Below, one piece after another: positions 1 to 64,000 of a stretch of DNA of 64,000 bases (position 1 is its first letter; each line of letters begins with the position of its first letter). A program made the translations under genes and the position numbers. This DNA is from Actinotalea sp. JY-7876 (GTDB taxonomy: Bacteria; Actinomycetota; Actinomycetes; Actinomycetales; Cellulomonadaceae), in the NCBI RefSeq assembly GCF_014042015.1, contig NZ_CP059493.1, positions 620,001 to 684,000 of the forward strand. Direction: 5' to 3'. Below the pieces are notes generated by a model. It was not told the origin of the DNA, searched no databases, and saw only the letters and a program-made list of their open reading frames with translations.

Positions 1-347
1 CTGAGGTCGCCGTCGGGCCCGCGCACGACGCCGACGTCGTCCGCGAGCTCGCGGTGGATGTTCTGCAGCGAGCGGGGCAGCGGGCGCACCCCGGGCGCCA
101 CCGAGAAGGACAGGCCGACGGCGTGCCCGGGCGTCGGGTACGGGTCCTGGCCGATGACGAGCACGCGGACGTCCGCCATGGGCCGCGCGAACGCGCGCAG
201 GACGGCGTCGGGGGCCGGGAGCCAGGCCCGGCCGGCCGCGGACTCCGCGCGCAGCGCGTCGCCGATCTCGCGCAGCCGCAGCTCGACCGGTGCGAGGGCC
301 GCGGCCCAGTCCGGGGCCATGAGCGCGTCGAGGGGCTGACGGATCAC
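1..347 (-). CDS. ung: Uracil-DNA glycosylase, family 1 (partial, 3' end outside window)
   Basis: Removes uracil from DNA as the first step of base excision repair in the cytoplasm. Only the N-terminal 115 codons are in the window. The reverse strand shows the family 1 active-site motif [17 protein letters not shown], whose Asp activates the catalytic water, followed by the [16 protein letters not shown] segment that is also typical of Ung. The start is taken as GTG at 347 ([14 protein letters not shown]); an in-frame ATG at 320 is the alternative and would lose nine residues. The gene is divergent from the DUF3263 gene, and the gap holds a 20-bp palindrome. The family assignment is secure; only the start is uncertain. 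Confidence 0.93.
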
Positions 348-418
348 GCGGCGACCCTAGCCGCCGCCGCGCTCCCTTACTCGATCACCGCGCGGGGGTC
401 ATCCCGACGCGCCGGGAC

Positions 419-438
419 GAATGACACGCGTGTCATTC
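419..438. promoter_or_regulatory. Perfect 20-bp palindrome overlapping a -35 box
   Basis: GAATGACACGCGTGTCATTC equals its own reverse complement. A plausible promoter for the DUF3263 gene overlaps it: -35 ATGACA at 421-426, an 18-base spacer, and -10 TACGAT at 445-450. It therefore looks like a repressor or regulator site. The two inverted GACAC cores resemble the core word of WhiA sites, but a TetR-type operator is equally possible. The regulator is not identified. Confidence 0.6.
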
Positions 439-500
439 CGCGTCTACGATGAGCCGACGCCCGGGGACGGGCGACGACGCCGCTTCACCCTGGAGGACCC

Positions 501-809
501 ATGGACGCGATGGCCACCGCGCGCGACGCGGACCGCACGGACGCCCGGGTCCACGCCGCCGAGCTCTCCGAGCGCGACCAGCAGATCCTCGCCTTCGAGC
601 GCCAGTGGTGGAAGTACGCCGGGGCCAAGGAGCAGGCGGTCAAGGAGCTCTTCGACATGTCCGCGACGCGGTACTACCAGGTGCTCAATGCGCTCATCGA
701 CTCGCCCGCGGCGCTGGCCCAGGACCCCATGCTGATCAAGCGCCTGCGCCGGATGCGCGCGTCCCGCCAGCGGGCCCGCACCGCGCGTCGTCTGGGTGTC
801 GACGCCTGA
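501..809 (+). CDS. DUF3263 domain-containing protein
   Basis: A 102-residue protein of the actinobacterial DUF3263 family, whose function is unknown. The recognisable core is LSERDQQILAFERQWWKY near residues 24-41, followed by a helical segment with RYYQVLNALIDSP that resembles a helix-turn-helix; this makes small DNA-binding roles conceivable but unproven. The basic C-terminus is rich in Arg. TGGAGGACCC lies just before the ATG at 501, a good ribosome binding site. The gene stands directly upstream of a LytR_C protein, and its promoter carries the 20-bp palindrome at 419-438. The family call is firm; the function is not known. Confidence 0.85.
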   Translation: MDAMATARDADRTDARVHAAELSERDQQILAFERQWWKYAGAKEQAVKELFDMSATRYYQVLNALIDSPAALAQDPMLIKRLRRMRASRQRARTARRLGVDA

Positions 810-838
810 GAGGCGGGGCGCCCGCTAGCCTGTCCGCC

Positions 839-1462
839 GTGAAGGCCGGCGACTACCCCTACCCCGCGGACGAGTTCGACGCCGCGGATGCCCGGGGCGG
901 CCCACGAGGCGTTCACCGCGCACCGCGCTCGCGCCGCCGCCGTCTGCTGCCCTTCCTGGTCGTCCTCGTCGTCTTCCCCCTCCTCGCCTACGGCGCGGTC
1001 ACGTGGCTCTCCGACTGGCAGGGGCTGGGCTCCGGGGGGACGCCCGCGGAGGGGACGTCCACCGAGGCCGACGAGGGGACCACCGAGGAGGAGCCGGTCG
1101 AGGAGGACGCCGGCGAGGCCGAGGTGCCCGTCGAGCCGGAGACGGAGGAGCCGGTCGAGACGACCCCGCCCCCGCCCCCGGTCGACCTCGCCACACCCGT
1201 CGAGGTGTTCAACGCCACGTCCCGCTCCGGCCTCGCGGGCGGTGCGGCCGAGCGTGTGGAGGAGGCCGGCTTCACGGCCGTGAGTGCCGGCAACTGGCAG
1301 GGCGACGACCTCGAGGCGTCGACCGTGTACTACGCGACGCCCGACCAGGTCACGACGGCGGAGCTCGTCGCGCAGACCCTCGGCATCACCGCCGTGCAGG
1401 AGTCCGCGGAGCAGGCGCCCGAAGGCGTCGTCGTCGTGCTCGCCGCCGACTACGAGGACTGA
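839..1462 (+). CDS. LytR C-terminal domain membrane protein
   Basis: A 207-residue envelope protein. A basic cytoplasmic N-terminus of about 35 residues precedes one membrane segment (LLPFLVVLVVFPLLAYGAV). An acidic and proline-rich linker (EEEPVEEDAGEAEVPVEPE, then a run of prolines) leads to a LytR_C domain over roughly the last 85 residues, beginning TPVEVFNATSRSGLAGGAAE. LytR_C domains occur alone or fused to LytR-CpsA-Psr ligases that attach polymers to peptidoglycan; this protein has no LCP catalytic domain. The GTG at 839 lies seven bases after a -10-like TAGCCT (826-831), so a leaderless transcript is possible. It may be cotranscribed with DUF3263, 29 bases upstream. Confidence 0.82.
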   Translation: MKAGDYPYPADEFDAADARGGPRGVHRAPRSRRRRLLPFLVVLVVFPLLAYGAVTWLSDWQGLGSGGTPAEGTSTEADEGTTEEEPVEEDAGEAEVPVEPETEEPVETTPPPPPVDLATPVEVFNATSRSGLAGGAAERVEEAGFTAVSAGNWQGDDLEASTVYYATPDQVTTAELVAQTLGITAVQESAEQAPEGVVVVLAADYED

Positions 1463-1575
1463 GCCGACCGCGTCGTGCGACGCAGGCGGCCGCCCGGGCC
1501 GCCGCCTGCGGTCGCCGCGACCGCCCCGAGCGGTGAGGATGCGGGGGACGGGACGGACGGACGACGGGAGCGTGC

Positions 1576-3033
1576 ATGACGCGGGCGCTGGACGTCGTCG
1601 TCGTGGGCTCCGGACCCAACGGCCTCGCCGCCGCGGTGACGCTCGCGCGGGCGGGGCTCGAGGTCGTCGTGCTCGAGGCCCAGCCGCACCCGGGCGGGGG
1701 CGCCCGCACGGCGGACCTCGGCCTGTGGCCGGGCGTCGTCCACGACACGTGCAGCGCCGTCCACCCCATGGCCGTCGCCTCGCCGTTCTTCCGGCGGTTC
1801 GACCTGGCGGCCCGCGGCGTCGAGCTGGTGGCGCCCGAGGTGTCGTACGCCCAGCCGCTGGCCCAGGGGGCCGGGATCGCCTACCGCGACCTCGACCGCA
1901 CCGCGCGGGAGCTCGGCGTCGACGGCGGCGCGTGGCTCGAGACCTTCGGGCCGCTCGTCGCGCACGCCGAGGCCCTCGTCGGTTTCCTCCTGGGCGACCG
2001 CCGCCACCTCCCGCGCGACCTGGTGACCGCGGTGCGCTTCGGTCTGCGGGCGTTCGAGCAGGGCGTGGCCCCGCTCTGGGACCGCCGGTTCCGTGAGGAG
2101 ACGGCGCCCGCGCTGCTCACCGGCATCGCGTCGCACGCGATCACGCCCCTGCCCTCGATCGCGGGGGCCGGCACGGCCCTGCTGCTGGGCACGCTCGCGC
2201 ACGCCGTCGGCTGGACCGTGCCGCTCGGGGGCACGCAGGCCATCACCGACGCGCTCGTGGCGGACCTGCGCGCGCACGGGGGCGAGATCCGCACGGGTCA
2301 CCTCGTGCGCACGCAGCGCGACCTGCCACCCGCGCGCGCTGTCGTCTTCGACACCTCGCCCTCGGCGGTCGCCGCGGTCATGGGCGCCCGCCTGAGCCGT
2401 GGGACCGCGCGCGGCTACCAGGCGTACCGGCACGGGAACGCCGCGGCCAAGGTCGACTTCGTCCTCTCGGGTCCGGTGCCGTGGGCCGACCCCCGCGTGG
2501 GCCGGGCCGGGACGGTGCACGTCGGCGGCACGCGCGCCGAGATGGCCGCCGCGGAGCACGCCCTGACGCAGGGCCGGCACGCCGAGCCGCCCATGGTGCT
2601 CGCGAGCGACCCGTCGGTGGGCGACCCGGGCCGCGCGACCGCCGACGGGCACCGCCCGCTGTGGACGTACGCGCACGTCCCGGCCGGGTCGCGCGCGGAC
2701 GTGACCGAGGCCGTCACCGCGCGCATCGAGCAGTACGCGCCCGGCTTCCGCGACGTCGTCGTCGCCTCGCGGTGCACCCCCGCGGCGCGGATCGAGCTGG
2801 GCAACGCGAACTACGTCGGCGGCGACATCGCGGGTGGTGCGATCACCCTGCCGCGGATGCTCGTCGGGCCCGTCCTGAGCCCGGACCCCTTCGTCGCGGC
2901 CGACGGCGTCTACCTGTGCTCCGCTGCCGTGCCGCCGGGGCCCGGGGTCCACGGCATGGGCGGCTGGCACGCCGCGCGGCGCGTCCTCGCGCGCAGCTTC
3001 GGCATCGAGCGCCCGCCCGGCCTCGCGCCCTGA
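1576..3033 (+). CDS. FAD-dependent oxidoreductase of the phytoene-desaturase-like family
   Basis: A 485-residue flavoprotein. The N-terminal dinucleotide-binding fold is clear: [20 protein letters not shown] at residues 8-27, then an acidic residue ending the second strand ([16 protein letters not shown]). The C-terminus ends with the family's closing FAD motif ([16 protein letters not shown]). The family includes carotenoid desaturases and human PYROXD2-like proteins; there are no carotenoid genes nearby, so the substrate is unknown. The ATG at 1576 is preceded by GACGGGAGCGTGC, a weak ribosome binding site. The gene stands alone between the LytR_C gene and groEL. The fold is secure; a specific reaction cannot be given. 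Confidence 0.8.
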
Positions 3034-3059
3034 GGCGCGGCGGCGGCGGCGCCACGGCG

Positions 3060-3120
3060 CTTGCACTCGCCGGGTGAGAGTGCCAATAATGAGTTAGCAC
3101 TCTCGACCCGAGAGTGACAG
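3060..3120 (+). promoter_or_regulatory. groEL promoter with two tandem CIRCE (HrcA) operators
   Basis: Two copies of the CIRCE inverted repeat are present. Copy 1 is CTTGCACTC (3060-3068), nine bases, GAGTGCCAA (3078-3086). Copy 2 is TTAGCACTC (3094-3102), nine bases, GAGTGACAG (3112-3120). The consensus is TTAGCACTC-N9-GAGTGCTAA. A promoter fits in between: -35 TTGCAC at 3061-3066 and -10 AATAAT at 3085-3090 with an 18-base spacer, so copy 1 fills the spacer and copy 2 follows the -10. HrcA binding here would block transcription and release it on heat shock. hrcA is not in the window. Confidence 0.92.
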
Positions 3121-3165
3121 AAGACCCTGGGCCGAGGTGAGGTCCGGGCCCCCGACGGGATGTGA

Positions 3166-4875
<1,710 letters not shown>

Positions 4876-4915
4876 CCTTCCCGGTCGGGGTCCGAGCCGC
4901 GCGCTCGCACTGACG

Positions 4916-4947
4916 ACGGCGGGTGTCCCTTCGGGGGCACCCGCCGT
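4916..4947 (+). terminator. Intrinsic terminator hairpin after groEL
   Basis: A 14-bp stem (4916-4929 with 4934-4947, one G-T pair) closed by a TTCG tetraloop, starting 40 bases after the groEL stop. There is only a short T tract, as is usual in high-GC actinobacteria. Confidence 0.85.
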
Positions 4948-4977
4948 TCGCGTTCCCGGGGGGTGCCTGCGGCACCG

Positions 4978-5295
4978 TCACGCGGTGCGCTCGCGGGGCG
5001 AAGGTCGCGGGGCGCTCACGGGGCGCTCACGGGCACGGTCGCGCGCGCGGACCCGCAGGCCCGAGGCGCGCAGGCGCCGCACGAGCTCCCGGCTGTCGAC
5101 GAGCCGCGCGCCGTGGCCGACGAGGTCGGCGTAGCGCTCGGCGGGCACGTCGTAGTGGTCGAGGTCGAAGGCGCGCCGCGGGATGCCCGCACGGTCGGCG
5201 AAGGCGTGGAGCTCGGCGAGGGACGCGTCGCTCACGAGGTGGCCCCACACGGTGCCGTGCCGCGGCCACAGCGGCGGGTCCAGGAGCACGGCCAT
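4978..5295 (-). CDS. DUF4031 domain-containing protein
   Basis: A 105-residue protein beginning MAVLLDPPLWPRHGTVWGHL, the hallmark start of the DUF4031 family, followed by LVSDASLAELHAFADRAGIP and FDLDHYDVPAERYADLV. The conserved WGHLVSD, His and Tyr residues suggest an enzyme-like pocket, but no function is established. The start at ATG 5295 is chosen because the family's first residues begin exactly there. The reading frame is open further upstream, but that extension overlaps the WXG100 gene and looks non-coding. The C-terminal tail is Arg-rich. The gene converges with groEL and is divergent from the WXG100 gene. Confidence 0.83.
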   Translation of the reverse strand: MAVLLDPPLWPRHGTVWGHLVSDASLAELHAFADRAGIPRRAFDLDHYDVPAERYADLVGHGARLVDSRELVRRLRASGLRVRARDRARERPVSAPRPSPRERTA

Positions 5296-5313
5296 GCCCC
5301 GATCCAACACCGC

Positions 5314-5345
5314 GGCCACCGCCCTGTCCGGCCACCGCCCTGTCC
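5314..5345. repeat. 16-bp perfect tandem duplication
   Basis: GGCCACCGCCCTGTCC occurs at 5314-5329 and again directly at 5330-5345, between the divergent DUF4031 and WXG100 genes. Further related CCTGTCCC-like words follow downstream to about 5410. No function is evident; it may simply be slippage in a pyrimidine-rich strand. Confidence 0.7.
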
Positions 5346-5485
5346 CCACGCCGCCGTGTCCCTGCACGTCCCGTTCCTCCACAGCCCTCTCCGCACGCCT
5401 GTCCCTCCACAGGCCCGGCGGTCCCTGCCCCCGACGCCGGACCGCGCTGCCTAGCGTCGGCCTCCCACGGAGAGGGGAGGACCTG

Positions 5486-5776
5486 ATGAGCAGGTACGAG
5501 GTCGACAGCGCGCAGGTGGCGCAGGCCGGCACGGCGGCGGCGGCGTCGGTGGCGACGATCCGGGCGGAGGTGGCGGCGCTGCTGCGGCACCTCACCGAGC
5601 TGCAGGCCGGGTGGCAGGGCACGGCGGCGACGGCGTTCGCGGGAGTCGTGGCGGACTGGTCGGTGACGCAGCGTGCCGTCGAGGCGAGCCTCGACGGCAT
5701 CACGACGGCCCTGGGCGCCGCGTCCCAGACGTACGCCGACGCCGAGCAGCAGGCGGCGCGGCTCTTCGTGCGGTGA
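5486..5776 (+). CDS. WXG100-family (ESAT-6-like) protein, orphan
   Basis: A 96-residue protein with the size and helical-hairpin layout of WXG100 proteins, the small dimeric substrates of type VII secretion. The turn motif is LQAGWQGTAATAF near residue 46, with an Ala-rich helix on each side; the C-terminal YADAEQQAARLF loosely resembles the Y-x-x-x-D/E export signal. GAGAGGGGAGG before the ATG is a strong ribosome binding site, and TAGCGT at 5452-5457 is a plausible -10. No EccC ATPase, EccD channel or large LXG/PE-like partner lies nearby, so its partner and secretion route are unknown. The family call rests on length, WQG and helical pattern. Confidence 0.82.
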   Translation: MSRYEVDSAQVAQAGTAAAASVATIRAEVAALLRHLTELQAGWQGTAATAFAGVVADWSVTQRAVEASLDGITTALGAASQTYADAEQQAARLFVR

Positions 5777-5779
5777 GCG

Positions 5780-6577
5780 CTACGGGGTCCGGACGGGTGC
5801 GGAGCCGGCGGCGGCGTCCGCACCGGTGGCGGAGGCGGGGCCGGTGGCGGCGTCCGGACCGGCCGCGGAGCCCGCCGCGTGCTCGGCCTCGAGCCTCGCG
5901 AGCTCCTTGGTCAGGCGGTGCAGCTCGGCCGCCACGTTCTGCCGGGCGGCCTCCTCCCACGCGGCGCCGAGCGGCGAGACGAACAGGGTGCGGCGGAGCT
6001 CGAGCTTGCGCAGGATCGCGATCCGCGCGCGGACGAACTCCTCGAGCGGGAGGTGCGCGTACTCCGCGCGGATGTCGGCGAGGTACGCCTTGTACCGCTG
6101 GGGCTCCGCCGCGAGCATCGCGAGGTCCGCGTCGCAGAGCACGGCGCAGTCGAAGTCGTCGGGGTCGACGGTGTGGCGGCGCAGCGCCGTGACGAGCTGG
6201 ACGACGCGCGCGACCGACACCTCCGGCAGGCCGAGGTCGGTCAGCTCGCTGCGCGCGAGCACCGCGCTCGCCGTCTCGTCCTCGCCCCCGCGCCGGGCGT
6301 ACGACGCGCGCTCCGCGGAGTCGAAGACGGCGCCGTGGTACCAGGCCGCGAGACGCACGAGGTCGGGCTCGTGCGTCTCCTCCGCGAGCTCGTCGACGCG
6401 CGCGAGCACGTCGGTCAGGTGGCGCACGTTGTGGAAGTGGCGGTCGGGCTCCGACCACCGGTCCAGCAGGGCCTCGCCGACCTTCTCGACCTCGTCACGG
6501 GCGGCCGTGGCGCCGGCGCCGATGCAGGCCCTGGTCCACGCGGGGATCAACCACTGGGGTGCGTCGTGGACGCCCAT
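5780..6577 (-). CDS. HD-domain metal-dependent phosphohydrolase-like protein
   Basis: A 265-residue cytoplasmic protein. The metal-binding signature is a variant HD pattern: HFHNVRHLTDVLARV early on, then LAAWYHGAVFD about 30 residues later, as in predicted HD-superfamily hydrolases of bacteria. The substrate is unknown. The last 40 residues are an Ala/Gly/Pro-rich low-complexity tail that probably has no fold. The start is set at ATG 6577 (MGVHDAPQW); an upstream in-frame ATG at 6646 would overlap the end of the histidine kinase gene and adds a poorly conserved segment. It lies downstream of the two-component pair on the same strand and may be cotranscribed. The assignment rests on the His/Asp spacing. 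Confidence 0.75.
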   Translation of the reverse strand: MGVHDAPQWLIPAWTRACIGAGATAARDEVEKVGEALLDRWSEPDRHFHNVRHLTDVLARVDELAEETHEPDLVRLAAWYHGAVFDSAERASYARRGGEDETASAVLARSELTDLGLPEVSVARVVQLVTALRRHTVDPDDFDCAVLCDADLAMLAAEPQRYKAYLADIRAEYAHLPLEEFVRARIAILRKLELRRTLFVSPLGAAWEEAARQNVAAELHRLTKELARLEAEHAAGSAAGPDAATGPASATGADAAAGSAPVRTP

Positions 6578-6642
6578 CGCCGTGCCTTCGCGCTCGGGGA
6601 CAAGACCGGCCGCCCATCGTATGCCTGACCGGACGAACCGGC

Positions 6643-8127
6643 TCACTCATCCCGCGCGGGTGCACCCGGCGCGGCGAGGGGGAGGTCGACGCGCACGGTG
6701 GCGCCGCCTCCCGGGGTCGGCACGAGCGTCACCGAGCCGTCGTGCGCCTCGACGATCGCCGCGACGATCGCCATGCCGAGGCCGGCGCCGCCGGCGTCGC
6801 GCCCCCGGGCCGGGTCCACCCGGTAGAAGCGCTCGAAGACGCGCGCGGCGTGCTCGGGCGCGATGCCCGGGCCGTGGTCCCTGACCTCCACGACGGCGCG
6901 GCCGGGCGCCGGTGTGCCGAGCGCGATCTCGACCGGGGTGCCCGGCGGCGTGTGCTCGACCGTGTTCCCGACGAGGTTCGCCAGGACCTGTCGCAGGCGG
7001 TCCTCGTCCCCGAGGACCACGAGGTCGCCCATCGAGCCGCCGGGGACCAGCGGCTCGAGCCGCACGGGACGCCCGGGGTCCAGCGCGCGCAGGTCGGCCG
7101 CGGCGTCGGCGGCCACCCCCGCCAGGTCGACGGGCTCGTGCCGGACCGCCCGCCGCTCGTCGAGCCGCGCGAGGTCGAGCAGGTCCTGCACCATCCGACC
7201 CATGCGCGTGGCGGCGTCCTCCATCCGCTGGACGGTGGCGGGGACCTCCTCGGGCGGCACCGCGCCCATCCGGTACAGCTCCCCGTAACCCCGGATGGTC
7301 GCGAGCGGCGTCCGCAGCTCGTGGCTCGCGTCGCTGACGAAGCGCCGCATGCGCCGCTCGGACGCGGTGCGGGCGGCGAAGGCCGTCTCGATCTGGGCGA
7401 GCATGCCGTTGAGCGCGCGCCCGAGGCGACCGACCTCCGTCGAGGCGGGCCGGTCCGGGACGCGGCGCGAGAGGTCCCCGGCCGCGATGGCCGCGGCGGT
7501 GTCCTCGATCTCGCGCAGCGGTCGCAGCGAGCGCCGCACCCCCCAGAATCCCGCCAGCGCCCCGAGCGCGACGACGCCGACGCCGATGGCCGCCAGCGCC
7601 AGGCGCATCTGGTCCAGCGTGTTCTCTGCCGACGTCAGGGGCAGCGCCACGGCGACGGTACCGACGACGTCGTCGGACCCGGCGCCCACGAGCCGTTGCG
7701 CGAGGACGCGCCACGAGGTCCCGCCGTCCACCGACCCGACGGTGAAGGGCTCACCGCCTCGCTCCGCGACCTCCTGGACGCTCATCGGGGGCACGTCGGC
7801 GAGGTCGGTCGTGGACGGGTCCGCCACCCAGTGCTGGACGACCTGGCCGTCCGGCGTCGAGAGGACGACCTGGTAGTCGCTCGGCAGGTCCGTCGCCCCC
7901 GGGCCCCGGGGCAGCTGGTTGGTGACCCGGTCGACGAGGCCCTGCGACGCGGCGGAGAGCTGGTCGTCCACCTGCCCGAGCAGCGACTGCCGCAGGAACG
8001 TGAGCGCCGTCGCGCCCGTGAGCACCAGGCCGAGCGCGAGGACGACGGCGAACATCACGGACAGCTGCGTGCGCAGCGGCAGGCGCGACCACGCGCGGCC
8101 CGCGCGGCTCATGCCCGGGTGGCTCAC
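6643..8127 (-). CDS. Sensor histidine kinase of an OmpR-type two-component system
   Basis: A 494-residue membrane sensor. TM1 is near residues 22-45 (SVMFAVVLALGLVLTGA), an extracytoplasmic domain of about 125 residues follows, TM2 is near 177-197, then a HAMP domain (PLREIEDTAAAIAAGDLSRR) and HisKA with phospho-accepting His269 in SDASHELRTPLA. The ATPase domain shows LANLVGNTVEH (N box), VRDHGPGIAPE (G1), and GAGLGMAIV (G2). It phosphorylates the response regulator encoded just upstream; the two genes overlap by four bases (ATGA, 8124-8127), so translation is coupled. A second ATG at codon 6 (8112) is possible. The signal sensed is unknown. Downstream on the same strand is the HD-domain gene. 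Confidence 0.93.
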   Translation of the reverse strand: MSHPGMSRAGRAWSRLPLRTQLSVMFAVVLALGLVLTGATALTFLRQSLLGQVDDQLSAASQGLVDRVTNQLPRGPGATDLPSDYQVVLSTPDGQVVQHWVADPSTTDLADVPPMSVQEVAERGGEPFTVGSVDGGTSWRVLAQRLVGAGSDDVVGTVAVALPLTSAENTLDQMRLALAAIGVGVVALGALAGFWGVRRSLRPLREIEDTAAAIAAGDLSRRVPDRPASTEVGRLGRALNGMLAQIETAFAARTASERRMRRFVSDASHELRTPLATIRGYGELYRMGAVPPEEVPATVQRMEDAATRMGRMVQDLLDLARLDERRAVRHEPVDLAGVAADAAADLRALDPGRPVRLEPLVPGGSMGDLVVLGDEDRLRQVLANLVGNTVEHTPPGTPVEIALGTPAPGRAVVEVRDHGPGIAPEHAARVFERFYRVDPARGRDAGGAGLGMAIVAAIVEAHDGSVTLVPTPGGGATVRVDLPLAAPGAPARDE

Positions 8128-8861
8128 GCCGACCCGGGGGGCAGGCGCAGCACGTAGCCGACGCCCCGCTTGGTGTGGATCAGCGGGACCGGCTGCTCGC
8201 CCTCGACGCCCTCGGGGAGGCGGTCGATCTTGCGGCGCAGGTAGGAGATGTAGGACTCGACGATGCTGCCGTCGCCACCCCAGTCGTACTGCCAGACGTG
8301 GTCGAGGATCTGCGCCTTGGACAGCACGCGACCGGCGTTGAGCATGAGGTAGCGCAGCAGGGCGAACTCGGTGGGGGACAGATCCACCGAGCGGCCCGCG
8401 CGCCGGACCTCGCGGGCGTCCTCGTCGAGCTCGAGGTCGGCGTAGCGCAGGACCGCCGAGTCGTCGGGCGGGGCGGGCGCGGTGCGGCGCAGCACCGCGC
8501 GGATCCGCGCCACGACCTCCTCCAGGCTGAACGGCTTGGTCACGTAGTCGTCGCCACCCACCGTCAGTCCCGCGACCTTGTCCGTGGTGTCGTCGCGCGC
8601 CGTGAGGAAGAGCACGGGCACCTGCTGGCCGCGCTCGCGCATCCGGCGGGTCACCGTGAACCCGTCCATGTCGGGGAGCATCACGTCGAGCACGACGAGG
8701 TCGGGCCGCAGGTCCCGCACCAGGGCCAGCGCGGAGGCGCCGTCGGCCGCCGCGTGCACCTCGAAGCCGGCGAAGCGCAGCGACGTCGTCAGGAGCTCGC
8801 GGATGGTCGGCTCGTCGTCGACGACGACGAGCCGCGCCTCGGGTGCACGCTCGGTGGGCAT
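8124..8861 (-). CDS. OmpR-family response regulator
   Basis: A 245-residue DNA-binding response regulator. The receiver domain has the acidic pair in VVVDDEP (about 15-16), the phospho-acceptor Asp59 in LVVLDVMLPDMDG, Thr in FLTARDD and Lys in DDYVTKPFSLEE. The winged-helix output domain ends the protein, with LSPTEFALLRYLMLNAGRV and the recognition region IVESYISYLRRKID. It pairs with the coupled kinase. The start is put at ATG 8861, after GGAGACTGGAGCC; a GTG at 8894 would add eleven residues. The combination is the common actinobacterial OmpR/envelope-stress type, but I cannot name a specific pair. Confidence 0.94.
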   Translation of the reverse strand: MPTERAPEARLVVVDDEPTIRELLTTSLRFAGFEVHAAADGASALALVRDLRPDLVVLDVMLPDMDGFTVTRRMRERGQQVPVLFLTARDDTTDKVAGLTVGGDDYVTKPFSLEEVVARIRAVLRRTAPAPPDDSAVLRYADLELDEDAREVRRAGRSVDLSPTEFALLRYLMLNAGRVLSKAQILDHVWQYDWGGDGSIVESYISYLRRKIDRLPEGVEGEQPVPLIHTKRGVGYVLRLPPGSA

Positions 8862-8979
8862 GGCTCCAGTCTCCCGCTCGTCCCTGGGAACCACCTGAGA
8901 GGTCCCTGGGACATCGCTGACCCGGCCCGAGGGTGCGGCCGACCGGTCACCGGACCGGCCGCACCCGCGGGACGGACCG

Positions 8980-9720
8980 TCAGCTGTCCTGGATCTGCGC
9001 CGGTGCGGCGCCCTGCTTGAGCTGGGCGAGCCGCGCCTCCACCTCGAGCATGCCGGCGTCGACCTCGAGCTCCTCGAACTGGGCGTCGAGCGAGGAGGCG
9101 GCCAGCTCCTGGTGACCCGCGACGCGCGCCTCTTCCCGGCGCACCTTCTCCTCGAACCGCGCCACCTCGCTCGTCGGGTCCAGCACGTTGATCGACGAGA
9201 GCGCCTCGTGCACGGTGGCCTGCGCCTGGGCCGTCTTCTGGCGCGCGATGAGCTGGTCGCGCTTCGAGCGGAGCTGCTCGAGGCGGTTCCGCATCTCGAC
9301 GAGTCCCGACTTCAGCTTCGCCACGACCTCGTTCTGCGACGCGATCATCGGCTCCGCCGACCGCGCCTCGCCCTCGAAGGCGATCTGCTTGGAGATCGCG
9401 ACCTTCGCGAGGTTGTCGAAGCGGTCCGCCTCGGTGCCGTTCCCCGCAGCGCGGAGCTGGTCGGCCTTCGCCGACGCCGCCACGGCCTTGCGGCCCCAGT
9501 CCTGTGCGGCCGCGACGTCCTCCGCGTGGTCGGCCTCCGCGAGCCGCACGTTGCCGATGGTCAGGGCGACGGCGTCCTCCGCCTCCGCGATGGCGTTGGT
9601 GTAGTCGCGGACCAGCTGGTCGAGCATCTTCTCCGGGTCCTCCGCCCGGTCGATGAGCGAGTTGATGTTGGCCTTCGCGAGCTGGGCGATGCGGCCCAGG
9701 ACGGTCTGCTTCTCAGCCAT
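8980..9720 (-). CDS. pspA: PspA/IM30 family membrane-stress protein
   Basis: A 246-residue almost fully alpha-helical protein of the PspA/IM30 (Vipp1) family, which binds stressed membranes on the cytoplasmic face and helps keep them sealed. The N-terminus (MAEKQTVLGRIAQLAKANIN) can form the amphipathic membrane-binding helix, and the middle shows the family's long coiled coil, including IASQNEVVAKLKSGLVEMRN. Length is normal for the family. It lies 75 bases downstream of the TPM-domain gene on the same strand and is probably cotranscribed with it. It is also near the two-component genes, which suits an envelope-stress role, though that link is inference. Confidence 0.93.
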   Translation of the reverse strand: MAEKQTVLGRIAQLAKANINSLIDRAEDPEKMLDQLVRDYTNAIAEAEDAVALTIGNVRLAEADHAEDVAAAQDWGRKAVAASAKADQLRAAGNGTEADRFDNLAKVAISKQIAFEGEARSAEPMIASQNEVVAKLKSGLVEMRNRLEQLRSKRDQLIARQKTAQAQATVHEALSSINVLDPTSEVARFEEKVRREEARVAGHQELAASSLDAQFEELEVDAGMLEVEARLAQLKQGAAPAQIQDS

Positions 9721-9795
9721 GAGTGACTGCCTTCCCGTGGGGTGTGCGTGCGTGGGTGGGGTGTGCGTGGGTGCGGTGCGCGGGCTCGCCGTCGG

Positions 9796-11880
9796 TCAGA
9801 AGCGGCCACCTCCTCCGCGGCGTCCGCGGCCGCCCCCGCCGAAGCTGCCGCCGAACCCGCCGCCCGAGCGCCGGCCGCCGCCCGATCGTCCGCCGCCACC
9901 GAATCCGCCGCCACCGAACCCGCCGCCGAAGCCACCCCCTCCGAAGCCGCCCCCGCCGTAGCCCCCGCCCCGACGGCTCCCGCCGCCCAGGACCTGGTCG
10001 AGCAGGATCCCGCCGAGGACGAGCGAGCCCACGTCGGTGCCACCCCGGCCGCCGCCGTACGGACCCTGCGGCGACTGCCAGCGTGCGACGTCCGCCTCCG
10101 CGAGCTGCTGCGCCGAGAGGACCAGCTGCTCCGCGCGGCGCGCCGTCGCCAGCGCGCCCGCCGGGTCCGAGGCGGCGGCCGCCGCCGCGTCCTGCGTCAG
10201 GCGTGCGGCCTCGGCGAGCCGGGTCCGTGCCTCGGCGCCGACCGCCCCGCGCCGCGTCTCGATGAAGTCGCCGACCGCCCTGACGCGGGCGTCGAGCCGC
10301 GCCAGCACCTCGCGCAGCTGCGCCTGGGCGCGCGCCGTGTGCTCCGCCTGCTCGCGCGCGGGCGCCAGTGCCGCGTCGAGCGCCGTCTCGGCATCCGTGA
10401 GGCGCCGCAGCGTCGCGAGCGGGTCGCCGCCCGCCCGCTGTGCCCGGGCCGCCGCGAGGACCTCCCGCGCGGGCGCGACGGCGGCGGCGACCGCGGGGTC
10501 GCGCGGCGCCAGGCGCTCGGCGTCGGTGACGTCCGCGGCGAGCGACGCGATGCCGGCGTCGATCCGTGCGCCCGCCTGCGCGAGCTCCTGCCCCGCACGT
10601 CCCACGGCGTCGAGCAGCGTGACGGCCTGCCCGACGGCGTCCTGGGCGCCTCGCGCGAGCGCGACCGCGGCCGCGCGGTCGGTGTCGAGCGCCTCGCGTC
10701 CACGGTCCACCCCGGTACGTGCCGCGTCGAGCAGGGACGCCGCCTGCGTGAGGTTGCCGCGCACCGTGGCGAGCGCCTCGGGGGAGTACGTCGCCGCCAG
10801 CGCGTCGAGCGTGGCCTGCGCCGCCGGGAGCCGGCCCTGCACCTCGTCCGCGCGGCGGGCGGTCTCCTCGAGGACCTCCGGGACGCGCGCCTGCAGGTCG
10901 CGCAGCCGCTCGAACTCCGCGGTCTGCGCGTCGAGCGAGGTGTCGACCTGCTCGCACAGGGACAGGATCTCGAGCAGCATCGCGCGTCGCTGCGGCTCGT
11001 CCTCGGGCACCGCGTCGTCGAGCTGCTGGCGCAGGAGGAACGCCCGCGCCAGCGTCGGCTTGGCGGCCTCGAGGACCTGCGCGAACACGCGCGTCGCCTC
11101 GATCCCGAACTGCGCCTGCGCGAAGCCGAGCTCCTGCTCGGACGTGCGGACGGCGTCGTCGCACGCGACGAGCGCCTGGCCGGCGCGCCGGTTGAGCTCT
11201 TCGGTCGGCAGGCCGGCCGGGCCCTGGGCGGGCACGGTGCGCCGGGCGCCCGCGGGAGCGCGCCGGCGGGACAGGGCGAACGTGACCGCGACGATGACCA
11301 CGAGCCCGCCGACGAGGAGCACCGGCAGGACCGGGAAGCCGCCGCCGGCGCCGGTGCCCCCACGGGCGGCGTCCTGGATGCCCTCAGCCGCGCCGATCGC
11401 CGCGCCGGCCCAGTCGCCGTCGCGCAGGCGGGGCTCGACGCGCTCGGCGTCGATCCGGGCGAGCTGCTCGTCGGAGAGCGGCACGGCGTCGTCGACCGAG
11501 GTCGCGTACTGCCGGTCCTCGACGGCGACGGCGAGCAGCACGTCGTTCGTGCCGAGGCCGGACTCGACGGCCGTCTCGTTCGCCCACTCGAACGGGTCGA
11601 GGCCGTCGAACGAGTCCACGAAGACGACGAACAGCTGGTACGGCGTCGCGTCGGCGAGCTCGTCGAGGGCCTCCTGGACCTGGGCCTCGCGGCCCCGCAG
11701 CGCGCCGGCCGGGTCGGTGATCTCGCCCTCGACCGCCAGGGGCGGCTCGGCGCGGACGGCGGCGTGCGCCGCGCCGGGGAGCAGGGACGTCAGCGCGAGG
11801 CCGGTCAGCAGCGCGGTCAGCAGGGTGCGCGCCGCGAGGCCGACCGCACGGCGGCTGTCGGCGACGCTGCGGCTGGTCAC
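9796..11880 (-). CDS. TPM-domain membrane protein with coiled-coil and Gly-rich tail
   Basis: A 694-residue secreted or membrane protein. A signal peptide (residues 1-41, cleavage near AAHAA) precedes a TPM domain of about 130 residues (ITDPAGALRGREAQVQ, FVVFVDSFDG). A membrane segment follows near 185-205 (FPVLPVLLVGGLVVIVAVTF), then a long Ala-rich helical region of about 380 residues. The last 60 residues are almost only Gly, Arg, Ser and Phe and include many GGFGGG units. TPM domains are found in envelope proteins such as photosystem repair factor TLP18.3. In actinobacteria this layout commonly precedes pspA, and it does so here. Domain calls are firm; function is inferred to be membrane maintenance. 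Confidence 0.86.
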   Translation of the reverse strand: MTSRSVADSRRAVGLAARTLLTALLTGLALTSLLPGAAHAAVRAEPPLAVEGEITDPAGALRGREAQVQEALDELADATPYQLFVVFVDSFDGLDPFEWANETAVESGLGTNDVLLAVAVEDRQYATSVDDAVPLSDEQLARIDAERVEPRLRDGDWAGAAIGAAEGIQDAARGGTGAGGGFPVLPVLLVGGLVVIVAVTFALSRRRAPAGARRTVPAQGPAGLPTEELNRRAGQALVACDDAVRTSEQELGFAQAQFGIEATRVFAQVLEAAKPTLARAFLLRQQLDDAVPEDEPQRRAMLLEILSLCEQVDTSLDAQTAEFERLRDLQARVPEVLEETARRADEVQGRLPAAQATLDALAATYSPEALATVRGNLTQAASLLDAARTGVDRGREALDTDRAAAVALARGAQDAVGQAVTLLDAVGRAGQELAQAGARIDAGIASLAADVTDAERLAPRDPAVAAAVAPAREVLAAARAQRAGGDPLATLRRLTDAETALDAALAPAREQAEHTARAQAQLREVLARLDARVRAVGDFIETRRGAVGAEARTRLAEAARLTQDAAAAAASDPAGALATARRAEQLVLSAQQLAEADVARWQSPQGPYGGGRGGTDVGSLVLGGILLDQVLGGGSRRGGGYGGGGFGGGGFGGGFGGGGFGGGGRSGGGRRSGGGFGGSFGGGGRGRRGGGGRF

Positions 11881-11955
11881 GACTCGATCCTCGCGACCAG
11901 CCGCGCCCCCCGCAATCGGCCGGCCCGACGGGGCGGCGGGCGAGCACGGAGATGC

Positions 11956-12849
11956 TCAGCCGTGCGCGGCGTGGTCCGCGAGCACGGCCTCCAGCACCCG
12001 CCGGGCGGCCGCGGATGCCGCGGCGTCGTCGCGCCGCCGGTCCATCGTGATCAGCGCCTTCCACAGCGCCCACCCACGCGCCCGCGCCCACGTCCCCGCA
12101 TCGGCGTCGACGGCTCCTCGGAAGGCATCCCGCGACCGGCCGTCGAAGAAGGTCCAGGCGATCACGAGGTCGCAGGCGGGGTCGCCCCAGCCGCACGTGC
12201 CGAAGTCGATGACGGCACTGAGGGCGCCTCCGCTGACCAGGAGGTTCCCGGGCGCGACGTCGCCGTGCAGCCAGACGTCCGGCCCGCCCCACGTCGACGC
12301 CACCGCGGCCTGCCAGACCTGCCCGGCGGCCGTGACGTCGACCTCGCCGGCCAGGACCTCGAGGGCGTGACGGGTCTCGTGCTCGTAGCGGTCGACCGGC
12401 CCGCCGCGCCACCAGTTGTGCTGACCCGGCCCCGGTCCCGGCCCTGGCACCGCCTGCAGCGCCGCGAGAAACGCCGCGAGGTCGACGGCGAGCCGCGTCA
12501 GGTCGGCGGGCGGTGCGGCATCGGCGGACTCACCGGGCAGCCACCGGTACACCGACCAGGGCCACGGGAAGTGCCGGCCGGGCGCCCCCGCAGCCACGGG
12601 AGCCGGGATCGGCAGCGGCAGGTGCCCGGCCAGGACGGGCAGCCAGCGCTGCTCCTTCACCACCGCCTCGGCGTACTCGGCCGCACTGGGCAGGCGCACC
12701 AGCAGCTCGTCGCCCAGGCGGAAGGTGCGGTTGTCCCAGCCGCTGCGCGGGACGGGCGTCACCGGGAGTGCCGCCCAGCGCGGGTGCTGCTCGGCGACGA
12801 GGCGTCGCACGAGGTCGGCGGTGATCGCGGGAGCGGCGAGCCGGGTCAT
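11956..12849 (-). CDS. Aminoglycoside-phosphotransferase-like kinase
   Basis: A 297-residue member of the APH/choline-kinase-like fold. The nucleotide loop lies near GWDNRTFRLGDELLVRLPSA, the catalytic loop is WLHGDVAPGNLL with its Asp and Asn, and the metal-binding motif is VIDFGTCGWGDPACDL. This is a large family that phosphorylates small molecules; most environmental members do not confer drug resistance, and nothing in the neighbourhood suggests a resistance island. The ATG at 12849 is supported by the family's N-terminus. It sits upstream of the TPM gene on the same strand, 75 bases away, but the functions look unrelated. Confidence 0.88.
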   Translation of the reverse strand: MTRLAAPAITADLVRRLVAEQHPRWAALPVTPVPRSGWDNRTFRLGDELLVRLPSAAEYAEAVVKEQRWLPVLAGHLPLPIPAPVAAGAPGRHFPWPWSVYRWLPGESADAAPPADLTRLAVDLAAFLAALQAVPGPGPGPGQHNWWRGGPVDRYEHETRHALEVLAGEVDVTAAGQVWQAAVASTWGGPDVWLHGDVAPGNLLVSGGALSAVIDFGTCGWGDPACDLVIAWTFFDGRSRDAFRGAVDADAGTWARARGWALWKALITMDRRRDDAAASAAARRVLEAVLADHAAHG

Positions 12850-13034
12850 CCGGCGCAGCCTAGGAGCGGGGGAGCGCGGTGCTCATCACCATTTCGCGAG
12901 ATCGCCGGGAGATCGGCGGCCGGCTCGACGGCCGCGGCTGCGCGACTGCCGTGCCGTGGCAGTCGGCCCTCACGCGACACCGGACGGGCCCGGGCCCCTG
13001 GCGGTCATGAACGCGCTCCCACTACAGTCGCCGG

Positions 13035-13817
13035 GTGATCCTCACCGTGATCGAGCACACGCCCTCGTGTCCCCTCGACCGCTTCGGCGGCTGGCTGACC
13101 GAGGTCGACCCGGAGCTGAGGATCCGCACGGTCCGCCCATGGGCGGGTGACGAGATCCCTGCGGTCGAGGCGGTCCGCGAAGGTCTCGTCGTACTCGGCG
13201 GACCGAGCCATGCGCACGACGACGTCGGTCTCCCCTGGCTCCCGACGACGCGCGGCTTGCTGGCGGCCGCCGCGACGTCGGGGGTGCCGACACTCGGGAT
13301 CTGCCTCGGCGCGCAGCTGCTCGCGGTGGCCACGGGCGGGCGGGTCCAGGTCGGGGCTCCTCCCGGGCGGGAGTCGGGGGTCATCGACGTGCACCCGCGT
13401 CCCGACGCGGCGGCGGACCCCCTCCTCGGCGGGCTTGCCGCCGACGTGCCCGCCGACCACCCCCTCACCGGAGGGGTGCTCCTGGCGATGCCGACGATGC
13501 ACGCCGACGCCGTCGTGGACCTTCCTCCGGGCGCCGTGTGGCTGGCGTCCTCGCACCTGTACCCCTACCAGGCCTTCCGCGTGGGTCCGGCGGCGTGGGG
13601 CGTGCAGTTCCACCCCGAGGTCTCGCGTGCGACGTTCGCCACCTGGGCCGCGCTGAACGACGACGTCGACGACGCCGCGGTGCTCGCGGCGTACGACGAG
13701 CACGCCGACGCGGTCACCGCGGGCGGTCGGGCCCTCGCGCACCGCTTCGCCGAGGTCGTGCGCCACGCGGCCACGGCGGGCACGCCGAGCACCGCGCAGC
13801 CCGCGCTGCTGGACTGA
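13035..13817 (+). CDS. Class I glutamine amidotransferase-like protein
   Basis: A 260-residue protein with the class I GATase triad: nucleophile Cys90 in LGICLGAQLLA, and His193 and Glu195 in WGVQFHPEVS. It resembles stand-alone GMP-synthase-like amidotransferases, which either transfer ammonia from glutamine or hydrolyse gamma-glutamyl bonds; the substrate cannot be told from sequence. The GTG at 13035 is preceded by a -10-like TACAGT (13023-13028) just six bases upstream and no Shine-Dalgarno, so the message is probably leaderless. It is convergent with the XPB helicase gene and divergent from the APH-like gene. Confidence 0.88.
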   Translation: MILTVIEHTPSCPLDRFGGWLTEVDPELRIRTVRPWAGDEIPAVEAVREGLVVLGGPSHAHDDVGLPWLPTTRGLLAAAATSGVPTLGICLGAQLLAVATGGRVQVGAPPGRESGVIDVHPRPDAAADPLLGGLAADVPADHPLTGGVLLAMPTMHADAVVDLPPGAVWLASSHLYPYQAFRVGPAAWGVQFHPEVSRATFATWAALNDDVDDAAVLAAYDEHADAVTAGGRALAHRFAEVVRHAATAGTPSTAQPALLD

Positions 13818-13842
13818 CCCCGGCCGCCCCTGGCCGGCCGCC

Positions 13843-15495
13843 TCAGCCGCCGACCAGGTCCTCCGCGTCGACGATCCGGTACGCGTAGCCCTGCTCGGCG
13901 AGGAAGCGCTGCCGGTGCGCGGCGAACTCCTGGTCGACGGTGTCCCGCGCGACGACCGCGTAGAAGTGCGCGGTGCGCCCGTCCGCCTTGGGCCGCATGA
14001 TCCGGCCGAGGCGCTGCGCCTCCTCCTGGCGTGACCCGAAGGAGCCGCTGACCTGGATCGCGACGGCGGCCTCGGGCAGGTCGACCGAGAAGTTGGCGAC
14101 CTTGCTCACGACGAGCCGCGTGACCTCCCCCGTGCGGAACGCCGCGAACAGCCGCTCGCGCTCGCGGACGGTCGTCGCGCCCGTGATGAGCGGGGCGTCG
14201 AGGTGGTCCGCCAGCAGCTCGAGCTGGTCGATGTACTGGCCGATGACGAGCACCTGGTCGTCCGGGTGCTGGGCGACGAGCTGCTCGACGACCCGGTTCT
14301 TGCCCGTGGCGCTCGCCGCGAGCCGGTACTTCTCCTCCGGCTCGGCGGTCGCGTAGGCGAGGCGGTCGCCGTCGGGCAGGGTGAGGCGCACCTCGACGCA
14401 GTCGGCGGGCGCGATGTAGCCCTGGGACTCGATGTCCTTCCAGGGTGCGTCGAAGCGCTTCGGGCCGATGAGCGAGAAGACCTCGTCCTCGCGGCCGTCC
14501 TCGCGCACGAGCGTCGCGGTCAGGCCGAGGCGCCGCCGGGCCTGCAGGTCGGCCGTCATGCGGAAGATCGGCGCCGGCAGCAGGTGGACCTCGTCGTAGA
14601 GGACGAGGCCCCAGTCGCGCGCGTCCAGCAGCTCGAGGTGCGTGTAGACGCCCTTCCGGCGGGTCGTGAGCACCTGGTAGGTCGCGATCGTGACCGGTCG
14701 CACCTCCTTGCGGGCACCCGAGTACTCGCCGATCTCGTCCTCGGTGAGCGTCGTGCGGCGCAGCAGCTCGTCGCGCCACTGGCGCGCCGAGACCGTGTTG
14801 GTCACGAGGATGAGCGTCGTCGTCTTCGAGCGCGCCATGGCGCCCGCGCCGACGATCGTCTTGCCCGCGCCGCACGGGAGCACGACGACGCCGCTGCCGC
14901 CGTCCCAGAAGCCGTCGACCGCCTGCTGCTGGTAGGGCCGCATGGCCCAGCCGGTCTCGTCCAGGTCGATCGGGTGGGCCTCGCCGTCGACGTACCCGGC
15001 GAGGTCCTCGACGGGCCAGCCGAGCTTGAGCAGCACCTGCTTGAGGTGGCCCCGCTCGCTCGCGTGGACCGCGACCGTGTCCGGGTCGATGCGCGCGCCG
15101 ACGAGCCCGGCGGTCTTGCGCGAGCGCAGGACCTCCTCGAGCACCGCGCGGTCCAGCGCGTGCAGCACGAGGCCGTGCGTCGGGTGCTGCACGAGCTGCA
15201 GGCGGCCGTAGCGCGCCATCGTCTCGGCGACGTCGACGAGCAGGGCGTGGGGGACGGGGTAGCGCGAGTACTGCAGCAGGACGGCGACGACCTGCTCGGC
15301 GTCGTGGCCGGCGGCGCGCGCGTTCCACAGCCCGAGCGGCGTCAGCCGGTAGGTGTGGACGTGCTCCGGTGCCCGCTCGAGCTCGGCGAAGGGCGCGATC
15401 GCGCGCCGGCACGCCGCGGCGTCGGGGTGGTCGATCTCGAGCAGGAGCGTCTTGTCGCTCTGCACGATGAGCGGCCCGGGGGCGCCTTCGGTCAT
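13843..15495 (-). CDS. XPB-type DNA repair helicase
   Basis: A 550-residue superfamily 2 helicase, related to XPB/ERCC3. The N-terminal region (about 1-180) includes the helicase/XPB N-terminal domain. The motor follows: Q-like motif near MRPYQQQAVDGFWD, Walker A LPCGAGKT (206-213), motif Ia VTNTVSARQW, Walker B DEVH (301-304), LGLTATLVRED (motif III), and the C-terminal motifs VVSKVANFSVDLPEA and GSRQEEAQRLGRIMRP (motifs V and VI). Mycobacteria carry the same gene beside a helicase-associated protein, exactly as here, where that gene ends eight bases upstream. It probably acts in nucleotide excision repair or DNA unwinding. Confidence 0.93.
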   Translation of the reverse strand: MTEGAPGPLIVQSDKTLLLEIDHPDAAACRRAIAPFAELERAPEHVHTYRLTPLGLWNARAAGHDAEQVVAVLLQYSRYPVPHALLVDVAETMARYGRLQLVQHPTHGLVLHALDRAVLEEVLRSRKTAGLVGARIDPDTVAVHASERGHLKQVLLKLGWPVEDLAGYVDGEAHPIDLDETGWAMRPYQQQAVDGFWDGGSGVVVLPCGAGKTIVGAGAMARSKTTTLILVTNTVSARQWRDELLRRTTLTEDEIGEYSGARKEVRPVTIATYQVLTTRRKGVYTHLELLDARDWGLVLYDEVHLLPAPIFRMTADLQARRRLGLTATLVREDGREDEVFSLIGPKRFDAPWKDIESQGYIAPADCVEVRLTLPDGDRLAYATAEPEEKYRLAASATGKNRVVEQLVAQHPDDQVLVIGQYIDQLELLADHLDAPLITGATTVRERERLFAAFRTGEVTRLVVSKVANFSVDLPEAAVAIQVSGSFGSRQEEAQRLGRIMRPKADGRTAHFYAVVARDTVDQEFAAHRQRFLAEQGYAYRIVDAEDLVGG

Positions 15496-15503
15496 CGGTC
15501 TCC

Positions 15504-18020
15504 TCAGGTGGGGGTGACGCCGGCGATGCGGTGCACGGCGACGGTGAGCTCGGCCTCGCGGACCGGGTCGATGGCGCGGACGCGGCCCGCGTCGACGCGC
15601 ACCGGGCGGACCCGGCGGCGTGTCGAGCCACCACCCGGGCCGACGATGTCGAGCCAGACCTCTCGGCCCTCGGCGACGGCCTCCCGCAGCAGCGCCAACG
15701 CCAGGACCGGGTCGGGTGTTCCCTGCTCGTCACCGGTCGCCTGCCACGCCTCGCCGGCGGTCGGGCGCGCGGGCGGGCCGCCGGCCGTGGCCGCGGCGGC
15801 CTCGCGCCGGTCCGCGGCGAGCAGGTCCTTCGCGAGGCGGTGCAGCCGGCGCCGGCGGGCGTCGTCGGCCGCCGGGGCTGCGGGCGCCGCCGGGGCCGGA
15901 CGGCGGCGCGCGCGTCCGCGGACGCGCGCGGCGGTGGGGTCGACGACCACGACGTTCCCGCCCGGGTCCTCGGTGACGGGTGCGAGCCCTCGCTCGCGCA
16001 GCGCGGCGAGCAGGGCGGACGGCGTGGCCTGCGACGCGATGACGGTCGGCGCCAGGAGGAGCAGGCCGAGCCCGCGCAGCGCCTTGTCGTCGACCAGGCC
16101 GGCGAGCAGGGACGGGTCGTCGGCGCGCAGGTACGACGACGCCATCCCCACGCGCAGCCGCCCGTGGCGGCGGGCGACGTCGAGCACCAGGTACTCGAGC
16201 GGCTGCGGCACGCCGTTGCGGGCGAACCGCGACAGCTCGGCGAGCAGCTCCTCGGCGGTGCGTCCGCGGTCGAGCGCGTGGCGCACGCTGGACTCGGTGA
16301 AGCGCACGGTCAGGCCCGCTCCGCGCGACTCGACCTGCGCCGCGAGCTCGACCAGCGCCGCGAGGCCCTCCGACGGGCGGCCGGGCACGATGCCGGTGAG
16401 GTCGCCCTGGAGCAGGAGCTCGTCGACCGCGGGCGGGAGCTGGGCAGCCAGCGCGGCCGCGGCGGCGGGCCCGGGGCCGAGCAGGGCGGCGCCCGCCGCG
16501 GCGAGCGCGCCACCACCGAGGACGCCGAGCGTGGTGGCCTCCGCGAGCACCGACTCCACGGCGTGCACGGGCGGCGCGGAGCGGGGCGTGCGCCAGGCGA
16601 GGACCTCGTGGACCTGCTCCGCGGTCAGGGCGCCGCGACGGCCCGCGGGCGTCCCGGGCGCGGGCGTGGCGGCGAGCACCTCGAGCACGGTGCGCCGCAG
16701 GCGCGGCGCCCACGGCCGCCGGGCCTCGGGGTCGAGCGCGGGCCGCACGGTCCCGCGGTCGTCGCGCGTCCCCACCAGCCACGCCGCGCGCTCCGAGGCG
16801 AACCATGCGGCGGCGAGCACCTCCCAGCGCTCGGGCGCGGGCCGGCGCAGCCAGTCGTCGGCGTCGGCGGTGGGGGCGATCGACGCCTGCTCCTCGCCGT
16901 CGTCGGCCACGAGCCCGGCGGCCCCCGCGACCTCGACGACGAGCGCCGTCGTGGTCTCGTCGGTGCCGAGCCGGCTGGCGACGCGGCGCAGCTCGCGCGT
17001 GCCGAGCCCGCCGGCCCGCAGGACGGGCGGCGGGTCGGCGCTCCAGGTCTCGAGCAGGACGCCGACGAGCCGGACCGCCTCGAGCGCGTGCTGGGCCGAC
17101 TCGGCGGCGACCGTGCGGTCGTCGACCGCCGCGGCGTCGGGGGTCGGCTCGCCGGGCGTGCCGCGGTGCGTCCGGCCGTCGCGGAGCACGAGCGCGACCT
17201 CCCGGGGGAGCACGACGTGCTGGGGGTCCCCGACCGAGAGCAGGCCGTGGCGCAGCAGCCACTCGACGGCGGTGCGGCCCGGTCCGGGCTCCTGGCCCGG
17301 CGCGGGGACGGGGGAGCGGCCCACGGGAGGGCCCCACGCGAGCGCGTCGAGCACGGGCGCGGCCCCGGTGGGTGCCCGGTCGAGGAGCGCGCGGACGGTG
17401 GCCGGGCGCGCGAGATGGGCCGCGACGGCGTCGACGGCCGACCCGGCGTCGTCCGGCGGAGCGGCGCTGACGTCGTCGGGGTCACCGGCCTCGGGTGCCC
17501 GCGCCGGCAGGCCGAGGTCGGCGCGCAGCCGCTCGAGGCCCTGCGCGCTGCGGCGCGCCAGCGCCGTGCGGAGCGTGGGCCCGAGCCCCGCGGGGTAGGG
17601 GCCGAGCACCTCGTCGAGCCCGGGGGCCGGGACGAGCGGGGCTCCGGGCGCCGGCGCGGCGCCCTCCACGACGTCGGGGCTCCACAGCAGCGCCAGGTCC
17701 CACGCGACGGCGACCGCGGGCGCGACGTCGTCGGGCCGGGCCCCGGTGGCTGCGGCAAGGTCCGCCTCAGTCAGGGGTGCGCGGCCGCCGTCGTCGGCGC
17801 GGCCGTCCGCGGGGAAGAGCGCGAGCGCGGCCTCCAGGACGTGCAGGACGACGACGTCGACGCCCGCGAGGGCGCGGTCCAGGCTGGCGCGGTTGGCGGC
17901 GCGCGCGGCGAGCGCCCTGAGGGTCGCCGGTGGCGGGGCCGCCAGGTCGGGACGTCCGTCGAGCAGCGCGGCGAGACCCGCTTCCCCGCGGGCGCGCAGG
18001 TGCTCGGTGAACGTGGTCAT
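15504..18020 (-). CDS. Helicase-associated (XPB partner) protein
   Basis: An 838-residue protein of the family that accompanies bacterial XPB helicases. No nucleotide-binding motif is visible. The sequence is mainly helical and Ala/Leu-rich; the conserved C-terminal part contains LTVRFTESSVRHALDRGRTAEELL and GLGLLLLAPTVIASQATPSALLAAL, matching the helicase C-terminal-associated domain. The tail (REVWLDIVGPGGGSTRRRVRPV) looks like a WYL-type small beta fold. The start is set at ATG 18020 (MTTFTEHLRA); the frame is open further upstream but that stretch overlaps a divergent gene. It is the first gene of the operon with the helicase, so the two proteins likely work together. Confidence 0.85.
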   Translation of the reverse strand: MTTFTEHLRARGEAGLAALLDGRPDLAAPPPATLRALAARAANRASLDRALAGVDVVVLHVLEAALALFPADGRADDGGRAPLTEADLAAATGARPDDVAPAVAVAWDLALLWSPDVVEGAAPAPGAPLVPAPGLDEVLGPYPAGLGPTLRTALARRSAQGLERLRADLGLPARAPEAGDPDDVSAAPPDDAGSAVDAVAAHLARPATVRALLDRAPTGAAPVLDALAWGPPVGRSPVPAPGQEPGPGRTAVEWLLRHGLLSVGDPQHVVLPREVALVLRDGRTHRGTPGEPTPDAAAVDDRTVAAESAQHALEAVRLVGVLLETWSADPPPVLRAGGLGTRELRRVASRLGTDETTTALVVEVAGAAGLVADDGEEQASIAPTADADDWLRRPAPERWEVLAAAWFASERAAWLVGTRDDRGTVRPALDPEARRPWAPRLRRTVLEVLAATPAPGTPAGRRGALTAEQVHEVLAWRTPRSAPPVHAVESVLAEATTLGVLGGGALAAAGAALLGPGPAAAAALAAQLPPAVDELLLQGDLTGIVPGRPSEGLAALVELAAQVESRGAGLTVRFTESSVRHALDRGRTAEELLAELSRFARNGVPQPLEYLVLDVARRHGRLRVGMASSYLRADDPSLLAGLVDDKALRGLGLLLLAPTVIASQATPSALLAALRERGLAPVTEDPGGNVVVVDPTAARVRGRARRRPAPAAPAAPAADDARRRRLHRLAKDLLAADRREAAAATAGGPPARPTAGEAWQATGDEQGTPDPVLALALLREAVAEGREVWLDIVGPGGGSTRRRVRPVRVDAGRVRAIDPVREAELTVAVHRIAGVTPT

Positions 18021-18167
18021 CCGTCCCACGATACGTGCGCGCGTGGGGTCGCCGGTGCGCGGGCGGGGACCCGGACCACCCGCGGCTCGGCCTCCCGGGG
18101 CGGACGGTAAGGTTGTCGACATCGCGTCTGCAACATGGCGCGTCCACGAGCTGAGGAGAATCCCCCC

Positions 18168-18515
18168 ATGGAGATCGCCCGGGACCTGCTGCTGGTCCTC
18201 CACTTCGTCGGCCTCGCGAGCCTGCTCGGCGGGTTCCTCGTCCAGATGAAGCCGAAGACCAAGAAGATCGACGCCGCGATGTTCCACGGTGCGCTCACGC
18301 AGCTCGTCACGGGCGTCGCGCTCGTCGGCATGGCCTACGCGCTCGGCAACGGCGAGCATGTCGACAACCTCAAGATCGGAATCAAGACGCTCGTCCTGCT
18401 GGTCATCTTCGCGCTGGTGCTGCGGGGCCGCCGTCAGCAGAGCGTCAGCACGGGTGTGTGGGGCGCGATCGGCGGCCTGACCCTGCTCAACATCATCGTC
18501 GCCGTCGTCTGGTGA
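18168..18515 (+). CDS. Small integral membrane protein, four predicted TM helices
   Basis: A 115-residue membrane protein of unknown function. Four hydrophobic segments are visible: ARDLLLVLHFVGLASLLGGF, TQLVTGVALVGMAYAL, IKTLVLLVIFALVL and IGGLTLLNIIVAVVW; a short basic loop (MKPKTKKID) follows the first. The start is taken at ATG 18168 (MEIARDLL) because GAGGAG precedes it; an upstream ATG at 18135 lacks such a site. TAAGGT at 18108-18113 is a possible -10. It is followed 63 bases later by the cold-shock gene. I recognise no named family beyond a conserved actinobacterial membrane protein. Confidence 0.75.
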   Translation: MEIARDLLLVLHFVGLASLLGGFLVQMKPKTKKIDAAMFHGALTQLVTGVALVGMAYALGNGEHVDNLKIGIKTLVLLVIFALVLRGRRQQSVSTGVWGAIGGLTLLNIIVAVVW

Positions 18516-18578
18516 GCCGGCGGGCGCGCGGCCGGTAGCCTGGGGCGGTCAGCCTTCTCTTCTCCGTCAGGGGTCCAG

Positions 18579-18962
18579 GTGCCTACCGGCAAGGTCAAGT
18601 GGTTCGACGCCGAGCGCGGCTTCGGTTTCATCGCCAGCGACGAGGGCGACGAGGTCTTCCTGCACGCCTCCGCGCTGCCCGCGGGCGTGACCGCCCCCAA
18701 GCCCGGCACCAAGGTGGACTTCGGCGTCGCCGACGGCCGCCGCGGCCCGCAGGCCCTGTCGGTCAAGTTCCTCGAGCCGCTGCCCTCGGTCGCGAAGGCC
18801 CAGCGCAAGCCGGCCGACGACATGGCAATCATCGTCGAGGACCTCATCAAGGTCCTGGACTCGGTGGGCAACGGCCTGCGCCGCGGTCGCTACCCGGAGA
18901 AGGGCAAGGCGTCGCAGGTCGCCTCCCTGCTCCGCGCCGTCGCCGACGACCTCGAGGCCTGA
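18579..18962 (+). CDS. Cold-shock protein with C-terminal helical extension
   Basis: A 127-residue nucleic-acid-binding protein. The first 66 residues are a cold-shock domain with RNP1 in GKVKWFDAERGFGFIAS and RNP2 in DEVFLHASAL, which bind single-stranded RNA or DNA. Unlike ordinary CspA proteins of about 67 residues, this one has a further 60-residue extension (DDMAIIVEDLIKVLDSVGNG, then a basic stretch and LLRAVADDLEA), predicted to be helical. Actinobacteria have such CspB-like versions. GTG at 18579 is the start, since GVPTGKVKW begins the domain directly. It is one base ahead of the DUF3027 gene, so the two are cotranscribed. Confidence 0.9.
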   Translation: MPTGKVKWFDAERGFGFIASDEGDEVFLHASALPAGVTAPKPGTKVDFGVADGRRGPQALSVKFLEPLPSVAKAQRKPADDMAIIVEDLIKVLDSVGNGLRRGRYPEKGKASQVASLLRAVADDLEA

Positions 18963-18963
18963 G

Positions 18964-19794
18964 ATGGCGGCCGCCACCAGGTCTCCCGCCAAGGACGCCG
19001 TCCTCGCCTCGGCCGTCGACCTCGCCCGGGCCGCCGCCCAGGAGGTCGCGGACCGTCCGGAGCTGGTCGGCGAGCACCTCGGGGTCGTGGTCGAGGGCGA
19101 GCGCCTGGTCTCGCACCGCTTCGCCTCCACCGCCCCCGGCTACCGCGGCTGGCACTGGAGCGTCACGGTGGCGCGCGTCCCGCGCGGCCGCACCGCGACC
19201 GTGTGCGAGGTCCACCTCCTGCCCGGCGACGACGCGCTGCTCGCACCGGAGTGGGTGCCGTGGGCCGACCGCCTGCGCCCGGGAGACCTCGGGACCGGCG
19301 ACGTCCTGCCGTACCTCCCGGACGACGACCGGCTCGAGCAGGGCTACGAGGCCACGGGTGACGCCGACGCCGACGAGCTCGCCATCTTCGAGCTCGGGCT
19401 CGGGCGCGAGCGCGTGCTCTCCCCCCGCGGCCGATCCGAGGCCGCGGAGCGCTGGTACGCCGGCTCGCACGGGCCGACGGCGCCGGCCGCCCTCGCCGCG
19501 AGCGCGCCGTGCTCGACGTGCGGGTTCCTGCTGCTCATGGCGGGCTCGCTGCGCACCGAGTTCGGCGTCTGCGCCAACGAGTGGTCGCCCGACGACGGCC
19601 GCGTGGTGAGCATGGACCACGGCTGCGGTGCCCACTCGCAGACGGACGTCGCGCCCGCGCCCAGCGACTGGCCGGACCCGCCCGCGTCCGACGCGATGGA
19701 CCTGGAGCTCGTCCGGCTGCTCGACCAGGCCGCGCCCCCGGCCGCCGAGCCCGAGGCCCAGGAGCCGGACGCCGGGTCAGACCCCCGGGAGTGA
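18964..19794 (+). CDS. DUF3027 domain-containing protein
   Basis: A 276-residue actinobacterial protein of unknown function. Recognisable family features are HRFASTAPGYRGWHWSVTVARV near residues 50-71, PEWVPWADRLRPGDLGTGDVLP, and a C-terminal Cys/His set: CSTCGF, then FGVCANEWSPDDGRVVSMDHGCGAHS. Four to six Cys/His residues spaced that way could bind zinc. The acidic/proline C-terminus looks disordered. The gene begins one base after the cold-shock gene and its stop overlaps the next start by four bases (GTGA, 19791-19794), so the whole group is translationally coupled. A role linked to the ATPase downstream is possible, but not shown. Confidence 0.85.
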   Translation: MAAATRSPAKDAVLASAVDLARAAAQEVADRPELVGEHLGVVVEGERLVSHRFASTAPGYRGWHWSVTVARVPRGRTATVCEVHLLPGDDALLAPEWVPWADRLRPGDLGTGDVLPYLPDDDRLEQGYEATGDADADELAIFELGLGRERVLSPRGRSEAAERWYAGSHGPTAPAALAASAPCSTCGFLLLMAGSLRTEFGVCANEWSPDDGRVVSMDHGCGAHSQTDVAPAPSDWPDPPASDAMDLELVRLLDQAAPPAAEPEAQEPDAGSDPRE

Positions 19795-22700
19795 CGGCCG
19801 ACCGCTTCGCGACCGGACCGCTGCGCCGCGCGGTCCTCGCGGGCTGGTCGGACCACCCGCCGCGCTTCCGCGAGGACGCGAACGCGGAGGAGGACAACGC
19901 GCGGCGGTACTACCGCGACCGCGTCGTCGTCGAGCTCGCGCAGAACGCCGCCGACGCCGCGGCGCGGGCCGGCGGGCAGGGGAGGCTGGCACTCCACCTC
20001 GCGCGGACGGCGTACGGGGTGACCCTCACGGCCCGCAACACCGGCCGGCCGCTCGACGCCGCAGGGGTCGCGTCCCTGGCGTCGCTGCGCGCCTCCGCCA
20101 AGCACGACGACACCACCGTGGGCCGGTTCGGCGTCGGCTTCGCGGCCGTGCGCTCGGTCGCCGACGAGGTCACCGTCGCGTCCCGCACGGGTGCGGTGCA
20201 CTTCTCCCTCGCGGCGACGCGGGCCGGCCTCCGCGACGCGCCCCCGGGGCTGTCCGAGGAGGTCGCGCGCCGGGGCGACGCGCTGCCGGTCCTGCGCCTG
20301 CCGTTCCCCGGGCCGGCGGCGGGGCACCCCGGTGAGCCCGGTGAGGGCTGGGACACCGCGGTGGTCCTGACCCTGCGCGACGACGTCGCGGTCGAGCGGG
20401 TCCGCGCCGAGCTCGCGGCGCTGGGCGACGTCCTGCTGCTCGCCCTGCCCGCGCTGACCTGCGTCGAGGTGCGCGACGAGGTCGGCGTCCCCGGCGGATC
20501 GGCCCGCGTCCTGCGCGACGTCGGGGAGCGGTGGGTCGTCGCGACCCGGACCGGCGTGCACGACGCGGCCCTGCTCGCGGACGCGGCGGTCGAGGACCGC
20601 GACCGCCGCGCGTGGCGGGTCACCTGGGCCGTCCGGCGGCCCGGCGCCACTGCCGACCGGCCCGCGCCCGTGGTGCACGCGCCCACGCCGACCGACGAGC
20701 CGGGCACGCTGCCGGCGCTCCTGGTCGCGACCTTCCCGCTGGACCCGTCGCGGCGGCGCGTCGCCCCCGGGCCCGTGACCGACGCCGTCGTCGCGGCCGC
20801 CGGTCTCGCCTGGGCCGACCTGCTGCTCGCGTGCCGCGACGGGACCGGCGGCGCGGCCCCGGACCCGGCCGACCTCCTGCCGCCCGGCCTGCCCGCCGGC
20901 CCGCTCGACGCGGCCCTGCGCGTCGCCGTCGTGCGCGCGAGCCGGACCGTGCCGATGCTCCCGGCGGCCGACGGCGGCCGACGGGCCGCGGCGGACGCCG
21001 TCGCCCTGCCCGCCGGCACGGACCGGGCCCTGCTGCGCGCGCTGGCGCCGTGGGTGGACGGGCTCCTCGACCTCGCGCCGCCGCAGCGCCACCTCGTCGG
21101 CCTCCTGGGCGTGCGCACGGCCGAGCTCTCGGAGGTCGTCGACGCCCTTCCGGTGACCGACCCGGCCGGCCTGCACGGGCTCCTGGATGCCGTCCCCGGG
21201 GACACGCGGGTCCTGGAGCAGCTCGCGACGCTGCCGGTCGTCCTCGCCGACGGCCGCGTCGTGCGCGGGCCGCGGGGGCTCGTCGTCGCCGACGGCGTCC
21301 CGGAGCCCGCCCTGCGCACGCTCGGGCACTGGGGTGTGCGCGTGGTGCACCCGCGGGCGGCGCACCCCGTGCTCGAGCGGCTGGGCGCCGAGCGCGTCGA
21401 CGCATGGGGCCTGCTGCGGCACCCGGCCGTGCGCGAGCGTGTCCTCTCGGCGGACCCGGACGCCGACGCCGACCACGGGGACGACCAGCACGGGGACGAC
21501 GGCCACGGCGGCGAGCCGGGCGGCGGGCCGGCGGACGACGCGGCCCTCGTGGCGGACGCGGTGCTCGGCCTCGTGCGCCTCGGCCTGGCCTCGGGGCCCG
21601 CGCCGCAGGTCGGGTGGTGGGGCGAGCTGCTGCTCGAGGCCGACGACGGCGACCGGCTGCCCGCGGCGGGACTCGTGCTGCCCGGCTCGGACGCCGCGCG
21701 CTGGTTCGACCCGGACGTCCTGCCCCCCGTGGCGCGCCCCCTCGCCGAGCGCTGGGCGCCGGAGCTGGGCGCGGTCGGCGTGCGGTCCGGGCTGCGCGTG
21801 GTCCGGCCGGGTGCTCCGGCCGACGCGGGCGAGCCGGGGCTCGACGACGCCGACGACGTCCTCGCGGACCTCGACGGCTGGCCCGCGTACCGCGCGCGGC
21901 TCGCGGACCTGGGCGTCGACGACCCGGCGTTGCTCGACCTGGCGGTGGTGCCGGACCTGGACGCGGTGCGGCCCGACGCGTGGGAGGAGGTGCTGCGTGC
22001 GCTGACGACCGGCGACGCCCGGGCGGCGCTCGTGACCCCCGGCGGGCGGGTGCCGTCGTACACGGCGTGGTGGCTGCGCCATCGCTCGCCCCTTCCGCTC
22101 GGCGGTCCCTTCCTCCTCCCGGGCGCCGACGTCGGCTCCGGGCTGCTCCCGCCGGCGCCGCCGGTGGTCGTCGCCGCGGTCGACGGCGACGAGGTCGTCC
22201 TGCGCGCCCTGGGCGCGGTCTCAGCGCTCGCGGAGCTCGACGACGTCGGGTGGGCCGCGGTGCTGGGCCGCCTCCCCGCCGCCGGCGCGGACGTCGACCC
22301 GGCCGTGGCGGTCGACGTGTGGCGCGCCCTCGTGGACCTGGCGCGGGCCGACGCCGACGTCGATCCCGGTCGCGTCCCGGCGTGGTGCGCGGGCGGGCGC
22401 GGACCGGGGCAGGTGCGCGCGGCCGAGGTCGGGGACGTCGCGGTGGCGGACCCGATGTGGGCGCAGCACCCGGGCGTCGGCCCGGTCGTGGTCGTGCCCA
22501 CGGGCGCGGCGGCCGACCTCGCCGACTGGCTCGACGTCGACCTGGCGGCCGAGCGCGCGGCGGGGCGGGTGACGACGGTGGGGGTGCCCGGGCCCGTGCC
22601 GGCGCAGGCCCGCGTGCTCGCCCCCGACGCCCCGGACCGCTGGGTCGAGCACGAGGACCTGCGGGTGGACGGCCTGCCGGTCGAGTGGTGGGTCGCGCAG

Positions 22701-22847
22701 GGCGTGATCCACGCGTGCACCACGGGCGGCCTCGCGCGCGGGCTGGCCCAGCTCACGCGGTGGAGCGACCGCCACGCCCTCGCGAGCGTCCTGGCGGACC
22801 CGCGGGACCTGCCCGTCGTGCTCCTCGAGCGGGCCGGCGAGCCGTGA
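19791..22847 (+). CDS. Large sacsin/HSP90-like ATPase-domain protein
   Basis: A 1018-residue protein with an N-terminal GHKL (Bergerat-fold) ATPase domain as in sacsin and HSP90. The N box is VVVELAQNAADAA with Asn52 binding Mg-ATP. The G2-like motif is GRFGVGFAAV (111-120). The rest is long, Ala/Pro/Asp-rich and mostly unrecognisable, with no second known domain. Family members are conserved in actinobacteria as chaperone-like proteins of unknown role. It is coupled to DUF3027 upstream (four-base overlap) and to an MFS gene downstream (another GTGA overlap, 22844-22847), so the three are one operon with the cold-shock gene. The start is GTG 19791 (VTADRFATGPLRR). Confidence 0.8.
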   Translation: MTADRFATGPLRRAVLAGWSDHPPRFREDANAEEDNARRYYRDRVVVELAQNAADAAARAGGQGRLALHLARTAYGVTLTARNTGRPLDAAGVASLASLRASAKHDDTTVGRFGVGFAAVRSVADEVTVASRTGAVHFSLAATRAGLRDAPPGLSEEVARRGDALPVLRLPFPGPAAGHPGEPGEGWDTAVVLTLRDDVAVERVRAELAALGDVLLLALPALTCVEVRDEVGVPGGSARVLRDVGERWVVATRTGVHDAALLADAAVEDRDRRAWRVTWAVRRPGATADRPAPVVHAPTPTDEPGTLPALLVATFPLDPSRRRVAPGPVTDAVVAAAGLAWADLLLACRDGTGGAAPDPADLLPPGLPAGPLDAALRVAVVRASRTVPMLPAADGGRRAAADAVALPAGTDRALLRALAPWVDGLLDLAPPQRHLVGLLGVRTAELSEVVDALPVTDPAGLHGLLDAVPGDTRVLEQLATLPVVLADGRVVRGPRGLVVADGVPEPALRTLGHWGVRVVHPRAAHPVLERLGAERVDAWGLLRHPAVRERVLSADPDADADHGDDQHGDDGHGGEPGGGPADDAALVADAVLGLVRLGLASGPAPQVGWWGELLLEADDGDRLPAAGLVLPGSDAARWFDPDVLPPVARPLAERWAPELGAVGVRSGLRVVRPGAPADAGEPGLDDADDVLADLDGWPAYRARLADLGVDDPALLDLAVVPDLDAVRPDAWEEVLRALTTGDARAALVTPGGRVPSYTAWWLRHRSPLPLGGPFLLPGADVGSGLLPPAPPVVVAAVDGDEVVLRALGAVSALAELDDVGWAAVLGRLPAAGADVDPAVAVDVWRALVDLARADADVDPGRVPAWCAGGRGPGQVRAAEVGDVAVADPMWAQHPGVGPVVVVPTGAAADLADWLDVDLAAERAAGRVTTVGVPGPVPAQARVLAPDAPDRWVEHEDLRVDGLPVEWWVAQGVIHACTTGGLARGLAQLTRWSDRHALASVLADPRDLPVVLLERAGEP

Positions 22848-24049
22848 ACCGCAAGCTCGTCCTGGGCGTCTTCGTGCCGGTCACGGTCTTCGAGACCGGC
22901 ATCGGGGCGATCGTGCCGGTGGTCGCGCTGACCGCGACCCGGCTCGGCGCCTCGCTCGCCGGCGCGGGCCTCGTCGTCGCGCTGCTCGCCGTCGGGCAGA
23001 TCCTCGGGAACGTGCCGGCCACGGCGGTCGCGGCCCGGCTCGGGGACCGCCGGGCCATGCTCGTGGCGGCGTGCGGCTCGGTGGTCGTGCTGGTCGGCGC
23101 CGCGCTCGCGCCGAACGTCGCCCTCCTGGCGGTGGCGCTCACCCTCCAGGGCGCGCTCAACGCGACGTTCATGCTCGCCCGGCACTCCTACCTCGCCGCC
23201 CACGCCCCCGTCGAGCGCCGGGCCCGGGTGCTCTCGACGCTCGCCGGCCTCCAGCGCGCGGGGACGTTCGTCGGACCCTTCCTCGGCGCGGCCCTCATGC
23301 ACGTCTGGGGCCTGCCGGCCGCGTGGTGGCTCGCGGTCGGCACGTCGCTCGTCGCCGCCGCCGTGGTCGCCGCCGTGCCCGACGAGGTGGCGCACGTCGC
23401 GGAGCCGACGACGTCGTCGCTGTGGCGCGTGGCGCGGGACCACCGGCACGTCCTCGCGACGCTCGGCATCGCGGTCCTCATGATCGGGGCGGCGCGGGGC
23501 GCGCGGCAGGTCGTGCTGCCGCTGTGGTCGGAGCACCTGGGGCTCGCCCCGGCGACGACGAGCCTGGTCTTCGGCCTGTCGGGCGCCGTCGACATGCTGC
23601 TCTTCTACCCGGCCGGACGGCTCATGGACCGTCGCGGCCGGCTGTGGGCCGGGGTGCCGTCGATGCTGGTGCTCGCGTCCGGGCTGGCGCTGCTGCCGCT
23701 CGCCTCGGGCGTCGCCACGCTCGCCTGGGTGGCGATGCTCATCGGGCTGGGCAACGGCATGGGGGCCGGGATCCTCATGACGCTCGGCGCCGACGTCGCG
23801 CCGCCCGCCACGCGCGCGCAGTTCCTGGGGGTGTGGCGGCTCGTCTCCGACGTCGGTGCGGCGGGCGGCCCGCTCGTCGTCTCGGGGGGCGCCGCGCTCG
23901 GCTCGCTCGCCGGCGGCATCTGGACCATGGCGGGCGTGGCGGCGCTGAGCGCGGCCGCGCTGCTGCGCTGGGCGCCCCGGTGGACGGTGCACGCGAACCG
24001 CACCACCCGGCGGCGTGCGCGGGAGGCCGGGGCCGAGCCGGCGTCCTGA
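22844..24049 (+). CDS. MFS transporter
   Basis: A 401-residue major facilitator with about twelve hydrophobic helices. The first-loop motif appears as ARLGDRRAMLV, and the mirror motif in the second half as GRLMDRRGRLWAGV. The substrate is unknown. The C-terminal tail is basic (RTTRRRAREAG). The start is GTG 22844, overlapping the stop of the ATPase-domain gene by four bases, so it is translated as part of the same operon. It is convergent with the VanZ-family gene. Confidence 0.88.
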   Translation: MNRKLVLGVFVPVTVFETGIGAIVPVVALTATRLGASLAGAGLVVALLAVGQILGNVPATAVAARLGDRRAMLVAACGSVVVLVGAALAPNVALLAVALTLQGALNATFMLARHSYLAAHAPVERRARVLSTLAGLQRAGTFVGPFLGAALMHVWGLPAAWWLAVGTSLVAAAVVAAVPDEVAHVAEPTTSSLWRVARDHRHVLATLGIAVLMIGAARGARQVVLPLWSEHLGLAPATTSLVFGLSGAVDMLLFYPAGRLMDRRGRLWAGVPSMLVLASGLALLPLASGVATLAWVAMLIGLGNGMGAGILMTLGADVAPPATRAQFLGVWRLVSDVGAAGGPLVVSGGAALGSLAGGIWTMAGVAALSAAALLRWAPRWTVHANRTTRRRAREAGAEPAS

Positions 24050-24067
24050 GCCGGACCGCGCGGTGCC

Positions 24068-24823
24068 TCAGCGGCTGCGGCGGCGGTGCTCCCAGACCAG
24101 GGCGAGGCCGCCGAGGACCATGCCCGTCGCGCACGTGGCGACGTCGGTCGCCGTGGCGCGGTCGGACGCCGCCAGCGCGCCGACGACGACCAGCGCGACC
24201 GCCCATGCCCCGATCCCGGCCACGAACACCCGGCGCAGGTCGAGCTCGACCGGGTCGAGCGTGCTGGGCGCCAGGAGCGACCGCAGGCCGGCGGAGACGG
24301 TCGTGGGAGCCGTGCCGGCCCCGCCACGGGTGCCTGCGTCGGCCCCGCCACCGGTGGCGGGGCGGTCGGTCGGGGTCGTGGGCACGTGCCGAGCGTATCG
24401 CCGGGCGAGCGTGAGCAGGCCCACGCCCACGGCGGCGCCGAGGGTGTTCATGACGACGTCCTGCAGCGTCGCGGCGCGCGTGGGCCAGAAGAGCGCCTGT
24501 CCCGTCTCGATCGCGACCGACGACGCGCAGCCGAGCGGCACGGCGAGCCACGCCCGGCGGAGCCCGGCGAGCGGGACCAGGATCCCGAAGGGCACGAACA
24601 TCACGACGTTGGCGGCCGCCTCCACCGCCGCCACGTCGACGCCCGTCGGCAGGCCGCGCGCGTGCAGCCACGCCAGGCCCCGCTCGAGCGCGGTGAACGC
24701 GCCGGGATCGGCGAAGTCCGGCCACTGCGTGATCCGCAGGACCGCGAGGAGGTAGACGGCCAGCGCCACACGTACCACGACCGCCCGAGGCTGTCCTCCG
24801 AGACGTGTTCTCACGGGAAACAA
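24068..24823 (-). CDS. VanZ-family membrane protein
   Basis: A 251-residue integral membrane protein. The VanZ-like core covers about the first 140 residues: NVVMFVPFGILVPLAGLRRA, then SSVAIETGQALFWPTRAATLQDVVMNTLGAAVGVG, the signature with conserved Glu, Gln and Asp. VanZ domains are linked to low-level teicoplanin resistance in enterococci, but most homologues have no known role. A Gly/Thr-rich linker and two more helices follow. The annotated ATG at 24823 leaves only 21 bases to the divergent purine permease start; an internal GTG (VVVRVALAVYLL) would give a more typical spacing, so the true start is uncertain. Confidence 0.82.
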   Translation of the reverse strand: MFPVRTRLGGQPRAVVVRVALAVYLLAVLRITQWPDFADPGAFTALERGLAWLHARGLPTGVDVAAVEAAANVVMFVPFGILVPLAGLRRAWLAVPLGCASSVAIETGQALFWPTRAATLQDVVMNTLGAAVGVGLLTLARRYARHVPTTPTDRPATGGGADAGTRGGAGTAPTTVSAGLRSLLAPSTLDPVELDLRRVFVAGIGAWAVALVVVGALAASDRATATDVATCATGMVLGGLALVWEHRRRSR

Positions 24824-24844
24824 ACGTCTGCCACCCTGTGCGCC

Positions 24845-26341
24845 ATGACGCAGATTTCCGCCCCTGCCGCGGCGCGCCCGAGGAACCGGGTCGACGCCTT
24901 TTTCAAGATCAGCGAGCGCGGTTCGACGATCGGCACGGAGGTCCGCGGTGGCCTCGTGACCTTCTTCACCATGAGCTACATCATCGTGCTCAACCCGCTC
25001 ATCATCGGCACGGTGCCGGACGGCACCGGCCAGTTCCTCGGCGGCGGCGACGCGCCGAACCTCGGCATGGTGGCCGCGACGACGGCCCTCGTCGCCGGCG
25101 TGCTGTGCATCCTCATGGGCACGGTGGCCAACTTCCCGCTCGCGCTCGCGGCCGGGCTCGGCCTCAACGCCGTCGTCGCCTACTCGATCGCCACGCTCGA
25201 CGGCGTCACGTGGGCCGACGCGATGGGCATCGTCGTCCTCGAGGGCCTGATCATCCTCGTGCTCGTCCTCACCGGGTTCCGCACGGCGGTGTTCCGCGCG
25301 GTCCCGATCGAGCTCAAGACGGCGATCAGCGTCGGGATCGGCCTCTTCGTCGCCTTCATCGGCCTGGTCGACGCCGGCTTCGTGCGCGTCCCGGCCTCGC
25401 TCGCGACGCCGCTCGAGCTCGGCATCGGCGGGTCGCTCTCCGGCTGGCCCACCCTGGTCTTCGTCGTCGGCCTGCTGCTCGCGATCGTGCTCATGGTGCG
25501 CAAGGTCCGCGGCGCCATCCTCATCGCGATCCTCACCTCGACCGTGCTCGCCGTCATCATCGAGGCGGTCGCGAAGGTCGGTCCCCAGGGCGGCGTCGAC
25601 GAGGAGGGCAACGCGATCAACCCCACGGGCTGGAAGCTCAACTCACCCGCGGTGCCCGAGGACGGCCTCGTCGCGACGCCCGACTTCGGCCTGCTCGGCC
25701 AGTTCTCCCTCTTCGGGTCGGTCGAGAAGATCGGCCTGGTCGCGGTCCTGCTGCTCGTCTTCTCGATCCTGCTCGCCGACTTCTTCGACACGATGGGCAC
25801 CATGGTCGCCGTCGGCGGCGAGGCAGGGCTCCTGGACAAGGAGGGCAACCCGCCGCGCAGCAAGCAGATCCTCGTCGTCGACTCGCTCGCGGCCGTCGCG
25901 GGCGGCGCGTCGAGCGTCTCGTCCAACACCAGCTACGTCGAGTCGGCCGCGGGCGTCGGCGACGGGGCGCGCACGGGCCTGGCATCCGTCGTGACAGGCA
26001 TCGCCTTCCTGCTGGCGACGTTCCTCGCGCCGCTGGTCGAGATGGTGCCGTTCGAGGCCGCGACGCCGGCCCTCGTCGTCGTCGGGTTCCTCATGGTCAT
26101 GCAGGTCTCGGGCATCGACTGGAAGAACCTCGAGGTCGCGATCCCCGCCTTCCTCACGATCGTGCTCATGCCCTTCACCTACTCGATCACGGCCGGCATG
26201 GGGGCGGGCTTCATCGCGTTCGTCGTCATCAAGGTCGCCCTGGGCAAGTGGCGCCAGGTGCACCCGCTGATGTGGGTCGCGGGCGGGCTGTTCGTCGCCT
26301 ACTTCACGCTGGGGCCGATCAGGGACGCCCTGATCGGCTGA
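24845..26341 (+). CDS. NCS2-family purine (hypoxanthine/guanine) permease
   Basis: A 498-residue permease of the AzgA/GhxP type, which imports hypoxanthine, guanine or adenine with protons. Segments typical of the family are TEVRGGLVTFFTMSYIIVLN, AAGLGLNAVVAYSIA, GLIILVLVLTGFR, LLADFFDTMGTMVAVGGEAG (a substrate-site region) and SSNTSYVESAAGVGDGARTG, with the expected ten or more helices. ATG 24845 is the start; no strong ribosome binding site is seen. It is divergent from VanZ, so both promoters must lie inside one or the other gene's 5' end. No purine riboswitch was seen upstream. Confidence 0.92.
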   Translation: MTQISAPAAARPRNRVDAFFKISERGSTIGTEVRGGLVTFFTMSYIIVLNPLIIGTVPDGTGQFLGGGDAPNLGMVAATTALVAGVLCILMGTVANFPLALAAGLGLNAVVAYSIATLDGVTWADAMGIVVLEGLIILVLVLTGFRTAVFRAVPIELKTAISVGIGLFVAFIGLVDAGFVRVPASLATPLELGIGGSLSGWPTLVFVVGLLLAIVLMVRKVRGAILIAILTSTVLAVIIEAVAKVGPQGGVDEEGNAINPTGWKLNSPAVPEDGLVATPDFGLLGQFSLFGSVEKIGLVAVLLLVFSILLADFFDTMGTMVAVGGEAGLLDKEGNPPRSKQILVVDSLAAVAGGASSVSSNTSYVESAAGVGDGARTGLASVVTGIAFLLATFLAPLVEMVPFEAATPALVVVGFLMVMQVSGIDWKNLEVAIPAFLTIVLMPFTYSITAGMGAGFIAFVVIKVALGKWRQVHPLMWVAGGLFVAYFTLGPIRDALIG

Positions 26342-26391
26342 CGCGGCGCTCGCCGGTCCTGCCCCGCGCGGCATGGCCTGTGGGAGGATCC

Positions 26392-26414
26392 GTCCGGCCG
26401 GACCTCGGCCGGAC
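26392..26414. repeat. Palindromic GTCCGG repeats before the UDP-glucose dehydrogenase gene
   Basis: GTCCGGCCGGAC (26392-26403) is a perfect 12-bp palindrome; a further half copy, GCCGGAC, follows at 26408-26414. It lies about 50-70 bases upstream of the next gene's start. It could be a regulatory site or a hairpin; nothing proves a role. Confidence 0.4.
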
Positions 26415-26462
26415 TGACGCTGTGGCGCGCGGGCTGGCCTGCGAGCTTCGAGGAGGACCACT

Positions 26463-27776
26463 GTGCGCATCTCGGTCATCGGCTGCGGTTACCTCGGAGC
26501 CGTTCACGCCGCCTGCATGGCCCGGCTCGGGCATGACGTGGTCGGCGTCGACGTCGACGAGGCGAAGGTGGCGCAGCTCGCGGGCGGCGAGGCGCCCTTC
26601 TTCGAGCCGGGCCTGCCGGAGCTCCTCACGGAGGTGACCGCGACGGGCCGACTGCGGTTCACCGCGGACGTCGCGCAGGTCGCGGGGGCACGCGTGCACT
26701 TCGTGTGCGTGGGCACCCCGCAGAAGCGCGGGGAGAACGCGGCCGACCTGCGGTTCGTCGACGCGGCGATCGAGGCCCTGCTGCCCCACCTGGCGCCCGG
26801 CGACGTCGTCGTCGGCAAGTCCACCGTGCCCGTCGGCACGGCCGAGCGGATCGCGGCGCGCGTGGCCGACGCGCAGCCGGCGGCGACCGTGGTGTGGAAC
26901 CCGGAGTTCCTCCGTGAGGGCTTCGCGGTGCAGGACACCCTCCACCCGGACCGCATCGTCTACGGTCTGCCGCCGGGTGCCGCGGGCGTCGAAGCCGGGC
27001 GCATGCTCGACGAGGTCTACGCCGAGCCGCTGGCGGACGGCACGCCGCAGGTCGTCACGGACTACGCGACCGCGCAGCTCGTCAAGGTCGCGGCGAACTC
27101 GTTCCTGGCCACGAAGATCTCGTTCATCAACGCCATGGCGGAGCTGTGCGAGGCCACGGGTGCCGATGTCACGCAGCTCGCGGACGCCATCGGGCACGAC
27201 GAGCGGATCGGGCGGCGATTCCTCAACGCCGGCCTGGGGTTCGGCGGCGGGTGCCTCCCCAAGGACATCCGGGCGTTCATGGCCCGGGCGGGCGAGCTCG
27301 GCGTGGACCAGGCGCTGTCCTTCCTGCGCGAGGTGGACTCGATCAACATGCGACGCCGCGTGCGGATGGTCGATCTCGCAAGGGAGGTCTGCCAGGGCTC
27401 GATCGTCGGGCGCAAGGTCGCGGTCCTGGGTGCGGCGTTCAAGCCGAACAGCGACGACGTCCGGGACTCGCCGGCGCTGAGCGTCGCCGCGCAGATGGGC
27501 CTGCAGGGGGCGCACGTCGTCGTCACCGATCCCGAGGCGATCGCCAACGCCTCCGCGCGATGGCCCGATCTCACGTACGCGAAGACCCCCGAGGAGGCCG
27601 CCGCGGGCGCCGACGTCGTCGTGCTCGCGACCGAGTGGACGCACTACCGGGAGCTCGACCCCGTCGAGTTCGGCGAGGTCGTGGCGCACCGCCGCATCGT
27701 CGACGGGCGCAACGTCCTGGACCCGGCCGTGTGGCGGAGCGCGGGCTGGACCTACCGTGCCCTGGGGCGCCCCTGA
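26463..27776 (+). CDS. UDP-glucose/GDP-mannose 6-dehydrogenase
   Basis: A 437-residue NAD-dependent enzyme that oxidises a nucleotide sugar, most likely UDP-glucose, to the uronic acid used in cell-surface polysaccharides. The NAD-binding loop is ISVIGCGYLGAVHA (3-16), the central domain has VWNPEFLREGFAVQDTLHPD and the active-site GFGGGCLPKD with catalytic Cys264; the C-terminal domain contains AFKPNSDDVRDSPA and the family's closing region. GAGGAGGACCACTGTG gives a very strong ribosome binding site for the GTG at 26463. Length is normal. UDP-glucose is the commonest substrate of this subgroup, but GDP-mannose cannot be ruled out. Confidence 0.94.
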   Translation: MRISVIGCGYLGAVHAACMARLGHDVVGVDVDEAKVAQLAGGEAPFFEPGLPELLTEVTATGRLRFTADVAQVAGARVHFVCVGTPQKRGENAADLRFVDAAIEALLPHLAPGDVVVGKSTVPVGTAERIAARVADAQPAATVVWNPEFLREGFAVQDTLHPDRIVYGLPPGAAGVEAGRMLDEVYAEPLADGTPQVVTDYATAQLVKVAANSFLATKISFINAMAELCEATGADVTQLADAIGHDERIGRRFLNAGLGFGGGCLPKDIRAFMARAGELGVDQALSFLREVDSINMRRRVRMVDLAREVCQGSIVGRKVAVLGAAFKPNSDDVRDSPALSVAAQMGLQGAHVVVTDPEAIANASARWPDLTYAKTPEEAAAGADVVVLATEWTHYRELDPVEFGEVVAHRRIVDGRNVLDPAVWRSAGWTYRALGRP

Positions 27777-27820
27777 GTCGTGCCGCCAGGGTGGCGGGGA
27801 TCACCGCCGACCCGGATGTG

Positions 27821-27848
27821 ATTACCTAGGGTAATGACCTAGGGTAGT
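27821..27848. promoter_or_regulatory. Duplicated operator at the marR start
   Basis: Two copies of ACCTAGGGTA, 13 bases apart (27824-27833 and 27837-27846), sit immediately before the MarR gene's ATG at 27852. The first copy is inside the near-palindrome ATTACC-TAG-GGTAAT (27821-27835), the second in a weaker version. The layout suits MarR autoregulation of the marR-MFS operon by binding at the start region. Confidence 0.75.
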
Positions 27849-27851
27849 GAC

Positions 27852-28322
27852 ATGACCTCGTCCACGCCCGTGCCGGCCCTGCCGGTCGTCAGCGCCGGGG
27901 ACTGCCGTCCCGCCGTGCTCGCCGGCGAGCTCCGCGTCTCCCTCACCCACTCGGTCCGCCGCCTGCGGATGGAGCGCTCCTCGGAGCGCATCACCGACGG
28001 CCAGTACGCCGCGCTCGCGGCCCTCGCCAACCGCGGGCCGATGACGCCCACCGCGCTCGCCGAGGACCAGCACGTGCAGCCGCCGCCGATGACGCGCACC
28101 GTCAACGCGCTCGTCGAGGCGGGGCTCGCACGCCGCGACGTGCACCCCACGGACGGGCGCCAGGTGCTGGTGCACCTGACCGACGCCGGCCGCGAGGAGG
28201 TGCGCGAGACGCGCCGCCGCCGCAACGAGTGGCTGGCCAAGCGCCTGGCCACCCTCACGCCCGCCGAGCGCGAGGTGCTGGCCCAGGCGTCCGCGATCCT
28301 GCGGACGGTGATCGCCCCGTGA
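27852..28322 (+). CDS. MarR-family transcriptional regulator
   Basis: A 156-residue winged-helix repressor. The helix-turn-helix region is MTPTALAEDQHVQPPPMTRTVNALVEAGL (about residues 58-86), followed by the wing with HPTDGRQVLVHLTDAG, which contains the conserved DxR motif. The protein probably dimerises and releases DNA on binding a small phenolic or drug ligand. It is coupled to the MFS gene by a GTGA overlap, and a duplicated operator lies over its start, so it most likely represses that pair. No Shine-Dalgarno is visible; initiation may use the operator-borne GGGTAG or be leaderless. Confidence 0.92.
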   Translation: MTSSTPVPALPVVSAGDCRPAVLAGELRVSLTHSVRRLRMERSSERITDGQYAALAALANRGPMTPTALAEDQHVQPPPMTRTVNALVEAGLARRDVHPTDGRQVLVHLTDAGREEVRETRRRRNEWLAKRLATLTPAEREVLAQASAILRTVIAP

Positions 28323-29656
28323 GTCCCACCTTCGCCTCGCTGCGCTACGTCAACTACCGGCTCTGGTTCGCCGGTGCGCTCGTCGCCAACGTCGGCACCT
28401 GGATGCAGCGCGTCGCCCAGGACTGGCTCGTCCTGACCGACCTCACCGACGACTCGGGCATGGCGGTCGGCATCACCACCGCGCTGCAGTTCGCGCCCGT
28501 CCTGTTCCTCTCGGCCTGGGCCGGCCTGCTCGCGGACCGGGTCGACCGGCGCAAGCTGCTCATCGGCACGCAGGCGGCGATGGGCGTGCTCGCCGCCGCG
28601 CTCGGCCTCCTGGTCCTCAGCGGGCACGTCGAGCTGTGGCACGTGTACGGCTTCGCGTTCCTGCTCGGCTGCGTCTCGGCGATCGACGGGCCGGCGCGGC
28701 AGACCTTCGTCGCCGACATGGTCCCGCCCGAGCGCCTCGCCAACGCGGTGAGCCTCAACAGCGCCTCGTTCAACGCGGCGCGCCTCATCGGTCCCGGTAT
28801 CGCCGGCCTGTCGATCGCGTGGGTCGGCACCGGCTGGGTCTTCCTCATCAACGCGGTGACGTTCGCGTCGACCATCCTGGCGCTGACCCGCATGCGCAAG
28901 GACAAGCTGCAGCCGATGCGGCCCACGGCTCGCGCCAAGGGGCAGATCCGCGAGGGCATCCGCTACGTCCGCGGGCGCTCGGACATCCTCGTCGTCATGG
29001 CCGTGGTCGGCGTGGTGAGCACCTTCGGGCTGAACTTCCAGCTCACGAGCGCCGTGATGGCGCGGACGGAGTTCGGCCGGGGGCCGCAGGAGTACGGGAT
29101 CCTCGGCTCCGTGCTCGCGATCGGCTCGCTCGCGGGGGCGCTGCTCGCGGCGCGCCGCGAACGGCCGCGCGTGCGGCTGGTGATCGGCTCCGCCCTCGCC
29201 TTCGGGCTGGCGACCGGCGCGATGGCGCTCATGCCGACCTACGAGAGCTACATGCTGGCGTGCATCCCGGTCGGGCTGGCCTCGCTGACGATGCTGACGT
29301 CCGCGAACTCGACCATCCAGACCTCGACGGACCCGACCATGCGCGGGCGCGTGATGTCCCTGTACATGGTGGTCTTCCTCGGGGCGACCCCGGTCGGGTC
29401 GCCGCTGGTGGGCTGGGTCGCCGAGACGTGGGGCCCTCGCTGGGCGATCGGCGTGGGGTCGATCAGCGCCCTGCTGGTCGCCAGCGCGGCGGCGATCTGG
29501 GCGGTGCGGCACTGGAACGTCGAGGTCCGCTACCGCATCACGGCACGCCCCCACCTGACCATCCGGCACCGCGACCGCGAGCCCACGGAAGGCGAGCAGC
29601 GTGCCGCCGCGGCCGACGCGCTGCGCGCGCAGCAGCTCGGGGACCGCGCGGCCTGA
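28319..29656 (+). CDS. MFS transporter of the EntS-like (MFS_3) family
   Basis: A 445-residue efflux transporter. The N-terminus TFASLRYVNYRLWFAGALVANVGTWMQRVAQDWLVL is the hallmark of the MFS_3 (EntS/DHA3) family, followed by WAGLLADRVDRRKLLIGTQA (first-loop motif) and GCVSAIDGPARQTFVADMVPPERLANAVSLNSASFNAARL. About twelve helices are visible, with a hydrophilic C-terminal tail. Start at GTG 28319, overlapping the stop of marR by four bases. Coupling to a MarR regulator suggests export of a toxic or signalling small molecule sensed by that regulator; the compound is unknown. Confidence 0.9.
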   Translation: MSPTFASLRYVNYRLWFAGALVANVGTWMQRVAQDWLVLTDLTDDSGMAVGITTALQFAPVLFLSAWAGLLADRVDRRKLLIGTQAAMGVLAAALGLLVLSGHVELWHVYGFAFLLGCVSAIDGPARQTFVADMVPPERLANAVSLNSASFNAARLIGPGIAGLSIAWVGTGWVFLINAVTFASTILALTRMRKDKLQPMRPTARAKGQIREGIRYVRGRSDILVVMAVVGVVSTFGLNFQLTSAVMARTEFGRGPQEYGILGSVLAIGSLAGALLAARRERPRVRLVIGSALAFGLATGAMALMPTYESYMLACIPVGLASLTMLTSANSTIQTSTDPTMRGRVMSLYMVVFLGATPVGSPLVGWVAETWGPRWAIGVGSISALLVASAAAIWAVRHWNVEVRYRITARPHLTIRHRDREPTEGEQRAAAADALRAQQLGDRAA

Positions 29657-29739
29657 GGACGCGGCTCGCCGCCGCGGCAGCCGGGTGAAATCCCGCGTCC
29701 GACCCGTGCCCAAGATGTCGGATATGCGAACATCGCGCC

Positions 29740-31572
29740 ATGGCTCCTCCGGTCGGTGTCGCGCAGGCGGGCACGGCGGGGACCCGGCACGCCGCAGCGA
29801 CCGGGCCCGCTGCCCCCGCCGCGCGATCCTCGCGGGGGCGGGTGCTGCGCCGGACCCTCCTCGCGGTGCTGCTGCTCGCGGTCGCCGCGTCCGCGTGGCT
29901 CGCGTTCCGCGGCGTGCAGGTGGCGAGCGCGCTGGGTGCGGCCGCCACCGAGGTGCGCGCCCTCGAGGCGTCGGTCGCGGACGGCGACCTGGACGCGGCC
30001 GCTGTGCACCTGCCCGACCTCCGGTCGCACGCGGCCGCCGCGCTCGCGGGCACCGAGGACCCGGTGTGGCGGGCGGCGAGCGTCCTGCCGGGGCTGGGCA
30101 CCCAGCTGCGCGCGGTCACCGCCGTCACCCGCGCCCTGGACCTCGTGGCGGGCGACGTCGTCCCGGCGCTGGCCGAGGTCGCCAGCCTGGTCGACCCGGA
30201 GGCGCTGGCGCCCGTCGACGGCGCCGTCGACCTCGGGCCGCTGGTCGCCGCCCGGCCCGCCATCGCCGCGGCCGCCGCGGCGGCCGCCGAGGCCGATGCC
30301 CTGGTCCGTGGAATCCCCGACCGGGGTCTGGTCGCACCGCTCGCGACCGCGGTGCAGGAGGTGCGCGGCCCGGTCGGTGACGCCGCCCGCCTGCTGAGTG
30401 GCGCCGAGGAGGCGGTCACGCTGCTGCCGCCGATGCTGGGCGCGGACGGGCCGCGCGACTACCTGCTCCTCGTCCTCAACCCGGCCGAGCTGCGCAAGGG
30501 CGGCGGCATCGTGGCCTCCGTCGCGGTGCTGCACGCCGACGCCGGGCGGGTCGAGCTCCAGGAGTACGTGGCCAGCCAGGCGCTGGCCGGGCCGGGACGC
30601 AGCGGCGCCACCCTCGGGGCCGACGAGGTGGCCGTGCACGGCCCGCTGCTCGGCAGCATCATGCAGAACGCCACGATGACGCCGGACTTCCCGCGTGCCG
30701 CGGAGATCGCCGTGGAGCTCTGGCGGGACGCCGACGGCAGGCCGGTCGACGGCGTCCTCGCCGTGGAGCCGGCCGCCCTGGCCCACCTCCTGGAGGCGAC
30801 GGGTCCGGTCACCACGCCGGACGGCACGGTGCTCGACGCGGACGGCGTCGTCCGGGCGCTGCTGCACGACTCGTACGCGCGGTACCCGGACCCCGACGAC
30901 GCCGACGCGTTCTTCGGCGACGCCGCCGCGGCCGTGTTCGACCGGCTCCTGACCGGCCCGGCGGACGCCACCCGCCTCGGCGGGGCGCTGGGTGCGGCCG
31001 TCGCCGAGCGCAGGGTCGCGGTGTGGTCGGCGCACGAGGCGGAGCAGGAGGTGCTCGCCGCGTCGCCGGCCGGCGGCGCGTTCTTCGGCGCGGGGGCCGC
31101 GCACGACGCCGGCGTGTTCCTCGACGACGGCACCGGGACCAAGCTCGGGTACTTCCTCGAGACGGACGTGCGGATCACCTGCCAGGAGGCCGCGTCCGAC
31201 GGCGGCTCTGCGCGGGCGACGGTCGCGGTGGTCCTGACCTCGACGGTGCCGGCCGACCCCTCGGTGCTGCCCCCGTACATGCGGTTCTACGGCGCCCCCG
31301 AGCTGTCCGACGGCGTCGTGACCACCAACCTGACCGTCTACGGGCCGGTGGGCGGCGGCGTGGCCGACCTGCGCCGCGGCGCCGCCGCTCTGGGCGCGGC
31401 GCGCGCCGAGGAGGCGGGGCGGCAGGCCGCCGTCGTCCCGGTGGTGCTGGCGCCGGGGGAGTCCGTCACCGTCGAGGCCGCCGTCGACCTGCCCCCCGGG
31501 CAGACGGCCCTCGGGGCCTGGCGGACCCCTGGCCTCGACGGCGTCGGCCTCGTGCCTGCCGAGCGTTGCTGA
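29740..31572 (+). CDS. DUF4012 domain membrane protein
   Basis: A 610-residue protein with one N-terminal membrane segment (RTLLAVLLLAVAASAWLAF, about 38-56) and an extracytoplasmic DUF4012 domain. The recognisable part is DYLLLVLNPAELRKGGGIVAS, then the GPLLGSIMQNATMTPDFPRAAEI region, ending with DVRITCQEAASDG and VYGPVGGGVADL. DUF4012 proteins are common in actinobacterial surface-polysaccharide loci; their role is unknown. The ATG at 29740 has no Shine-Dalgarno, and ATGTCGGATATGCGAACAT lies seven bases before it. The gene stands near UDP-glucose dehydrogenase and the LAXTG protein, which fits a cell-surface role. It is oriented with both but separated from the latter by 130 bases. Confidence 0.82.
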   Translation: MAPPVGVAQAGTAGTRHAAATGPAAPAARSSRGRVLRRTLLAVLLLAVAASAWLAFRGVQVASALGAAATEVRALEASVADGDLDAAAVHLPDLRSHAAAALAGTEDPVWRAASVLPGLGTQLRAVTAVTRALDLVAGDVVPALAEVASLVDPEALAPVDGAVDLGPLVAARPAIAAAAAAAAEADALVRGIPDRGLVAPLATAVQEVRGPVGDAARLLSGAEEAVTLLPPMLGADGPRDYLLLVLNPAELRKGGGIVASVAVLHADAGRVELQEYVASQALAGPGRSGATLGADEVAVHGPLLGSIMQNATMTPDFPRAAEIAVELWRDADGRPVDGVLAVEPAALAHLLEATGPVTTPDGTVLDADGVVRALLHDSYARYPDPDDADAFFGDAAAAVFDRLLTGPADATRLGGALGAAVAERRVAVWSAHEAEQEVLAASPAGGAFFGAGAAHDAGVFLDDGTGTKLGYFLETDVRITCQEAASDGGSARATVAVVLTSTVPADPSVLPPYMRFYGAPELSDGVVTTNLTVYGPVGGGVADLRRGAAALGAARAEEAGRQAAVVPVVLAPGESVTVEAAVDLPPGQTALGAWRTPGLDGVGLVPAERC

Positions 31573-31654
31573 CGACGTCGGGCGAGCGGCCTTCCACAAC
31601 CACCCGTTCGGGCGGGGCGCCACCGCCGAGAACGTGCGACGATGATCCGAGATG

Positions 31655-31669
31655 TCCGATTAGTACGGA
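31655..31669. promoter_or_regulatory. TCCG-N7-CGGA motif upstream of the LAXTG protein gene
   Basis: TCCGATTAGTACGGA is an imperfect dyad (TCCG, seven bases, CGGA) 34 bases before the start. The flanking GATGTCCGAT resembles AGATGTCGGAT, which lies just before the DUF4012 gene (29714-29724). A shared regulator of surface genes is conceivable, but two copies are weak evidence. Confidence 0.35.
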
Positions 31670-31702
31670 TTCCGACCAGGTGTCGGGGATGAGGAGACCG
31701 AG

Positions 31703-32284
31703 ATGAAGCGAGCCCTACGGTTCGTGGCGGCACTGGCCATCGCAGTCGGCGGCGGCGTCGGAGCGGCCGGCGCGGCCTCCGCCACGACGGTGACCGACTG
31801 CGCTCCTGGCGCCACGAGCTACTCGCCGGGAGGCGTGTGCGACGTGAGCGTCGTGACGGAGGTGATGTGCAACAGCGGCGTGCCGACCCTGCAGTACGCC
31901 ATCACGGCACGCGGCACGTCCGCAACCACCGCCACCCTGACCTGGGTCAACCCCACGGGGGAGGACGTCGTGGTCACCGGCCTGCCGCTCGAGGGCTCGG
32001 TGACGTGGCCCGGCGCGCAGGCCGGCACCGTCGGCACGACCGCGGCCTGGGCCCGGGGCCCGGTCGAGGCGCAGTTCCACGTCAACCCGACGACCGTCGC
32101 GACCGTGAGCTACCCCACGAGCACGGCCTGCGTGCAGGGGGTCACCGCGGCGAGCAACCGGCTGGCCGCCACCGGCTCGTCCACGACGCCGCTCCTGGCG
32201 GGTGCCGGCGGCCTGGTCGCCGCCGGCGTCGTCGGTGTCCTCGTCGCCCGGCGCCGCCGCACGGGCAGCCTGCTGGAGGGCTGA
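31703..32284 (+). CDS. LAXTG-anchored surface protein
   Basis: A 193-residue secreted protein. Signal peptide 1-27 (MKRALRFVAALAIAVGGGVG, cleavage near AASA). A Thr/Val-rich beta-type middle with four Cys, probably two disulfides, follows. The C-terminus is a cell-wall sorting signal: LAATG at 154-158, a hydrophobic stretch (LLAGAGGLVAAGVVGVLVA) and a basic tail RRRR. LAXTG is the motif read by class E sortases of actinobacteria, which would attach it to peptidoglycan. GAGGAGACCGAG precedes the ATG at 31703. No sortase gene is in the window. Function of the exposed domain is unknown; a cell-surface adhesin or coat component is a guess. Confidence 0.85.
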   Translation: MKRALRFVAALAIAVGGGVGAAGAASATTVTDCAPGATSYSPGGVCDVSVVTEVMCNSGVPTLQYAITARGTSATTATLTWVNPTGEDVVVTGLPLEGSVTWPGAQAGTVGTTAAWARGPVEAQFHVNPTTVATVSYPTSTACVQGVTAASNRLAATGSSTTPLLAGAGGLVAAGVVGVLVARRRRTGSLLEG

Positions 32285-32290
32285 CGCCGC

Positions 32291-32336
32291 CGACCCGGGG
32301 TGCCGCCCACGATCGGTCGGGCGGCACCCCGGGTCG
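32291..32336. terminator. Bidirectional terminator hairpin
   Basis: An 18-bp perfect stem (32291-32308 with 32319-32336) with a ten-base loop lies between two convergent genes, seven bases after one stop and eleven before the other. It can serve the LAXTG gene and the MFS gene together. Confidence 0.85.
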
Positions 32337-32347
32337 TCGAGGATCCG

Positions 32348-34719
<2,372 letters not shown>

Positions 34720-34899
34720 TCAACCTTAGGTCGCGCGCCGGGCCCCTCACCCCGGACCTGCGTGCTGTGCCAAGGTGAGCCCGGCATGTGGACCGCGGGC
34801 CGGGCGACGAAGCCCGGGCGCCGGTGCGCTCGGTGCCGAACGGCTCCCGTGCGCCCCGTAACCTGGGGGCAGACGGCCGGACAGAGGAGAGGCGCCCGC

Positions 34900-35625
34900 G
34901 TGAGCGACCTGATCGACACCACGGAGATGTACCTGCGGACCATCTACGAGCTCGCCGAGGAGGGGATCATCCCCCTGCGCGCACGCATCGCGGAGCGCCT
35001 CGGGCACTCGGGACCCACGGTGTCGCAGACGGTCGCCCGCATGGAGCGGGACGGGCTCGTCGTGGTCAGCGGCGACCGGCACCTCGAGCTCACCGAGGCC
35101 GGGCACCTCAAGGCGACGCGCGTCATGCGCAAGCACCGCCTGGCCGAGCGGCTCCTGACGGACATCATCGGCCTCGAGTGGTCCTTCGTCCACGACGAGG
35201 CCTGCCGCTGGGAGCACGTGATGAGCGACCGCGTCGAGAAGCGCCTCATCGAGCTGCTCGACCACCCGCAGCACTCGCCGTACGGCAACCCGATCCCGGG
35301 CCTCGCCGAGCTGGGCGAGGTGCGCGCGCAGGAGGCCTTCCTCGACGGCGTCGTGTCCCTCATCGCCTACGCGCGGGCCGCGGCGGTCCAGGAGGGCACG
35401 CCGTCGGACGTGACCGTGCGCGCCGTCGTCGGGCGCCTCGGCGAGCCGCTGCAGACCGACATCGAGCTCCTCGAGCGGCTCTCGGCGGCGGGTGTCCTGC
35501 CCGGTGCGGAGATCACCGTCGAGCGCGGCCAGGGCATCGTCACCGTGGGTGCCCCGGGCGCCGACATCGTGCTGGACCTGCCCGAGGACGTGGCCCGCCA
35601 CATCTTCGTCGTGACGCCCGCCTGA
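34900..35625 (+). CDS. DtxR/IdeR-family metal-dependent regulator
   Basis: A 241-residue repressor of the DtxR family, which uses Fe(II) or Mn(II) as corepressor. The DNA-binding domain is TTEMYLRTIYELAEEGIIPL and ERLGHSGPTVSQTVARMERDGLVVV, and the dimer/metal domain holds HRLAERLLTDIIGL, EACRWEHVMSDRVEKRL and the CPHG-like HPQHSPYGNPIPG. A C-terminal SH3-like domain ends it (ITVERGQGIVTVGAPGADIVL). The metal motif HPQHSPYGNPIP carries Ser where IdeR/DtxR have Thr or Cys; I cannot decide Fe or Mn from that alone. The start is GTG 34900 after GGAGAGGCG. No clear DtxR-type operator was seen nearby. Confidence 0.92.
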   Translation: MSDLIDTTEMYLRTIYELAEEGIIPLRARIAERLGHSGPTVSQTVARMERDGLVVVSGDRHLELTEAGHLKATRVMRKHRLAERLLTDIIGLEWSFVHDEACRWEHVMSDRVEKRLIELLDHPQHSPYGNPIPGLAELGEVRAQEAFLDGVVSLIAYARAAAVQEGTPSDVTVRAVVGRLGEPLQTDIELLERLSAAGVLPGAEITVERGQGIVTVGAPGADIVLDLPEDVARHIFVVTPA

Positions 35626-35699
35626 GTCGTCCGCCACGTCCCGCGCGGGGCTTGGACCGGTTTCTCCCAGATCTGCAGGGAACATCTCGTGACCGGAGC

Positions 35700-35728
35700 G
35701 TGACATACGGGCATCCGGCAAGTACTGT
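35700..35728 (+). promoter_or_regulatory. Promoter of the riboswitch-controlled nlpC/p60 gene
   Basis: GTGACA at 35700-35705 and TACTGT at 35723-35728 are separated by 17 bases, a good sigma-70-type fit. Transcription would begin near 35735, upstream of the ydaO riboswitch. Confidence 0.65.
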
Positions 35729-35771
35729 CGGCTTCGCTCCACGATCCCTCCTCGTGGCGCCTTCGGACGGA

Positions 35772-35974
35772 ACGCCTAGTCCTGCCACCGTCCGTGGTCC
35801 GCACTACTCGCTGGCAGGAGCGGGGGAACCACCAGTTTTCGGGCCTGACGGAGCGATCCGACTGGCTCTTGGGGTGAAGCCGCGTGAGTGCCGTCCGACG
35901 CCCTGTGCGACGTGGCGGTGTGATCGAGGCCGGGTGAACTCCCATCCGAACCCGACAGCTCACCTCGTAGGCGT
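35772..35974 (+). promoter_or_regulatory. ydaO/yuaA-type c-di-AMP riboswitch
   Basis: A long structured leader with the family's conserved words in order: GGGGAACC (35823-35830), GGGGTGAA (35871-35878), and the 3' block with TCCGAACCCGACAGCT at 35945-35960 followed by CACCTCGTAGGCGT. The closing P1 stem pairs ACGCCTA (35772-35778) with TAGGCGT (35968-35974), a perfect match. This RNA binds cyclic di-AMP and in actinobacteria typically turns off cell-wall hydrolase genes when the ligand is high. It lies 14 bases before the NlpC/P60 start. Confidence 0.96.
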
Positions 35975-35988
35975 CGGAGAGGTACCGC

Positions 35989-36768
35989 GTGTCTGAGAAC
36001 TCCCTGCGCGCACGGCATCGCGCCGCGCGTCGCCCCCTGACCCCTCTTGACGACCTCGCCACGGCAGCCACCGGCAGCCTCGCGACCGTCGGCCGCCGCT
36101 CCGCCGTCGTGGCCGCCTCCGGGGGTCTCGTCATGAGCATGACGCTCCCGGCGTCCGCGGCACCGGCCGACAACGTCAGCTCGCTGCCGTCCGTCGACGT
36201 CTCCTCGCTCACCGCCGAGGCGCGCGCCGCGCTCGCGACGTCGCCCGTGGTGACGGTGCCGGTGGACGCGGCCTGGGCCTTCGACACGCCCGCCATCACG
36301 GTGACGGCGAACCCGGAGCCCGAGCCCGAGCCGGAGCCCGTGCGGAGCGCCGCGGCCTCGCGGTCCGCGTCGGTCGAGCGCGCTCCCGCGACGCAGCAGG
36401 AGGCCGTCGCCTCCGCGCCGGTCCCGCAGGCCGTCGCCGGCAACGCCGTCCTCGAGGTCGCCGCCCGCTACGTGGGCGTCCCGTACGTCTCCGGCGGCAC
36501 GACGCCGGACGGCTTCGACTGCTCGGGCTTCACCTCCTACGTCTACGCGCAGCTCGGCATCACGATCTCGCGCACGTCGTCGGAGCAGCGCAACGCCGGC
36601 ACGGTCGTCTCCCGCGCCGACGCGCAGCCGGGCGACCTCATCTGGACGCCGGGCCACGTCGGCATCTACGCCGGTGGCAACACGCAGATCGACGCGCCCC
36701 GCCCGGGCAAGACGATCCAGTTCCGCGAGATCTGGCAGAGCAACCCCACGTTCATCCGCATCGGCTGA
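35989..36768 (+). CDS. Secreted NlpC/P60 (C40) cell-wall peptidase
   Basis: A 259-residue exported hydrolase that cuts peptidoglycan cross-link peptides. A twin-arginine-like basic N-terminus (ARHRAARRP) and a hydrophobic segment ending ASA near residue 57 form a signal. A disordered Pro/Glu-rich linker (NPEPEPEPEPV) precedes the C-terminal domain: catalytic Cys178 in TTPDGFDCSGFTSYVY, His223 in GDLIWTPGHVGIYAG, with the third residue near NTQIDAP. The start is GTG 35989 preceded by GGAGAGGTACC. Expression is controlled by the c-di-AMP riboswitch directly upstream; an intrinsic terminator follows. The likely role is cell-wall turnover or daughter-cell separation. Confidence 0.93.
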   Translation: MSENSLRARHRAARRPLTPLDDLATAATGSLATVGRRSAVVAASGGLVMSMTLPASAAPADNVSSLPSVDVSSLTAEARAALATSPVVTVPVDAAWAFDTPAITVTANPEPEPEPEPVRSAAASRSASVERAPATQQEAVASAPVPQAVAGNAVLEVAARYVGVPYVSGGTTPDGFDCSGFTSYVYAQLGITISRTSSEQRNAGTVVSRADAQPGDLIWTPGHVGIYAGGNTQIDAPRPGKTIQFREIWQSNPTFIRIG

Positions 36769-36808
36769 ACGAGGCACACGCGCAGCACCTCCGCGGACCA
36801 CGCCCGTG

Positions 36809-36844
36809 ACGAACGGCCCTCACCTTCGGGTGGGGGCCGTTCGT
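36809..36844 (+). terminator. Intrinsic terminator after the NlpC/P60 gene
   Basis: A 16-bp stem (36809-36824 with 36829-36844, one G-T pair) closed by a TTCG tetraloop, starting 41 bases after the stop codon. Confidence 0.87.
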
Positions 36845-36972
36845 CGTCCCGGCGGCGCGCCCGTGGGGCCTCACCTGCGTGCGCGGGACGCCGCGCGTAC
36901 GCTGGCAGCGCTGCTCCACCAGCCGAGCCCGGCAGCCAGCCGGGTCCGACCGACCTGGTCAGGGAGACTGCC

Positions 36973-37599
36973 GTGCGTCGAGACACCGCGACCCTCCGCG
37001 GGGGTGGGGCCGCGCGGCCGCACCTCATCGCCCCCGAGACGTCCGTCGCCACCCGCGCGGTGCGGGCGCACGAGCCGGACGACGTCGCCCGGGCCTCGGC
37101 GGCGGGCCTGCGCCGCGTGCTCCTGCTGAACGCGAGCCGGGAGCCGCTCTGCGTCGTGAGCGCGCACCGTGCGGTGACCCTCGTGCTCAGCGGCAAGGCG
37201 GTCGTGCTGGAGGAGGACACCGCGGTGCTCCGGTCCGAGAAGCTGACGCTGCCCGCGCCGCACGTGCTCTGCCTGACCCGGTACGTGCACGTGCCCTACC
37301 GGCCGACGGTCCCGCCGACGCGGCGCACCGTCCTGCAGCGCGACGACCACCGCTGCGCGTACTGCGCTGCCCCCGCCGACACCGTCGACCACGTGCACCC
37401 GCGCTCGCGCGGCGGCCGTCACGAGTGGACCAACGTGGTGGCGGCGTGCGCGCGGTGCAACCACCGCAAGGCCGACCGGCTGCTCGCGGAGATCGGCTGG
37501 CAGCTGCTCGTGACGCCGTCCGTGCCGCGCGTCGGCTGCGCGGTGCTCGCCGCGGCGGCCCGCCCCCACCCGTCGTGGAGCGCGTACCTGGCGGCGTGA
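36973..37599 (+). CDS. HNH endonuclease domain protein
   Basis: A 208-residue protein with a C-terminal HNH nuclease fold: CAYC near residue 132, HVHPRSRGGRHEWTNVVAAC (the catalytic His and the Asn), and CNHRKADRLL. The first half (VLLLNASREPLCVVSAHRAVTLVLSGKAVVLEE) is the conserved N-terminal part of the stand-alone actinobacterial HNH family, whose role is unknown; it is not a homing or restriction enzyme by context. The Cys pairs bind structural zinc. The start is GTG 36973 after GGGAGACTGCC. It is a lone gene between the NlpC/P60 gene and the composite repeat element A. Confidence 0.9.
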   Translation: MRRDTATLRGGGAARPHLIAPETSVATRAVRAHEPDDVARASAAGLRRVLLLNASREPLCVVSAHRAVTLVLSGKAVVLEEDTAVLRSEKLTLPAPHVLCLTRYVHVPYRPTVPPTRRTVLQRDDHRCAYCAAPADTVDHVHPRSRGGRHEWTNVVAACARCNHRKADRLLAEIGWQLLVTPSVPRVGCAVLAAAARPHPSWSAYLAA

Positions 37600-37682
37600 C
37601 CCGCGACGGTCGCTCCGCCGGGGTGCGCCGGTCCGACGGCCACGCCCGGCTCCCGTCAGGACCACCCCGCCCAGGCTCCCGT

Positions 37683-37748
37683 GAGCACGTCCGTTCGGGG
37701 CGAGTACGTCCGCCACGAGGGACGTGCTCGGTGGGAACAGACGTGCTC
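37683..37748. repeat. Composite element A, inverted-repeat part
   Basis: Outer arms GAGCACGTCCGTTC (37683-37696) and GAACAGACGTGCTC (37735-37748) match as an inverted repeat with one mismatch; inner arms GAGTACGTCC (37702-37711) and GGACGTGCTC (37720-37729) are nested inside. The core word GCACGTCC thus occurs four times. Element B at 40734 has almost the same arms. Confidence 0.85.
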
Positions 37749-37750
37749 GG

Positions 37751-37789
37751 CGCGGGCGGGGACCGCGGGCGGGGAGCGCGGGCGGGGAG
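37751..37789. repeat. Composite element A, 13-bp G-rich tandem array
   Basis: Three consecutive units CGCGGGCGGGGA(C/G) at 37751-37763, 37764-37776 and 37777-37789, then degenerate ones. The G runs could allow quadruplex formation on the plus strand. It directly follows the inverted repeat. Confidence 0.82.
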
Positions 37790-37911
37790 CGCGGGCGGCG
37801 GCGGCGAGTGGAGCGCGGGTGGGGTGTTGGCGCGGGTCGGTGGACCGGGCGGTGCGGATCGCGGGCAGACTGGACCCAAGGGCGGCGCTCACCAGGATCC
37901 AGGAGGCGGTC

Positions 37912-38859
37912 ATGAGTCACGACGAGGTGGTGCTGGTCGGGGTCGACGGCTCGCCGGCGAGCCTGCACGCGGCGGACTGGGCGGTCGCCTACGCCCGGGC
38001 CCACGGCCATGGTGTGCACCTGGTGTGCTCGTACGCGGTGCCCGCCTTCACGGCCGCGGCGCTCGACGGCGGCTACGCGGCGCTCGACGACACGGCGATC
38101 GCCGACGGCGCCCAGGCGGTCCTCGACGAGGCGACGCAGCGGCTGAGCCGCTCCGGCGTGCGCGTGACCTCCGCCGTCGCCACCGGCGATGCCGCGGCCG
38201 TGCTCGTCGAGCTCTCGCGCGGCGCGGCGGCGGTCGTCGTCGGGACGCGGGGGCGTGGCGGCTTCGCGGAGCGGCTGCTCGGCACCGTCTCGTCCGCGCT
38301 GCCGGCCCACGCGCACTGCCCGACCGTCGTCGTGCCGTGGACCAGCACCGATGACGACGGCGAGACCGCTCCGCCGACACCGGTGCGCCGGATCGTCGTC
38401 GGCGTGGACGGCTCGCCCGCGGCCGAGGTCGCGCTCGAGCAGGCGATCCGCGAGGCGGAGCGGTGGGGCGCCGAGCTCACTGCGGTCGCCGGCGTGCCGG
38501 TCGGCGCCGGGGCGGGCATCCTCGCGTGGCTGCCCGCCTCGATCGACCACGCCGCCGTCCTGCGCGACGCGGCCGAGGGACTCGACGTCGTGGTCGACCG
38601 GGCCCTGGTGCGGCACCCGGGCGTGGAGGTGCGGCGGCACGTGCTCGACGGCACGGGCGCCGCGCTCCTCACCGAGTTCTCGACGGCGGTGGACCTCGTG
38701 GTCGTGGGCTCGCGCGGGCGCGGCGGCTTCGCGGGGCTCCTGCTCGGTTCGACGAGCCAGGCCGTGCTCCACCACTCCGCGTGCCCCGTCATGGTGGTCA
38801 CGCGCCGCTGCCAGCACCCCGCGGACGACGAGCCGCTGGGCCGCCGCCCCGGCTCCTGA
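37912..38859 (+). CDS. Universal stress protein with two UspA domains
   Basis: A 315-residue cytoplasmic protein with two tandem Usp domains. Domain 1 starts VVLVGVDGSPASLHAADWAV and has VVVGTRGRGGFAERLLGTVSSAL, the ATP-binding G-2x-G-9x-G-S/T motif. Domain 2 starts RIVVGVDGSPAAEVALEQAI and ends with VVVGSRGRGGFAGLLLGSTSQAV. Such proteins bind ATP and accumulate in stress or dormancy in actinobacteria. ATG 37912 follows AGGAGG (37901-37906), a very good ribosome binding site. The frame is open upstream, but that part overlaps the repeats and is not coding. It is convergent with the Lrp-family gene. Confidence 0.95.
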   Translation: MSHDEVVLVGVDGSPASLHAADWAVAYARAHGHGVHLVCSYAVPAFTAAALDGGYAALDDTAIADGAQAVLDEATQRLSRSGVRVTSAVATGDAAAVLVELSRGAAAVVVGTRGRGGFAERLLGTVSSALPAHAHCPTVVVPWTSTDDDGETAPPTPVRRIVVGVDGSPAAEVALEQAIREAERWGAELTAVAGVPVGAGAGILAWLPASIDHAAVLRDAAEGLDVVVDRALVRHPGVEVRRHVLDGTGAALLTEFSTAVDLVVVGSRGRGGFAGLLLGSTSQAVLHHSACPVMVVTRRCQHPADDEPLGRRPGS

Positions 38860-38904
38860 CCCGGCTGCGGGCTCGGCGGCGGACCGCGACCCACGGCGGG
38901 CAGG

Positions 38905-39396
38905 TCACGGCAGCGGTGGTGGGAGGTCCGGGCGCCGGACCAGCGGCGTGAGGACGACGGTCGAGCGCGTCCGGTCGACGAACGGCTCGGCGGCGATGCG
39001 TTCGACCACCTCGTCGAGGTGCCTCACGTCGCGCGCGCGCACGTGCACGACGGCGTCCGCCTCGCCCGTCACGGTGCTCGCCGCGACGACCTCCGGGTAG
39101 CGCTCGAACGCCGCCCGCATGGTCGCGGGGCTCGTGCGCGGCGCGCAGTGCACCTCGACGTGCGCCTCGGTGGCCCAGCCCAGCGCCGCGGGGTCGATGC
39201 GGACGGTGAACCCGTCGATGACGCCGCGCTCGCGCAGCCGGTCGACCCGCCGCTTCACCGCGGGCGCCGAGAGGTTCACGCGCGCGCCGACGGCGGCATA
39301 GCTCGCGCGGGCGTCGCGGGCCAGGTGCGCGAGGATCGCGGTGTCGATCCGGTCCACGCCGGCGTAGGTCCCCTCGGGTGGGACCGGGTTCTGCAT
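38905..39396 (-). CDS. Lrp/AsnC-family transcriptional regulator
   Basis: A 163-residue feast/famine regulator. The helix-turn-helix domain is RIDTAILAHLARDARASYAAVGARVNLSAPAVKRRVDRLRERGVI and the C-terminal RAM ligand domain follows, with VEVHCAPRTSPATMRAAFERYPEVVAASTVTGEADAVVHVRARD. Members sense amino acids. A dimethylargininase-like gene lies 0.3 kb upstream on the same strand with a tiny gene between; Lrp-type regulators are common next to arginine-degradation genes, so that gene is a possible target. The start is ATG 39396. Confidence 0.93.
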   Translation of the reverse strand: MQNPVPPEGTYAGVDRIDTAILAHLARDARASYAAVGARVNLSAPAVKRRVDRLRERGVIDGFTVRIDPAALGWATEAHVEVHCAPRTSPATMRAAFERYPEVVAASTVTGEADAVVHVRARDVRHLDEVVERIAAEPFVDRTRSTVVLTPLVRRPDLPPPLP

Positions 39397-39502
39397 GCGC
39401 CCAGCATGCCGGACGCGACCCGATCGCGATCACGGCCGCGCGGACGTTCACTGGACGTGGGCGGGATCACCCGTCCGTCGCCGCCACGCAAGGGGGTTCG
39501 GC

Positions 39503-39643
39503 ATGGGTATGGACGACATCACCGAGAAGGCCAGCGACGCCGGCATCGAGAAGGCCGGGGACGCCGCCGAGAAGAAGGCGGGTGGCCACGGCGACAAGGT
39601 CGACAAGGCCGAGCAGGCCGCCGACAAGAAGGCCGGCGGCTGA
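39503..39643 (+). CDS. MT0933-like small antitoxin-type protein
   Basis: A 46-residue hydrophilic, fully helical protein: MGMDDITEKASDAGIEKAGD, then repeats of the type KAGDAAEKKAGG, GDKVDKAEQAADKKAGG. This pattern matches the MT0933 antitoxin family, small Lys/Ala-rich proteins whose mycobacterial member is encoded with an SRPBCC-fold toxin. No toxin gene is adjacent; an SRPBCC protein is encoded about 2 kb away. AAGGGGG lies before ATG 39503. A second ATG follows two codons later. The family call is by composition and repeat pattern; a true antitoxin role is doubtful. Confidence 0.7.
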   Translation: MGMDDITEKASDAGIEKAGDAAEKKAGGHGDKVDKAEQAADKKAGG

Positions 39644-39653
39644 CGAACGACGA

Positions 39654-39686
39654 CGACGCCCGGTGCGCGCGACGCACCGGGCGTCG
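39654..39686. terminator. Bidirectional terminator hairpin
   Basis: A perfect 14-bp stem (39654-39667 with 39673-39686) with a five-base loop, lying between the small antitoxin-like gene and the convergent dimethylargininase gene. Confidence 0.85.
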
Positions 39687-39698
39687 CGGTGCGTCACC

Positions 39699-40523
39699 TC
39701 ACGAGCGGATCTCGAGTGTGCAGCACTTGGCGCCGCCGCCGCCCTTGAGCAGCTCCGTGGTGTCGACGGGGTGCGGCTCGAAGCCGCGCGCGCGCAGCTC
39801 GGCGGCGAGGTCGACGGCGGCCGGCGCGACCACGACGTGCAGGCCGTCGGAGACGGCATTGAGCCCGAGGGCGATGGCGTCGGCCTCCGTCGCCATGACG
39901 GCGTCGGGGTAGCGGGCCGCCAGGACCGCCTGGGACGTGGCGGAGAACGCCGGGGGGTAGTAGGCGATGAGCTCGTGGCCGGGGCGGCTGTCGAGCACAG
40001 CGATCGCGGTGTCGAGGTGGTAGAAGCGCGGGTCCACGAGCTCGAGGGTGACGACCTCGTGGCCCGACAGCGCGGCGAGCTCGGCGTGCGCCGCGGGGTC
40101 GGTGCGGAACCCGGAGCCTGCGAGGAAGGTGTCGCCGACGAGCAGGATGTCGCCCTCGCCCTCGTTGATCTGGGCGGCGGTCTGCGTGATGAACCCGTGG
40201 TCGGCGAACCACTTCTCGTACAGGGGGCCCTCGGCGGCGCGCTCGGGGTAGCGGAAGCGGGCCGAGTAGACGAGTCCGTCGACGACCGTCGCCCCGTTCG
40301 CGGCGTAGACCATGTCCGGCAGGCCGGGAGCGGGGTCGATGAGCTCGACCGTGTGGCCCCACGCGAGGTAGGCGTCGCGCAGTGTCTCCCACTGGGCGAT
40401 CGCGCGCTCGCGGTCGGTGGCGCGGGTGACGTCCATCCAGGGGTTGATCTCGTACGTCACCTCGAAGAAGTCGGGGCGGCACATGAGGTAGCGGCGGGCG
40501 GTGGGGGTGCGCGGCTGGGTCAC
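39699..40523 (-). CDS. Dimethylargininase-like amidinohydrolase
   Basis: A 274-residue enzyme of the amidinotransferase superfamily, close to dimethylarginine dimethylaminohydrolase, which forms citrulline. Typical parts are RRYLMCRPDFFEVTYEINPW, LPDMVYAANGATVVDGLVY, the substrate/His region VDPRFYHLDTAIAVLDSRPG, and the C-terminal catalytic Cys in KGGGGAKCCTLEIRS (residue 267 or 268). The start is GTG 40523 after AGGAGCCGCA. Dimethylarginine is not certain as substrate; arginine or other guanidino compounds are alternatives. An Lrp/AsnC gene lies downstream on the same strand. Confidence 0.88.
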   Translation of the reverse strand: MTQPRTPTARRYLMCRPDFFEVTYEINPWMDVTRATDRERAIAQWETLRDAYLAWGHTVELIDPAPGLPDMVYAANGATVVDGLVYSARFRYPERAAEGPLYEKWFADHGFITQTAAQINEGEGDILLVGDTFLAGSGFRTDPAAHAELAALSGHEVVTLELVDPRFYHLDTAIAVLDSRPGHELIAYYPPAFSATSQAVLAARYPDAVMATEADAIALGLNAVSDGLHVVVAPAAVDLAAELRARGFEPHPVDTTELLKGGGGAKCCTLEIRS

Positions 40524-40733
40524 TGCGGCTCCTGGCGGGTCGGCGGTCCGGTGGGGGATCACGGCCCGGCGACGGTGCCGGCCTCCCGACGAGATTAGGA
40601 CCGCCGACCTCCGACCGACGGGTCGCAACGCTGTGCTGCGAGGCCCCACCCGTTGCGCGCCGCGCCCCTCCGACAGCGATTCGTTGCGCCGGGGCGGGGC
40701 CCGCCCCGGCCCGCGTACCAGCACCACCGCCGG

Positions 40734-40797
40734 GCACGTCCGTTCCACGCGAGCACGTCCTGCGTCACGGACGTCTTCGGCTGGAACGGACGTGCTC
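40734..40797. repeat. Composite element B, inverted-repeat part
   Basis: Outer arms GCACGTCCGTTCCA (40734-40747) and TGGAACGGACGTGC (40782-40795) are a perfect 14-bp inverted repeat. Nested inside are GAGCACGTCC (40751-40760) and GGACGTCTTC (40769-40778). The arms are nearly identical to those of element A, so both are copies of one repeat type. Confidence 0.88.
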
Positions 40798-40800
40798 GCG

Positions 40801-40834
40801 GCCGGGGCGGGTTGGCGGGCGGGGTGGGTTGGCG
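40801..40834. repeat. Composite element B, 17-bp G-rich tandem array
   Basis: Unit 1 GCCGGGGCGGGTTGGCG (40801-40817), unit 2 GGCGGGGTGGGTTGGCG (40818-40834), and a partial third that runs into the stop codon of the alpha/beta hydrolase gene. The core GGCGGGGTGGG is identical to that of element C on its opposite strand. Confidence 0.82.
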
Positions 40835-40841
40835 GCCGGGG

Positions 40842-41648
40842 TCAGGCTCGCGCGGTCGTCAGGACGTCGCGGAGCGCGGCGGCGAACTCCTGCGGGTGGG
40901 ACGCGAAGCCGTGGTGAGCGCCGGGGAAGGCGGTCAGTCGGGTGCCGAGGCGCTCCGCCAGGGCGGTCGACGTGCGGTGCGTCAGCAGGTCCCCGGAGTC
41001 CGCGCCCACGCCGACGACGACGCGCGTCGCGCCGGCGGTGAGCGCGGCGATGTCGGGCACGTACGACGACGTCGGGTGGAGGTCCTGGGCGAAGAACCGT
41101 GCGCCGTCCGCCATGTCCTGCGCCGACGGCGGCTCCCGAGGCTCCTCCTCGTCCTCGTCCCAGCCCGCGTTGCCCAGGAACGCCATGATGGCCGCCTCGA
41201 ACCCCTCGCGGTGGAACGTCGCGACCAGGGCGTCCACCGCGGCGAGCTGCTCGGCCGAGTCCTGCAGGAGGGTCAGCACCGGCGGCTCGTGCGCGACGAG
41301 CGTCCGCACGCGGTCCGGGTAGCGGGTCGCGAGGTCGAGCCCCGTGACGGCGCCACCGCTGCTCCCCATGACGTCGGCATCGTCCGCGCCCAGCGTGTCG
41401 AGCAGCGCGGCGAGGTCGTCCGCGCGCAGCTGCGGGGTCGAGGGGCCGTCCGGGTCGTCCAGGCGGCTGCGGTTGATGCCGCGCGGGTCGTGCGTGACGA
41501 CCGTGTGCTCGCGGGCGAGCTCGTCGGCGAGCCCCGCGAAGACCCGCGCGTCGACCGGCGAGCCGGTGAGGATCATGAGCGGCCCGTTGCCGCGCACCTC
41601 GTAGTGGATGGTGCCGCCCGGGATGGGCAGCTGGTGAGTGGTGAGCAT
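40842..41648 (-). CDS. Alpha/beta hydrolase
   Basis: A 268-residue alpha/beta-fold hydrolase. The strand before the nucleophile elbow ends VMGSSGGAVTGLDLATRYP, giving the G-x-S-x-G nucleophile Ser in GSSGG; the acid is near GVGADSGD and the His in AFPGAHHGFASHP close to the C-terminus. The oxyanion region is near LTGSPVDARVF. The substrate is unknown. The start is ATG 41648. It lies beside the SRPBCC and MmcQ/YjbR genes on the same strand, but the 108-base gap makes cotranscription uncertain. Its 3' end borders the tandem part of element B. Confidence 0.88.
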   Translation of the reverse strand: MLTTHQLPIPGGTIHYEVRGNGPLMILTGSPVDARVFAGLADELAREHTVVTHDPRGINRSRLDDPDGPSTPQLRADDLAALLDTLGADDADVMGSSGGAVTGLDLATRYPDRVRTLVAHEPPVLTLLQDSAEQLAAVDALVATFHREGFEAAIMAFLGNAGWDEDEEEPREPPSAQDMADGARFFAQDLHPTSSYVPDIAALTAGATRVVVGVGADSGDLLTHRTSTALAERLGTRLTAFPGAHHGFASHPQEFAAALRDVLTTARA

Positions 41649-41756
41649 CGGGGTTCCCTCCGTCCGCGTCGGCGGAGCGCCGACTCAGGAGGGACTACGC
41701 CCGGCGCCGTGACTCATCGCGCCCGGCCGGACCCGCGGGGCCGGCCCCCGGGGGGA

Positions 41757-42245
41757 TCAGGGGACGCGGCTCACCTCGGCCGCCACGCGGCGCAGGACCA
41801 GGTGGAGCATGCCGGACATGGCCACGGCGGTCAGCGCGGCGCCGACCGGGCGGGGCAGGCCGCGCAGCCAGGTGCGCTCGACCCACGTCACCTCGCTGTG
41901 CCGCGACCCCAGCGGCCGGACGCGCACCTCGGCGTCGCCCATCAGCACGGGGCCGCGCTTGCGGAACGTCGCGACACCCTCGCGCGCCGCGTCCCGTCCG
42001 TGCGCCGGCGCCGGCGGGTCGTAGCGCTCGACGACCATGACGTCGGGCACCCCGCGCCCGCCCGACGCCGCCGTCGGGCCGGTGACGCCCGTGAACTCGT
42101 CACCCGCCCGCACCGGCCGGTCCGGCCCGTCGATCCGCGTCAGCGGCACCCACCGCGCGTGGTGGCGCACGTCCGTGACCAGGTCCCACACGACGCCGGC
42201 CGGCGCGGCGACCACGCGGCTCACCGAGACTTCGCGCACGCTCAC
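41757..42245 (-). CDS. SRPBCC-family protein (polyketide cyclase/START-like fold)
   Basis: A 162-residue protein with the helix-grip SRPBCC pattern: VSRVVAAPAGVVWDLVTDVRHHARWVP at the start, then VRAGDEFTGVTG, VMVVERYDPP and SEVTWVERTWLRG, ending with a hydrophobic helix (ALTAVAMSGMLHLVLRRV). Such proteins bind lipids or aromatic compounds; mycobacterial Rv0910-type toxins are relatives. Start is GTG 42245, overlapping the MmcQ/YjbR stop (42242-42245), so the pair is translationally coupled. An antitoxin-like protein lies 2 kb away, not next to it. Confidence 0.82.
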   Translation of the reverse strand: MSVREVSVSRVVAAPAGVVWDLVTDVRHHARWVPLTRIDGPDRPVRAGDEFTGVTGPTAASGGRGVPDVMVVERYDPPAPAHGRDAAREGVATFRKRGPVLMGDAEVRVRPLGSRHSEVTWVERTWLRGLPRPVGAALTAVAMSGMLHLVLRRVAAEVSRVP

Positions 42246-42643
42246 GTGCCCGACGACCGCTCGGCGTCGAGCCGGGCGACGAGCCGTGCGGGCGCCGCCT
42301 GCCGGTACGACGACGCGAGCAGCTCGCCGACCTCGTCCCAGTCGACGTCGCGCGCGAGGTCGAGTGCGAGCCACCCGGCGGGCCCGTGGTACGGCGGCGC
42401 CCAGAAGCGGGCGTCGTCGAGCAGCGCGGGCCGCTCGTCGTCGTCGGGCCTGAAGATCAGGGCGTGCGGCTGCTCCGGCTGCCCGGCCGCGGCGCCGACG
42501 CCGTAGGTCGCGTACATCCTCGCCACCCGGAAGGTCGGGCGGCCCCAGGACTCCTTCTCGACCGACTCGGGCAGCGCAGCGCACAGGTCGCGCAGGCGCG
42601 CGAGCAGCGGGTCGTCGTCGTCGTACATCCGCGGGTGCGCCAC
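42242..42643 (-). CDS. MmcQ/YjbR-family protein
   Basis: A 133-residue protein of the MmcQ/YjbR fold (CyaY-like), often annotated as DNA-binding. The pattern CAALPESVEKESWGRPTFRVARMYATYG leads to a segment with PHALIFRPDDDERPALLDDARFWAPPYHGPAGWLALDLARDVDWDEVGELLASSYRQAAP, which matches the family. The start is GTG 42643, five bases after GGGAG, in preference to an internal ATG at 42628. Coupled by a four-base overlap to the SRPBCC gene; divergent from the aldo/keto reductase. The function is unknown. Confidence 0.85.
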   Translation of the reverse strand: MAHPRMYDDDDPLLARLRDLCAALPESVEKESWGRPTFRVARMYATYGVGAAAGQPEQPHALIFRPDDDERPALLDDARFWAPPYHGPAGWLALDLARDVDWDEVGELLASSYRQAAPARLVARLDAERSSGT

Positions 42644-42712
42644 GTGAGCTCCCAGGTCAGCGGTCGCGCTCGAGGTGATCGCGGCCGTGGGACCACGGTA
42701 GCGTCGCGGTTC

Positions 42713-43699
42713 ATGGACAAGCGTGTGCTCGGACGGACGGGACGACAGGTCAGCGTGATCGGCCTCGGCTGCTGGCAGCTGGGGGCGGACTGGGGCGAGG
42801 TGAGCGAGGAGCAGGCGCTCGCGGTGCTCGACGCCGCGGTGGACTCCGGGGTGACCTTCCTCGACACCGCGGACGTGTACGGCGACGGCCGCTCGGAGCG
42901 GCTCGTCGGGACGCTGCTGCGCAACCGGCCCGACGCCGGTCTCACGGTCGCGACGAAGATGGGTCGCCGGGCCGCCCCGCACGTCGACGCGGCGTACACG
43001 CTCGACGCGTTCCGGGCGTGGACCGACCGCTCGCGCGAGAACCTCGGCGTCGAGACCCTGGACCTCGTCCAGCTGCACTGCCCGCCCACGGAGACGTTCT
43101 CGCGCGACTCCCTGTACGACGACCTGGACACCCTGGTCGCCGAGGGCCGCGTCGCCGCCTACGGCGTCTCGGTCGAGAAGGTCGCGGAGGCGCTCGAGGC
43201 GATCTCCCGGCCGAACGTCGCGACCGTGCAGATCATCCTCAACGTCTTCCGCCGCAAGCCGCTGGAGGAGGTGCTGCCCGCCGCGCTCGAGGCCGGCGTG
43301 GGCATCCTGGCGCGCGTGCCGCTCGCGAGCGGCCTGCTGAGCGGCAAGTACGACGCGTCGACGACGTTCGCCGCGGACGACCACCGGAGCTTCAACCGCC
43401 AGGGTGAGGCGTTCGACGTCGGCGAGACGTTCGCGGGCGTGCCGTACGACGTCGGCGTCGCCGCCGCGCAGGAGGTCGCCCGGTTCACGCCGCAGGGCGC
43501 GACGACGGCTCAGCTCGCCCTGCGCTGGATCCTCGACCAGCCGGGCGTCTCGACGGTCATCCCCGGCGCGAGCAAGCCCGAGCAGGCGCGGTCGAACGCG
43601 GCCGCCGCCGACCTGGCGCCGCTCGACGCGGAGACTCTCGCCGGGCTCGAGAAGATCTACGACGAGCGCATCCGGCAGCACGTGCACGGCCGCTGGTGA
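42713..43699 (+). CDS. Aldo/keto reductase
   Basis: A 328-residue NADPH-dependent oxidoreductase of the aldo/keto reductase superfamily. The pattern VIGLGCWQLGADWGEVSEEQ begins it; the catalytic tetrad residues include Asp in GVTFLDTADVYGDG with Tyr, and Lys in VATKMGRR. ALRWILDQPGVSTVIPGASKPEQARSN near the C-terminus is the family's cofactor region. The substrate is unknown. TAGCGT at 42699-42704 lies eight bases before ATG 42713 and there is no Shine-Dalgarno, so a leaderless message is likely. Divergent from MmcQ/YjbR and convergent with the next gene. Confidence 0.92.
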   Translation: MDKRVLGRTGRQVSVIGLGCWQLGADWGEVSEEQALAVLDAAVDSGVTFLDTADVYGDGRSERLVGTLLRNRPDAGLTVATKMGRRAAPHVDAAYTLDAFRAWTDRSRENLGVETLDLVQLHCPPTETFSRDSLYDDLDTLVAEGRVAAYGVSVEKVAEALEAISRPNVATVQIILNVFRRKPLEEVLPAALEAGVGILARVPLASGLLSGKYDASTTFAADDHRSFNRQGEAFDVGETFAGVPYDVGVAAAQEVARFTPQGATTAQLALRWILDQPGVSTVIPGASKPEQARSNAAAADLAPLDAETLAGLEKIYDERIRQHVHGRW

Positions 43700-43713
43700 C
43701 CGTCCGGCGGTGG

Positions 43714-43740
43714 ACCGCCGGGGCGCTCAGCCCCGGCGGT
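43714..43740. terminator. Terminator hairpin between convergent genes
   Basis: An 11-bp perfect stem (43714-43724 with 43730-43740) with a five-base loop, 15 bases after the aldo/keto reductase stop. It overlaps the last codons of the opposite-strand gene, which ends at 43727. Confidence 0.7.
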
Positions 43741-44710
43741 GCCACCGCCCCCGGCGCCTGGTGACGTCGCCGGGCGGCGTGTCCTGGACGTCCTCCAGCG
43801 GGACGTCGAGCGGCGTGGCGGGGACGTCGGGGCCGGCCCCGATCGCCGACCTGACCCGCTGCACGACGCGCGCCGGCGCCTTGGTCTCGTCCGGGCCGGA
43901 GACGGCGAGCTCGATCTCGCGCGGGAACCGGGCGGGCGGCGGGCCGAACGCCTTGTGCGCGCCCTCGACGACCGTGCGTCCCATGGCGCGCGCGCCCGTC
44001 GCGCCGATGACGGCGCCGATGCCGAACGGTGCCAGGCGACCGAACGCGAGGGCGCCCTGGCGCCCGGCCTGGCGCCGCACGAGACGCCTGGTCAGCGCGC
44101 TGTTGACGCGCTTGATGGTCTGCGTCGGCATGTTGATGAGCAGGGTCTTGGCCCAGGCGGTGGGGTTGATGCCCGCCTCGGAGCCGACCGTCGTCGCGCC
44201 CTGCTCGCCCAGGAGCGTCGCCATGAGCAGGGCACGCCGGCGCGCCGTCTCCTCGACGCCGATGCCGTGCACGTCCGCGACGGCGAGCGAGAACGCGGCG
44301 GACGCCGCGAAGAAGGTGCCCACCTCCGTCGTCGTCAGCGCCATGCTCACGCCCGTGCCGACGACGGGCATCGCCGCGGCCGCGCCGACCGCGCCGCCCG
44401 ACGTGGAGATCGCGAGCAGGTACTGCTTCTCCAGCAGGGTGATGATCTGCGCGGGGCTCGCGTAGGGGTTGCGCCGCCGCAGCCGGTCCACGTGGGCGTG
44501 GATCGCGCCGGACGGGACGCCGACCGCCTTGTCGATGAGGTCGTCCACGAACGGGATCCCGGTGGCGCCGGCGACGGGGGCGACCGCTCCGGCGGTGGCC
44601 GGTGGCTGCCCCGGGGGCGCCACGGTGCCGGCGCCGGCTCCGGGAGTGGGGACGACCGGTCCGTCGGTGGGGGAGGTGCGCTGCCACGGCGCGTTGTGGG
44701 GCGACGACAT
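43727..44710 (-). CDS. Hypothetical protein with hydrophobic middle (EcsC-like pattern)
   Basis: A 327-residue protein that I cannot place with confidence. A Pro/Gly/Ala-rich N-terminal 50 residues is followed by FVDDLIDKAVGVPSGAIHAHVDRLRRRNPYASPAQIITLLEKQYLL, then hydrophobic Gly/Ala-rich stretches (STSGGAVGAAAAMPVVGTGVSMAL and LALAVADVHGIG-like) and a Lys/Arg-rich region, ending with an acidic and basic tail. The hydrophobic middle with Gly-rich ends resembles EcsC-like proteins of actinobacteria, but no catalytic motif is seen. The start is ATG 44710 (MSSPHNAPW). It is convergent with the aldo/keto reductase gene. Confidence 0.65.
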   Translation of the reverse strand: MSSPHNAPWQRTSPTDGPVVPTPGAGAGTVAPPGQPPATAGAVAPVAGATGIPFVDDLIDKAVGVPSGAIHAHVDRLRRRNPYASPAQIITLLEKQYLLAISTSGGAVGAAAAMPVVGTGVSMALTTTEVGTFFAASAAFSLAVADVHGIGVEETARRRALLMATLLGEQGATTVGSEAGINPTAWAKTLLINMPTQTIKRVNSALTRRLVRRQAGRQGALAFGRLAPFGIGAVIGATGARAMGRTVVEGAHKAFGPPPARFPREIELAVSGPDETKAPARVVQRVRSAIGAGPDVPATPLDVPLEDVQDTPPGDVTRRRGRWHRRG

Positions 44711-44834
44711 GGCCCGATGGTCCCACGCGAGGCCCACCTCGTCGCGGCGTCGGGCCTCCGTCGCGTGACGACCGGCACGTCCGAGGTCCGGCGTCCGGGC
44801 GGGCCGGGCCCCTCGCTGCGCGGGGTGGTGCTAG

Positions 44835-44856
44835 CCGTACCCGTGCCGGGGTACGG
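44835..44856. repeat. Short hairpin in the leader of the serine hydrolase gene
   Basis: CCGTACCC (44835-44842) and GGGTACGG (44849-44856) form an 8-bp stem with a six-base loop about 80 bases before the start at 44938. It could be an operator or a leader hairpin. A GGCTGGATC word occurs twice nearby. Confidence 0.4.
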
Positions 44857-44937
44857 GCTGGATCGATCACCGCGGCGTGCCAGGCAAGGCTGGATCACGT
44901 CACCACGACCCGGTCCCAGCCTTCCGAGGAGCACCCC

Positions 44938-46146
44938 ATGTCCCAGCACCAGAGCCCCACCGGTCCGAGCCCGGCACGTAGCCGCCGCACCGCGGGCGCC
45001 GTCGCCGCCGTCCTGCTCACCGGCCTCGTCGGCGGCGGGGCGGCGTGGGCGGCGCTGCGCGACGACGCGCCGTTCGCCGCGCCCGTCGACACGGCCGCCG
45101 CGACCGAGGGCGACCCCCGCGTGCAGGGCGTCGTCGACAGCCTCGTCGAGGAGCTCGAGTTCCCGGGCGCCCTGGCGCACGTGGTCGACGAGGACGGGGT
45201 GGCCCGCGACTACACCGCCGGCGTCGGGAACCTCGAGACCGGTGCGGAGGTGCCGGTCGACGGCGAGGTCCGCATCGCCAGCAACACCAAGACGTTCACG
45301 GCAGCGGTCGTGCTGCAGCTCGTGGGCGAGGGGTCGGTCGACCTCGACGCCCCGATCGAGACCTACCTGCCGGGCCTGGTCCGCGGCGAGGGCATCGACG
45401 GCAACGCGATCACGGTGCGCCAGCTGCTGCAGCACACGAGCGGACTGCCCAACTACACCGCCGTCACGAGCGGCGACTCCTTCGCGACGCGGGACCGCTA
45501 CGTCCCGGCCCGCGACCTCACCGACATCGCCTTCGCGGAGGCCCCGCTCTTCGCCCCGGGCGAGGGGTGGTCGTACAGCAACACCAACTACACCCTGCTC
45601 GGGATGCTCATCGAGCGCGTCACCGGGCGGCCGTACGCGGAGCAGGTGACCGAGCGGATCATCGAGCCGCTCGGCCTGGAGCACACCTACGTGCCCGACG
45701 TCGGCGAGCGGGAGATCCGCGGCGCGCACCCCCGCGGGTACCACCCCACCGAGAGCGGGGAGCTCGAGGACCTCACCGAGATGGACCCGTCCATCGCCGG
45801 CGCGGCGGGCATGATCGTCTCCACGCCCAGCGAGCTCGCGGCGTTCTTCACCGCCCTGGTCGGCGGCGAGCTCCTGGAGCCCGCGCAGCTCGAGGCGATG
45901 CAGCAGATGGTCGAGATGCCCGAGGAGTACCCGGGCGACGGCTACGGCCTCGGCCTCATGCGGACCACGCTGAGCTGCGGCGTCGTCCTGTGGGGGCACG
46001 GCGGCGACATCGAGGGCTACGCGACGCGCGGCGGCGTGACGGAGGACGGCGTGGGCGTGACCTACGCGGTGACGTCACTCGGGTCCTCGCTCGAGACGAT
46101 CTACGCGATGGAGGACAAGGTCGACGAGATCGTCTGCGGCGCCTGA
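44938..46146 (+). CDS. Secreted serine hydrolase (beta-lactamase/D-Ala-D-Ala carboxypeptidase fold)
   Basis: A 402-residue class C beta-lactamase-fold hydrolase. A signal or membrane anchor near residues 16-42 (RRTAGAVAAVLLTGLVGGGAAWA) precedes the catalytic domain: SxxK as ASNTK (Ser nucleophile and Lys), the Y-x-N motif YSNTNYTLLG, and HGGDIEGYA near the end (the KTG-equivalent HGG). The length and motifs fit D,D-carboxypeptidases or esterases, rather than true beta-lactamases. It acts outside the membrane. The start ATG 44938 follows GAGGAGCACCCC. Composite element C begins 44 bases after its stop. Confidence 0.9.
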   Translation: MSQHQSPTGPSPARSRRTAGAVAAVLLTGLVGGGAAWAALRDDAPFAAPVDTAAATEGDPRVQGVVDSLVEELEFPGALAHVVDEDGVARDYTAGVGNLETGAEVPVDGEVRIASNTKTFTAAVVLQLVGEGSVDLDAPIETYLPGLVRGEGIDGNAITVRQLLQHTSGLPNYTAVTSGDSFATRDRYVPARDLTDIAFAEAPLFAPGEGWSYSNTNYTLLGMLIERVTGRPYAEQVTERIIEPLGLEHTYVPDVGEREIRGAHPRGYHPTESGELEDLTEMDPSIAGAAGMIVSTPSELAAFFTALVGGELLEPAQLEAMQQMVEMPEEYPGDGYGLGLMRTTLSCGVVLWGHGGDIEGYATRGGVTEDGVGVTYAVTSLGSSLETIYAMEDKVDEIVCGA

Positions 46147-46190
46147 CCCGCCCCGCGGCCGCCCGCCGCCCCGCCGCCGCCCCGCCACCC

Positions 46191-46292
46191 CACCCCGCCA
46201 GCCGGCCCACCCCGCCAGCCGGCTCACCCCGCCAGCCGGCCCACCCCGCCAGCCAGCCCACCCCGCCAGCCAGCCGGCCCACCCCGCCAGCC
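46191..46292. repeat. Composite element C, 17-bp tandem array
   Basis: Five units of about 17 bp with the pattern CACCCCGCCAGCC(G/A)G(C/T)C start at 46191, 46208, 46225, 46242 and 46259 (the last is 21 bp), with a partial sixth at 46280. Read on the minus strand the core is GGCGGGGTGGG, identical to element B. It begins 44 bases after the serine hydrolase stop. Confidence 0.88.
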
Positions 46293-46329
46293 GTACGGAT
46301 GTTCGCACCCGCGCATCCGTACGGCTGGC
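46286..46329. repeat. Composite element C, hairpin part
   Basis: Perfect 16-bp arms: 46286-46301 (containing CCGTACGGATG) and 46314-46329 (CATCCGTACGG), with a 12-base loop. GTTCGCA at its inner edge (46301-46307) recurs inverted as TGCGAAC at 46367-46373. It lies between the serine hydrolase stop and the monooxygenase start and could work as a terminator for the former. Confidence 0.9.
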
Positions 46330-46440
46330 CCCGTTGTGTACGTGGCCACCTGTGCGGTTGTTCGGATGCGAACACGTGGGAGGAGGGCTGCGGGGGAGAG
46401 CGGCCGGGAAGAGGCGGCGTCGGTGGGGCGTTGGCCCGGC

Positions 46441-47508
46441 GTGGAGGCCGTGCTGCAGTCCGTCGTCGTGGGGGCCGGCCAGGCCGGCCTCTCCGCGGCG
46501 CACCACCTGCTGCGGCTGGGCCTGCGGCCGTGGGACGACGTCGTCGTCCTGGACGCCAACGCGGCGCCCGGCGGCGCGTGGCAGCACCGCTGGGACACGC
46601 TGACCATGGCGGACGTCCACGGCGTCGCGGCCCTGCCCGACGACGTCGCGCCGCCCACCTCCGCCGAGCGCGCCAACGCCGTCGTGCCGCAGGTGTTCGG
46701 CGAGTACGAGCGGCGCGGCGGGCTGCCGGTCCTGCGGCCCGTGCGGGTCGAGCGCGTCGAGGCGCTCGACGGCGACGCCGCGGGCCCGCTGCTCGTCACG
46801 GGCGCCGGACGCACGTGGACCACGCGCACCGTGGTCAGCGCGACCGGCACGTGGGAGCGCCCGTTCGTGCCGCACTACCCGGGCAGCGGCTCGTTCGCGG
46901 GACGCCAGCTCCACACCCAGGGGTACCGCGGCCCCGACGAGCTCGCGGGGCAGCACGTCGTCGTCGTGGGCGGTGGGTTGTCGGCCGTGCAGCTGCTCGC
47001 GGAGATCAGCGAGGTCGCGACCACGACGTGGGTCACGCGCCGCGAGCCCGTGTGGCGCACCACGCCGTTCACCCCCGACGAGGGACGCCGCGCCGTCGCG
47101 CTGGTCGAGTCGCGCGTGCGGCGGGGTCTGCCGCCGCAGAGCGTCGTCAGCGTCACGGGCCTCATGCTCCGCGAGCAGGAGCGCGCCGCCGCGGAGCGCG
47201 GCGTCTACACGCGGCGGCCGATGTTCGAGCGGATCGAGCCCGACGGCGTCGTCTGGCCGGACGGGACGCGCCGGCGCGCCGACGTCATCCTTTGGGCGAC
47301 CGGCTTCCGGCCCGACGTCGCCCACCTCGCGCCCCTGCACCTGCGCACGCCCGAGGGCGGCATCGAGCTCGACGGCACGACGGCGGTCCGCGACCCGCGC
47401 GTGCAGCTCGTCGGCTACGGCCCCTCCGCGAGCACGATCGGCGCCAACCGGGCCGGCCGGACGGCGGCCCGCGGCGTCCTGCGGGCGCTCGGGCGCGCAG
47501 CGGGCTGA
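46441..47508 (+). CDS. Flavin-dependent monooxygenase-like FAD/NAD(P) oxidoreductase
   Basis: A 355-residue protein with two dinucleotide-binding folds: SVVVGAGQAGLSAAHHLLRLG near the start for FAD, and VVVVGGGLSAVQLLAEIS near residue 180 for NADP. The motif VVSATGTWERPFVPHYPG between them and the end VILWATGFRPDV fit flavin monooxygenases. Substrate unknown. The start is unclear: GTG 46441 (VEAVLQSVVVGAG) is chosen, GTG 46450 is as good, and no strong Shine-Dalgarno precedes either. The reading frame upstream to 46336 overlaps element C and is ignored. Confidence 0.85.
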   Translation: MEAVLQSVVVGAGQAGLSAAHHLLRLGLRPWDDVVVLDANAAPGGAWQHRWDTLTMADVHGVAALPDDVAPPTSAERANAVVPQVFGEYERRGGLPVLRPVRVERVEALDGDAAGPLLVTGAGRTWTTRTVVSATGTWERPFVPHYPGSGSFAGRQLHTQGYRGPDELAGQHVVVVGGGLSAVQLLAEISEVATTTWVTRREPVWRTTPFTPDEGRRAVALVESRVRRGLPPQSVVSVTGLMLREQERAAAERGVYTRRPMFERIEPDGVVWPDGTRRRADVILWATGFRPDVAHLAPLHLRTPEGGIELDGTTAVRDPRVQLVGYGPSASTIGANRAGRTAARGVLRALGRAAG

Positions 47509-47569
47509 CGAATCGGGCAAGATCGACTCCGTCCGGCACCCCGAGCCGGCCTTCCCCCAGGAGCCGACC

Positions 47570-48094
47570 GTGAACGCACGCCCGATCGTCCCCGTCGTGG
47601 CCCTGGTCGTGGCGCTCGCGGCGGGTTGCACCGTCGGCGGGCCGGGGCCGGACAAGCCGTCCGCGCCGGCGCCGGTGAGCTCGCCCCTCGCGACCCCCGA
47701 GACCTCGCGCGAGCCGGCGGGCTCGGAGGTCTCGACGGAGGAGGCGGCGGCGACGTACGAGGAGATCGTCGAGCCGTGGAACTCGAACATCCGGGAGTGG
47801 AACGCCGCGCTCGCGAAGAACGACCTCGAGCAGCTGCGCGAGCTCGCCGCGGAGAACGCCACGCTCATGCAGGACATGGCGGACGGCCTCTTGGCGGCGG
47901 AGTGGCCCGCGGACGTCCAGCCGCTGATCGACCAGATGGTCGGGTACTGCGAGGTCGAGGCCGACCTGTGGGCGCAGGCCGGGGAGGCCACCTCGGAGGA
48001 GGAGCTCTGGGCACCGATCGACCAGCTCCCGGTGCACAACACCGGGGAGCTCATCCGCAAGCAGCTCGGCCTGGACGCGGCCGTCGCCGGGTAG
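47570..48094 (+). CDS. Lipoprotein of unknown function
   Basis: A 174-residue exported lipoprotein. The N-terminus VNARPIVPVVALVVALAAGC is a lipoprotein signal with lipobox LAAGC; the Cys is residue 20. A Pro/Ser-rich linker precedes a helical domain (EEIVEPWNSNIREWNAALAK, DLEQLRELAAENATLMQDMAD) with no recognised family. CAGGAG six bases before the GTG at 47570 is a good ribosome binding site. It lies 61 bases after the oxidoreductase stop on the same strand, but no functional link is evident. Confidence 0.8.
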   Translation: MNARPIVPVVALVVALAAGCTVGGPGPDKPSAPAPVSSPLATPETSREPAGSEVSTEEAAATYEEIVEPWNSNIREWNAALAKNDLEQLRELAAENATLMQDMADGLLAAEWPADVQPLIDQMVGYCEVEADLWAQAGEATSEEELWAPIDQLPVHNTGELIRKQLGLDAAVAG

Positions 48095-48182
48095 CGGGCG
48101 ACCCGCGCGCGGGCGGCCGGCCGGCGGGGGAGACTGCACGCGGACCGGCGTCCGCCGTGGTCGGCCGCTATCGGGAGGCCAC

Positions 48183-49004
48183 GTGACCGGCAGGACCATC
48201 GTCATCACCGGAGCCAGTGACGGCATCGGCGCCGCGGCGGCGCGGGACCTGGCCGCGCGGGGCGAGCGCGTGATCGTCGTCGGCCGCTCACCGCAGAAGA
48301 CGGCCGACGTCGCCCGTGGGATCGGGGCCGAGCACCTCGTGGCGGACTTCGCGCGGCTCGACGACGTCCGTGCGCTCGCGGCCGCGCTGGTCGAGCGGAC
48401 CGACCGGATCGACGTGCTCGCGAACAACGCGGGCGGCGTGTTCGGCCGGCGCGAGCTCACGGTGGACGGTCACGAGACCACGTTCCAGGTCAACCACCTG
48501 GCGCCGTTCCTGCTGACGCGGCTGCTCCTGGACCGGCTGCGCGCGGCCGGCACCTCGACGGTCGTGACGACGTCGAGCGCTGCGAACCGCTTCGGGCGCA
48601 TCGACCTCGACGACCTGGAGAGCGAACGCGGCTCCACGCCGAGCCGGGCGTACGGCGCGAGCAAGCTCGCCAACATCCTGTTCACGCGCGGCCTGCACGC
48701 GCGCCATGCGGCCGACGGCGTCGCGGCCGTCGCGTTCCACCCGGGCACGGTGGCGACGGGGTTCGCGGCGGGCAGCACGAGCGTGTTCCGGCTCGTGTAC
48801 CGCACGCCGCTGCGCCGGTTCCTGCTCACGAGCGCCGAGGAGGGCGGGTCGCACCTCGCGCACTTCGTCGACGGGGCACCCGGCGTCGACTGGTTACCGG
48901 GGGAGTACTACGACCTGCGTCGGCAGGCCGCCCCGAACCCGCAGGCGCTGGACGACCGGCTGGTCGACGGGCTCTGGGAGCGCAGCGCGGCGATGGTGGG
49001 GTAG
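48183..49004 (+). CDS. Short-chain dehydrogenase/reductase
   Basis: A 273-residue SDR oxidoreductase. The cofactor motif is VITGASDGIGAAAARDLAARG with an Arg-rich NADP preference (VVGRSPQK), NNAGG for the second loop (LANNAGGVFG), Ser in VTTSSAANRFG, and the catalytic Tyr-Lys pair AYGASKLAN (Y-x-x-x-K). It resembles retinol-dehydrogenase-like members of the family. The substrate is unknown. The start is GTG 48183 after GGGAGG. A 50-bp palindrome and direct repeats lie directly downstream. Confidence 0.93.
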   Translation: MTGRTIVITGASDGIGAAAARDLAARGERVIVVGRSPQKTADVARGIGAEHLVADFARLDDVRALAAALVERTDRIDVLANNAGGVFGRRELTVDGHETTFQVNHLAPFLLTRLLLDRLRAAGTSTVVTTSSAANRFGRIDLDDLESERGSTPSRAYGASKLANILFTRGLHARHAADGVAAVAFHPGTVATGFAAGSTSVFRLVYRTPLRRFLLTSAEEGGSHLAHFVDGAPGVDWLPGEYYDLRRQAAPNPQALDDRLVDGLWERSAAMVG

Positions 49005-49041
49005 GTCGGGCGGCTCGAGTCCCGGGTCGGTCGCGGGGCGC

Positions 49042-49149
49042 GGAGCGTCGTGCCCGGTGCGGAGCGTCGTGCCCGTGTGCGGAGCGGCGTGCCCCGAGCG
49101 TGGAGCGTCGTGCCGCGACACGCCGGCGTGTCGCGGCACGACGCTCCAC
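49042..49149. repeat. Direct-repeat block ending in a perfect 50-bp palindrome (element D)
   Basis: GGAGCGTCGTGCC occurs at 49042-49054, 49061-49073, 49081-49093 (one base changed) and 49102-49114, at steps of 19, 20 and 21 bases, and once inverted at 49135-49147. The last direct copy and the inverted copy are the ends of a palindrome, 49100-49149, perfect over 50 bp with no loop bases. It lies between the SDR stop and the next gene, 38 bases from the stop. Confidence 0.92.
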
Positions 49150-49218
49150 ACACGGGTGGGGGTGGTCGGCGGTCTGCGGTCGCGTGGGCGGCCCGCCGAC
49201 GCCACCGACCCTGGCAGG

Positions 49219-49653
49219 ATGCTCGCCGTGCCGACCGCGGGGTGGATCGTCCTGGTCGCGACGCTCCTCGTGGGCGGAGCGATGATCGCGGGCGCCGTCG
49301 CGCTGTCCCGCAACGAGAGCCGCAAACGCCGCATCCAGCTCCCCGCCCGCCTGGTGACTCAGCAGCGGCTTCCCGCCGGCAACTGGATGACCGTCGAGTT
49401 CCCCGGGCCCGACGGCGCGCCGCGCACCACCACGGTCTTCTCCGCGTTCCGCCGCGGCCTCGGTGCGACGCCGATGTTCAGCGGATCGGTGTGGGTCGAC
49501 GCCGACGACCCCAGCGACGTCATCGTCCGCCCCCGGGCGCGCAGCTTCTGGCCCGTGTTCCTCACGATCTTCGGCTCCGTGCTCATCGCCGTCGGCATCA
49601 TCGTCGCCGTCGTGCTGTGGGGCATGGACGCGATCAACAACCTCGGCACCTGA
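49219..49653 (+). CDS. Small membrane protein, two TM helices
   Basis: A 144-residue protein with an N-terminal helix (AGWIVLVATLLVGGAMIAGAVAL) and a C-terminal one (FWPVFLTIFGSVLIAVGIIVAVVLW), and a soluble beta-type middle of about 80 residues (MTVEFPGPDGAPRTTTVFSAF, GSVWVDADDPSDVIVRP). No family or catalytic motif is recognised. The start is ATG 49219; GTG 49228 (VPTAGWIVL) with GGCAGG before the ATG are alternatives. The gene is short but shows clear coding bias and hydrophobic pattern. Confidence 0.72.
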   Translation: MLAVPTAGWIVLVATLLVGGAMIAGAVALSRNESRKRRIQLPARLVTQQRLPAGNWMTVEFPGPDGAPRTTTVFSAFRRGLGATPMFSGSVWVDADDPSDVIVRPRARSFWPVFLTIFGSVLIAVGIIVAVVLWGMDAINNLGT

Positions 49654-49681
49654 CGCGCCTGACGCACCGCGCCGACGAGGG

Positions 49682-50224
49682 CTACCGGTCGCCCTGCGGC
49701 GGGTCCTCCCCGACGAGGCCGTCGATCGCCTCCCGCATCAGGTCGGCGTGGCCCACGTGCCGGGCGTACTCGTCGGTGAGGTCGACCAGCACGCGCCGCA
49801 GGGTGCCCTGGCCGCTGGACGCCGGCGCGTCGAGCCCGCCCTCGGCCAGCGCGCGCGTCCACGCGGCCCGCGAGCGCTCGACGGCGTCGCGCCACAGTGC
49901 GTAGAGCTGCGAGGCGGAGTCGTCGGCGGCGGAGCGCCACTCCCACTCGGGCCCGTCCCACCCGGACCAGACGGCGCCGAAGCCCGGTCCGCCGAGGTGC
50001 TCGGCCGTGCGCTGGTCCTCGACCAGCGCGAGGTGCTTGATCAGGCCCCCGAGCGTCATGGCCGACGGCGGGTGCGGCGCGTGCAGCGTCGCGGTGTCCA
50101 GGCCGCCCACCTTCCACGCGAACTGCGCGCGGGAGCGGTCCAGCGAGAACAGCAGCATCTCGGCCTCGCCGGCCGTCGGTGACGGCTCGGCGATGCTCGT
50201 GCTCAGTACGGTGTCGTCGCTCAT
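49682..50224 (-). CDS. DinB-family (DUF664) protein
   Basis: A 180-residue protein of the DinB-like four-helix bundle superfamily. The metal-binding His is in TLGGLIKHLALVEDQR and the second set in LTDEYARHVGHADLMREAIDG. Such proteins act as thiol or metal-dependent transferases, or stress-linked proteins of unknown role. The start is ATG 50224 (MSDDTVLSTS); the open frame upstream overlaps the divergent WYL gene and is not coding. A divergent WYL regulator 62 bases away might regulate it. Confidence 0.85.
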   Translation of the reverse strand: MSDDTVLSTSIAEPSPTAGEAEMLLFSLDRSRAQFAWKVGGLDTATLHAPHPPSAMTLGGLIKHLALVEDQRTAEHLGGPGFGAVWSGWDGPEWEWRSAADDSASQLYALWRDAVERSRAAWTRALAEGGLDAPASSGQGTLRRVLVDLTDEYARHVGHADLMREAIDGLVGEDPPQGDR

Positions 50225-50285
50225 ACGCGTCACGTTAGGGTCGAAACCGGACGAAGGGCCGCCGCGTAGCAAAGGTGGTGAGGCC

Positions 50286-51272
50286 ATGGGTGCCGACGCC
50301 AGCCCGACGGCGCGTGCGCTGCTCGCGCTCGAGCTGATCCAGGCCGCGCCCGGCATCACGGCGGAGCGGCTGGGGCGCCGGCTCGGCGTCTCGGAGCGCG
50401 CGGCGCGGCGTTACGTCGAGATCCTGCGCGAGGCGGGCCTGCCGATCGAGACCCTGCGCGGGCGCTACGGCGGCTACCGCGCCGGGCGGGGTCTGCGCCT
50501 GCCGCCCCTGCTGTTCACGTCCGCCGAGGCGCTCGGCCTGGTCATGGCCGTGCTCGACGGCCACCACGCCGCCGCCGACCCCAGCGACCCGGTCGGCAGC
50601 GCCCTCGGCAAGCTGGTCCGCGCCCTGCCCGAGCCGGTCGCCGCCCAGGCCGACGCCGTCCGCCGCACGACGGCGCCGGCGCCCGACCACGCCGCCGCGC
50701 GCCCGGACCCGGCGACGACGTCGGCGCTCGTCGAGGCCTGCGCGCACGGTCGAGCGGTCCGCCTCGAGTACCGCACCGAGGCCGGGACCGAGCGCACGTT
50801 CGAGGTGGACCCGTGGGCCGTCGTCGTGCGGCACGCGCGGTGGTACCTGCTCTGCCGCGCGCACCACGCGCCGAGCGGCGACGCGGTGCGGGCCTACCGC
50901 GTGGACCGCGTGACCGACGTCGCGCCGCTCGAGCGGACCTTCGAGCCGCCGGCGGGACTCGACCCGGTCGCGCTGCTGGAGGAGCACCTGGCGTCGGGGT
51001 GGCGGTACCCGGTCGAGGTGGAGGTCGAGGCGCCGGCCGACGTCGTCCGGCGGCACGTGCCGCGCAGCGTGGGGCGGGTGGAGGAGGTCGACGGCGGGCG
51101 CAGCCGGATCGTCGGCACGACGAGCAACGCGGCCTCGTACGCCGAGTGGCTGGCGCTGCTGCCCGTCGCGTACCGGGTGGCCGCGGGGGACGAGGTGCGG
51201 GCGGCCGTGCGGGAGCTGGGGCTGCGGGCGGTGGCCGCGAGCGCGGAGCCTCCGGCTAGCCCGGTCGGGTAG
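50286..51272 (+). CDS. WYL-domain (YafY-type) transcriptional regulator
   Basis: A 328-residue regulator. The HTH_11-type winged helix is ARALLALELIQAAPGITAERLGRRLGVSERAARRYVEILREAGLPIE; the WYL domain starts near VRLEYRTEAGTERTFEVDPWAVVVRHARWYLLCRAH and its conserved Arg-rich strand is YRVDRVTDV. WYL domains bind nucleic-acid or small-molecule ligands. It is divergent from the DinB gene, a common pairing, and its 3' end overlaps the convergent MFS gene by 17 bp. The start is ATG 50286 after GTGGTGAGGCC. Confidence 0.93.
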   Translation: MGADASPTARALLALELIQAAPGITAERLGRRLGVSERAARRYVEILREAGLPIETLRGRYGGYRAGRGLRLPPLLFTSAEALGLVMAVLDGHHAAADPSDPVGSALGKLVRALPEPVAAQADAVRRTTAPAPDHAAARPDPATTSALVEACAHGRAVRLEYRTEAGTERTFEVDPWAVVVRHARWYLLCRAHHAPSGDAVRAYRVDRVTDVAPLERTFEPPAGLDPVALLEEHLASGWRYPVEVEVEAPADVVRRHVPRSVGRVEEVDGGRSRIVGTTSNAASYAEWLALLPVAYRVAAGDEVRAAVRELGLRAVAASAEPPASPVG

Positions 51273-52647
51273 CTCGGGAGGCGCCGTCGGCGGCATGGGC
51301 GCCGCGGGACGCCGCGGCGAGCCGTTGGAGCATGACGACGGCCAGTGGCAGCAGGACGAGGTAGAGCACCTGGGCCCGCGGCACGGGCCCGTCGAGGAGA
51401 CCGAGCCCGGTCCCGAGCCAGGCGTACGCCGACGTCGTCGCCACCGCCATGCCCACGGACTCGGCGATGACGACGGCGGCCGCCATCCGGTCGTCCGAGA
51501 TGCCGTCCGGCTGGTCCGGCTGTCGCAGACAGCGCCCGAGCAGGTCCGGGTACACCGAGCCCATGCCGAGGCCGAGCAGGCACGCCCCGAGCAGCAGGCC
51601 GATGAACGCCGTCGACGCGTCATCGGCGAGGAGCGTGGTCCCGAGGAGCACCGCGACGCCGGTGGTGATGCTCGCCCCGGCGGGCAGCGCCCGCCGACGG
51701 AACGCGGCGTCGTCGAGGGCGGGATGGGTGCCGGTCCACAGCGCTGCCGCCGCCCAGAGCAGGCCCGGGGCGGCGATGATGAACCCGAACCGTTCCGGGC
51801 CGAGGCCGAAGGCGTCGTGCGCCACCACCGACAGCACCATGGAGGCGCCGAAGTACACGGCGGCGGTGGCGGCCAGGGCGGCGAGCGCGGCTCGCCGGCC
51901 GCGCGACCTGCCGAACGTGCCGGCCGGGAGCACGGCCCGCGCAGCGAGGAGCATGAGGCTGACCCCGGCGGCGAGCGCCACGGCGGACCACGCGCCGACC
52001 GGCAGCACGAGCACCGCCGCCCCGCCGGCCAGGACGAGGGACCACCCCCACGGCGCCTTCTCCGCGGGGACCTCCTCGGTGCGCTCGGGCGTGTAGCGCG
52101 CCACCAGCATCCGCGCCAGGAGCAGGACCGGCAGGTACAGCACCATCGCCCAGCGCCACCCGAACGCGGCCATCGCGGCCACCGCGTACACCGGGCCGAG
52201 GACGGAGGAGAACAGCCACACCCCCGACATCCCGGCGAGGACCAGCTGGCGGTAGCGCGGCGGGAGTCCTCGACTGATGGCCCCCATGCTCACCGTGGCG
52301 AGAGCGCCTGACGCGAAGGCCCTGACCGCCGTGCCGGCGATGAACCACCCCATCGACGGCGCGACCGCGCAGATCACCGCACCCGTGACCGTCACGGCGG
52401 TGAACACCACCATGAGGCGCCCGACCTGAAATCGCGAGAGGAGCCAGGCCCCCAGCGGCATCGTGAGGAACATCGGTGCCTGCGCCGCGGCGTTGAGCGG
52501 CCCGTACAGGTGTGCCCCGTCGAGCTCGGCCGCCACCAGCGGAAGCACCGTCTGGGAGAGGTAGCTCTGCATCCCGGCGAGGAACTCGACGAACACGAGC
52601 GAGAGGGCGAGGACTGGGGCGGCGAACCGCCCCGTGGGCGCTCTCAT
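51256..52647 (-). CDS. MFS transporter
   Basis: A 463-residue membrane transporter of about 14 hydrophobic segments, with QVGRLMVVFTAVTVTGAV (short first-loop motif region) and ARYTPERTEEVPAEKAPW as the central loop. The start ATG 52647 (MRAPTGRFAAPVLALSLVFV) is set because the helix follows directly; a longer upstream frame has no hydrophobic pattern. It is the MFS type that carries drug or metabolite cargo; none can be told here. Its 3' end overlaps the WYL gene by 17 bp on the opposite strand. Confidence 0.86.
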   Translation of the reverse strand: MRAPTGRFAAPVLALSLVFVEFLAGMQSYLSQTVLPLVAAELDGAHLYGPLNAAAQAPMFLTMPLGAWLLSRFQVGRLMVVFTAVTVTGAVICAVAPSMGWFIAGTAVRAFASGALATVSMGAISRGLPPRYRQLVLAGMSGVWLFSSVLGPVYAVAAMAAFGWRWAMVLYLPVLLLARMLVARYTPERTEEVPAEKAPWGWSLVLAGGAAVLVLPVGAWSAVALAAGVSLMLLAARAVLPAGTFGRSRGRRAALAALAATAAVYFGASMVLSVVAHDAFGLGPERFGFIIAAPGLLWAAAALWTGTHPALDDAAFRRRALPAGASITTGVAVLLGTTLLADDASTAFIGLLLGACLLGLGMGSVYPDLLGRCLRQPDQPDGISDDRMAAAVVIAESVGMAVATTSAYAWLGTGLGLLDGPVPRAQVLYLVLLPLAVVMLQRLAAASRGAHAADGASRATRPG

Positions 52648-52902
52648 CGGCCTGCCGCTCCGCTGTGGCTGCCCGTCTCCTGGGGCCAACCGGTCGCGAA
52701 GCCCGCGCAGGGGGCATCGCCGACCGGTGGCCGGCCCGACGCCGGCAGCGCCACGGTGAGCGACATGGCGACGATGGTGCCGCACGGCGGGCGGCGGCGC
52801 AGGAGCCGTCGGGACCTCGTCGCCCGATCGGTCGCGAGGAGGGTTCGGGACGGGCTGCCCGGACCGCCCGTGCCACCGCGCCCCTGGACGACGGTCGGCC
52901 GC

Positions 52903-53982
52903 TCACGCGTCCACGGGCACCGGCCCATCGGTCGCTGCTGCGCGGCCCGGGGCGGCCGCGGTGCTGTCCCGGACGGTGAGCGAGGTCGCGAGCTCGACGT
53001 GGCGCGACGCCGGCCGTCGGCCCTCCACCATCCCGAGGACGGTCTCGACGGCCATCCGGCCCATGCCCTCGAGGTGCTGGTGCACCGTGGTCAGCGGCGG
53101 CGTGGTCCAGGCTGCCTGCGGCGTGTCGTCGAAGCCCACGACGCTGAGGTCGTCGGGCACCCGCACGCCGAGGGTGTGGGCCGCGACCAGCACCCCGACG
53201 GCGATCTCGTCGTCGGCCGCCATGATCGCCGTCGGCGGCTCGGGGGAGGTGAGCAGGGCGGTGGCGTGCCGGGCGCCCGAGGCGACGTCGAAGTGGTCCG
53301 AGCGCACCAGGGCCGGGTCCATCTCGAGCCCCGCCGCGTCGAGCGCGGCCTGGTAGCCGTAGAGCCGGTCGCGGGCCGCGCCGGACGCCTCGGGCCCGCC
53401 GATCCATGCGATCCGCGTGTGGCCCAGGCCGATGAGGTGCTCGGTGGCCGTGCGGGCGCTAGCCCAGTTGCTCGACGCGACGCTGACCATGCGGCGGTGG
53501 CTGGTGTCGACCGGGTCGACGATGACGAAGGGCAGGGCGGCGTCGCTCGCGGCGTCGATCAGCGCGTCGGGCTCGGAGAGCGTGAGGCCGATGATGCCGA
53601 CCACCCCCGCCGCGCGCTGGTCGGCGACCCACTCGCGGGCGACGGTGCGCTGGCCGCGCGACGCGCGCTCGGGGGCCAGGCGGGTGAGCAGGTCCACGCC
53701 TCGTCCCGTGGCCGAGGCCATGACGCCCTGGAGCACGCCGAGGATGTACGGCGAGGCCGGGATGTCGAACACGACGCTCAGGGCCGTGCGTCCCGCGGCG
53801 GGCGCACGAGCCGTCGTGGCCCGGTAGCCGAGCTCGGTCACGGCGGCCAGGACGCGCTCGCGGGTCGCCGCCGAGACGTCCTGACGTCCGTTGAGCGCCT
53901 TGGAGGCGGTCGGCTTGGTGACCCCGGCGGCCGCGGCGACGTCGTCGAGGGTCGCCCGTCGCTGGGCGGCGTCGCCTGCCAT
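52903..53982 (-). CDS. LacI-family repressor
   Basis: A 359-residue repressor of carbohydrate genes. The helix-turn-helix with hinge is TLDDVAAAAGVTKPTASKALNGRQDVSAATRERVLAAVTELGYR; the ligand-binding core follows with VGIIGLTLSEPDALID, LGHTRIAWIGGPEASGAARDRLYGYQ, and DDLSVVGFDDTPQAAWTTPPLTT. The start is ATG 53982 (MAGDAAQRR); an open frame upstream carries the operators and is not coding. It is divergent from the GH39 gene and both operators (53998-54010, 54107-54119) are identical, so it very likely represses itself and the sugar operon until a xylo-oligosaccharide-like inducer binds. Confidence 0.95.
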   Translation of the reverse strand: MAGDAAQRRATLDDVAAAAGVTKPTASKALNGRQDVSAATRERVLAAVTELGYRATTARAPAAGRTALSVVFDIPASPYILGVLQGVMASATGRGVDLLTRLAPERASRGQRTVAREWVADQRAAGVVGIIGLTLSEPDALIDAASDAALPFVIVDPVDTSHRRMVSVASSNWASARTATEHLIGLGHTRIAWIGGPEASGAARDRLYGYQAALDAAGLEMDPALVRSDHFDVASGARHATALLTSPEPPTAIMAADDEIAVGVLVAAHTLGVRVPDDLSVVGFDDTPQAAWTTPPLTTVHQHLEGMGRMAVETVLGMVEGRRPASRHVELATSLTVRDSTAAAPGRAAATDGPVPVDA

Positions 53983-53997
53983 GACCCTCCATCGGAT

Positions 53998-54010
53998 CGA
54001 AACTGTTTCG
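53998..54010. promoter_or_regulatory. LacI operator 1
   Basis: CGAAACTGTTTCG is a 6-1-6 palindrome, 16 bases upstream of the lacI start. It is identical to operator 2. Confidence 0.9.
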
Positions 54011-54106
54011 CTCTGTGCGTGCACAAGAAGCGGACAAGACTCAGACGGCGGCAGAGGTAGCGCACGACGGGCCGCGTCCCCTACTGTCGGGCCACGATAC
54101 AGGTTA

Positions 54107-54119
54107 CGAAACTGTTTCG
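54107..54119. promoter_or_regulatory. LacI operator 2
   Basis: A second exact copy of CGAAACTGTTTCG, 52 bases before the GH39 start. A -10-like TACTGT lies at 54082-54087, so the operator would sit just downstream of the transcription start and block elongation. Confidence 0.9.
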
Positions 54120-54170
54120 CAATCCTCTGGGCGGCGACGGCGCCGCCCCGCAGACCAACGGAGGTCCTTG

Positions 54171-55805
54171 ATGCCGGTCGACGCGTCACCCACGCTACTC
54201 ATCGACGGACGTCCGTCGGCGGAGGTGCCCCTGCGGCACGTCTGGAACGAGTGCGTCGGCGCGGGCCGGGCCAACGAGGCGCTGCGCGCCGACTGGCAGG
54301 AGCACTTCCGCGAGGCGGTCGACGTGCTCGGGGCCCGCTACGTGCGGTTCCACGGCGTGTTCCACGATGACATGTTCGTCTACCGCACCGCCGACGGCGG
54401 GGGCTTCGGCCCGCCGACGCCGCTCGAGCGGCCCGTGCACACCTACGCCTACGTCGACAAGGTGTTCGACGCGATCCTCGACGCCGGCGCCCGCCCGTTC
54501 GTCGAGCTCGGCTTCATGCCCCGTGAGCTCGCGACGCAGACCGAGACCCTGTTCTGGTGGAAGGCGCACTGCAGCCCGCCCACCGACATGGGTGCGTGGG
54601 TCGAGCTCGTGACCACCACGGTGCGGCACTGGATCGGGCGCTACGGCCTGGAGGAGGTGCGCCGCTGGCCGTTCGAGGTGTGGAACGAGCCGAACCTCGT
54701 CCCGCACTTCTGGACCGGCACCCGCACGGAGTACTTCGAGCTCTACGAGGCCACGGTCCGGGCGATCAAGGACATCGATGGCGGGCTGCGGGTCGGCGGG
54801 CCGTCGTCATCGGTCTTCGTGCCCGACGCCCGCTATGACGGCGAGGTGCACGACAAGTCCGTCGAGGCCGCGACCGCCGAGGCGCCCGACCCCGACGTGC
54901 TGCCGTGGAAGCCGGTCTGGATCCACGAGCTCATCGACTACTGCGCCGAGCGCGGGCTGCCCCTGGACTTCCTCTCGACCCACCTCTACCCGACGGACTA
55001 CGCGTACGACACCCAGGGAGTCGGCCGGCCGATCAGCCGCAACCGCGACGCGACGCTCCACGACCTCGAGGCGCTGCGCAAGATCATCGCCGCGAGCCCG
55101 TACCCGGACGCCGAGCTGCACGTCACCGAGTGGTCGACCTCGCCCTCGAGCCGCGACCACATGCACGACACGCTGTTCGCCGCGACGTACATCGCCCGCG
55201 CCTTCCTGCAGTGCCACGACCTCGCCGAGTCGATCGCGTACTGGACCTTCACCGACGTCTTCGAGGAGGGCGGCGGGGGCATCGGCCCGTTCCACGGCGG
55301 CTTCGGCTTCGTCAACGAGCAGGGCATCCACAAGCCGACGTTCCACGCGATGGCGATGCTCCGCCGGCTCGGGCCGACGATCGCGCTGCAGACGGAGCAC
55401 GGCGTGCTCACCCGCACCGCGGACGGCGGCGTCGCCGGGGTGTTCTTCAACTACCCCGAGTCGATGGGCTCGCAGTCCGTCGGCGGGGCCACGAGCTACG
55501 CGCAGGCCCGCCGCCACCTCGGGCAGGGCCCGGCGCGTCGGATCGCCCACACCGTCGCCGGGCTCGCTCCGGGCACCCGGTACGACGTCGAGGTCCTGGA
55601 CTGGGACCACGGCAACGTCGCCGAGGAGTGGCACCGACGCGGCGAGCCGCTCAACCTCTCGCGCCAGGACGTGGCCGAGCTGCGCCGCGTGGCCGACGCG
55701 CTGGACCGCCGCACCGTGACCACCGGCGCCGACGGCGTCCTGGTGATCGACCTCGACCTGGCCCCCTGGGCGGTCGCCTCGATCGCCCCTTCGACCACCT
55801 CCTGA
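54171..55805 (+). CDS. Glycoside hydrolase family 39 enzyme, beta-xylosidase-like
   Basis: A 544-residue retaining glycosidase. The (beta/alpha)8 domain carries the acid/base Glu173 in RWPFEVWNEPNLVPHFW and the nucleophile Glu320 in AELHVTEWSTSPSS. Other family marks are RYVRFHGVFHDDMFVY and GARPFVELGFMPREL. The C-terminal beta-rich part includes VAGVFFNYPESMG and TRYDVEVLDWDHGN. No signal peptide is seen, so it works in the cytoplasm on imported oligosaccharides such as xylobiose. GGAGG precedes ATG 54171. It is the first gene of an operon with a CUT1 transporter and is under LacI control. Xylosidase is the commonest GH39 activity, but iduronidase or others are possible. Confidence 0.93.
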   Translation: MPVDASPTLLIDGRPSAEVPLRHVWNECVGAGRANEALRADWQEHFREAVDVLGARYVRFHGVFHDDMFVYRTADGGGFGPPTPLERPVHTYAYVDKVFDAILDAGARPFVELGFMPRELATQTETLFWWKAHCSPPTDMGAWVELVTTTVRHWIGRYGLEEVRRWPFEVWNEPNLVPHFWTGTRTEYFELYEATVRAIKDIDGGLRVGGPSSSVFVPDARYDGEVHDKSVEAATAEAPDPDVLPWKPVWIHELIDYCAERGLPLDFLSTHLYPTDYAYDTQGVGRPISRNRDATLHDLEALRKIIAASPYPDAELHVTEWSTSPSSRDHMHDTLFAATYIARAFLQCHDLAESIAYWTFTDVFEEGGGGIGPFHGGFGFVNEQGIHKPTFHAMAMLRRLGPTIALQTEHGVLTRTADGGVAGVFFNYPESMGSQSVGGATSYAQARRHLGQGPARRIAHTVAGLAPGTRYDVEVLDWDHGNVAEEWHRRGEPLNLSRQDVAELRRVADALDRRTVTTGADGVLVIDLDLAPWAVASIAPSTTS

Positions 55806-55833
55806 ACCCACCAAGAAACCCGAAGGGACCTCG

Positions 55834-57159
55834 ATGATGAGGATCAACAGGCAGTTCGGCGCCGCGGCCGCGACCTGCGCGGTGGCGGCGCTCACGCTCA
55901 CCGCGTGCGGCAACGGCGGTGGCGGCGGCGGCGGTGAGAGCGCCGGGGAGGCGAGCGAGGACAACAAGCCCGCCGAGCTCTCGGTGGCCGCGTGGATGGA
56001 CTTCCCGCAGGAGCTGCTCGACGAGTTCGAGGAGGAGCACGGCATCGAGATCGTCGTGAACTCGTTCGCCGACGGCGCCTCCGCCCAGACCGTGCTGCGC
56101 AACGGCCTGTCCGCCGATGGCGCCGGCCTCTCCGACGTCCACCTCGTGGAGCTGGACTGGTGGACCGAGATGATGGCCGTGCCCGAGGACTGGGTCGAGC
56201 TGCCCGAGGTGCCGGACCGCTGGGTCGACTGGAAGGTCAGCCAGGGCTCGGTCGACGGGATGATCACCGGCTACGGCACCGACATCGGTCCGCTGGGCAT
56301 CGCCTTCAACCAGGACATGACCACCCAGGCCGGCCTCGCGACCGACCCCGAGTCGTTCGGTGAGCTCATCGGCGGCGAGGACGCCACGTGGCAGTCGTTC
56401 CTCGACGCGGGCCGCGAGTACGTGGCGGTCAACGACAACTACTTCATCGACTCGCTCACCAACGCGTTCCAGGCCGCGATCAACCTGCTCCCGGCGGCGT
56501 TCGAGGACCCGGAGTCCGGCCGGCCCTACGACCTGGCCGAGAACACCGAGGTCAAGGACCTGTTCCTGATGTTCGCCCAGGCGGCCGAGGACGACATCTC
56601 CGCCGGCATCGCCATCGGCCACAACGACTGGGGCGCCGGCTTCCAGAACCGGCAGTGGGCGACGGTGGTCACGCCCGCGTGGATGACGGGCATCATCGCG
56701 GACAACGCCGACGGCATCGAGGGCTGGCGCATCGCCAGCACCTTCCCCGAGGGCGGCGGCAACTGGGGCGGGTCGTTCTTCGCCGTGCCGGCCACGGGGG
56801 AGAACACCGAGTGGGCCGTCCGGCTCGCCGACCACCTGACGTCGGCGGACGCCGCTGTCGCGTGGTTCAACACGACCGGGCAGTTCCCCTCCCAGCTCGA
56901 GGCGATGAGCAGCCCCGAGATCGCCGAGGCGGAGAACGAGTTCTACGGCGGCCAGACGGTCGGCCAGATCTACGGCGACCTGGCCGCGGCGGCCGGGGAC
57001 TCGGCGGCCGGCGGCTTCCGCGGCGAGAACTTCGCGGGCATCCAGACGCTCGTGACCGACGGCATCCGGCTCGTGGAGTCCGGCAGCGCCACCCCCGAGC
57101 AGGCCTGGGAGTCGGTGGTCGCCGACTTCGACGCCCTCGGCTTCGAGACCGCCAACTGA
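55834..57159 (+). CDS. CUT1 sugar-binding lipoprotein
   Basis: A 441-residue extracellular solute-binding protein of a CUT1-type ABC importer. The lipobox is LTAC with lipidated Cys25; a Gly-rich and acidic linker follows. The mature part shows VAAWMDFPQELLDEFEEEHGIEIVVNSF and LSDVHLVELDWWTEM, as in family 1 binding proteins. The substrate is probably the oligosaccharide cut by the GH39 enzyme just upstream. The start is ATG 55834; a second ATG follows at 55837. Cotranscribed with the glycosidase and the two permeases. Confidence 0.93.
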   Translation: MMRINRQFGAAAATCAVAALTLTACGNGGGGGGGESAGEASEDNKPAELSVAAWMDFPQELLDEFEEEHGIEIVVNSFADGASAQTVLRNGLSADGAGLSDVHLVELDWWTEMMAVPEDWVELPEVPDRWVDWKVSQGSVDGMITGYGTDIGPLGIAFNQDMTTQAGLATDPESFGELIGGEDATWQSFLDAGREYVAVNDNYFIDSLTNAFQAAINLLPAAFEDPESGRPYDLAENTEVKDLFLMFAQAAEDDISAGIAIGHNDWGAGFQNRQWATVVTPAWMTGIIADNADGIEGWRIASTFPEGGGNWGGSFFAVPATGENTEWAVRLADHLTSADAAVAWFNTTGQFPSQLEAMSSPEIAEAENEFYGGQTVGQIYGDLAAAAGDSAAGGFRGENFAGIQTLVTDGIRLVESGSATPEQAWESVVADFDALGFETAN

Positions 57160-57232
57160 CCCGACGCGGCGCGGCCCCCGGACCTGCACGGTGCGGGGGC
57201 CCGCCGGGCGGGACCTCACGGAAGGCGCCGAC

Positions 57233-58381
57233 ATGGCATCCGAGACTGCGGCGGCGCGACCGGCGCGCCGGGTGGGGTGGGGGCAGCGACTGTCCCGCTG
57301 GGACATCAAGGTCTCGCCCTACCTCTACATCTCCCCGTTCTTCATCCTGTTCGCGATCTTCGGAGCCTTCCCGCTCCTGTTCAACGTCGTCGTCGCGATG
57401 CACGAGTGGCACCGGCGTGCCGGCATGGGCGAGTTCGTCGGGCTCGACAACTTCGTGTGGGTGCTGCGCCAGCCGCTGTTCTGGCGGTCGCTGGAGAACA
57501 CCTTCTCGATCTTCCTGTGGGGCGGGGTGCCCCAGCTGGTCCTCTCGCTGCTCATCGCCGCGGTGCTCGACCAGAACCTGCGCGCCCGGACGTTCTGGCG
57601 GATGAGCGTGCTCATCCCGTTCGTCGTCATGCCGGTCGCCACCGCGATGATCTTCGGTCAGGTCTTCGGCCAGTTCGGGCTCCTCGTGCCCAACCTCCAA
57701 GACCTGGGCCTGCTGACCCACACCGACTCGCCCTTCTTCCAGGACCGCCTGCTCTCGCACATCGCGATCGGCTCGATGGTGACGTTCCGCTGGACGGGCT
57801 ACAACGCGCTGATCCTCCTGGCCGCGATGCAGGCGGTGCCGCGCGAGCTCTACGAGGCCGCGACCGTCGACGGCGCGAGCCGCGTGCGCCAGTTCTTCTC
57901 GGTCACCATCCCGAGCATCCGCGCGACGCTGATCTTCGTCGTGCTCACCATGACCATCGGCGGCCTGCAGGTCTTCGACGAGGCCCGCATGTACGACGGC
58001 GGCGGCACGGGTGGCGGCCGCGGCGGCGCGGACAACCAGTGGACCACCGTCGTGCTCTACCTCTACGACCTCGGCTTCGGCGACTGGCAGGACCGCCTGG
58101 GTCAGGCGGCCGCCGTCGGGTGGATCTTCGCGTTCGTCATCGGGATCTTCTCGGTCATCAACTTCCTCATCACGCGCTCGATCTCCTCCTCGAGCACCGC
58201 CCCGGTCCGGGTCTCGCGGGCTCGCCGCAAGGCCACGATCGCCCGGCTGCGGGACGCGGCGGCCGAGCCCGGCGCGATGCCCGACGACGCCCACGACGAC
58301 GCCCACGACGACGCGCACGACGGCGTGCCCGGGTCCGATGGCGCGGCGGACCTCGACCTCACGAAGGGAGCGAAGCGATGA
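57233..58381 (+). CDS. CUT1 ABC transporter permease, MalF-like
   Basis: A 382-residue inner-membrane permease with six or so helices. The EAA motif that docks the ATPase is ELYEAATVDGASRVRQF. A hydrophilic C-terminal tail has a 12-bp tandem repeat giving DDAHDDAHDDAHDG, which is unusual. The start is ATG 57233 after GAAGG; a GTG-preceded frame upstream is unlikely. Its stop overlaps the next permease's start by four bases (ATGA, 58378-58381). It works with the binding protein upstream and the second permease downstream. No ATPase gene follows. Confidence 0.92.
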   Translation: MASETAAARPARRVGWGQRLSRWDIKVSPYLYISPFFILFAIFGAFPLLFNVVVAMHEWHRRAGMGEFVGLDNFVWVLRQPLFWRSLENTFSIFLWGGVPQLVLSLLIAAVLDQNLRARTFWRMSVLIPFVVMPVATAMIFGQVFGQFGLLVPNLQDLGLLTHTDSPFFQDRLLSHIAIGSMVTFRWTGYNALILLAAMQAVPRELYEAATVDGASRVRQFFSVTIPSIRATLIFVVLTMTIGGLQVFDEARMYDGGGTGGGRGGADNQWTTVVLYLYDLGFGDWQDRLGQAAAVGWIFAFVIGIFSVINFLITRSISSSSTAPVRVSRARRKATIARLRDAAAEPGAMPDDAHDDAHDDAHDGVPGSDGAADLDLTKGAKR

Positions 58382-59307
58382 GCACCGGCTTCATCGAGAA
58401 CACCGCGGGCCGCGGCGCCGCGCGGTACGCCCACAAGCGCGCCGCCCGGGGGCGGCCCGTGCGCGGGTACGACCCGTCGACCCGGCGGCCCGGCTGGGTG
58501 ACCTACGCGCTCCTCGCCGTCGTCGTGGCCGTCTCGATCTTCCCGCTGTACGCGTCCGCCATGTACGGCTCGGCGACCACCCAGGAGATCTCGCGGGCCG
58601 TCGGCAACCTGCCGACGTGGCTGCCGACCCTGCGGCTCTGGGAGAACTTCGGCGCCGTGTTCTCGGCCGACCAGTTCAGCTTCTGGGCGGCGTTCGCCAA
58701 CTCCCTGCTGGTCGCCGTGGCGGTGAGCGCCTCGACGGTGTTCTTCTCCGCGCTCGCCGGGTTCAGCTTCGCCAAGCTGAGCTTCCGCGGACGGCAGGCG
58801 CTGTACCTCACGGTCATCGCGACGCTCGCGATCCCCGCGCAGGTGGGCACCATCCCGATGTTCGTCATGATGAACGACCTCGGCTGGATCGACTCCCTGC
58901 TCGCGCTCGCCGTGCCGGGACTCGTGGGCGCCTTCGGCGTGTTCTGGATGACCCAGTACCTGCAGGAAGCGCTGCCGTTCGAGCTCATCGAGGCCGCGCG
59001 CGTCGACGGCGCCTCGCTGTTCCGCACGTTCTGGTCGATCGCGATGCCCGCGGCCCGTCCGGCCGCCGCGACGCTCGCGCTGTTCACGTTCGTCGGCTCC
59101 TGGAACAGCTTCTTCTGGCCGGCGGTCGTCATGCGCTCGCAGCTGACGATGCCGCTGGTGATCCCGCAGCTGCGCGGTGCGTTCACGACCGACACCGGGC
59201 TCGTGATGTCCGGCGTCTTCCTCGTCGCCGCCCCGCTGCTCGTGGTGTTCGTGTTCGCCGGCAAGCAGCTGGTCTCCGGCGTCATGGCGGGCGCCGTCAA
59301 GGGCTGA
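58378..59307 (+). CDS. CUT1 ABC transporter permease, MalG-like
   Basis: A 309-residue permease with about six helices. The EAA motif is ELIEAARVDGASLFRTF, and WSIAMPAARPAAATLALFTFVGSWNSFFWPAV is the family's conserved end region. Partner of the permease upstream, to which it is coupled by a four-base overlap. As in many actinobacterial sugar importers the ATPase is absent and a shared MsiK-type ATPase likely serves it. It is the last gene of the LacI-controlled operon. Confidence 0.93.
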   Translation: MSTGFIENTAGRGAARYAHKRAARGRPVRGYDPSTRRPGWVTYALLAVVVAVSIFPLYASAMYGSATTQEISRAVGNLPTWLPTLRLWENFGAVFSADQFSFWAAFANSLLVAVAVSASTVFFSALAGFSFAKLSFRGRQALYLTVIATLAIPAQVGTIPMFVMMNDLGWIDSLLALAVPGLVGAFGVFWMTQYLQEALPFELIEAARVDGASLFRTFWSIAMPAARPAAATLALFTFVGSWNSFFWPAVVMRSQLTMPLVIPQLRGAFTTDTGLVMSGVFLVAAPLLVVFVFAGKQLVSGVMAGAVKG

Positions 59308-59692
59308 CGCCGGCGCCGGCCCGGGGGAGAGGGCCCGCGCCACCCGCGCCGGGGCGGGCGCCGTGCCATGCGGCCGCCCGGCGTGCGGGGTCCGCGCCGT
59401 GTCGACGAGCGCGGGCCCGACAGGGCCCGACAACGCCGTCGCGCCGCCGCGGTGCCGACAGGGCACCTGCTCGTGGTCGCCGGAGCGGATGCGACCCGGC
59501 CGGGCCGACCGCGCCTCACCCGCGGGTCTCGGCCATCGCGCCGATCGCGGAGCCCATCGCCGCCCCGCCGCGCGCCCGTCCGGCCCAGGGCGCCGTCGCC
59601 GGCTGGGCCGACGCCACCCGCCTCGCGGGCCACCCGCGGGTGCCTTCGGCGCGCCCGTCGCGGGCCGCGGCGGGCACCGCCGCGCCCGTTCT
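59308..59692. other. Gene-free stretch between the two transporter operons
   Basis: 385 bases after the permease stop and before the next promoter. It is extremely GC-rich, with a short direct repeat GGGCCCGACA at 59414-59433. Several small frames are open on both strands but none has a ribosome binding site or recognisable product. I see no gene and no clear terminator. Confidence 0.6.
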
Positions 59693-59721
59693 TTGACGTC
59701 CCGGGAGCCGCGGGCTACTGT
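59693..59721 (+). promoter_or_regulatory. Near-consensus promoter of the nucleoside hydrolase operon
   Basis: -35 TTGACG (59693-59698) and -10 TACTGT (59716-59721) are 17 bases apart, as in the sigma-70 ideal. Transcription would begin near 59728, leaving a 38-base leader with AGGAG before the ATG. The leader is notably AT-rich (ATTCCAGTACGAATAAAC), which may hold an operator. Confidence 0.8.
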
Positions 59722-59765
59722 CGGCGCAGAGTCATTCCAGTACGAATAAACATTCAGGAGACGCA

Positions 59766-60806
59766 ATGACGCGCGTTCCGTCCGCCCCGCAGGACCACGG
59801 GATCCCCGCCGACAAGCGCTGGCGCCTGGGCCAGACGCCGTGGCGCAGCACGGCCTTCCCGGCCGCGCGCTCGCGCGTCATCATCGACAACGACTTCTCC
59901 GGCGACCCGGACGACCTGTTCCAGATCGTCCACCACGTGCTCTCCCCGGCCGTCGAGATCCCGCTCGTCGTGGCCTCGCACCTGCGCCCCGGCGACCTCA
60001 TGGACCTCGGCCCGGACACGGCGGCCAACGCCCGCGCGGTGGTCGAGGACGTCTTCGCGCGGATGGGCCTGGAGTCCACCGACCGCATCGTCCAGGGCGC
60101 GCCGACCGCGCTGCCCGACCTCACCACGCCGCAGGACTCGCCGGCCGCCCGCGCGATCATCGCCGAGGCGATGCGGGACGACGTCTCCACGCCGCTGTTC
60201 TACGCCGCCGGCGGGGGACTGACCGACCTCGCGTCGGCCTACCTGCTCGAGCCGCGCATCGCGGAGCGGATGACGCTCGTGTGGATCGGCGGTCCCGAGC
60301 ACGACGGCCTCGCGCTCCCGCCCGTGGGCGCCATGCCGATCGAGTACAACCTGCTGATCGACGTCGCCGCGGCGCGCGTGCTCTTCGCGGCCCCGGACCT
60401 GGAGATCTGGCAGATCCCGCGCGACGTCTACCGCCAGTGCCTGGTCAGCGACGTCGAACTGCGCCGCCGGGTCGCCACCACGGGCCCGCTCGGGCGCTAC
60501 CTCTACGACGAGGTCGCCTACGAGCAGGGCCGCGTGCACGACCACGGGCTGGAGGTCTGCGAGGCCTACGCGCTCGGCGACTCGCCGCTCGTGCTGCTCA
60601 CGGCGCTGCGCTCGACGTTCGAGGCGGACAGCTCGTCGTCGTCGTACGTCGTGCGACCCACGCCCGAGCTGACGGCCGAGGGCGCCTACCGGGCGGTGCG
60701 CGGTGCGCGGCCGATGCGCGTCTACACGCAGGTCGACGTGCGGCTGATGTTCGAGGACTTCTACCTGAAGCTGGCCGAGTTCGGCGAGTGGCAGGCGGAG
60801 AGCTAG
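59766..60806 (+). CDS. Nucleoside hydrolase-like protein
   Basis: A 346-residue protein of the inosine-uridine nucleoside hydrolase family, which splits ribonucleosides into base and ribose. The Ca-binding Asp cluster appears near residue 41 as VIIDNDFSGDPDDLFQI, a variant of the canonical D-x-D-x-G-x-D-D pattern with an extra residue. The other conserved parts are LTLVWIGGPEHDG (V/I-W-I-G-G) and EYNLLIDVAAARVLF (the E-x-N-x-x-x-D site). The start is ATG 59766 after GGAGACGCA. It is cotranscribed with a CUT1 transporter, whereas nucleosides usually enter by other importers; the substrate may thus be a glycosylated base or a sugar conjugate. Confidence 0.85.
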   Translation: MTRVPSAPQDHGIPADKRWRLGQTPWRSTAFPAARSRVIIDNDFSGDPDDLFQIVHHVLSPAVEIPLVVASHLRPGDLMDLGPDTAANARAVVEDVFARMGLESTDRIVQGAPTALPDLTTPQDSPAARAIIAEAMRDDVSTPLFYAAGGGLTDLASAYLLEPRIAERMTLVWIGGPEHDGLALPPVGAMPIEYNLLIDVAAARVLFAAPDLEIWQIPRDVYRQCLVSDVELRRRVATTGPLGRYLYDEVAYEQGRVHDHGLEVCEAYALGDSPLVLLTALRSTFEADSSSSSYVVRPTPELTAEGAYRAVRGARPMRVYTQVDVRLMFEDFYLKLAEFGEWQAES

Positions 60807-60884
60807 TTCGACCCCCGTGGTGCGGGCCCCGCCCGCGACGACGCCCGTGAGGGCTACGGGACAACCATCTGGATGGAGGCAAAG

Positions 60885-62153
60885 GTGCTGAACAGAAGGT
60901 CGATGGTGACCGGCGCGGCGATCGGTTCGCTCGCGTTGGTCCTGGTGGGCTGCAGCGGGGGCGACAGCAGCGAGGAGAGCGGCGGCGACACCGAGGTCAC
61001 GGTCTGGACCCTGACCCAGGAGCCGACGCAGAAGGCGGCGTGGGACGCGCTGGTCGAGGGCTTCGAGGAGGCCAACCCCGGCATCACGGTCGTCACCGAG
61101 GAGCGGGCGACCGACCCGCACAAGGACGCGCTGCGCCAGGTCGCCGGCACCGACGCGGGCCCGGACCTGTACCGCTACTGGGGCGGCTCGGGCCTGGGCG
61201 GCGAGCTGGTCGACGTGGGCATGAGCCAGGACCTCACGGAGTACTACGAGGAGTACGGCTGGGACGAGGTCCTGACGCCGGCGGCGCTGCAGAACGCCAC
61301 GCAGTACGGCGGCTACCACGGCGTCCCGTTCATCCAGGCGACCGAGGCCGTCTACTACAACACGGCGCTGTTCGAGCAGGCGGGCATCACCACGCTGCCG
61401 ACGACCTACGACGAGCTCGTCGAGGTCGCCCAGACGCTCAAGGCCGCGGGGATCACCCCGATGGAGTTCGGCGGCACGGTCAACTGGCACGTCATGCGCC
61501 TGCTCGACTCGCTGATCGAGACCATGTGCGGCGCGGACACGGCCGACGAGCTCACCACGGGTGACGGCGACTGGGGCGCCGAGCCGTGCGTCGCGGAGGC
61601 CTTCACCGAGCTCAAGACCTGGGGCGACGAGTACCTCAACGAGGGCTTCATGGCGATCAGCAACGACGACGCCGCCCAGCTCTTCTACACGGGCAAGGCC
61701 GCCATGACGATCGAGGGCGACTGGTTCGGCCCGATGGCGATCGACGGCGGCCTCGCTGCCGAGGACATGAGCCTCTTCGCGTTCCCCACGGGCACGGGCC
61801 GGGCGTACGGCTTCGGCGAGCTGCTCTACCTGACGCCGAACGCCAAGAACCCCGACGCGGCCGCGAAGTTCCTGGACTACATGGTCTCGGAGGAGGGCCA
61901 GGGCAAGCTCGGCACCGCGTTCTCCGCGCTCTCGGTGAACGCCTCGGTCGCCCCGCCGGCCGACGCGCCGCTGGGCGAGGAGTGGACGGGCGTCATCTCC
62001 GAGGCGACGGGTCTGTTCGTCAACAACGACCAGAACTTCTCCACCGCGGAGACCACGGAGTTCTGGCGCGTGCAGAACTCGGTCCTCACCGGCGACATCG
62101 ACCCCGCCGAGGCGGGCGAGGTGTTCCAGCAGTGGCGTGACGCCAACCAGTGA
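60885..62153 (+). CDS. CUT1 extracellular solute-binding lipoprotein
   Basis: A 422-residue lipoprotein with lipobox LVGC (Cys23, with start GTG 60885). The mature part shows TVWTLTQEPTQKAAWDALVEG and YRYWGGSGLGGELVDV with GYHGVPFIQATEAVYYNTALFEQAG, as in CUT1 family binding proteins, and ends with EWTGVISEATGLFVNNDQNF. The start GTG 60885 is chosen because GGAGG sits five bases before it; ATG 60873 lacks a ribosome binding site. It is the second gene after the nucleoside hydrolase and the first of a transporter set. The substrate is unknown. Confidence 0.92.
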   Translation: MLNRRSMVTGAAIGSLALVLVGCSGGDSSEESGGDTEVTVWTLTQEPTQKAAWDALVEGFEEANPGITVVTEERATDPHKDALRQVAGTDAGPDLYRYWGGSGLGGELVDVGMSQDLTEYYEEYGWDEVLTPAALQNATQYGGYHGVPFIQATEAVYYNTALFEQAGITTLPTTYDELVEVAQTLKAAGITPMEFGGTVNWHVMRLLDSLIETMCGADTADELTTGDGDWGAEPCVAEAFTELKTWGDEYLNEGFMAISNDDAAQLFYTGKAAMTIEGDWFGPMAIDGGLAAEDMSLFAFPTGTGRAYGFGELLYLTPNAKNPDAAAKFLDYMVSEEGQGKLGTAFSALSVNASVAPPADAPLGEEWTGVISEATGLFVNNDQNFSTAETTEFWRVQNSVLTGDIDPAEAGEVFQQWRDANQ

Positions 62154-62161
62154 CCTGACCT

Positions 62162-62192
62162 CCGGGGGTGGGGCGGTCCGCCCCACCCCCGG
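62162..62192 (+). terminator. Attenuating hairpin between binding-protein and permease genes
   Basis: A 15-bp perfect stem (62162-62176 with 62178-62192) separated by a single base, so the loop is made by opening the top pairs. It begins eight bases after the stop. Such hairpins partly end transcription or protect the upstream message, so the binding protein is made in excess over the permeases. Confidence 0.82.
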
Positions 62193-62213
62193 GGACCCCC
62201 GTTCGAGGAGACG

Positions 62214-63158
62214 ATGATGGCGGTTGTACCCGGCCTGGTCGAGCAGGCCCCGGGGGCACGGCCCCGGCGCAGGACGCGCCGGCGCAGCCCGTTCCTCACG
62301 GCGCTGCCGTACCTGGTGCCGTCCCTGCTGATCTACGGCTACTTCATCGTCTACCCGATGCTCGACTCCGTGCGGCTGTCGTTCTACCGCTGGTCGGGCT
62401 TCCGCACGGAGGAGCCGGAGTTCGTCGGCCTCGACAACTACGTGCGGCTCTTCACCCAGGACCCGGTGTTCTGGAAGTCCTTCGGCAACTCCGTCATCTG
62501 GGTCGTGCTCTCGCTCGCGATCCCGATGCTGCTCGGGCTCCTGCTCGCCCTGGCCCTCAATCGCCAGATGGTCGGGCGCAGCCTCATGCGCTCCGTCATC
62601 TACATCCCCTCGGTGTTCGCCTCGATCACCGTGGCCGCGATGTGGCGGTGGATCTACAACCCCACGCTCGGCATGGTCAACCAGCTCCTGGAGGCCGTCG
62701 GCCTCGGTGCGTGGACCCAGACCTGGCTCGGCGACCCGAAGATCGCCCTGTACTCGGTGTTCGCCGCCTCGGTGTGGCAGGCGGTCGGCTTCCCGATGGT
62801 GCTGTTCCTGGCCGGCCTGCAGTCCGTCGCCCAGGAGCTCGTGGACGCGGCCAAGGTCGACGGCGCCAACGCCTGGCAGGTGTTCCGCAACGTCACCCTG
62901 CCCGCCCTGCGCCCGACGACTGTCGTCGTCGTCATCCTCACGATCATCAACTCGCTCAAGGTGTTCGACCTGATCGTCGGCATGACGGGCGGCGGCCCCG
63001 CGCAGTCCACCCAGGTCCTCGCGCTGTGGTCGTACACGCAGTCCTTCACCAACCACAGCTTCGGCGCGGGCGGAGCGGTCGCGACCGTCCTGCTGCTGCT
63101 GTCCCTGTGCCTGGTGATCCCGTACATGGCCTGGTCGATGAAGGGAGACGGCAAGTGA
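62214..63158 (+). CDS. CUT1 ABC transporter permease, MalF-like (second system)
   Basis: A 314-residue permease with six helices. The EAA motif is ELVDAAKVDGANAWQVF. Typical start FLTALPYLVPSLLIYGYFIVYPMLDSVRLSFY. Partner of the binding protein upstream and the permease downstream, to which it is coupled by a GTGA overlap (63155-63158). The start is ATG 62214 (ATGATG), after GAGGAGACG. Confidence 0.93.
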   Translation: MMAVVPGLVEQAPGARPRRRTRRRSPFLTALPYLVPSLLIYGYFIVYPMLDSVRLSFYRWSGFRTEEPEFVGLDNYVRLFTQDPVFWKSFGNSVIWVVLSLAIPMLLGLLLALALNRQMVGRSLMRSVIYIPSVFASITVAAMWRWIYNPTLGMVNQLLEAVGLGAWTQTWLGDPKIALYSVFAASVWQAVGFPMVLFLAGLQSVAQELVDAAKVDGANAWQVFRNVTLPALRPTTVVVVILTIINSLKVFDLIVGMTGGGPAQSTQVLALWSYTQSFTNHSFGAGGAVATVLLLLSLCLVIPYMAWSMKGDGK

Positions 63159-64000
63159 GCCACCGGATCGCCACCCCCGCCCCGGTCGTGGTGGACCCGC
63201 GCGCCGGGGACGTCACGGCCCCCACGCCCGAGCCGCGCCGCCGCGACTACGCCGGCATCGGCCTGTGGATCGCGCTCGTGCTGACCACCCTGCTCTGGGC
63301 GCTGCCCTTCGCGATCATGTTCCTGACGTCGGTGAAGTCCAACGCGGACATCAGCGCGACCGACCCGTGGGCCCTGCCCACCTCGTGGGCCTGGAGCAAC
63401 TACGCCGAGGCGTTCGAGGTCGGCAAGCTGGGGACCACCGGCCTCAACAGCCTCGTGATCTCGCTGATCAAGGTGCCGCTGGGCCTGTTCTTCGCGGCGG
63501 CCGCGGCCTACGCCATCGCTCGCCTGCGGTTCCGGTTCCACCGCCTGCTGCTCGCCGTCATCGCGGTCGGCTCCATGGTCCCGATCCAGATCGCCCTCGG
63601 CCCGCTCTTCAACACGATGCTCGAGCTCGGCGCACTGGACTCGCTGCCCGGCCTGATGCTGCCCTACCTGGCCTTCGGCATCCCCTACGCGGTGTTCGTG
63701 CTCTACGGGTTCTTCCGGGCCATCCCCGACGAGCTCGAGGAGTCCGCGCGCATCGACGGCGCCTCGACGTTCCGGATCTTCATCCAGATCATCCTTCCGC
63801 TGGCCAAGCCCGCCCTCGCCGCGCTGTTCATCCTCGACTTCGTCGGCACCTGGAACGAGTACGCCATGGCCACGACGCTGCTGCGCTCGCAGGACAACTG
63901 GACCGTGCCCCTCGCGGTGCAGAGCTTCTCGACCCAGCACGGCACCGACTACGGCCCGCTCAACGCGTTCATCATCATGTCCGCGGTCCCGGTCCTCATC
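63155..64000 (+). CDS. CUT1 ABC transporter permease, MalG-like (partial, 3' end outside window)
   Basis: 282 codons of a permease that runs off the window end. It begins with GTG 63155 (VSHRIATPAPVVV), four bases inside the previous stop. A first helix is IGLWIALVLTTLLWALPFAIMFL; the EAA motif is ELEESARIDGASTFRIF near the end. It completes the second CUT1 set with the upstream permease. No ATPase gene is visible in the window. Confidence 0.92.
   Translation, partial: MSHRIATPAPVVVDPRAGDVTAPTPEPRRRDYAGIGLWIALVLTTLLWALPFAIMFLTSVKSNADISATDPWALPTSWAWSNYAEAFEVGKLGTTGLNSLVISLIKVPLGLFFAAAAAYAIARLRFRFHRLLLAVIAVGSMVPIQIALGPLFNTMLELGALDSLPGLMLPYLAFGIPYAVFVLYGFFRAIPDELEESARIDGASTFRIFIQIILPLAKPALAALFILDFVGTWNEYAMATTLLRSQDNWTVPLAVQSFSTQHGTDYGPLNAFIIMSAVPVLI

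Follow-up and report, generated by a model that had tools for sequence, protein, structure and literature searches.

The closest described counterparts of the repeat reported here are the REP/RAYT systems. In the literature, REPs are short palindromes with many intergenic copies and an enrichment at gene 3' ends (PMC3733652), each RAYT gene is flanked by two copies of one repeat type, repeat and gene seem to vary together, and the gene is largely chromosomal (PMC2817692; PMC3733652). The same features are found in the system studied here. However, its partner protein is an AbiEi-like/Vsr-like nuclease, unrelated to RAYT (IS200/IS605-like, HUH Y1), its palindrome has 70 nt with four modules instead of the 20-40 bp of REPs, and its edges and consensus carry no GTAG tag. 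Because Y1_Tnp (PF01797) gave no match in this genome at E 0.001, a RAYT was rejected here; the same model matched in 5/14 control genomes.

The CGTC-tagged REPs (Di Nocera et al. 2013) also carry a CGTC motif, are palindromic and are often paired. According to PMC3733652, they have an 8-9 bp stem with an unpaired terminal CGTC and come without a dedicated transposase; the main text of that paper does not contain the word 'Actinobacteria'. In contrast, CGTC is paired inside a stem of about 30 bp in the type 1 palindrome described below, while other types lack it. On the protein side, EDxHD (Vsr-like) homing endonucleases, e.g. I-Bth0305I, may be similar in their Vsr-type nuclease and are alike in a long target and a weak, non-significant profile match, but the gene studied here shows no intron or intein, encodes an AbiEi-like N-terminus and is framed by palindromes. 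The AbiE type IV toxin-antitoxin system shares the N-terminal AbiEi similarity, whereas the present protein carries a nuclease domain. A search of the open-licence PMC literature returned no description of such a palindrome-nuclease partnership.

Two copies of a four-module palindrome

The window, i.e. the whole 64,000-nt stretch of Actinotalea sp. JY-7876 DNA analysed, contains the following features.

36973..37599, plus strand: HNH endonuclease gene, left neighbour of A
37641..37680, unstranded: C-rich left flank of A, GC skew -0.44
37681..37750, unstranded: element A, 70-nt palindrome of type 1 (inverted repeat, folding, covariance model)
37750..37824, unstranded: G-rich tandem array right of A, 13-bp period, 5.9 copies
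37840..38859, plus strand: gene right of A with a script-called start, its product presumably universal-stress-protein-like from our reading of its sequence
40730..40799, unstranded: element B, 70-nt palindrome of type 1 (inverted repeat, folding, covariance model)
40798..40842, unstranded: G-rich tandem array right of B, 17-bp period, 2.6 copies
40842..41648, minus strand: gene with its 3' end 42 bp from B, its product taken by us to be alpha/beta-hydrolase-like
46189..46293, unstranded: tandem array of region C, outside the element family, 17-bp period, 5.9 copies
46286..46329, unstranded: hairpin of region C, outside the element family, 16-bp perfect arms, single-copy in the genome

The uspA-like gene right of A has an alternative ATG at 37912 with a ribosome-binding-like site.

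The preliminary description had proposed that A and B share one inverted-repeat element, and this was confirmed by their arms (37683-37711/37720-37748 in A, within 40730-40799 in B), by folding (z-scores of -4.6 and -5.9) and by the covariance model. The unit of about 70 bp is built from a module of 11-12 bp present four times (CGAGCACGTCCG in A, two copies per arm). Each arm holds two direct module copies 19 bp apart, and the arms are inverted around an 8-nt loop. When the whole window was scanned with a cross-genus model, only A and B scored above 21 bits.

A G-rich array on the same side, as first described, is present at both A and B, but the pattern turned out to be symmetric. Among the 25 type 1 copies of the genome, 22 have a C-rich stretch of 40 nt on the left of the palindrome and 23 a G-rich one of 40 nt on its right; both flanks occur together in 20/25 copies vs 13/47 element-free gaps. 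The order of palindrome and G-rich flank is usually kept. Since the core is palindromic and the flanks are symmetric, the layout 'hairpin then G-rich array' holds on either strand.

Region C, initially counted as a third copy, was rejected as a family member. Its hairpin is strong by itself (folding z -8.9), but the arm GCCGTACGGATG, searched without mismatch, occurs genome-wide only at C, and no element model matched C in the window scan. What B and C have in common is the G-rich core GGCGGGGTGGG, with one copy at B and five at C (6 in the window vs 0.32 expected by shuffling).

Distribution in the genome and in relatives

As the covariance model indicated (built from 23 copies, 150 candidates scored), type 1 occupies 25 places in the genome, each matching on both strands, and no weaker match appeared in the genome up to E 0.1. 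Copying confined to 9 kb, as the preliminary description had it, was not supported, and A and B together with 23 further copies make up the defined, composite intergenic repeat that it had suspected. All 25 copies lie outside genes, apart from 4 nt of one copy that fall within a called start; the window is about 90% coding. A second palindrome, type 2, has 7 copies, one of which extends 41 nt into the end of a called gene. Although separated by up to 2.2 Mb, six of the seven hardly differ over 70 nt, and their similarity drops off at the edges; three of these six share 14-16 nt more on the right. By eye, no target-site duplication of the kind left by MITEs was visible at the six type 2 copies. 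The relatives' gaps orthologous to that of A are too diverged to define a junction.

The orientation of the occupied gaps bears on the proposal that these are bidirectional terminators or insulators, with a C-rich Rho-loading sequence before each strand's hairpin, repeated by chance conversion and not mobile. Convergent gaps contribute 12% (2859/23525) of the intergenic bases in the stretches fetched and hold 7/25 type 1 copies, several with both stop codons 6-48 bp away; the strong folding points in the same direction, as does the C-rich sequence that lies ahead of the hairpin on either strand in 20 copies. However, 5/25 copies lie between divergent genes, and termination does not need a fixed 70-nt geometry with four modules at set spacing. 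Nor would it explain why a genome-specific module type matches on both sides of one nuclease gene, and REPs also show a 3'-end bias (PMC3733652). We regard terminators as an unlikely explanation of the family, although a secondary terminator role is possible. The REP-like mobile repeat, named earlier as an alternative, is the better-supported option.

Within the genome, the arms gave no signal of compensating changes (82.2% paired vs 82.4% in shuffles). Between genera, covariation was strong (0.468 vs 0.150 in shuffles), but the sequences had been chosen with a model that rewards structure, and a change of module type would fit this signal just as well. The cross-genus alignment comprised 18/20 fetched foreign elements, two being left out for their lengths of 71 and 72 nt. 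The search for a known RNA family gave only three sub-threshold matches, to animal microRNAs.

Elements with the same geometry and other module sequences were found in 129/221 genomes of the family, and elements also occur in 19 sampled genomes from 5 other families of the order. Element A itself is absent from the orthologous gap in all 11 relatives examined. The HNH-uspA gene pair is kept in these relatives, its gap measures 71-201 bp in 11/11 extracted loci vs 301-325 bp here, and none of these loci gave a model hit above 21 bits, compared with 51-61 for A and B.

Palindromes beside the nuclease gene

Outside the window, a type 1 palindrome flanks the nuclease gene at G000:C1:3345174-3346112 on either side, and type 2 flanks its paralogue at 3320244 (58% identity between the paralogues). 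The one-gene spacing at 3.344-3.347 Mb led us to consider integron attC sites, which were dropped in view of attC anatomy.

The encoded protein combines an AbiEi-like N-terminal region with a Vsr-like nuclease domain. PADLOC AbiEi models matched 32/32 homologues, and residues S199, E202, D233, E244, D246 and K250 are invariant in all 32. Weak Pfam family matches at E 0.01 (MTES_1575 in 8/32, DUF559 in 3/32) tentatively suggest the nuclease fold. The only solved-structure match, PDB 3r3p, a Vsr-type homing endonuclease domain, was not significant (E 0.41), and this weak profile match covers the region after the acidic residues. The dN/dS value ranged from 0.14 to 0.26 in seven pairs. No match was obtained in viral contigs or phages, and the plasmids gave one weak match, to a chromosome-sized Nonomuraea record. 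No AbiEii toxin was seen among the five neighbours of the own-genome gene scanned with Pfam.

The association of gene and palindrome was observed well beyond this genome. At the 31 best homologue loci, chosen without regard to elements, a model hit lay beside the gene in 27 and on both sides in 22; 40 further loci gave 24 and 13, respectively. Altogether, 51/71 loci had a hit on at least one side, 35/71 on both sides and 20/71 none. At 30 bits or more, 47/71 loci were positive, whereas 400 kb of control sequence, drawn from 20 genomes of which 18 have elements, gave none. Without any model, a strong palindrome was found within 400 bp of 54/69 nuclease genes vs 12/100 random genes, and on both sides of 27/69 vs 0/100. 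An order-level survey with no control set gave a model hit at 17/30 loci and, model-free, a palindrome at 24/29, with 7 on both sides. Among the 221 genomes, 113 have both elements and nuclease (cut-off E 1e-40), 16 elements only, 41 the nuclease only and 51 neither, counts that ignore relatedness. Separately, the 294 proteins encoded in the vicinity of 45 elements included two other recurrent groups, one of 348 aa at distances of 93-1164 bp and a 432/436-aa pair about 30 bp away.

On the two sides of one gene, the palindromes match each other, with a left-right identity of 0.773 vs 0.456 between loci, and 35/38 left-right pairs lie above the cross-locus 95th percentile. Nucleases that are more alike also tend to have more similar elements (Mantel r 0.208; 3/999 permutations as high). 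The palindromes of the own-genome nuclease ranked first for dispersed copies in 10/18 cases, where mostly one nuclease per genome was compared; loci L090, L093 and L095 ranked 18th, 12th and 24th of 25.

Such sites could also be operators, with the AbiEi-like protein as an autoregulator whose sites flank its own gene and whose regulon is marked by the dispersed copies. AbiEi proteins bind inverted repeats, the AbiEi similarity covers all 32 N-termini, and the module repeats resemble binding sites. Yet the nuclease residues do not vary, whole 70-nt units have been copied with sharp borders, and copies are also found downstream of the nuclease gene and in convergent gaps, which makes a regulon quite improbable.

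Proposed mode of spreading

A and B are probably non-autonomous copies of a small mobile palindrome, each type of which belongs to the nuclease gene lying between two copies. We infer that the nuclease recognises, cuts and spreads its own palindrome. Its AbiEi-like part would recognise the modules, in a double-stranded, cruciform or single-strand hairpin form; its nuclease part would cut, and repair or strand joining would put new copies into intergenic gaps. By analogy, this spreading may resemble the action proposed for RAYT transposases on REPs.

A related possibility is homing, in which the nuclease cuts the palindrome and a palindrome-gene-palindrome cassette invades by palindrome recombination, solo palindromes being remnants after gene loss, like solo LTRs. 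The two flanks are near-identical at some loci (0.99 at L238), the sole solved-structure match is the homing endonuclease domain of 3r3p at E 0.41, and an enzyme of this kind forms a dimer on a target almost 60 bp long (PMC3943268). However, homing leaves unexplained how palindromes first arrived in gaps that are empty in relatives, and full cassettes are few per genome while single copies are many. We accordingly give it little credence.

For the proposed palindrome-spreading nuclease, we lean towards a wider reading: palindromes that spread by means of a Vsr-like nuclease, with an AbiEi-like part to read the DNA, would be a REP/RAYT arrangement invented independently in Actinomycetia, where nuclease and four-module code change together and each genome has its own repeat type. 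If this is true, bacteria would have found two solutions to one problem, one using an HUH transposase and the other a restriction-like nuclease; in both, a chromosomal enzyme present in single copy would maintain and spread short palindromes. The order-wide repeats (129/221 family genomes and 19 genomes in 5 other families) would gain an enzyme, and the uncharacterised AbiEi/DUF559-like proteins a function. It would also account for many hairpins that could otherwise be annotated as terminators, and the nuclease-target pairs would form a natural series for reading a recognition code.

The palindromic repeat and its distribution

Three intergenic sites of the window had been assigned to one repeat family in the preliminary description (window coordinates):

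37681-37750: A, 70-nt palindrome, type 1
40730-40799: B, 70-nt palindrome, type 1
46189-46329: C, tandem array with hairpin

A and B proved to be real and the same thing, as shown by a gapless 70-nt alignment together with 21 other copies. Each arm contains two direct copies of the module CGAGCACGTCCG placed 19 nt apart, and the arms enclose an 8-nt loop. Conservation was sharpest in the module cores, with the core CG and CC present in 23/23 aligned copies; the spacer columns and the loop were variable. Because the inner modules were absent from the type 1 search pattern, their conservation is not a product of searching. The G-rich array reported earlier is indeed present as the right flank of the palindrome; it belongs to a symmetric rule (left C-rich, right G-rich) followed by 20 of the 25 type 1 copies vs 13 of 47 element-free gaps. 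At some copies (2198263 in this genome; loci L080, L092 and L095 in relatives) the right flank can be seen to consist of the module repeated in tandem. These units of module plus spacer, 19-20 nt each, follow the palindromes at G000:C1:2198263 (L009), L080, L092 and L095 and look like arm extension through slippage or repeated copying.

C could not be kept as a third member and was struck from the palindrome family. Its strong hairpin (46286-46329) is single-copy in this genome, no element model matched there in a whole-window scan, and a short G-rich core is all that it has in common with B. At 46286-46374, a perfect 16-bp hairpin overlaps an imperfect palindrome with 35-nt arms (46300-46334 and 46340-46374); these overlapping palindromes adjoin a 17-bp C-rich array and are single-copy.

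A covariance model built on 23 copies located exactly 25 type 1 places in this genome of 3.55 Mb. Every place was detected on both strands, and the candidates scored, 150 of 14154 from a first look, yielded nothing weaker up to E 0.1. As anticipated, the copies lie outside genes: all 25 are intergenic by script gene calls, one extending 4 nt into a called start. The gaps are convergent (7), divergent (5) or co-directional (13). By position, seven copies fall in the first 0.67 Mb, a single one is at 1.30 Mb and the other 17 are beyond 2.19 Mb, including a group of seven within 35 kb (3.344-3.378 Mb).

The HNH endonuclease and stress-protein-like genes around A are also adjacent in relatives, where the gap measures 71-201 bp vs 301-325 bp here (11 of 18 relatives extracted), and no element model exceeded 21 bits at the A-orthologous loci of these 11. 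A is an insertion in the lineage of this genome; its junction is not placeable in relatives because the gaps have diverged. The gene pair around B is kept in only one relative, G005, whose orthologous gap (L240:1450-1518, G005:C23) holds a palindrome of other module type (47.8 bits, folding z -7.2). This suggests either a favoured site or an old copy that changed type in place.

The type 1 model matched 37 of 221 family genomes. A cross-genus model, built from 19 elements of 16 genomes, matched 129 of the 221, covering 17/25 genera and 19/19 genomes of the genus; scoring covered 22 candidates in each genome, which makes the copy numbers minimum values. When the order was sampled evenly, 35 of 396 genomes gave a match to this model, including 19 from five other families. 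Among genomes the geometry is constant, usually exactly 70 nt, and the module sequence varies.

A conserved nuclease gene between type-matched palindromes

A discrete repeat is associated, on both sides and by type, with a conserved nuclease gene. Comparison of proteins near elements revealed a 312-aa protein adjoining them in three genomes. Its gene here (nuclease 1, G000:C1:3345174-3346112) has one element 94 bp before it and another 9 bp after. Homologue loci were picked as best by protein similarity alone, elements having no part in the choice. A model match stood beside the gene at 27 of the 31 best loci (both sides at 22) and at 24 of 40 less similar ones (both sides at 13). Matches of at least 30 bits occurred at 47/71 loci vs 0 in 400 kb of control sequence, which gave three weaker matches (22.8-26.2 bits). 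This genome also has two distant homologues, at 34% identity, and neither has a model match beside it. A model-free palindrome scan, which also revealed types missed by the model, found 54 of 69 nuclease genes flanked, 27 on both sides (two of the 71 loci lack a called gene), compared with 12 of 100 random genes, none on both sides.

At 38 two-sided loci, left and right palindromes were on average 0.773 identical within a locus vs 0.456 between loci, and left-right identity lay above the cross-locus 95th percentile at 35 (exceptions L111, L158 and L161). Nuclease 2, a paralogue at G000:C1:3320244 that is 58% identical to nuclease 1, is flanked by a different palindrome, type 2:

G000:C1:3317954, 3320119, 3321197, 3324862, 1087171, 1088709, 1487771: type 2 copies (n=7), cognate to nuclease 2

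One of them overlaps a called gene end by 41 nt. Six of the seven are near-identical across 70 nt and diverge at once outside, three having a common 14-16 nt tail; the end of similarity at these borders is the clearest sign that the copied unit is 70 bp. Across 54 loci, element similarity rose from 0.44 below 45% nuclease identity to 0.90 above 80% (Mantel r 0.208; 3/999 permutations as high), a correlation that common descent alone could explain in part. Comparison of dispersed copies with nuclease flanks gave a mixed outcome: their own genome ranked first in 10/18 cases and 12th, 18th and 24th of 25 in three, with one nuclease compared per genome in most, of which most may hold more.

Some local arrangements are recorded here. 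Copies cluster locally near their nuclease gene: G000:C1:3343820-3377999, around nuclease 1, holds 7/25 type 1 copies, and 4/7 type 2 copies are no more than 7 kb from nuclease 2. A SUFU-domain gene (Pfam E 9e-21; L074:5154-6179, G000:C1:3343973-3345001), which immediately precedes the nuclease 1 cassette, also sits between two elements. At L238 (genome G361), the nuclease gene is enclosed by two 70-nt palindromes with 99% identity to each other, which probably marks a recent cassette.

The nuclease protein and a proposed mechanism

Residues S199, E202, D233, E244, D246, K250 and Y251 are invariant in 32/32 aligned homologues, an arrangement that we take to resemble PD-(D/E)XK and Vsr nucleases. 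The only solved-structure match, weak at E 0.41, was 3r3p, a 'mobile intron protein' and presumably I-Bth0305I, an EDxHD homing endonuclease. This enzyme is described in PMC3943268 as forming a dimer on a target almost 60 bp long. AbiEi models of PADLOC matched all 32 homologues, and weak Pfam matches at E 0.01 were AbiEi_4 (11), MTES_1575 (8) and DUF559 (3); MTES_1575 is described in PMC3710099 as a Vsr REase. The dN/dS of 0.14-0.26 in seven nuclease pairs indicates a protein in use. No relative was found in the viral contigs or phage records searched.

Most likely, in our judgement, the nuclease recognises the modules of the palindrome and cleaves or nicks either the palindrome itself or the hairpin extruded from it; new copies would then be joined into intergenic gaps, where selection would tolerate them best. 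The terminator effect proposed earlier for the hairpins is compatible with such nuclease-driven spread.

According to PMC2817692, RAYT genes have two flanking REPs, covary with them and show a correlation with REP abundance. RAYTs are believed to act on REPs in the way proposed here for the nuclease. However, the defining feature of REP/RAYT is missing: the enzyme is unrelated, and a profile search of this genome gave no Y1 transposase match. The palindrome was also rejected as a CGTC REP, which has, according to PMC3733652, stems of 8-9 bp and an unpaired CGTC. Searches of open-licence papers turned up no description of palindromes linked to AbiEi/DUF559/Vsr-like genes. We therefore regard the palindrome-nuclease system as new, with the reservation that its arrangement has a known parallel, whereas its machinery does not.
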